From a virus, in the IMG/VR virus record IMGVR_UViG_3300042731_008183, positions 1-23,800 of that record: 23,800 nucleotides of DNA; one strand, written 5' to 3'. The position numbers and the translations under genes were made by a program. Below, piece after piece: positions 1 through 23,800 of the stretch; within the stretch, counting starts at the first letter, position 1, and each line of letters starts with the position of its first letter. Below the pieces are notes generated by a model, which was not told the origin of the DNA, did not search any database, and worked only from the letters and a program-made list of their open reading frames with translations.

Positions 1-70
1 ATTCTTCCCGTGATTCTTCCCGTGATTCTTCCCGTGATTCTTCCCGTGATTCTTCCCGTGATTCTTCCCG
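1..70. repeat. 12-bp direct tandem repeat, about 5.8 copies
   Basis: The unit ATTCTTCCCGTG is repeated five times without a mismatch and a sixth copy stops after ten bases, where it runs into the palindrome CCCGATCGGG (67-76). The array reaches the left edge of the window, so its true length is unknown. Arrays like this can be iterons, terminase recognition sites or slippage-prone intergenic repeats. They can also be an assembly artefact at a contig end. Nothing in the sequence decides among these. Confidence 0.95.
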
Positions 71-220
71 ATCGGGCCATCCCCCGCGGGGGAAGAGCCT
101 CCACACTCCGGCGTCGGCGCCCGGGCAGATTTTGGTATAAATGGATCATTCTGAGAGAATCTGAGCCTATTCACACCTTTCCCGGGGAAAAGTTGGCACC
201 GGCTCACATTTGCCCTGGAA

Positions 221-238
221 TTTTCTTGCACAAGAAAA
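221..238. promoter_or_regulatory. Inverted repeat, operator-like
   Basis: TTTTCTTG and CAAGAAAA form perfect 8-bp arms around a two-base centre. This dyad is long and AT-rich, like a repressor operator. As RNA it would form a stem without a following T-tract, so a terminator is unlikely. It stands alone in the non-coding left region and no second copy was noticed. The regulatory role is an inference from symmetry and position only. Confidence 0.35.
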
Positions 239-561
239 CTCGACGAGGTATGATTGTACTGCCGGCGCGATAGAGGCAGAAGCGCAACGAAAGAGGCTTC
301 CGGCCGGAGCCAGAGATCACAATGTCTGTCTTGGTTCGCTTGATGATCACAAGGGTCTGAATGAACAGGCACGCCGGCAACTTTTTTCCTTGCATTCCCA
401 CCCCTCCCATGATACTCTTAATTGCTTATTGCCCGGGCGGAAGGCCCCATGGACGATCGGAGCAAGGTTGCGTCTTGCGCTGAGGTGACGTGCCCGCGGG
501 CCGGAAAGCTAAAGGTTTCCGCAGATCTGAAGCGGGGGAAGACCTCCCTCCCCGGGCATCC

Positions 562-583
562 ACTTTCAGCCATTTTTGAAAGT
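562..583. promoter_or_regulatory. Inverted repeat just upstream of the first gene
   Basis: ACTTTCA (562-568) and TGAAAGT (577-583) are inverted copies separated by eight bases, ending six bases before the ATG at 590. In the transcript this could fold into a short hairpin that covers the ribosome binding region of the LamG gene. Alternatively it could be a protein-binding dyad. With 7-bp arms it could also be chance. Confidence 0.25.
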
Positions 584-589
584 TGACCC

Positions 590-1315
590 ATGGATTACTG
601 CCTGCTCGAGTCCAACCTTGTGGGGGATTGGCGGATCGGTTCTGCTTCTGGAACCACCGTCCGCGATCGGTCCAGCCTCAAGAACGATATGACCCTCTAC
701 TCCGCCAATGGAGGGTTCCCCACCTACAAGATGGACCCGGTCCAGGACCGGCCCGTGTTGGATTTTGACTCGAAGGGGTATGGAGCTGTAACGAGTCAGG
801 CAGCATATTATGGGGCACAATATAGTGTAGAATTTTCGATGAAATTAGATATTCTACCTACGGTGGCCGGACGAGTCTATATCGTTGTAATGCTTGCGAA
901 CAGTGGGACTCCCTCATATTCATGGCAGTTTTATGTGTCGTCGTCTTCTGACAGACTTTGGTTCGTGCATTATAGCAAAACACCGACAATAAAGCAGGTT
1001 TATTCTAATGATCCATTAGCTATTAATACAAGATACCATTTTATTGTTACCTGTGACGCCTCCCACGTCCTAAAAATGTATGTGAACGGCATCCTCCAAA
1101 ATATTACTCAAACAAATGATGATGATCCCGCTACTGCGGATTCTTATTTATTGCTATCACATCCAGGGGCTTCGAGACTCGACGGCCAAATCTCCCTCTT
1201 CCGTATCTACAACAAGGCTCTCTCTCAGCCAGAAGTCACCGCCGCATACCACGACGCCTGGCGCCGAGTGTCCTTCAAGAAATCAGCTTCCAGTTATCTC
1301 TACCTTCCGAGTTAA
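590..1315 (+). CDS. LamG/concanavalin A-like lectin-fold protein (phage appendage candidate)
   Basis: A 241-aa protein with the pattern of a laminin-G-like (LamG_3) jelly-roll domain over nearly its whole length. The N-terminus has the usual opening (LVGDWRIGSASGTTVRDRS), the middle alternates beta strands (YSVEFSMKLDI, WQFYVSSSSDRLWF), MYVNGILQ matches the typical strand plus turn, and the end has the characteristic DGQISLFRIYNKALS followed by an EVTAAYHDAW helix. Such domains in phages sit in fibres or capsid decorations and bind carbohydrate; they are not enzymes. No signal peptide is visible. The ribosome binding site is weak. The bases from about 780 to 1180 are clearly AT-richer than both ends of the gene, suggesting an exchanged segment. 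It is followed after nine bases by the next gene and probably belongs with the two proteins behind it. A second LamG-like gene lies at 12600-13358 on the other strand. Confidence 0.75.
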   Translation: MDYCLLESNLVGDWRIGSASGTTVRDRSSLKNDMTLYSANGGFPTYKMDPVQDRPVLDFDSKGYGAVTSQAAYYGAQYSVEFSMKLDILPTVAGRVYIVVMLANSGTPSYSWQFYVSSSSDRLWFVHYSKTPTIKQVYSNDPLAINTRYHFIVTCDASHVLKMYVNGILQNITQTNDDDPATADSYLLLSHPGASRLDGQISLFRIYNKALSQPEVTAAYHDAWRRVSFKKSASSYLYLPS

Positions 1316-1324
1316 GGAAAAACT

Positions 1325-1834
1325 ATGTTCACACCTTTCAAGAAATTCCTCATTGCGGCGAGTGATGACGGCATTGAGCACAGCCGCGATTACTCGGGGC
1401 AGGTAGATGTCCACCTGACCCCCGCCTCGACAGAGTCGTTACTGGAAGTGGATGAGCTTCACTTCGACGTCGACTTCGCTTCAGACGACCCGGACCATGC
1501 CGACTTCCTTGCGGGGGCTGCGCTGACGAATGGCTTCTCCATCGAGATCTTCGACGCCGAAGACGATTCGATCCTGGACCTGACGGACGGCCAGGTGATC
1601 AAGACGACCCAGCAGCTCTACCTGCGGGCGACGGCCCCGCCCATCTTCTTCACATTCATCGATGAATATGATCCAGCGCACAGGGTCGGGAAATGCGTGT
1701 GGAAGTTCAAGGAACCCCTGATCATCCGGGCCGGCGAGAGCCTCCGGGTGGTGTTCGAGGACGACCTGTCCGGCGTGGCGTCGGCCATCTACATCACCGC
1801 TCATGGGCGGGCCAAAGCAGCTATTTCCGTATAA
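1325..1834 (+). CDS. Hypothetical acidic beta-rich protein, probably structural
   Basis: I do not recognise this 169-aa protein. It is rich in Asp and Glu, has no membrane segment or signal peptide, and alternates short hydrophobic strands with turns. The end (PLIIRAGESLRVVFEDDLSG, then AIYITAHG) reads like the last strands of a beta sandwich, as often seen in small phage virion proteins. A ribosome binding site AAGGA sits seven bases before the ATG. It lies between the LamG gene and a small helical protein, so an accessory virion role is plausible but inferred from context only. Confidence 0.6.
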   Translation: MFTPFKKFLIAASDDGIEHSRDYSGQVDVHLTPASTESLLEVDELHFDVDFASDDPDHADFLAGAALTNGFSIEIFDAEDDSILDLTDGQVIKTTQQLYLRATAPPIFFTFIDEYDPAHRVGKCVWKFKEPLIIRAGESLRVVFEDDLSGVASAIYITAHGRAKAAISV

Positions 1835-1860
1835 TCTCAACCAACAATAAAGGAAATCTC

Positions 1861-2154
1861 ATGGCTCTCTTCAGCAGAAAAGAAATTCGCAGCGTGATTG
1901 CTGCATTCAACGAGGAAAAGCACCGTCCCCTATTCGCTGGGGAGATTGACGAGTTGGCCGGGGCGCTGCTCGATGCAATGCCCTCCGAGGAGGAACTCAG
2001 TGAGGCCTTGGCAGCTACTGTCGAGACGGCGCCTCTCCTGTCCAAGGAGCAGAAGGACACCCTGAGCCTCCGGGCCGCCAAGACGGTGCGCGAGGTGTTG
2101 CACCCCAAGGCTGTCGCGTCGGAGCCCCCACCGGAGCCCTCACCGGAACCATAG
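1861..2154 (+). CDS. Small helical protein with proline-rich tail, unknown function
   Basis: A 97-aa protein whose first 80 residues look entirely alpha-helical and acidic (EEKHRPLFAGEIDELAGALL, MPSEEELSEAL), ending in a flexible Pro/Glu tail (EPPPEPSPEP). There is no membrane segment or catalytic motif. The frame is open upstream to 1693, but that part has shadow-like composition and overlaps the preceding gene. The ATG at 1861 follows AAAGGAAATCTC, a good ribosome binding site, so I choose it. The gene ends 28 bp before an intrinsic terminator and is the last of its small operon. A similar size and fold is seen in many phage accessory proteins, but no specific family can be named. Confidence 0.65.
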   Translation: MALFSRKEIRSVIAAFNEEKHRPLFAGEIDELAGALLDAMPSEEELSEALAATVETAPLLSKEQKDTLSLRAAKTVREVLHPKAVASEPPPEPSPEP

Positions 2155-2181
2155 TAGACCTCTGTTTACATTCCTTTCCTG

Positions 2182-2212
2182 AAGGCGCCCTACCAGTTAG
2201 GGCGCCTTTTTT
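2182..2212 (+). terminator. Strong intrinsic terminator
   Basis: AAGGCGCCCTA and TAGGGCGCCTT form a perfect 11-bp stem with a five-base loop (CCAGT), and the stem runs into a six-base T-tract (2207-2212). It ends transcription of the 590-2154 group. A promoter-like sequence starts three bases later, so it separates two transcription units cleanly. Confidence 0.95.
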
Positions 2213-2214
2213 AT

Positions 2215-2242
2215 TTGACACTGGCAGCGAAAAAGGTAGACT
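2215..2242 (+). promoter_or_regulatory. Sigma70-like promoter for the long + strand operon
   Basis: A perfect -35 box TTGACA (2215-2220) is followed after 16 bp by TAGACT (2237-2242), which matches four of six consensus -10 bases. It sits immediately behind a strong terminator and in front of an operon of about 9.7 kb with no other clear promoter. The predicted start point falls at about 2248-2250, right on the ATG of the first gene. Transcription would therefore give a leaderless or nearly leaderless message, unless a different -10 is used. Confidence 0.65.
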
Positions 2243-2248
2243 TGAGGT

Positions 2249-2563
2249 ATGATCAATCACATACTCTATTACATCGACATCTGGCTGCTCGTGGGCACCC
2301 CCACCACCATTCTTGAGATCCCCCGCCGGGTGCCCTTCCCCTACGACGAGCAGTCACTCGAGGACGGGATCGCGCACGCCAGCGAGGGCCTGCACCGGAT
2401 GGTGGGCATCCTCGGCGTGGCGAAGAGGCACGGAGGCGAGGGGGTTCACCAGGCCAGGCTGCAAGTGGTGCGAAAAGAAATATTATGTAATTCTGAGACG
2501 GGGGAGCAAATTGTGGTTGCTCCTGATAAAATCGAGAGGGTGATACCGTATGAAATCAGATGA
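2249..2563 (+). CDS. Hypothetical protein, first gene of the long operon
   Basis: This 104-aa protein is not recognised. The N-terminus is aromatic and hydrophobic (MINHILYYIDIWLLVG) but short for a membrane helix. The middle has a helix rich in His and Gly (HASEGLHRMVGILGVAKRHG), and the C-terminus looks beta-stranded (EQIVVAPDKIERVIPYEI) as in a small modified-value domain. The start is uncertain: the ATG coincides with the predicted transcription start, GAGG lies only one base before it and AAAAGG lies twelve bases before it. An alternative GTG at 2291 has no ribosome binding site. Its end overlaps the next small gene by 14 bp in another frame. Base composition falls to AT-rich after about 2465. 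Confidence 0.6.
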   Translation: MINHILYYIDIWLLVGTPTTILEIPRRVPFPYDEQSLEDGIAHASEGLHRMVGILGVAKRHGGEGVHQARLQVVRKEILCNSETGEQIVVAPDKIERVIPYEIR

Positions 2564-2687
2564 CCGCTTCGCAAGGGCTTGTGCCTACATCATCGTTCAC
2601 ATGGCGCTGGTAGTAGGTCTCGGGTTCGCTGCTCTGACTTTTGTCGGAATCCTCTGGTGTATCCGTCAGATTTTGAATGCTTTGTGA
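2550..2687 (+). CDS. 45-aa single-pass membrane protein
   Basis: A short frame beginning ATGAAATCAGATGACCGC and encoding 45 residues. A charged N-terminus (MKSDDRFAR) is followed by one long hydrophobic segment (about residues 11-38, including VVGLGFAALTFVGILW) and a short tail. It overlaps the gene before it by 14 bp, and its stop TGA shares its last base with the ATG of the gene behind it (TGATG). This pattern supports real translation in a coupled operon. The family is unknown. Small single-pass proteins of phages are often lysis accessories, but nothing specific shows that here. Confidence 0.6.
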   Translation: MKSDDRFARACAYIIVHMALVVGLGFAALTFVGILWCIRQILNAL

Positions 2688-2905
2688 TGTTCTACAATCT
2701 CGAACCCACCATCTATCGACTCTTCTTCCGGTGGCCCCGCGGGAGCCGGTGGCACTGGAGAGATTTCTACGATACCGAGGATCGAGAGAGCTACTTGAAC
2801 GACATCCGGAGCGGAATATCAGTCTACGCCTTGCAGGAGGGCGAGGACCTGGAGGACCCTGTGGGAGATGACTTGCCCCGGGGAGTTGAGGAGGAATGGG
2901 CGTGA
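2687..2905 (+). CDS. Hypothetical acidic protein
   Basis: A 72-aa protein not recognised as any family. The first part is aromatic and basic (YRLFFRWPRGSRWHWRDFY), and the second half is strongly acidic (EGEDLEDPVGDD), giving a bipolar charge pattern. The frame is open further upstream, but the ATG at 2687 forms a TGATG coupling with the stop of the small membrane protein, so this start is preferred. It overlaps the following gene by ten bases. Confidence 0.5.
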   Translation: MFYNLEPTIYRLFFRWPRGSRWHWRDFYDTEDRESYLNDIRSGISVYALQEGEDLEDPVGDDLPRGVEEEWA

Positions 2906-3132
2906 CTATCACCCTTGAACGAAGATTCGCCATTCGCGGCCCGCGGGGATTTCTCTGCAAGCAGCTCGCCAGGGACGTGTGGGAGCGGGATGACCCGCGC
3001 ATTCTTTACATCCGGCAAGGCGACCGCCCGAAGCTCCAGACGTTCAACACCCAGAGCAAGGCACGGCAGAAAGTCATCGAGCTGGGCAGGACGGGTTTGA
3101 AGATCGTGGAAGTGAGCATCATCGACAAATGA
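2896..3132 (+). CDS. Hypothetical basic small protein
   Basis: A 78-aa protein of unknown function, rich in Arg and Lys (ARDVWERDDPRILYIRQGD, QSKARQKVIELGRTGLKI), with an alpha/beta look and no membrane segment. The ribosome binding site GAGGAGG (2888-2894) lies only one base before the ATG at 2896. It is seven bases before a GTG at 2902 in the same frame, so the GTG may be the true start, shortening the protein by two residues. Its stop overlaps the next ATG (ATGA). A nucleic-acid-binding role is possible from the charge but not shown. Confidence 0.55.
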   Translation: MGVTITLERRFAIRGPRGFLCKQLARDVWERDDPRILYIRQGDRPKLQTFNTQSKARQKVIELGRTGLKIVEVSIIDK

Positions 3133-3371
3133 GTAAAACCAAGACACAGCAGCGGAAGACCTTGGCCAAACACAAGAAGGTGGCCAGGACGGAACAGTGG
3201 AAGCTGGACACCTTCGGCAAGAAGCGCCGGCACATCATCCATCCGAGAAAGATGAAGAAGGTGATCGACGAGGCGGCCAAGGCTGCAAATCCAGCAGGAA
3301 AAACCGAGACAAAGAAACAGAAGGGCTTCTTCGGCCGGATGGTCGGCAAGCTCTTCGGGAGAGGAAAGTAG
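3129..3371 (+). CDS. Very basic small protein with amphipathic C-terminus
   Basis: An 80-aa protein in which about a third of the residues are Lys or Arg. The first half (QQRKTLAKHKKVAR, KKRRHIIHPRKMKKVIDE) could bind nucleic acid. The last 16 residues (KGFFGRMVGKLFGRGK) have the alternation of Phe/Met/Leu and Lys/Arg seen in cationic amphipathic membrane-active helices. It is coupled to the gene before it by ATGA, and the next ATG lies two bases behind its stop. No family is recognised. Possible roles are a DNA-binding protein or a small cationic membrane-disrupting factor; both are inferences from composition. Confidence 0.5.
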   Translation: MSKTKTQQRKTLAKHKKVARTEQWKLDTFGKKRRHIIHPRKMKKVIDEAAKAANPAGKTETKKQKGFFGRMVGKLFGRGK

Positions 3372-3372
3372 T

Positions 3373-3786
3373 ATGATAGGGGTCATTCTAACGATAGCAG
3401 GTCTGGCAATAGGACTCATCCTTGCGATGGCAGCTCTGGATGCTATGCGCAAGAGGGCTCTGAGATACCGTAGGGAGCGAGATGAAGCTCATGCAGATTG
3501 GTCTTTGGCAGTAAAGTCCTATGTGAGGACTAAGGATGAGCGCAGCGCCTCTCAGAAGACCGTCGACAAACTCGGCGCTGAGCTTCTTCGGGTCAAGGAG
3601 GACCGGGACCGGCTGAAGAAACTCTCTCGAGATCTCCAGAACTTGCACAAGAAGATGGGCGACGGGCTTCAGAAGATGTATGCGGAGCTGCGCCTGAAAG
3701 AGTCGGCCCCGGTGCTGCCGGCGAATAAGATCCCGAACTTCGTCAAGTTCGGTCCGCAGCCCATTCCGGAAGCGAGGAAGAAATGA
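3373..3786 (+). CDS. N-terminal membrane anchor plus coiled-coil protein
   Basis: A 137-aa protein with one hydrophobic segment at residues 2-22 (GVILTIAGLAIGLILAMAAL), a basic patch (RKRALRYRRERDE), then a long predicted coiled coil (about residues 34-112, with heptad-like DKLGAELLRVKEDRDRLKKL) and a Pro-containing end. The layout is that of an Rz-type inner-membrane spanin or a generic anchored coiled coil. The strong positive charge directly behind the membrane segment favours a cytoplasmic C-terminal part, which argues against a spanin. The following gene has the same architecture, so the two may be distant paralogues. It ends in an ATGATG junction with that gene. Confidence 0.6.
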   Translation: MIGVILTIAGLAIGLILAMAALDAMRKRALRYRRERDEAHADWSLAVKSYVRTKDERSASQKTVDKLGAELLRVKEDRDRLKKLSRDLQNLHKKMGDGLQKMYAELRLKESAPVLPANKIPNFVKFGPQPIPEARKK

Positions 3787-4157
3787 TGTGGCTCATCCCG
3801 ATCGTCCCGCTCGTTGTCTGGGTGGGGTGGCTGCACTGGAGGCTCTATCTGACCCGGAGAGATCTCTGGGCGGCTCTGGAGTCTCTCAGGGTCTGGCAGG
3901 AGGCAGGGAAGTCTCTCCAGCGGCAGTTGCAGAAGGTGGACAAAAACAATCGACTTCTGGTGAAGGTGGCCCGCCAGACAAGTGCTCGCCATCGCAAGTT
4001 CAAGGCGCAAATCATGCACCTCTTTCGGGGAGTCGTGCAGACAGTGTCCCTGATGGCTGATGCCCTCGGGATTGATCTTCCGCAGGAGGCAGAGATTGCC
4101 AGAACGAGCGATGGAGACAGAAGGCCGTCCCCGCCAATAGAGAAGCACGATGACTGA
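3783..4157 (+). CDS. Second membrane-anchored coiled-coil protein
   Basis: A 124-aa protein with an aromatic membrane segment at residues 2-20 (WLIPIVPLVVWVGWLHW), a basic turn (TRRD), and a helical region with coiled-coil character to about residue 95 (RQLQKVDKNNRLLVKVARQ). It then has an acidic, Pro-containing tail. Two ATGs stand side by side (3783 and 3786); the first gives the usual four-base overlap with the preceding stop. No family is recognised. The same layout as its upstream neighbour suggests the pair work together in or at the membrane. A role in lysis or in membrane organisation is an inference. Confidence 0.55.
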   Translation: MMWLIPIVPLVVWVGWLHWRLYLTRRDLWAALESLRVWQEAGKSLQRQLQKVDKNNRLLVKVARQTSARHRKFKAQIMHLFRGVVQTVSLMADALGIDLPQEAEIARTSDGDRRPSPPIEKHDD

Positions 4158-4470
4158 TACTTGTCAATGGAACCGATGCCGGCACCCAATCTCCGTCGTC
4201 TTTGCAGGCATCGGATTGTGCTGGAAGCATTGGTGTAAGGTGGCTGATGCCGAAGGTTCAATTGCTGAAAATTTAAAAAACAAGATTTCGGCTCGGAACT
4301 ATGCGGAGATGTTGAAAAATCTTAGGCCTCCCAGTGAAGATGAAGACCTTGGGGTGATAGACACTCCGGCTAGTTGTGGCCTTGTTGCTTCTGAGGACTC
4401 AACTGGTGAGGTCTATACTATTGATCTTCGCAAACTCAAGAAGCCGCTGAGCATGCTTGGAATCTCATGA
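4150..4470 (+). CDS. Small protein with N-terminal Cys/His zinc-binding motif
   Basis: A 106-aa protein whose N-terminus has the spacing Cys5-x4-Cys10, then Cys24-x2-His27-x-Cys29 (CQWNRC and CWKHWC). This is the pattern of short phage zinc knuckles of the type C-x4-C ... LC-x2-H. The rest is helical (NLKNKISARNYAEMLKNL) and then acidic. A structural zinc site is likely; a catalytic role is not indicated. Overlap with the previous gene is eight bases and with the next one is ATGA. The function is unknown. Such proteins are common in the region ahead of the terminase genes of many phages. Confidence 0.6.
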   Translation: MTDTCQWNRCRHPISVVFAGIGLCWKHWCKVADAEGSIAENLKNKISARNYAEMLKNLRPPSEDEDLGVIDTPASCGLVASEDSTGEVYTIDLRKLKKPLSMLGIS

Positions 4471-4670
4471 ACAAATACTGCCCGGGGTGCCTGCGCACGC
4501 AATGCTTTTTCCGGGTCGTGTTCTTCAAATCCCGAGGGCAGGTTGAGGACCAGCTCGTCTGCTCTCTTTGTAGTAGAGTATTGGTATGGATCGAGACAGC
4601 CTCCAACGACAGATCAAGCCCTTCTCCCCACAGAAGGATGATAAACCCCTCCGACTCTTCCAGCACCTGA
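4467..4670 (+). CDS. Zinc-ribbon-like small protein
   Basis: A 67-aa protein with two Cys-x2-Cys knuckles, Cys5-PG-Cys8 and Cys32-SL-Cys35, separated by beta-like strands (CFFRVVFFKSRG). This is the geometry of a zinc ribbon. The Ser-rich last 20 residues look disordered, and this is the part that overlaps the next gene by 85 bp in another frame. The start is ATGA-coupled to the gene before it. The clear knuckles support a real gene. The long overlap is unusual, and either the tail of this gene or the N-terminus of the next one is probably under weak constraint. Confidence 0.6.
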   Translation: MNKYCPGCLRTQCFFRVVFFKSRGQVEDQLVCSLCSRVLVWIETASNDRSSPSPHRRMINPSDSSST

Positions 4671-5635
4671 AGCCTTCGGAGTCGGACGTCCCTCCGTTGG
4701 ACACAATTTGTGACCAGAGAGCACGTAGCCCCCACGGTCTGCAGGGGAACGAACTCAGAACATTCTGGTCGGAGATCTTTCGGGCGGAGAATCTGACGCT
4801 GGCGGATTTGTATCCAGAGCGTCTGCAAGCGGCCTGGCGCATCGTCCGGGAGTGGTGCGCTTTGATTAGGATCATCCAATACCCCAACCAGGCCCTGCAC
4901 CAGGTCCTCACCGACCGGGAGCCCTCTCCCTGGACCTTCCGGAATTTCCGCCCCAAGTCGATCGGAGGCATTCGAGATGCCTACGTGCGCGGGTGTTATG
5001 GCGACGTCCCCGGCCTCCCTCTGTCGCCTCCCGTGCAGCCCAAGGTGGCCCGACACCACCCTGACTACGAGCCGAACCGAGACAAGCGCCTGGTGGTCTG
5101 GTGCAAAGTGGTTGCCCGGATTGGCGTCGGGAGACTCGGCTTGATGACGCGCCCGGACGGGCGTTATGGCATGGCTGGCCTCGTGGAACCCATCTATGCC
5201 CGGCTCGCCTTTCCCTCCCCGGGGGAGATCTACGCCTTCGAGGAGGCGATTGTCACGAAGGCCCTGGGCTGGTTGGTGGAGACCAGCCTCCAGGAGGCCG
5301 GGGAGCGCCTGACCGAGGTCTACGGGTTGCGGGCGCACGAGGTGCAGCAAGTTCTGGCGATGGCTCAGGATTGTGCGACTCGGCACACCGCCGTGTCGTC
5401 AGAGTCGGCGAAGGCTGTGCTCCTCCTGCGGCTGGAGAAGCTCCTGGGAGACGCTCAGAAGGCCCTGGCAGTCCGGGATGCAGTCTTCGTCGTTCGAGAG
5501 ATTGCGAAGCTCAGGGGCCTCGTAAAGGTCTCAGGAGAGAAAGCTGAGCAATCCGTGGACGAGATGGTCAAACTGGCTGCGGAACAGAGTGGCAGTAAAG
5601 AGCAGAAAAGGCTTCCCCCGCCTCCCAAATTGTGA
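4586..5635 (+). CDS. Probable terminase small subunit / DNA-binding packaging protein
   Basis: A 349-aa protein upstream of the large terminase. The C-terminal third carries a helix-turn-helix-like stretch (residues 234-259, SLQEAGERLTEVYGLRAHEV) followed by a helical pair (282-312, RLEKLLGDAQKALAVRDAV and VVREIAKLRGL). That pair resembles the oligomerisation region typical of small-terminase-like phage proteins. Small subunits recognise the packaging site and load the large subunit. The N-terminal two thirds are not recognised, and 349 aa is long for the family, so an extra domain is present. The ATG at 4586 has a poor ribosome binding site and lies inside the preceding gene; no later ATG is available until residue 187. 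The C-terminus is basic and Pro-rich (KRLPPPPKL). The assignment rests on position and these two motifs. Confidence 0.5.
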   Translation: MDRDSLQRQIKPFSPQKDDKPLRLFQHLKPSESDVPPLDTICDQRARSPHGLQGNELRTFWSEIFRAENLTLADLYPERLQAAWRIVREWCALIRIIQYPNQALHQVLTDREPSPWTFRNFRPKSIGGIRDAYVRGCYGDVPGLPLSPPVQPKVARHHPDYEPNRDKRLVVWCKVVARIGVGRLGLMTRPDGRYGMAGLVEPIYARLAFPSPGEIYAFEEAIVTKALGWLVETSLQEAGERLTEVYGLRAHEVQQVLAMAQDCATRHTAVSSESAKAVLLLRLEKLLGDAQKALAVRDAVFVVREIAKLRGLVKVSGEKAEQSVDEMVKLAAEQSGSKEQKRLPPPPKL

Positions 5636-5682
5636 TATACTGCAAATCTCAGATTTTCTATACTTTTTAGGAGAAATGTGCC

Positions 5683-6117
5683 GTGAAGCGTCGAATTTTT
5701 GACTGGTTGCTGTTGATCGTCGTGACGAGCAGCCTCACCATTTTGCCTGCCTGTGGAACCATCAGCGCCCTCAACGAGTCGGTGCAAGCCATCCGGGAGG
5801 TGGTCCCGGCAGTGCAGGAGACCGTCAGCAATTTCAAACAGATCACCGAGTTCACCCAGGACAAGATTGAGGGTGCCTCGAGTGAGGTGAAAGCCGCGCT
5901 GGCGGAATGGAAGAAGATTCAGGAGGAGGCCAAGATCAAGGCCGATAAAAACCAGGACGGCGAGATCAGTGGGATGGCCGAATGGCTCCAGTATCTCATT
6001 CTCCTTGGTGCAGGAGGCTCGGGCTATTTCGTGCGCCGGGTCCAGCAGGTGTCCAAGGAGAAGAAGGACCGAGACTCGGAGGTCAAGGAACGACTGGACA
6101 AACTCGAAGGGAAGTAA
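5683..6117 (+). CDS. Lipoprotein with C-terminal membrane segment, candidate unimolecular spanin
   Basis: A 144-aa protein. Residues 1-24 are a lipoprotein signal (MKRR, hydrophobic core, lipobox LPAC with Cys24). Residues 25-86 form a coiled-coil-prone helical part. Residues 88-96 (DKNQDGEIS) copy the first nine positions of an EF-hand calcium loop, but position 12 is Ala instead of Glu/Asp. Residues 101-118 (WLQYLILLGAGGSGYFV) form a membrane segment, followed by a basic tail (RRVQQVSKEKKDRD). Outer-membrane lipid anchor, periplasmic coiled coil, C-terminal inner-membrane helix and cytoplasmic tail is the layout of u-spanins such as T1 gp11. Those proteins fuse inner and outer membranes at the last lysis step. 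The start is GTG, nine bases behind TTAGGAG. A TATACT box at 5659-5664 could be an internal promoter -10, but no -35 was found. Spanin function is inferred from topology. Confidence 0.65.
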   Translation: MKRRIFDWLLLIVVTSSLTILPACGTISALNESVQAIREVVPAVQETVSNFKQITEFTQDKIEGASSEVKAALAEWKKIQEEAKIKADKNQDGEISGMAEWLQYLILLGAGGSGYFVRRVQQVSKEKKDRDSEVKERLDKLEGK

Positions 6118-6121
6118 TCCA

Positions 6122-6322
6122 ATGAAGAGGCGACTGTTACTTATTTCATTGGTGGCAGTCGCCCTTTCTTTGTCTGCAGGATGCGCGGTGTTCATGCCAA
6201 ATACTGCGAAGGTGATAGAACCCAATGGATTTGATGAGTTATTCTTGGCGGTTGCTGCGGATCTTGAAGCTCTTTGGAATATGATCAACGAGCACGGTTG
6301 GATGGGACTGTTTTTCTTATGA
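6122..6322 (+). CDS. Small lipoprotein, possible lysis accessory
   Basis: A 66-aa protein with a classic lipoprotein signal: MKRR, a hydrophobic core, and lipobox LSAGC with Cys21. The mature part is only about 45 residues, acidic and hydrophobic (FDELFLAVAADLEALWNMI). Size and design recall the outer-membrane o-spanin subunit Rz1, which is usually under 100 aa. However, Rz1 mature parts are mostly Pro-rich and this one is not. The frame is open upstream to 5969 within the previous gene; the ATG at 6122 is chosen because it begins the signal peptide and follows GAAGGGAAG. It is coupled to the next gene by ATGA. A role with the neighbouring spanin-like and holin-like proteins is inferred from context. 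Confidence 0.6.
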   Translation: MKRRLLLISLVAVALSLSAGCAVFMPNTAKVIEPNGFDELFLAVAADLEALWNMINEHGWMGLFFL

Positions 6323-6567
6323 CTGTTGAAAACAGGTTGGAGCGCATCGAGGACAGGATGACAGACTTGGAAGTGCACCAGGCCGAGCAGAAGGTTATGC
6401 TGGAGGATATTCATTCCTGTATCAAGCCCCAAGAGGGCCCTTCTTTTCCGGTGCGCCTGGATCGGGTGGAGCGACGGCAGGCCGGGTTCATCAAGGTTAT
6501 CTGGACGGTATTCATCACAGCTCTGACAGCAGTAGGCGGCTGGGTCGTCACCGCGCTCAAGGGATAA
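6319..6567 (+). CDS. Holin/XhlA-like protein: coiled coil plus C-terminal membrane helix
   Basis: An 82-aa protein. Residues 1-32 are a charged coiled coil (MTVENRLERIEDRMTDLEVH), and residues 42-54 are a second charged helix. Residues 57-79 are a single hydrophobic segment (FIKVIWTVFITALTAVGGWV), with only three residues behind it. This is the layout of the XhlA family of holin-associated membrane proteins and of several small phage holins. Holins permeabilise the inner membrane and time lysis. ATGA coupling with the preceding lipoprotein gene sets the start; an upstream ATG at 6274 would lie inside that gene. It is grouped with two lipoproteins in what looks like a lysis block, but no endolysin gene was recognised next to it. 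Confidence 0.6.
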   Translation: MTVENRLERIEDRMTDLEVHQAEQKVMLEDIHSCIKPQEGPSFPVRLDRVERRQAGFIKVIWTVFITALTAVGGWVVTALKG

Positions 6568-6568
6568 A

Positions 6569-7099
6569 ATGGACTGGAAATCCTTCGTCGATAGGCCGAT
6601 TGAGTTTTCCAAAAAGTGGTTGGGCCAGGAGCTGAATCTTCTACAGCAACGATGGATCACCGCGCTCACAAAAGCCCGAGGCAGGCAAGGCTTGATCTAC
6701 AAGCGCAAACATGCCTCTCAAATGGCTACTACGATGGTTTGCGCAGCTCTCTGGCGAGGTATCGTGCACGACCGGCATTCCCAGATCATCGTCTCCTCTC
6801 GCAGCGTAGCCTCGGCCTGGATGGCGATCATGGCTGTGCACTTGACAACAGCCTCTTCCTATGTTCGACACTTCATTAAGGGCACGGAAAAAGGATATGG
6901 CACTCAGGCCTCCGTGGTGATTTGGCACCCTGTTCGAGCACACCCGAACAATCTGGTGACCGGAGTGAAACCCTGTGATCTCTATATCGGAGATTTTGAT
7001 CGAATCCCGCGGGACCTTCTCGACAAAGTGTTTGAAGTCGATCTGGGAGGTCTCGTAGTTTTTCCAACGGTAAGTGGTAAATGGCCTCACTTCATGTAG
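6569..7099 (+). CDS. Terminase-ATPase-like protein lacking the Walker A lysine
   Basis: A 176-aa protein that by eye resembles the N-terminal ATPase part of the large terminase encoded right behind it. LLQQRWI (24-30) corresponds to PQQQELI of the terminase. SQMATT (50-55) lies where the terminase has the P-loop GPGKTT. SQIIVSSRS (71-79) matches TQVLVTAPS at the same distance, without a gap. DLYIGDFDRIP (137-147) occupies the Walker B place (MHIIFEEAS). The two Thr of the P-loop are kept, but the Lys is Ala53 and the glycines are missing, so ATP hydrolysis is unlikely. No nuclease domain is present. A ribosome binding site AAGGGA precedes the ATG, and the end overlaps the terminase start by 19 bp. 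It could be a regulatory pseudo-ATPase, a partner of the motor or a decaying duplication. Confidence 0.6.
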   Translation: MDWKSFVDRPIEFSKKWLGQELNLLQQRWITALTKARGRQGLIYKRKHASQMATTMVCAALWRGIVHDRHSQIIVSSRSVASAWMAIMAVHLTTASSYVRHFIKGTEKGYGTQASVVIWHPVRAHPNNLVTGVKPCDLYIGDFDRIPRDLLDKVFEVDLGGLVVFPTVSGKWPHFM

Positions 7100-8601
7100 A
7101 ATCTGATATATTGTTCGAGGCGACTGGCTGCACCTGGGACACTATCGACTGGGGAACCATGTATCGGCTGATTCGTGGGTCCATCTATTGGTTCTGCTAT
7201 TTCATGAATTTCCGCCCCACCCCTCAACAGCAAGAACTGATTGATGATATAGAAGACGGTGTGCTGCGGGAAGCGGTTAAATCCGGGCAGGGGCCTGGAA
7301 AGACCACCTGTTCCGCCATCATCGGGATGTGGTGGGGCATCCGGGTGATTGATACTCAGGTGCTTGTCACGGCCCCATCCATGAAGCTCTGCCGCGACGT
7401 CTACCTGAAGGAGTGCCGGCGCCGGCTGGTGAGGGCGCATCCATTTCTTCGGAAGTTCATCGAGGTCACCAAGTCTCGCGTCTACTTCGGCGGGCCCAAC
7501 CACCCGAACTGGCAGATCATCCCGGTTACGGCCAGCGCCACCGATGCGGTCGGCGCGCAAGGCCAGCATGATGACAACATGCACATCATCTTCGAGGAGG
7601 CCTCCGGTATCTCCCCCACCATTTGGGAGACGATGGAAGGCACGGCCTCGAACACCGAATCTGAATACACACCAGATGCAAACCAGTGTTGCATCCTTGC
7701 CATCGGGAACCCCAATGAGGTAGGCACGCCGTTCTACGACTGTTTCCATACGGAACGCGGGGACGGCAAGACTCATGGGTGGAAGTGCCTGACATTCAAT
7801 GCAGAGGAATCTCCGATCGTCTCGCAGGAGAATATCGAGCGCCTTGCCCGCAAGTATGGTCGAGATTCCAACATCTTCCGTGTGCGCGTGCTCGGGCAGT
7901 TTCCGAAGATGGCTGATTTCGGGATCATCTCGATGGATGACCTGGAGGCCGCCGCACGCATGCGGCCGGATGAGGCCCTTCTGAAATTGGATGGAAGGAA
8001 ACAGGTAGGTATCGACGTGGCCCGGCAGGGCGGTGACGAGATGGTCGTCATCTTCCGCCAGGGAGGCTGCATGCTCTTCATGGAGCGGTGGACTCGAGTG
8101 CCTGGGTTCGAGCCAGCAGACGCCATTCGCTGGGCGTTTGCCCAGCAATTGGAACTTGGCTGGGAGGACAAGGACGTGCTCTACGTGGTGGACGCCAGCG
8201 GCATGGGCCAGGGCGTCTTGCACCTATTCCGCGACGCGGGGAAGAGGTATCTCCCCTTCCACAACCACGCGGTCCCTTACAAGCCCAAGACCTACAAGAA
8301 CAAACTTACTGAAGGGTGGTTTGGTGTTGCGAAGTATCTCCGAGAGCAGAAGATCAGCATCCCGGACGACTCCCTCATGATGGCTCAACTCGCGGATCGT
8401 CAGTATAAAATGGATAACAAGGGGTTGATTCAAGTAGAGACGAAGGACGATTACAAAAAGCGCACGGAGCGCCGGTCTCCAGACCGCGGAGAGGCTTTTG
8501 TAATGGCGTTTTATGGCAAATCTCAGGCTTCTGGCAGGGTCTCGAGAAAGAAGACAAGATCCCCTCGCGTTGGTCCTGGAAAAGTGATATACTCAAGATG
8601 A
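7081..8601 (+). CDS. terL: Terminase large subunit (ATPase and nuclease)
   Basis: A 506-aa protein with the complete set of large-terminase motifs. The Q-motif-like PTPQQQELI is at 46-54, Walker A SGQGPGKTT at 68-76 (Lys74), Walker B MHIIFEEAS at 167-175 with the catalytic Glu, and the coupling motif AIGNP at 207-211. The C-terminal RNase H-like nuclease has its acidic residues in QVGIDVARQG (Asp312), YVVDASGMGQG (Asp371) and RSPDRGEAF (Asp468). The enzyme translocates genomic DNA into the prohead with ATP and cuts it at start and end of packaging, docked on the portal. Length and motif spacing are normal, so it should be active. It overlaps the pseudo-ATPase gene by 19 bp and the next gene by ATGA. 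The small subunit is probably the gene at 4586. Confidence 0.95.
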   Translation: MASLHVESDILFEATGCTWDTIDWGTMYRLIRGSIYWFCYFMNFRPTPQQQELIDDIEDGVLREAVKSGQGPGKTTCSAIIGMWWGIRVIDTQVLVTAPSMKLCRDVYLKECRRRLVRAHPFLRKFIEVTKSRVYFGGPNHPNWQIIPVTASATDAVGAQGQHDDNMHIIFEEASGISPTIWETMEGTASNTESEYTPDANQCCILAIGNPNEVGTPFYDCFHTERGDGKTHGWKCLTFNAEESPIVSQENIERLARKYGRDSNIFRVRVLGQFPKMADFGIISMDDLEAAARMRPDEALLKLDGRKQVGIDVARQGGDEMVVIFRQGGCMLFMERWTRVPGFEPADAIRWAFAQQLELGWEDKDVLYVVDASGMGQGVLHLFRDAGKRYLPFHNHAVPYKPKTYKNKLTEGWFGVAKYLREQKISIPDDSLMMAQLADRQYKMDNKGLIQVETKDDYKKRTERRSPDRGEAFVMAFYGKSQASGRVSRKKTRSPRVGPGKVIYSR

Positions 8602-8786
8602 AGTGCCCCGTTTGTCAAGCAGAAACGAAAGTGGTGCGCACATATCTGGTCAATTCCAGATTGAAGACTGTGGAACGTCGGTGCCTTAATGGACACACTC
8701 TGGTATATCAGCTCACCTTTGTTAGGGAAGCCAAGAAACGCGGTGATGGGGCGTATGCTTTATCTCGGGAATTGAGGAAAGAGTAA
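8598..8786 (+). CDS. Zinc-ribbon protein, NrdR-ribbon-like
   Basis: A 62-aa protein beginning MKCPVC (Cys3, Cys6), followed by two strands rich in Arg/Val and then RRCLNGH (Cys29, His33). The arrangement matches the short zinc ribbons of the NrdR/Ogr type found as small phage proteins; the remaining basic helix (REAKKRGDG) could contact DNA. The ATP-cone of true NrdR is absent, so this is not that repressor. It is ATGA-coupled to the terminase and four bases ahead of the phosphoesterase gene. A role as a small transcription or packaging factor is possible but not shown. Confidence 0.65.
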   Translation: MKCPVCQAETKVVRTYLVNSRLKTVERRCLNGHTLVYQLTFVREAKKRGDGAYALSRELRKE

Positions 8787-8790
8787 GTAG

Positions 8791-10080
8791 ATGGCGAAGA
8801 AGGTAAAGAAGACTAAGGATAATTTGAAGGCGCAAGAGAGAAAGCGGTATCAGGAGTTGATGACGCAGGCGAAGAGCCTGCGCAAAGTCAATATGAGCCT
8901 GCGCCGGAAGTATCGTGAAGACGATACCTTCATGGAGGGCGTCCGCGAGACTTTGATCAAGGACCTGCTCCGGGTCTTCAATACGCCGGAGAATCCTTAC
9001 GCCGGTTGGGCAGCCTCACGCAAACGCTACCGCGAGCTGGGACACTATCCGGAGGTTATCGTCGCCGACTGCTTCGGCAACCACCAGGAGTTCCAGCGGG
9101 CCGCCGGCTTACACGATACCCGAGGCACGGCCAAGGTCAAAAATCTGACGGCCCGAATCTCGACCGAAAAGAAGATCGAGAAGTATGCGAATGATAGCAT
9201 CGTTCCATACTATGGCCTCTACGATACCCACTTCCAGGCAATGAACAACGTCGTGCGAGGTCTGGTGGTTGGTGATATTCATGGCCGTTACCGCGATCCC
9301 TTTGCCTGGGTCGTTTTCCTCGATCTGGTTCGTATGGTGAAGCCGAACTTCATCGTCCTCAACGGGGACGTGGTCGACTTCCCTAAGGTCTCCCGATATA
9401 CCAAGATGCCGGGCGCCTGCAACATTGGTCTTCAAGAGGAGATCGATTTCGTCCGAAAAGAAATATTCGGAAGCATTCGGAAGATCTACGACGGCCCGCT
9501 CGTCTGGCACCTCGGCAACCATGAGCAGCGCCTCGCCCGCTATTTGGCGGACACCGCGCCGGATCTGGCTGATCTCCGCTGTCTTCGGTATGATGAGTTG
9601 TTTGGGGTGAAGGACTATCAGGTGCAGCTCGTCTTCGGCGGGAAGTGGTTGGCCCCTTACCAGTCGGGCCGGTCGAAGAACATCCGGCGGACCCACAAGG
9701 TCTATTACGACTGTTTCTGCGTTTCACACGGAACCGCGATGGGTCCCAAGGCTGGGGAAGCCGAGATCAAATATTTTGGTATGGCAGGATGCTCTGGACA
9801 CACACACCGCCCCGGGATCTTCATGCAAGGCACCGAGGCAAATCCAGGCTTGACCTGGACGAACCCCGGCATGCTGGCGCACAAGGCGTGTGCCGTTGAC
9901 TACCGAGAGAGTCGGGTCAACGAGTGGGGCATGGGTATCGGTCTTTTCACCATTGAGCCGGCCAAGCGCCTGGTCATTCCGGAACTTTGCATCGTGCATG
10001 AGGAACTGGCCACGTTCGCCGGCAAGATTTATCGTCCCTCGGCGAGGGTGCAGAAGATGAGAGCAGAGTTGTGGATTTAA
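8791..10080 (+). CDS. Metallophosphoesterase with N-terminal DNA-binding-like region
   Basis: A 429-aa protein. Residues 1-60 are a basic helical part. Residues 69-107 contain a segment (WAASRKRYRELGHYPEVI ... CFGNHQEFQRAAGL) with the look of the helix-turn-helix repeat associated with homing endonucleases. Residues about 156-345 are a calcineurin-like phosphoesterase with all metal-binding blocks: GDIHG (161-165), NGDVVD (191-196), GNHE (242-245), SHG (312-314) and GHTHRPG (336-342). Such enzymes cleave phosphomono- or phosphodiesters with two metal ions. The DNA-binding-like front suggests a nucleic acid substrate, perhaps ends made during packaging, but the substrate cannot be read from the sequence. 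It sits between the terminase and the head protease, where many phages have the portal. Confidence 0.85.
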   Translation: MAKKVKKTKDNLKAQERKRYQELMTQAKSLRKVNMSLRRKYREDDTFMEGVRETLIKDLLRVFNTPENPYAGWAASRKRYRELGHYPEVIVADCFGNHQEFQRAAGLHDTRGTAKVKNLTARISTEKKIEKYANDSIVPYYGLYDTHFQAMNNVVRGLVVGDIHGRYRDPFAWVVFLDLVRMVKPNFIVLNGDVVDFPKVSRYTKMPGACNIGLQEEIDFVRKEIFGSIRKIYDGPLVWHLGNHEQRLARYLADTAPDLADLRCLRYDELFGVKDYQVQLVFGGKWLAPYQSGRSKNIRRTHKVYYDCFCVSHGTAMGPKAGEAEIKYFGMAGCSGHTHRPGIFMQGTEANPGLTWTNPGMLAHKACAVDYRESRVNEWGMGIGLFTIEPAKRLVIPELCIVHEELATFAGKIYRPSARVQKMRAELWI

Positions 10081-10196
10081 GAACAAATCTGAATCCCATT
10101 GCAATCAAAGTAATCGTCAGGCTTGTCTGGTTCTTCGCGATCTATCTACCCGTCTCGTTCGTCGTCTATCATGCTTGCATGTGGTGGGCGTCATGA
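10071..10196 (+). CDS. 41-aa membrane peptide between phosphoesterase and head protease
   Basis: A short frame starting at a GTG inside the end of the phosphoesterase gene and ending in a TGA that overlaps the ATG of the protease gene (ATGA). It encodes 41 residues with a polar N-terminus (DLRTNLNP) and one long aromatic membrane segment (about residues 10-34, with VRLVWFFAIYLPVSFVVY). The ribosome binding site is weak (GAGAG). Coupling to the next gene and full coverage of the otherwise empty gap between the two large genes support it; the GTG start and small size leave doubt. The function is unknown. Confidence 0.45.
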   Translation: MDLRTNLNPIAIKVIVRLVWFFAIYLPVSFVVYHACMWWAS

Positions 10197-10762
10197 GAAT
10201 CGAGATCAACGCAGTCACGGCAGCAATCGAGCACGGAGTAGATGTATCCGGCCGGCGTATCTTTCTCCACGGAGATGTTGACGAGGATACGATCGGCCGG
10301 GCGATCCGGGGCATCTATCTCCTTTCCGGCATCAGCGACCAGCCGATCACTCTCTTCGTCAGTTCCTATGGAGGGTCCCTGGATGACGCCTTTGCTCTTC
10401 ATGACGTGACACGAACCGTGGTCTGTCCGATTCACACGGTGGCCCTGGGCAAGTGCCAGTCTGCGGCCCCCCTTCTGGTGGCCTGCGGGCAAAAAGGGGA
10501 GCGGTGGTCAGGTGCGTTGACTTCTTTCATGCTTCACGACCTGCAGATCTCTCCACCCGAGGGGTCGCCGGTTCTGGTAGATTCTTGGGTAGAAGACGGG
10601 AACCGCGCCCGGAAGCAATATGTGGAATTGCTGGCGCAGTATACACGGAAGAGGGCCTCCCATTGGGAGCGGTTCTTCCGGAGCAAGTCCGATCGCTTTT
10701 TCACGGCCGATCAGGCTCAAGAGTGGGGCCTGATTGATCATATTTGGGATGAAAAAGTCTGA
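10193..10762 (+). CDS. ClpP-like serine protease, probable prohead protease
   Basis: A 189-aa protein with the crotonase/ClpP fold pattern. It has the strand RRIFLHGDVD, the oxyanion-loop SSYGGS (57-62), nucleophile Ser90 in LGKCQSAAPLL, His115 in SFMLHDLQ, and Asp167 in KSDRFFTADQAQEWGLIDHI, all in the order of the ClpP triad. In tailed phages such enzymes process scaffold and capsid proteins during prohead maturation. The ATG at 10193 is chosen over one at 10175 because it forms an ATGA junction with the small membrane frame before it and directly begins the conserved part. It is TGATG-coupled to the MuF-like gene. No scaffold or capsid gene follows in the window, so its substrate is encoded elsewhere. 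Confidence 0.85.
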   Translation: MRIEINAVTAAIEHGVDVSGRRIFLHGDVDEDTIGRAIRGIYLLSGISDQPITLFVSSYGGSLDDAFALHDVTRTVVCPIHTVALGKCQSAAPLLVACGQKGERWSGALTSFMLHDLQISPPEGSPVLVDSWVEDGNRARKQYVELLAQYTRKRASHWERFFRSKSDRFFTADQAQEWGLIDHIWDEKV

Positions 10763-11925
10763 TGCCTCTCCCCTGCAGCAAAGAAAAGAAACAGGACTAC
10801 GTCGCCCGGTTCATGGCGGACCCAGCTATGCGTCGGAAGTATCCAGACCAGGGGCAGAGATACAAGGTCGCTCTGGCTCACTGGTTGAAACGCGGGAAAC
10901 TCTCGAGGAGGGCTCTCAAATTTGAACTGTTGAAGCGCCTCGGGGAATGCCAGTGCGTGAAGCAGGATATTCCCGAAGTCGAGGCGATCATTGCCTTCAT
11001 GGCCCCCCTCCTCGAGAACGTCTGGGCAGACTCGCTCAGGTCCGCAGTGGACGAGGTGATCCGCCTGCTGGAGAGCTTCGACGATCGGACTCCGGACCCC
11101 GAGGTCGATTTCCTGCAGGGGCTCTACTGGAAGGAAGATCGGACGTTTTTCTTTCAGACCGTCGAGGACCGAGTCTACGAGATTCTCCTGGGCGCCGCCA
11201 GACGGCTTCCTGCGGACGCTGAGGCCGTAACGGAGGATTCGGCTGATGAGCTTCTCTACCTGGCGGCGCTCGCAGCAGGAGGCGCGTATGGCGTTCTCCA
11301 GGGCTCCGTGGACCCCATCCTCAAAACCGCCGCGGTGGAGGACCTCCGGACACTTCTCGGGGGCCGCATCGTGATACGGGAGTCAGATTTTAAATCTCTG
11401 GCCCACCAGTGGCTCGTCGATCCCAGGATCAGACAGCCCCTCACAGCGGCTCCTGGAGCCCCTCTCGGCGCTCCCTCGCAGGGACGACTCACGACCCGGG
11501 CCCAATGGGAGAAGGCTCTGAGGCAGGCTGTGGGCCTCCAGGGGACGGGCTGGCTCCGAACCGTCACGGACCTCTGGGCATACCGGTGGTATACCATCGG
11601 CGCCTGGCGCTCCCTCCGCCGGGCGAATGTCGACATCATTGTCGCCAAGGCGATCATCGATGAGAGGACGACAACTTTCTGTCGCTGGGTTGACGGCCGG
11701 CCGTTGAACATCAACAAGATCGATCACCAGATCGAGAACCATATCAAGGCTGTCATGAAAGGCGACGTCCAGGACATGATGGACAACTGGCCAATGATCA
11801 CGAACCAGGAGATTCTCACAGGCTCTCCTGACTCTGTCCTGTTTGCAAAGACCTTCTCAAATCTGGGCCTACCTCCCTATCACTTCAGGTGCCGCACGAG
11901 GCCAGTAGCCAAGAGGCCGGCCTGA
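10762..11925 (+). CDS. Mu F / SPP1 gp7-like head morphogenesis protein
   Basis: A 387-aa protein. Residues 8-42 (KKQDYVARFMADPAMRRKYP, then QRYKVALAHW) are a short module known from the N-termini of phage head proteins, with the D-P-x-M ... YPD-x-GQR-x-A-x-x-W pattern. The middle is helical. The end has the MuF signature: IDERTTTFCRWVDGRPL (299-315) and, near the terminus, PPYHFRCRT (371-379). The usual second Cys of the TC-x2-C motif is missing, since only Cys307 is present. MuF-type proteins join the prohead through the portal and may be ejected with DNA. It is the last gene of the + operon and ends 75 bp before the bidirectional terminator. The usual portal gene upstream of it is absent. 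Confidence 0.8.
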   Translation: MPLPCSKEKKQDYVARFMADPAMRRKYPDQGQRYKVALAHWLKRGKLSRRALKFELLKRLGECQCVKQDIPEVEAIIAFMAPLLENVWADSLRSAVDEVIRLLESFDDRTPDPEVDFLQGLYWKEDRTFFFQTVEDRVYEILLGAARRLPADAEAVTEDSADELLYLAALAAGGAYGVLQGSVDPILKTAAVEDLRTLLGGRIVIRESDFKSLAHQWLVDPRIRQPLTAAPGAPLGAPSQGRLTTRAQWEKALRQAVGLQGTGWLRTVTDLWAYRWYTIGAWRSLRRANVDIIVAKAIIDERTTTFCRWVDGRPLNINKIDHQIENHIKAVMKGDVQDMMDNWPMITNQEILTGSPDSVLFAKTFSNLGLPPYHFRCRTRPVAKRPA

Positions 11926-11999
11926 TTTCTATACAAATATAGGCATATCTACTGTATTCTTAGGCAATATAAACGGGAATTATTAGCTCTAAGTATTAA

Positions 12000-12026
12000 A
12001 AAAGCCTCCTTTTATAGGAGGCTTTT
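12000..12026. terminator. Bidirectional intrinsic terminator between convergent operons
   Basis: AAAAGCCTCCT (12000-12010) and AGGAGGCTTTT (12016-12026) form a perfect 11-bp stem around the loop TTTAT. The stem is flanked by an A-run on the left (11998-12003), giving a U-tract for minus-strand transcripts, and by TTTT on the right for plus-strand transcripts. It serves both the MuF-ending + operon and the tail operon on the minus strand. The surrounding 11926-12054 gap is AT-rich and holds nothing else that I can see. Confidence 0.9.
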
Positions 12027-12054
12027 CATAATAAGTGGCGAGGATTTGTTAAGA

Positions 12055-12570
12055 TTATGGCTTCGTGTATTCCATCACCACGTAGCCCGAATAGCCGGAT
12101 AGGTTGGCGGCTGCAGACAGGACGATATTGGTGTCATCCACCATTGCGGACAGCATGCCTACGCCGTCTTCGGTGTGGAGCTGATATTGGTTGGTGCCAT
12201 TATCAGCGACGCCATAGACACGCACGAGATTTGGCGTGGTCACGCCGTGGGCCACGTTAGCAGTGGTGGCATTGGGGAAGTTCGCTACAGCGAATGCCTT
12301 CTGGTAGATGGTGGCGCCACCATAAGCCTTGCGTCCGGTGTCTGTTTCGCTTGTGGTTGGAGCGGCTGCCAGAAGATCGTGTTCCGCCTCGAGAGCGACT
12401 CTCGCGATGACTTCAGCATCCAGCTCCCCTTCGACAATGTCGAACTCATCTCGGAGATCGTCTAGTTCTCCTTCGACAGTATCGAACTCAAGACGCAGAG
12501 CGTTGAGTGCGATCCGGACGTTGTCTATAGTTTCTCTTTGGCTACTCATTGCGACTTGTTCGCCGGCCAT
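12055..12570 (-). CDS. Fibre/tip protein: coiled coil plus C-terminal receptor-module-like domain
   Basis: A 171-aa protein, last gene of the tail operon. Residues 10-68 form a coiled coil containing a direct 14-residue duplication (EFDTVEGELDDLRD at 28-41, EFDIVEGELDAEVI at 42-55), visible in DNA as a 42-bp period near 12424-12490. Residues 88-171 (IYQKAF ... FPN ... VAHGV ... NIVL ... SGYVVMEYTKP) match, in order and spacing, the C-terminal module of the protein encoded at 13358-14320. Both look like the small beta domain that ends many phage fibres. A trimeric stalk with a host-contact tip is therefore likely. The ribosome binding site AAAGG lies about ten bases before the ATG. Confidence 0.65.
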   Translation of the reverse strand: MAGEQVAMSSQRETIDNVRIALNALRLEFDTVEGELDDLRDEFDIVEGELDAEVIARVALEAEHDLLAAAPTTSETDTGRKAYGGATIYQKAFAVANFPNATTANVAHGVTTPNLVRVYGVADNGTNQYQLHTEDGVGMLSAMVDDTNIVLSAAANLSGYSGYVVMEYTKP

Positions 12571-12599
12571 GATTGATTACCTTTCACAATATGATGGTT

Positions 12600-13358
12600 T
12601 TAGGAAATTAGCCATTTTTTACGCAGATATTTATGTAGATATGCTCTTTCGTCGGATGAAAGATCATCATTGAAAAGTAATACTTCTCCTATTTGTCCGA
12701 CAAACCATTGATCAGAACCGCGGTCAGATCCCACCCATACATAGTGAGTGCCCGATGCAGGATCGAGATCTCCGCTGGCAGTAGTGTCCGGAGATTCACT
12801 CACTTCTGAATCGTTATTGTAAAGTCTTAGATATGAAGAGGAGTCTCTCAACATTGTGAGAATGTAAGGATTCCCGTCTCCGAAATCTTCATCGGCCGAG
12901 GCTACCTTTCCCACTACAGCAGCAATACTTTTCGTGACCGCAGTGGCTTTGCCGTTGTCGTCATCAGTATCATGGATTCGGAAATTGTAGAAGGTAGTGG
13001 AGTCTCCTCGGTGGACTACGGTGGATCTATCAACATCTGTGTTTGTGATTACGACCACAATGGTAAATTGGCCGGAACCAAATTTATGATTGCTGTTGTC
13101 CCCGGATGTTTTGAATGATTGACTTATACCGGACCCAAATCCAGCAGACGGCCTGCTGTTGATAGCATTTGCTGGCTGCGCATGATAGGGCCTATTGGTA
13201 TCGAAAATAAGTTGTTGGCCTCCTGGTGCCTTGTCGTTCAGGGAAGTGATATTAGTTCCACTGAATGCCATTTCAGCGTCATCGGAGCAATCCCACCAAG
13301 CTACCAGGGAGGGAATCTGCAATGGATTTTCAAGCAGTGGAGGATTTGTAAAAAGCAT
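12600..13358 (-). CDS. LamG-like lectin-fold tail appendage protein
   Basis: A 252-aa protein with a concanavalin A-like jelly roll. It opens with IPSLVAWWDCSDDAE, a common start of this domain in phage and bacterial surface proteins. It continues with strands such as QFTIVVVITNTD and YLRLYNNDSEV, and ends in GQIGEVLLFNDDLSSDERA followed by a helix (YLHKYLRKKW), the hallmark last strand plus helix. It probably binds a host glycan or decorates a fibre; no catalytic residues are seen. The start is TGATG-coupled to the fibre gene upstream, and a 29-bp gap follows its stop. Composition is AT-richer than in genes to the right of 18355. Confidence 0.75.
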   Translation of the reverse strand: MLFTNPPLLENPLQIPSLVAWWDCSDDAEMAFSGTNITSLNDKAPGGQQLIFDTNRPYHAQPANAINSRPSAGFGSGISQSFKTSGDNSNHKFGSGQFTIVVVITNTDVDRSTVVHRGDSTTFYNFRIHDTDDDNGKATAVTKSIAAVVGKVASADEDFGDGNPYILTMLRDSSSYLRLYNNDSEVSESPDTTASGDLDPASGTHYVWVGSDRGSDQWFVGQIGEVLLFNDDLSSDERAYLHKYLRKKWLIS

Positions 13359-14320
13359 CAGTCTGTGGTTTTCGTGTAGTAAATATCGACCGTGCAGGCC
13401 GAGCCTCCAGAGTGGTTTCCTCCGGACTTCAAATAAATGTTGGTAGTATTAGCATAGACTTCGATATTGTCATTGTCTGTTGTTGCTGCTCTGGGGAGTG
13501 GATGGGTATTACTGGAACCATCCAGGTAACGTCCTTCTATTCTTACAATAGTCTCAACGTCCGAACAACTATGTGCATTGGTTGTAGTGTTGGCGTTTGG
13601 TAAAGTGCAAGATACTGTTTTTCTATAGATGGGATCTCCATCTACCCAGTGAACCCCAGTGACAACTTCGCTGGAAGAATAATCTGCAAAGGGTTCGTTG
13701 TATACACCCACCATATACAGCTTGAGACCCTTAGCTCCCGTGCCGGCGCCATCAATATCAACAGTAATTTCATCATCCTGGGAAAAATCGGATGTTGAAA
13801 TCACTGGCGGCGTAGCTGCAGTCAAAGAAGTTTTTTCTGAGGCATCTATTGTAATCTTGGTGGAGAGAATAGATACTCCGCCTTTATTTACATCTACTGT
13901 GACTAATCCAGAGGAGGAAGCTGTAGTCAAGGAACAGAAGATCTCAGTCAAAGTGAAATCTGCAGGCATGCGAAAAGTAATAACGTCGGTGTCAGCTATG
14001 ATAGTTGTTACTTCATCTGACACAGCAACAGCTAAAGGTGCCAGAACGCTGGTGCCTCCACCGCCGCCTCCGCCAAATTCTTTGATTGCCCAAGAAGCAC
14101 CATCTGATTCATAGATGGTCCATCCATATACAGTATGGTTTACATAAATCCAGCACTTGTCATGACTGGCTGCCGGATAAGTGGCTTCCAGATCTGCCTC
14201 GTCTCCCGAGTGCAAGGGAATGGGGTAGGGATTGGCAAAGACTTTTTCAAAGTTGCCATTGACCACGGCGTCCCAAGCAGCAACGCCATTCTGGAGTTCG
14301 GAATATTCAGGACGGGCCAT
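13358..14320 (-). CDS. Modular tail fibre protein
   Basis: A 320-aa protein in three parts. The N-terminal part (1-82) is likely to attach to the tail (MARPEYSELQNGVAAWDAVV). A run of seven Gly (83-89) is a flexible hinge. Residues 95-207 form a beta domain well known from phage tail proteins (TFRMPADFTLTEIF, VDVNKGGVSILSTKITIDA, EKTSLTAATPPVIS, DEITVDIDGAGTGAKGLKL). The C-terminal 90 residues (IYRKTVSCTLPN ... AHSC ... NIYLKSGGNHSGG ... IYYTKTTD) repeat the module ending the 12055-12570 protein. It lies directly behind the megatron gene, the usual place for receptor-binding fibres, with TAATG coupling. Host recognition is inferred from position and modular structure. Confidence 0.75.
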   Translation of the reverse strand: MARPEYSELQNGVAAWDAVVNGNFEKVFANPYPIPLHSGDEADLEATYPAASHDKCWIYVNHTVYGWTIYESDGASWAIKEFGGGGGGGTSVLAPLAVAVSDEVTTIIADTDVITFRMPADFTLTEIFCSLTTASSSGLVTVDVNKGGVSILSTKITIDASEKTSLTAATPPVISTSDFSQDDEITVDIDGAGTGAKGLKLYMVGVYNEPFADYSSSEVVTGVHWVDGDPIYRKTVSCTLPNANTTTNAHSCSDVETIVRIEGRYLDGSSNTHPLPRAATTDNDNIEVYANTTNIYLKSGGNHSGGSACTVDIYYTKTTD

Positions 14321-16995
14321 TAGATTGCCTCCACAGTTATGGTCACGGGGTCGCTGGCGTATCCGCTGCGAAGTTGAGTGACCCTAACTTTGAAATCGGT
14401 CTCCGAACCGAGATCGGAGATGATGTTTGTATTATCGTAGGTATATGTCGGATTGTCAAGGATCTCGGTGCGCACAACAACATCCAACGTCGTGAGGATT
14501 TCCAATTTGAACTGGCCTGGAGGATCTGCCGTTCCGATCGCTGTGCCGGCGCCCTGGAGGCCGGCACCGGTGCCGGGCCCCTCAGTGGCCGGATAGCACC
14601 ATTTCACGGTGACGTCCTCCCCGGTAGGATAGGCATTCACTTGGTTGGGCGCAGTCACGCGGAGACTCGAGCACTTCGGTGGGCGGATTCCTTTGCCATA
14701 AAGTGTTTTTCCCCCTGGAGGAATGGCTGAGAGAGGAAGAATCCCCATACCGACCGGTTGGGATTTGACATAGCAATCCACTTCTGGCTCCAGGAGCACA
14801 TCTTGGATCAGATAAAGCCCATCGTTGGGGAAGATAAATACTGGATCGCCAGCAGAGTGGGCCTCACGTTCAGTGTCGTAACGGGCTCTGATTAGACCGT
14901 CGAGCCTGTAAGAGTCCCCTCCCAGAGCGGTGATATTTTGAACGAAGAATAATTCATCTCCAATGGCTGCAAGCTGGCGACCATTTCCCCAGGATACTGT
15001 ATCCCCAGAAAGGTCCAGAACCTCTCCAATATCTGGGCCCTCGATAGTGATTGTGGGGCCCTGCACTTGGTAGAAGGAATCTGTTGCAGGCATTGCATCA
15101 TCAAGCGTTCCTCCAGCACAGACATAATCATTATTTCCATATAACACATAAGTGCTGTTGTCCCTGGATAAATGGGTTTGGGCGCTGATGATCTGCGCGT
15201 GTGCCCGAATTCGGAGAACAGATGCTATTTGGGCAAGACTGTTGGGGGACATCAAATATTCAGGAATCTCGATGAGGTGGAAGGCCACATCATGTTGTGC
15301 GGGTTCAAGTCCAGAATTAGGCGACGTCGTGTTATGTGTGAACCCAGTAGCGTCGACACCATAGAAATCGGTTAGGAGGGACAGTTCTACTATTCCAGAT
15401 TCCGTGTCGATCTTGATCTCGCTGACTCTCATAACTTCGGGGAGGCCATATACAGTTACTGCATCTCCAGGAATAAGAAGGCGGCCTCCTCGACTTGCAG
15501 TCAGATTGGATACAGCCCCGCTTCCGAGGAGTTCGAGTTCCCGCCGCTCCATAACAGTGGAGGCAATTTCTGGATTTACTACGATCCGGATGGGGACCTT
15601 TTTCAAAGTTTGATGCTGAAGTTCGCTGGCATGCCCGTCGTCTCCCAGGTGGAAGGTCATCTTTCGGAAGTTGATCGTGCGATCGGCGATTTCAAAGATA
15701 ATTCGATCCGCTTCTTTTTCCATGTGGTTTGAGAGAATTTCAGGAACGTCTTGAATAAGATCTTCAGAGATGTGAGGAACATCCCCCGAAGGCGTTCTGA
15801 TGGGAGAAAAAGAAATTTTGCCAGTATTGGTGTCTAAAGGAATTAAACATCCGAGGTCTTGGAGGCCTGTGGCCAGCATGGCCTCCAGGGTTTCTCCATC
15901 CCCTCCAGACGAGAGCCAGGAGGTGCGCAAATTTTCAGATTCAGTCAAAACACCTAAAGCGTCTAGGCTCTCGATGTCCCAGAAGTCTTGGTCCAGGTTA
16001 AATCCTTTAGGCCACTGTTCAAACAACAGGTCGGCAATTGCGTGAGCGGGGTTCGCTCCATCGTTTGGCTCGGCTGAATAATATTGCAAAGTTCCGCTAT
16101 CATCAGCGCCGGATAGGCCCCCTACCACATAAATCTTGGTGTATGTGGTGTATTTATATTTGGAGATCTGAGTCATGCCAATCTCAGAGTAGAGCACTTC
16201 AACATCTTGGTCCGGAATGGCGTTTCCAGAAACCCGGAGAAAAGTCTCCGGCAACATAGCATAGGTGATTTCGTAATTACTGATGAAATGGCCAACGCCC
16301 TCAGCGCCATTTACAACACCGTCTATAGATATAATGCTCCCATCAAGAGTTCGGTCGGGCTCTATCCATCCCGAAGTGCTGGTCAGAAGAGAATTTTGAG
16401 GGTGTCTTTCGACAACGTATTCAATGGAAGGCCAAACAGCAGTTGAGCCCAAACGCTTCACGACCCATTGAATGTAGCAGAATTGTGGCCACCTCGAAGA
16501 GATGCCGATCCGTTCGGAGTCGCCAAGATATGTGTTGATCGGCTGATCCTCTTCTCCCCAATAGATCTTGAAGGCGCCGTGGTGTCCGAGGTCTACAGTG
16601 CTTCCACTTGGATGAGAATCTGCAGTGATTGGGCCTCTGAATATGGCTTCCCCATTGGCAATGATTCCATGAAGGGCGTGGAAGGGCCCAATTCCGATGA
16701 CGTGCATGGCTTCTTCATACCACACTTTGGTTTTTTTACTGGGGCCGAATCCTCCTTTACCTCCAAGACTTTCACGATGATAGGTGCGCCCTCCGACCCA
16801 ACAAATGATGGGCCCGATTCGACCAAGGCCAATGAGCCAGGGGCAAAGAGATCCCCGAGTTGCCAGAGACGGAGGTTTCTCGTCTTGGATGGGAGAGTCG
16901 CTCTTCTTTTTGGCCAAATAGCCGGCCAATACTGAGAGGCCGATACTGAGAACGAAGAGGGAGACTTCAACGACTCCAAAACATGGAAAAATCAT
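14320..16995 (-). CDS. Megatron-like tail tip / host specificity protein
   Basis: An 891-aa protein at the place of gp15 (megatron) of the Rhodobacter GTA and of lambda gpJ. A hydrophobic helix lies at residues 8-28 (VVEVSLFVLSIGLSVLAGYL). The body is long and beta-rich, with the tail-tip signature LIRARYDTEREAHSAGDPVF near 701-720. The last 120 residues (772-891) form a fibronectin-III-like domain beginning at PPKCSSLRV. These proteins form the tail tip that contacts the cell envelope and opens the path for DNA. A TTG start at 17010 is possible, but the ATG at 16995 gives an ATGA overlap with the peptidase gene and is preferred. No lysozyme-like insertion is evident. Composition is AT-richer than the genes beyond 18355. 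Confidence 0.8.
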   Translation of the reverse strand: MIFPCFGVVEVSLFVLSIGLSVLAGYLAKKKSDSPIQDEKPPSLATRGSLCPWLIGLGRIGPIICWVGGRTYHRESLGGKGGFGPSKKTKVWYEEAMHVIGIGPFHALHGIIANGEAIFRGPITADSHPSGSTVDLGHHGAFKIYWGEEDQPINTYLGDSERIGISSRWPQFCYIQWVVKRLGSTAVWPSIEYVVERHPQNSLLTSTSGWIEPDRTLDGSIISIDGVVNGAEGVGHFISNYEITYAMLPETFLRVSGNAIPDQDVEVLYSEIGMTQISKYKYTTYTKIYVVGGLSGADDSGTLQYYSAEPNDGANPAHAIADLLFEQWPKGFNLDQDFWDIESLDALGVLTESENLRTSWLSSGGDGETLEAMLATGLQDLGCLIPLDTNTGKISFSPIRTPSGDVPHISEDLIQDVPEILSNHMEKEADRIIFEIADRTINFRKMTFHLGDDGHASELQHQTLKKVPIRIVVNPEIASTVMERRELELLGSGAVSNLTASRGGRLLIPGDAVTVYGLPEVMRVSEIKIDTESGIVELSLLTDFYGVDATGFTHNTTSPNSGLEPAQHDVAFHLIEIPEYLMSPNSLAQIASVLRIRAHAQIISAQTHLSRDNSTYVLYGNNDYVCAGGTLDDAMPATDSFYQVQGPTITIEGPDIGEVLDLSGDTVSWGNGRQLAAIGDELFFVQNITALGGDSYRLDGLIRARYDTEREAHSAGDPVFIFPNDGLYLIQDVLLEPEVDCYVKSQPVGMGILPLSAIPPGGKTLYGKGIRPPKCSSLRVTAPNQVNAYPTGEDVTVKWCYPATEGPGTGAGLQGAGTAIGTADPPGQFKLEILTTLDVVVRTEILDNPTYTYDNTNIISDLGSETDFKVRVTQLRSGYASDPVTITVEAI

Positions 16996-17501
16996 AGGAG
17001 TGTGTCCCAATCCAAGCGGTAGATTCTGAAGAGTCTTTGGACTCTGGAAATGAGCCCTATACCGCCTTGATGCACGGAAACGCTACCAGCTTGCCAGATG
17101 GTATTTTTTTGGGCTCCTACGATCAAGGCGTGTCCAGGGCCTCCGGATTCATAACCCACTACTAAAATATCTCCTGGTTCAATACAATGGTTTCTGACAA
17201 TTTGAGCAGGAGGATACAGTTTGCGTATGAGCCTCATAGTAGAGATCGCTCCCCTACGGGAGTGCATAGCAGTATCCTGTGGAAGTCTTGGGATTGCGGT
17301 TCGATGAATGTGTAGAAGCTCATCCAGGACAGCGGTTACGAAGCGCACGCAATCAACGCCTACCCTCTTTTCCTGCTGGCCAGCAAGGTAGGGAGTGTCT
17401 TCCCAGGAATGAAGAATAGTTTCCAGGTGAGACATCAGGATTTGGTGCTTCTGACACGAGGAAGACCTCCAAACCAGACGTTGCTTGCTGTAGTGGATCA
17501 T
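16992..17501 (-). CDS. NlpC/P60 (C40) tail peptidase
   Basis: A 169-aa protein with the C40 cysteine peptidase pattern. WEDTPYLAGQ (33-42) is followed by VGVDCVRFVTAVLDE with nucleophile Cys51, and GGPGHALIVG supplies His124, behind the typical EPGDILVVGY strand. The enzyme cleaves peptide bonds in murein and, as part of the tail hub, helps the tail tip cross the cell wall at infection. The counterpart in the Rhodobacter GTA is gp14, between hub and megatron as here. TGATG coupling with the hub gene sets the start at 17501. The first 22 residues are basic and unusual, and an internal Met at residue 23 begins the conserved part, so a shorter protein starting at 17435 is possible. Confidence 0.85.
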   Translation of the reverse strand: MIHYSKQRLVWRSSSCQKHQILMSHLETILHSWEDTPYLAGQQEKRVGVDCVRFVTAVLDELLHIHRTAIPRLPQDTAMHSRRGAISTMRLIRKLYPPAQIVRNHCIEPGDILVVGYESGGPGHALIVGAQKNTIWQAGSVSVHQGGIGLISRVQRLFRIYRLDWDTLL

Positions 17502-18358
17502 CAGGTTCCCAAAGTTCCCATTGGTTGTTCTATGATAGGATTGTAGGCAGGAATAGCGTAACCAATTCCTCCAAATTGAGAGATATTATTCCACACATTT
17601 TCACAATGCTCAGCATCGTGAGTGCAACCAGGAACCAAGGTAATAGTCTTTCCTAACCATTCCGCTGGTGGTTGTTTGTTGAGTTGCAAAGTGCCAGGTG
17701 TTCCAGAATCCCAATGACGCACGCGGATACGAGTGCTTTCATATTCTACGTATCCGTCTCGATAGCTTTTATTCCCGCTCAAGGAGAAAGATCCTGTAAT
17801 GGTGATGGTGCTGCCAGTGACGGAGGTTATTGTGGCGGTTTTTTGTTCTGAGGCTTTTTGGGGCCCAGATACTCCGATGTATCCACAGGGAGGTTCAAAA
17901 AGTGCCCAGGGGCAAACGTGACCACAAGGCACTCCAATCTTTTTATCCAGACTGCTTTTCGGATTTCGGATTTGAAGTTTTACAAAGCCTGGACGGTTGT
18001 TAGGATTACGCACGGTGCGTAATACCCAACCGGTGAATAGATAGAGAGTATTGGAGGCATCTCCGCCCTCTGTCGGCTTGATGAACTCAATGATGGAGAC
18101 TTTAGTCTTGGGAAAGGGAATGCCTCTGGAGAACGGCTCAAAAAAGTCTTCGGTAGAGGTATTGAGGGGGAGAAGGACATTGCATAAGTCTTTGGTCATT
18201 GTCCCCGTGTTTTTTGGAAGCTCGATTTCCATTTCAGGAACAGAGAGGAATTGTTGAATATCAGAACCCCAGTTTGTCACGCGAAAGGTCTCGTTGTCGT
18301 TGGTGAACGTCACAAGGAGGTAGCTTTGTTTTTGTGGTTGATGGACAGCGCCTGTCAT
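17501..18358 (-). CDS. DUF2163 / BR0599-family baseplate hub protein
   Basis: A 285-aa protein that matches the DUF2163/BR0599 family, the tail hub gp13 of the Rhodobacter GTA. The N-terminal part is beta-rich and includes YLFTGWVLRTVRN. The family-specific Cys cluster is present: Cys145 and Cys149 in PCGHVCPWALF, Cys158 in EPPCGY, and Cys245 and Cys252 in VPGCTHDAEHC, followed by NISQFGGIGYAIPAYNP at the end. Related hubs, including lambda gpL, bind an iron-sulfur cluster with such cysteines, so the same is likely here. The hub closes the tail tube and carries the peptidase and megatron encoded next. Junctions on both sides are overlapping stop/start codons. Confidence 0.85.
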   Translation of the reverse strand: MTGAVHQPQKQSYLLVTFTNDNETFRVTNWGSDIQQFLSVPEMEIELPKNTGTMTKDLCNVLLPLNTSTEDFFEPFSRGIPFPKTKVSIIEFIKPTEGGDASNTLYLFTGWVLRTVRNPNNRPGFVKLQIRNPKSSLDKKIGVPCGHVCPWALFEPPCGYIGVSGPQKASEQKTATITSVTGSTITITGSFSLSGNKSYRDGYVEYESTRIRVRHWDSGTPGTLQLNKQPPAEWLGKTITLVPGCTHDAEHCENVWNNISQFGGIGYAIPAYNPIIEQPMGTLGT

Positions 18359-20004
18359 GTGAGATCGACGTCCTTTTCTTCGAGGAGTTCAACGGTCTCG
18401 AGGTCGATCGAGCACGCATTCGTGGAATGCCACTTTTCTGTGAGGGAGTCGCTGCGATTCCGGGTTAGGCGAGCACGGCCGAATCTCTGCACATCCCCTG
18501 CAGTATAACCGGAAGGCAGGGCGCTGTCCAGTGTGATTTTCCACGTTCCCAGGACCTCCTCGATGGTCACCGCTTCACGGACGACGGAGACGCCATCAGA
18601 AAGGGTGATCCCGGCATAGTCAAACTCCCCGACGAAGGAGTCAAAATCACCCAGGGGGTCAATCACGAGGACCGTATCGCCAAGCTCGAAAGAGAGGACG
18701 TCCCAGACGTTTTCGTAGTCGATCAACCAGTAGGCCCGGGCTCGCCCCCGCCGGCTGTCGAAGAAGCTGATCAAATCCCAGGCTCGAGCGCGTTGCTCCA
18801 GGAAGGGCAATTTGTGGACCCGGCGCTGGCGGTCTCCTCGGGCGTCGACCTGTTCGCCCCGGCCGGAGGTCTGCATGGAGCCTTCACGGAGGAAACGCAC
18901 TTCGATCCCATTGGACCAGTCCGGCCCCACATCGAAGATAGGATACCCAAGATATTCGTAAAAGTTGCTGGGAACATCTGTCGCAACGGGAGGCAGAGCG
19001 GTCTTGCCATACACCTCGCGGAAGGACGCCTTGACGATGTAAGTGTGTTCTGTAGCCTCCTCGAATCCCATATCCAAGACTTCGTGCACCATGACCAGGG
19101 GAAGGATGGCGGTGCGACCGGCTGTGAAGGCGTTGGTGAAATTCGAGGTGAACCGGAGGCGGTTGCCGAGCTTTTCTCGAATCTGTTTGTATTCGACGGT
19201 GCCCACTGCACCTTCGGTTCCATACTCCACAACGGCCACCATGCCGCTCGGGAAGAACCGGCGCCGGGTCGTATCACAGTAGGCATAAGGCTGTCCAATG
19301 CCAGCATTTTGTGTGAGTTCAGTCGTGTCCATGTAGAGGGGAACGGCCATGCGTTCTTGGTTGTAGCGACGAAGCTCCACCAGGAAGGTGTCAACATTTT
19401 CCGCATCTCTGATGAGCCAGTTGACCTCGAGATCCCGGTAGGGCCGATCGAGGAGCTGCCGGCGCTCCTCCGCGATTGATGTGGCGGCTTTGGAGACGTC
19501 GGTGTTGTAGCTACTGGTCAGGGAGACGCCCTCGATCCAGTTGTGGTTGTAGTGGAGCAATGCAGTCGGGACCGTGAATCCAGACAGTGGAACGAATCGC
19601 CGGCCGAGGACCTCGAAAGCAAACCTGGGAAGTCCAAAGACGCCCGAGCCTGCGGCCAGATCGGCATCAGCCAGGACCTCCCCTCCCTGACTCGTCATTG
19701 CTACTTTAGTGGGAGATTTGGCCAGGACCTCGAAGGTGCCTCGGGCGACATTCAAGGCATCATTACTGGCAGGGGACAGTTCGTCGGCGTCAGCCAAGAC
19801 CTCACCTCCTTGATGGGTCAGACTGATGGTGGCAGGATACTTGGCCAGCACTTCGATCCCCCCTCTAACGACTTTGAGAGAGTCAGAAACAGTGGCCAGA
19901 TCGGCGTTGGCCAGAATCTCAGCCCCCTGGCAAGTTAGCCCCACAATGACTTGGGCTTTGGCCAATACCTCGAAGGCGTGCCGAGTAACCTGGTTGATAG
20001 CCAT
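18355..20004 (-). CDS. Distal-tail-like protein with N-terminal beta-repeats
   Basis: A 549-aa protein. Residues 6-140 consist of three similar units of about 40 residues and a partial fourth (AFEVLAK ... LTCQGAEILANAD; GIEVLAK ... LTHQGGEVLADAD; TFEVLAK ... MTSQGGEVLADAD; then AFEVLGRR). This is a form of the R-x-x-x-E-V-L motif found in strings in phage tail proteins. Behind it is a large beta-rich region, and residues about 410-450 (AWDLISFFDSRRGRARAYW) resemble the DUF2460 distal tail proteins (gp12 of the Rhodobacter GTA). The position just before the hub gene fits that role. The extra repeats would be surface-exposed. Composition turns GC-rich at the border with the hub gene. Start by TAATG overlap with the preceding gene. 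Confidence 0.6.
   Translation of the reverse strand: MAINQVTRHAFEVLAKAQVIVGLTCQGAEILANADLATVSDSLKVVRGGIEVLAKYPATISLTHQGGEVLADADELSPASNDALNVARGTFEVLAKSPTKVAMTSQGGEVLADADLAAGSGVFGLPRFAFEVLGRRFVPLSGFTVPTALLHYNHNWIEGVSLTSSYNTDVSKAATSIAEERRQLLDRPYRDLEVNWLIRDAENVDTFLVELRRYNQERMAVPLYMDTTELTQNAGIGQPYAYCDTTRRRFFPSGMVAVVEYGTEGAVGTVEYKQIREKLGNRLRFTSNFTNAFTAGRTAILPLVMVHEVLDMGFEEATEHTYIVKASFREVYGKTALPPVATDVPSNFYEYLGYPIFDVGPDWSNGIEVRFLREGSMQTSGRGEQVDARGDRQRRVHKLPFLEQRARAWDLISFFDSRRGRARAYWLIDYENVWDVLSFELGDTVLVIDPLGDFDSFVGEFDYAGITLSDGVSVVREAVTIEEVLGTWKITLDSALPSGYTAGDVQRFGRARLTRNRSDSLTEKWHSTNACSIDLETVELLEEKDVDLT
19606..19989 (-). repeat. Internal coding repeat, about 40-aa units (EVLA ... QGxE(I/V)LA(D/N)AD)
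   Basis: Three imperfect units of about 120 bp and a partial fourth, inside the gene at 18355-20004. Each unit encodes an EVLAK strand, a turn, a T-x-Q-G-x-E-(V/I)-L-A strand and the acidic (N/D)AD end. DNA copies such as gccaggacctcgaa and ccaagacctcacctcc show that the units are recognisably related at base level, so the amplification is fairly recent or kept by recombination. Confidence 0.8.
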
Positions 20005-21032
20005 TAAGACACCACCTCAATTCCGAATTTCGCTGCATTCACGAGGGCAACCGTCCAAGCACTGGCCAGGATGGGCTCCTGCTCCCAAACCTGAGAATGC
20101 CAGCCCCACACCGTGGTGGTCTTGGCCTCGTTGCTTCCATTGGATTGAGCTGTGGCAGCATTTTCATAGACCGCTCGAATTGTCCGCGTGCCTGATGATT
20201 CCATAGCACTGACTGATTCAAGGATGACGCCTTTAAGGGTTACCCCTGAAGGGATGCTGAGGTCTTCATACGTGTATATGTCCTCCTCGGTGGGAGTATA
20301 TGAAGATACCCGATTCGAGTCTTCTGGTGTGCCCGGAACATCGTCGACCAGGGCGTAGTTATCAACGCCAGTGGAGGGAGTCCAGGCACAAGCCGAGTCT
20401 CCTTCAGGCCGGATGGCCAGGACCTTCATCGGGCCGATAAAATCGTCCATGGCCCCGCCCTGGTCATCCATGAGCACGAAGTCTCCGAAGCGCATGGTGG
20501 CGCCGGCCGAATCGAAAACGATCTCGATCTGGTCGGCATTGTTGGAGCCTGTGTCGGCTGTGTTGACTCCGGTGTCGCTCCCGACGCTTACACCCTCGCG
20601 CTTGATCTCCCAGGCGCCGGTCGTCGTGTGGGCTGTGACCTGGAACTCATAGTAGGCAGGTTCTCGGGTAAAGAAGGGACCCACTGTGTCAAGGAGAGTT
20701 GATCCTCGTTTGACGAGGATGTTGAAAATGTTGCCATCTTCAGAGAAGTCGAAATGGAACGAGCACTGTTCGGCTCCTCCCCGCAAGAGAGTAATTTTGG
20801 AGCCGACTGATGCCGTTCTGGTAGCCCACCAGATGGCTGCGCCGAATGTCCACTGAGCTTGATCTGTAAAAGCTGGCGTTTTTAGAGTTGCATTGGTTGA
20901 AGCAATAGCTATACCAACATCTTTATATCCAGCAACAGCGGCGCTCAACGAACCTGAAGCTGTTGCCCATTTGCGCCCAAGCTGCACGGAGCCCCGGTTG
21001 ATTCCGAATCCTTCAGCAAATTTCAGACTCAT
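20004..21032 (-). CDS. Lectin-like minor tail protein, paralogue 2
   Basis: A 342-aa protein that is a clear paralogue of the one encoded just upstream (21029-22051). The N-terminal 200 residues have jelly-roll character (EGFGINRG, FSFHFDFSED-like strands, VKRGSTLLDTVGP, SDTGVNTADTGSNN, MRFGDFVLMDDQGG). The C-terminal part shares GVDNYALVDDVPGTPEDSN, AMESSGTRTIRAVY and the ending FGIEVVS. Such proteins occur between the tape measure and hub genes of many environmental phages and probably decorate the distal tail. Start by ATGA overlap, end by TAATG overlap. Function is inferred from fold and position. Confidence 0.7.
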   Translation of the reverse strand: MSLKFAEGFGINRGSVQLGRKWATASGSLSAAVAGYKDVGIAIASTNATLKTPAFTDQAQWTFGAAIWWATRTASVGSKITLLRGGAEQCSFHFDFSEDGNIFNILVKRGSTLLDTVGPFFTREPAYYEFQVTAHTTTGAWEIKREGVSVGSDTGVNTADTGSNNADQIEIVFDSAGATMRFGDFVLMDDQGGAMDDFIGPMKVLAIRPEGDSACAWTPSTGVDNYALVDDVPGTPEDSNRVSSYTPTEEDIYTYEDLSIPSGVTLKGVILESVSAMESSGTRTIRAVYENAATAQSNGSNEAKTTTVWGWHSQVWEQEPILASAWTVALVNAAKFGIEVVS

Positions 21033-22051
21033 GAGACCACCTCGAATCCAAATTCGGCAGAGTCAACATCGCCTATTGTCCAGAGGCTCGACGTGTCTGG
21101 GTCGACCTCAAAGATTTCTGTGAAATGCTTGAACAAGGTTGAGTTAATTGTCCAGGTGGATGAACCATTATAATTTGATCCTCCAGATCGACACTTGGCT
21201 CTCATTGTGCGAGAGCCTGAGGAATCCAGACCAATTGAGGCGTGAACCATTACCCCATAGACCTGCCCGGTGATGAAGGACAAGTTGTCGAAAGTGAGGA
21301 GGTCAATATGCCCCACAGTGTTGGACGAGACGTAATCTGAATCGTTGGGCGTGGCCGCGGGATCGTCCAGGACTGCGTAGTGATCCACCCCGGCGGACGG
21401 CGTGAAATTGGTAGTGGTGCCATCCCCGGTAGGGAGCCGACCTTCGATTACACAGTCGCCCAGGAAGTCGTTATTATTTGAACCCGATCCGTCGCAGAGG
21501 AAAAGGTCATCCAAATAGAGACCGGCATACCTGAGCTGGAAATCAATAATGTCGGCTCCCGCGGTTCCGCTTTCGGCAGTATTTACTCCAGTGTCGCTCA
21601 CGTCAGTGGACTCGTTGTGGCGTAGTTCGTAGGTGCCGGCTGCGGGATCAAGGAGGGCCTTGAACTCGAACCAGTGCCATTGTTCTGCCGAGTAAGCTGC
21701 CGAGGTGTCAAGAACGGTAGAGCCTCGCTTGACTTGTATCTTGAACGTGGTGCTGGTATCCTGCACGAATTGCAGACGCAGATTCTCCTCAGCTCCGCGA
21801 CGGAAGGCAATGTAGATGTCGCTCAGATCCTCGACCGAGGCGCCGGCGTGCTGGAAGCCGAAGCCGAGAATCCAAGTATTTTGGACTCCGAAGGATGCTG
21901 GTCTGAACTCAGTAGAGATGCTGGTCGAGAGGCATTTGCCGTGTAGTCGCCCAGTGAGAAAGTTGTTCAGGCCTGCAGCCTCAGCATACTTTCGGTCATA
22001 ATAGGTCCCGCTTTGATCGATTTCAAAGCCTTCAATCCAACGGAGGGCCAT
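21029..22051 (-). CDS. Lectin-like minor tail protein, paralogue 1
   Basis: A 340-aa protein with the same layout as the next gene: EGFEIDQSGTYYDRKYAEA at the start, VKRGSTVLDTSAAYS, VSDTGVNTAESGTAG, LYLDDLFLCDGSGS, then GVDHYAVLDDPAATPNDSD, GLDSSGSRTMRAKC and the ending FGFEVVS. The first half looks like a concanavalin A-type sandwich and the second half like a separate beta domain. The two copies arose by tandem duplication and have since diverged, with blocks of identity at the turns. A ribosome binding site AAAGGAAGTGAACC precedes the ATG. Likely a distal-tail or adhesin-type structural protein; no enzymatic motif is present. Confidence 0.7.
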   Translation of the reverse strand: MALRWIEGFEIDQSGTYYDRKYAEAAGLNNFLTGRLHGKCLSTSISTEFRPASFGVQNTWILGFGFQHAGASVEDLSDIYIAFRRGAEENLRLQFVQDTSTTFKIQVKRGSTVLDTSAAYSAEQWHWFEFKALLDPAAGTYELRHNESTDVSDTGVNTAESGTAGADIIDFQLRYAGLYLDDLFLCDGSGSNNNDFLGDCVIEGRLPTGDGTTTNFTPSAGVDHYAVLDDPAATPNDSDYVSSNTVGHIDLLTFDNLSFITGQVYGVMVHASIGLDSSGSRTMRAKCRSGGSNYNGSSTWTINSTLFKHFTEIFEVDPDTSSLWTIGDVDSAEFGFEVVS

Positions 22052-22068
22052 GGTTCACTTCCTTTTTA

Positions 22069-23800
22069 TTACCTTCTATTACTATTACTAAGTTGTCCGA
22101 TTTCTTCGTTGTTATCTCGGAGCCACCGTTTCAGGGCCACGCCGGCGCCGCCGGCTAAGGCCCTTTCCATTTGCTGCTTGCTGAAAAAAAGGCCAGGAAT
22201 CTGCGTCTCAGAACTCTGGGCTTTCCCATTTGGAATATTAGCCCGGGAGGCTTTGGTTACCAGCCCGCCCTCTGCATAGCCGGCGGAGGCGTGGGCGAAC
22301 GCAGCACTACGCCGACCGCGGTTTCCGAAGGCCAGAACTCGCAAGGCCCGGGGATCGATGACTCCCTCATTGAGAGCCTTCATGATGTCGGAACCATATT
22401 TGCGCACCGCAGAGAGTTTTTGGACGAACTCGCCCGGCTGTAACCAAGCATTGACTGTATCTTTCCGACTCACACCCTTGGGCGGAGCCGCAGGCGCCTT
22501 CTTGTCCGGCACCTCACCACCTTCGGCAAACCCAATTGCACTGGCCAGGCCACTACCCCCCAAGCCTAAGATAGCCTTGGCGATGGCGAGTTGGATCATT
22601 TGCTGGAGCACCATCTGGGCAATCTGTTTCAAGAACTGCCCGATGCGCTCCTCCAAGGTGGTATCCGTCGTTGGATCGAAAGCATCCACGATATTCTGAG
22701 AAATGAACTGCGCCAGGGACGAGACCGTGTTCTTGATGACGTTGACGCCGGCCTGGAACGTGCTGGCAAATTCGTCGGTGAAGCCCTTGAGGCCAGACAC
22801 CAGACCCTGGAGGAAGGTGCCCTCGGCCACCAAGGCCAGACGTCTCAGAGCAAATTCAGCTTCTCCCAGTTTTACAACATGTTCCTCTGTTAATTTATTT
22901 TGTTCCTGCTGGAGAGCCAACAGCTTGAGACGTTCAAAAGCCTCTCGTTCAGAGCCTTGGACATTCTTGATAATTTTTTCTTGTTGATTGATCTTCGCTT
23001 GGATGATCGCCCTTTCGTTGAAAATTTGATCTTTTAGGACGTCCAGTTTAAGTTGTGCTTCTTTTAGTGCCAGGGCATCTCGGCTGGCTCCAGCCTTTTT
23101 CAGTTCCAGTAATTCTTTTTGGGCCTGGATTTCAGATTGTGCGGCCATTGTCTTGGATAATTGGAATCCAAGGGCAAGTTCTTCTTGAGGGGTTGGGCCC
23201 TGCACTCGTTTTTCGCCTGTAACATCAAGATCCTTACCTTGAAAATCTTTACCTTGTTTGTTGAGCTTCTTCATAAGCTCATTCATTTGTTCAAGACGTT
23301 GTTTTTCCAGGGCTAACTTATCTGCTCGGCGATCCGTTTTATTCGCCACTTTTTCTTCAAACTCTTTACGACGTTGTTGACGTTGTGATTCAATCCGAGC
23401 AATTTTTTCCTCGATTTTTGAGCCTAAAGATCCAGCCGCAGCAACAAGCGCATCATCTTTTAACATGTCACGGGAAATTGCATCTAGCATCTTTTTGCCC
23501 CACTTTTCACTAATCAGGCCTCCAACCATCCCGGTCCAGAAAGAAGCGTTGAGTTGCATTCCAAAATCATACCATGCTTTGAGTCTTCCCTTTTCTTTTT
23601 GGACCTCAGGGGATAGGCCTCCAGCCTCTGCCACTCTAAGTGCTAAAACTTGCGCTTTAGTAATTAGACTATCTAAAGCGTCAGCAAAGCTGGAGAAGAG
23701 GAGGTCAATAGAATCCTGGATAGAAACATGAATATCCCCAAAGATAGATAGGAGAGACTGAGAGAGTAAAGCGGTTAGCCCGAGCCCGAGTCCTAAAGCT
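22069..23800 (-). CDS. Tape measure protein, C-terminal part (5' end outside the window)
   Basis: The frame is open without a stop from 22069 to the right edge, giving at least 576 residues; no true start is visible, and an internal GTG at 23634 is not needed. The visible N-terminal part has hydrophobic patches (ALGLGLGLTALLSQSLLSIF). A long charged coiled coil follows (EEKIARIESQRQQRRKEFEE, QKELLELKKAG), then membrane-like helices (FASTFQAGVNVIKN, LQQMIQLAIAKAILGLGGSG). The end is the typical tape-measure C-terminus: FAEGGEVP, RKDTVNAWLQPGEFV, YGSDIMKALNEG and a second YAEGGLV. The protein sets tail length and enters the cell envelope at infection. Composition changes from AT-rich to GC-rich at about 22850, within the gene. 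Confidence 0.85.
   Translation of the reverse strand, partial: ALGLGLGLTALLSQSLLSIFGDIHVSIQDSIDLLFSSFADALDSLITKAQVLALRVAEAGGLSPEVQKEKGRLKAWYDFGMQLNASFWTGMVGGLISEKWGKKMLDAISRDMLKDDALVAAAGSLGSKIEEKIARIESQRQQRRKEFEEKVANKTDRRADKLALEKQRLEQMNELMKKLNKQGKDFQGKDLDVTGEKRVQGPTPQEELALGFQLSKTMAAQSEIQAQKELLELKKAGASRDALALKEAQLKLDVLKDQIFNERAIIQAKINQQEKIIKNVQGSEREAFERLKLLALQQEQNKLTEEHVVKLGEAEFALRRLALVAEGTFLQGLVSGLKGFTDEFASTFQAGVNVIKNTVSSLAQFISQNIVDAFDPTTDTTLEERIGQFLKQIAQMVLQQMIQLAIAKAILGLGGSGLASAIGFAEGGEVPDKKAPAAPPKGVSRKDTVNAWLQPGEFVQKLSAVRKYGSDIMKALNEGVIDPRALRVLAFGNRGRRSAAFAHASAGYAEGGLVTKASRANIPNGKAQSSETQIPGLFFSKQQMERALAGGAGVALKRWLRDNNEEIGQLSNSNRR

Follow-up and report, generated by a model that had tools for sequence, protein, structure and literature searches.

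What is encoded by a short open reading frame that is packed directly against, and overlaps, the complete terminase gene of a phage? The question is raised by P0001, which lies in a 23.8-kb viral contig of an uncultured phage (23,800 nt; hereinafter, the window) with the head genes on the plus strand and the tail genes on the minus strand. P0001 starts 1 base after the end of a small ORF, and the start of the gene for the terminase large subunit (terL) falls inside its 3′ end, in the following arrangement:

6559–6563, plus strand: AAGGG Shine-Dalgarno sequence, 5 nt upstream of the P0001 ATG, read from the sequence
6569–7099, plus strand: P0001, an ATG-initiated ORF for a protein of 176 aa, with residues 1–92 TerL-like and the origin of residues 93–176 not recognized
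7081–8601, plus strand: terL, complete, encoding the terminase large subunit of 506 aa (TerL, P0002; PHROG 5902, E = 6e-46; PHROG 2, E = 6.5e-34)

The two genes thus share 19 nt, and the preliminary description of this locus was correct in pointing to an intact frame, a good ribosome-binding site and an overlap with terL. Because long antisense ORFs occur in this GC-rich DNA, openness of a frame alone is insufficient as evidence of coding, even if a stop-free frame of the length of P0001 arose in only 49 of 20,000 shuffles that preserve codon position (0.25%) and in 5 of 20,000 base shuffles. The coding signal of the P0001 frame is 0.165 bits per codon, a value that 2 of the 115 wrong frames of the genes in the window reach (mean, −0.21), and the antisense frames of P0001 itself score −0.005 or lower. 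Given the combination of an open frame, codon usage like that of the other genes, a ribosome-binding site and tight packing, the ORF almost certainly is coding. Furthermore, at the divergence of P0001 from TerLs (13–24% identity in family alignments), a relic evolving neutrally should have accumulated about 5 stop codons, and P0001 has none; with its typical codon usage and good ribosome-binding site, it is indeed not an obvious wreck, as had been noted before.

Direct BLASTP comparison of P0001 with the neighbouring TerL yielded nothing significant. For more sensitive comparisons, 80 TerL relatives from viral contigs (≤33% identical to the TerL of the window) and several phage TerLs were assembled, and 14–15 members with mutual identity below 60% were used in the tests. 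The summed local score of P0001 against this TerL set exceeded those of all 600 shuffles, and the best alignments lay at the Walker A register for 7–8 of 14 TerLs, a count of 8 being reached by 2 of 600 shuffles. With whole TerLs as targets and real ORFs as a stricter null, P0001 ranked 1st of 104, by a narrow margin. When residues 1–92 were compared with the expected part of the N-terminal domain in 14 diverse TerLs, the z score was 4.3 in semi-global and 4.9 in local alignment, none of 1,000 shuffles scored as high, and P0001 reached a z of 4.45, whereas the highest value among 103 unrelated real ORFs was 2.96. On a single scale, the yardsticks are 7.95 for T4 gp17, 7.04 for T7 gp19, 3.25 for P0001, 1.0 for lambda gpA and −1.1 for P2 gpP. 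Judged by its sequence, the first half of P0001 behaves as a distant TerL, with a score inside the range of known distant TerLs. The correspondences can be listed along the gene as follows:

6596–6658, plus strand: residues 10–30, PIEFSKKWLGQELNLLQQRWI, matching the sequence DPVxFxxxxLGxxPxxWQ with which TerL ATPase domains open; Phe13 and Gln26 are kept
6710–6730, plus strand: residues 48–54, HASQMAT, which family alignments set against the Walker A loop HGVGK[ST]x
6752–6754, plus strand: Trp62, in the column of the Trp that is invariant in this TerL family (Trp84 in the TerL of the window)
6779–6805, plus strand: residues 71–79, SQIIVSSRS, corresponding to the TerL strand TQVLVTAPS

The preliminary description had aligned P0001 with the ATPase part of the adjacent TerL, at identical spacing. 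This proposal holds for residues 1–92, which are in register and above the shuffles, but not for residues 93–176, which score like shuffles; likewise, the spacing is the same from SQMATT to SQIIV (21 and 21) but differs from QQRWI to SQMATT (24 versus 21). Tests that weigh conserved alignment columns (HMM, hhalign and PSSM, the whole-domain PSSM being negative) gave weak or negative results for P0001 against TerL. Weak profile results are to be expected if the conserved columns are those that were lost, and an unrelated protein would score alike. We consider, then, that residues 1–92 are of TerL origin with high probability, short of certainty and of proof.

Whichever register is chosen, Walker A is absent from P0001: residues 48–55 include neither Gly nor Lys. 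Because the family alignments anchor Trp62 to the invariant Trp of TerLs, the P-loop GHGVGK[ST] corresponds to Lys47-His-Ala-Ser-Gln-Met52-Ala53, with Met52 at the place of the Lys, Ala53 at that of the Ser/Thr and Thr54 next. Thus, the loss of Walker A reported earlier is real, although Ala53, then taken for the substitute of the lysine, is one residue off; nor do both Thr remain, as had been stated, given that Thr54-Thr55 are not the Walker A Thr. Lambda gpA, P2 gpP and Mu gp28 use a deviant Walker A. A deviant Walker A built on Lys47 of P0001 was considered and rejected, the loop glycine being missing and the similarity to the P2 and Mu proteins being out of register. In one related TerL (L051), the sequence around residue 90 is GHGVSKS in place of GHGVGKS, that is, the last P-loop glycine is replaced by serine.

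The second half of P0001 displays no detectable similarity to TerLs, either with whole TerLs as targets (p = 0.53) or in the domain-restricted test (z = −0.3, p = 0.60). This result bears on one further feature:

6977–7000, plus strand: residues 137–144, DLYIGDFD, the Walker B of the preliminary description, without statistical support

DLYIGDFD and PTVSG are located near the places expected for Walker B and motif III, but the residues 93–176 that surround them do not rise above shuffles, and the Walker B assignment is unsupported. MAFFT sets VFEVDLGGLVVFPTVSGKWPHF against the motif III region of TerL, and a stretch of P0001 resembles, by eye, the motif II–III region of Mu gp28; neither likeness passes any test, and a Mu gp28 profile produced no signal against P0001.

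The outcome of structure prediction, suggested at the outset, depended on the input. The AlphaFold2 model of the P0001 sequence alone has a pLDDT of 38 and no fold match, whereas a model built with 12 TerL rows reaches a pLDDT of 64 and a pTM of 0.62, is best in residues 1–100 and has a terminase-like fold, its best PDB matches including the ATPase domains of T4 gp17 (TM up to 0.73), HK97 TerL and P74-26 TerL; PDB 8dgc, the Avs3-terminase complex, is also among its fold matches. Because the input alignment was itself TerL, the argument is circular, and the guided fold indicates compatibility rather than independent proof. The same model is matched by the predicted fold of A0A2C9CX17 (BFVD), an uncharacterized stand-alone protein of Yersinia phage fHe-Yen9-04 that, with 185 aa, is similar in size to P0001 (TM 0.70/0.67; 12% identity).

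Searches that used the entire protein as well as each of its halves, comprising family libraries, PDB sequences, tblastn against phages and plasmids, and pattern scans, detected no relatives of P0001 in viral contigs, prokaryote genomes, phages, plasmids, Pfam, PHROGs, NCBIfam or PDB; remote homologues may exist because pattern scans detect only close relatives. A lone phage match of the first half (E = 8) lies inside an unrelated ORF, read as a CAAX-type membrane protease, and was discarded. No relative of P0001 was encountered among the ORFs around the 80 collected TerL relatives. The phage itself is isolated: its TerL matches only relatives at ≤33% identity, and no closer phage emerged when a fragment of TerL or the upstream gene at 4586–5635 served as the query.

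How, then, does P0001 relate to known terminase genes? With TerL (PHROG 5902/PHROG 2), it shares the DxPxxF...LG...Q start, the His of the GHG loop, the invariant Trp and the next strand, but it has no Walker A, no demonstrable Walker B or motif III and no nuclease domain, and comprises 176 aa versus approximately 470–500 aa. The C-terminal RNase-H-like nuclease domain is missing: P0001 ends at residue 176, and what follows is an independent ORF for a complete TerL, which carries GPGKTT and its family motifs. P0001 is not a TerL. The possibility that it represents one half of a split terminase was dismissed as well, given that P0002 has its own Walker A and nuclease region and is not just the missing part. 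In TerL genes that are split or contain an intein, for example those of Salmonella phage 38 (two annotated TerL features) and Klebsiella phage Magnus (an intein), the ATPase part forms a separate ORF, and P0001 resembles these in being a short TerL-ATPase-like ORF directly upstream of another TerL ORF; unlike in those cases, the TerL that follows P0001 is complete and looks active, and P0001 is without the catalytic loop. The place before terL would also fit a small terminase subunit (TerS), but the TerL-like first half does not, and P0001 has no TerS family match in Pfam, PHROGs or NCBIfam.

A candidate small terminase could be the 349-aa protein encoded at 4586–5635 (plus strand), without library match or relative, whose helical C-terminal half resembles, by inspection, TerS oligomerization helices. 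On the other side of terL, a metallophosphoesterase gene (8791–10080) is followed by a Clp-like head protease gene (10175–10762), both on the plus strand; no portal gene is recognizable within the window from family-library matches. Among the tail genes, two adjacent PHROG 2448 genes (20004–21032 and 21029–22051, minus strand), 33% identical over their full length, form a tandem paralogous pair. Positions 1–70, at the very end of the contig, consist of 5.8 exact copies of the 12-mer ATTCTTCCCGTG, possibly a sign that the assembly broke off at a longer array. Promoter and RNA-family scans of the window gave nothing informative.

Several explanations of P0001 have to be weighed. It could be a relic, a surviving 5′ portion of an earlier terL that was displaced by the present one or that resulted from partial duplication, and that is functionless or incidentally translated. 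The restriction of the TerL similarity to the first half, the loss of every catalytic loop residue and the lack of detected homologues are all compatible with such a history, as is the presence in the same genome of a second tandem pair of diverged paralogues, the PHROG 2448 genes. However, a neutral fragment this diverged should have acquired the several stop codons that P0001 does not contain, and the retention of typical codon usage, of a good ribosome-binding site and of the overlap with terL also argues against decay, so that we regard the relic as rather unlikely, if the most serious of the competitors. Somewhat less likely still, P0001 could be an ordinary orphan phage protein with no relationship to TerL, in which case the likeness seen in the first half would reflect chance or a general helix-strand pattern. 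Such an origin would accommodate the weak or negative profile tests, the narrow lead over real ORFs when whole TerLs are the targets, the absence of library matches and the single-sequence model without a known fold; it is at odds with the domain-restricted comparison, in which P0001 clearly surpassed both shuffles and unrelated ORFs, with the occurrence of the match at a register that had been predicted beforehand by the preliminary description, and with the position of P0001 directly upstream of terL.

Two further possibilities appear highly improbable. HNH endonucleases often adjoin terminase genes, and a decayed or atypical one is hinted at by a weak match of residues 55–154 to PHROG 9443 (HNH; E of 0.05–0.07 against the library and 6.7e-4 for the contig alone), but this match is not significant across the library of 38,880 families, there is no Pfam HNH match and, by inspection, the signature of His-Asn-His with paired Cys is incomplete (the final residue of NNLVTGVKPCD is Asp rather than the His of HNH). 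Equally improbable is a decoy that occupies a host sensor of terminase without triggering it. Avs-type defence proteins bind the ATPase domain of TerL. The recovery of the Avs3-terminase complex (8dgc) recalls this interaction, and such a role is conceivable for a small protein resembling TerL that is produced ahead of terL; yet, P0001 lacks the loop surrounding the nucleotide, which probably contributes to what the sensor recognizes, and an early role would not favour a location in the late packaging operon.

We tentatively favour a different explanation, to which we assign a probability of roughly 0.45: P0001 would be a maintained, nucleotide-blind derivative of the TerL N-terminal domain that is translated together with TerL and probably serves as its non-catalytic partner. 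Under this scenario, residues 1–92 would descend from the ATPase region at the N terminus of a TerL belonging to the same family as that of this phage, the ATP-binding loop would have been lost, and the second half would have either diverged beyond recognition or been replaced. A terL-overlapping ORF fits a protein made together with TerL, and translation of the two genes may be coupled. The product, predicted to be unable to bind ATP via a P-loop but to retain a TerL-like surface, might dock through this surface on TerL or on the portal. There it would act as an accessory subunit or a placeholder without catalytic activity and would tune how the packaging motor assembles or initiates. Binding of this kind is purely inferred, and the capping or regulating role at the motor envisaged in the preliminary description is a plausible hypothesis. 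T4 motors that contain inactive gp17 subunits remain able to package DNA, although they engage it less and pause more (PMC8589836), so that an inactive partner is mechanically possible and could tune the motor. The analogy is functional only: the T4 Q163A subunit is a nucleotide-deficient TerL-type protein that acts beside active ones, but it is an engineered point mutant of the full TerL (PMC8589836), whereas P0001 is a natural, separate gene. The open-access literature searched contains no description of a natural inactive TerL-derived partner, and the more far-reaching proposal, that P0001 is a dedicated, co-translated pseudo-ATPase paralogue of TerL that becomes part of the motor or caps it and determines the motor's stoichiometry, start or speed, strikes us as doubtful.

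Overall, P0001 is a real gene, the first half of which is probably of TerL origin, and should be viewed as a lead, limited by the absence of relatives. The packaging motors of phages are regarded as rings in which all TerL subunits are identical. Should the proposal of a dedicated pseudo-ATPase subunit be true, this phage would possess a heteromeric packaging motor with a built-in inactive subunit; if P0001 is a mere remnant, it shows how far a TerL fragment drifts with its reading frame still open. Coordination among the subunits has so far been studied through engineered mutants mixed into T4 motors (PMC8589836), and a natural inactive partner derived from TerL would, if true, constitute a ready-made probe of this coordination.
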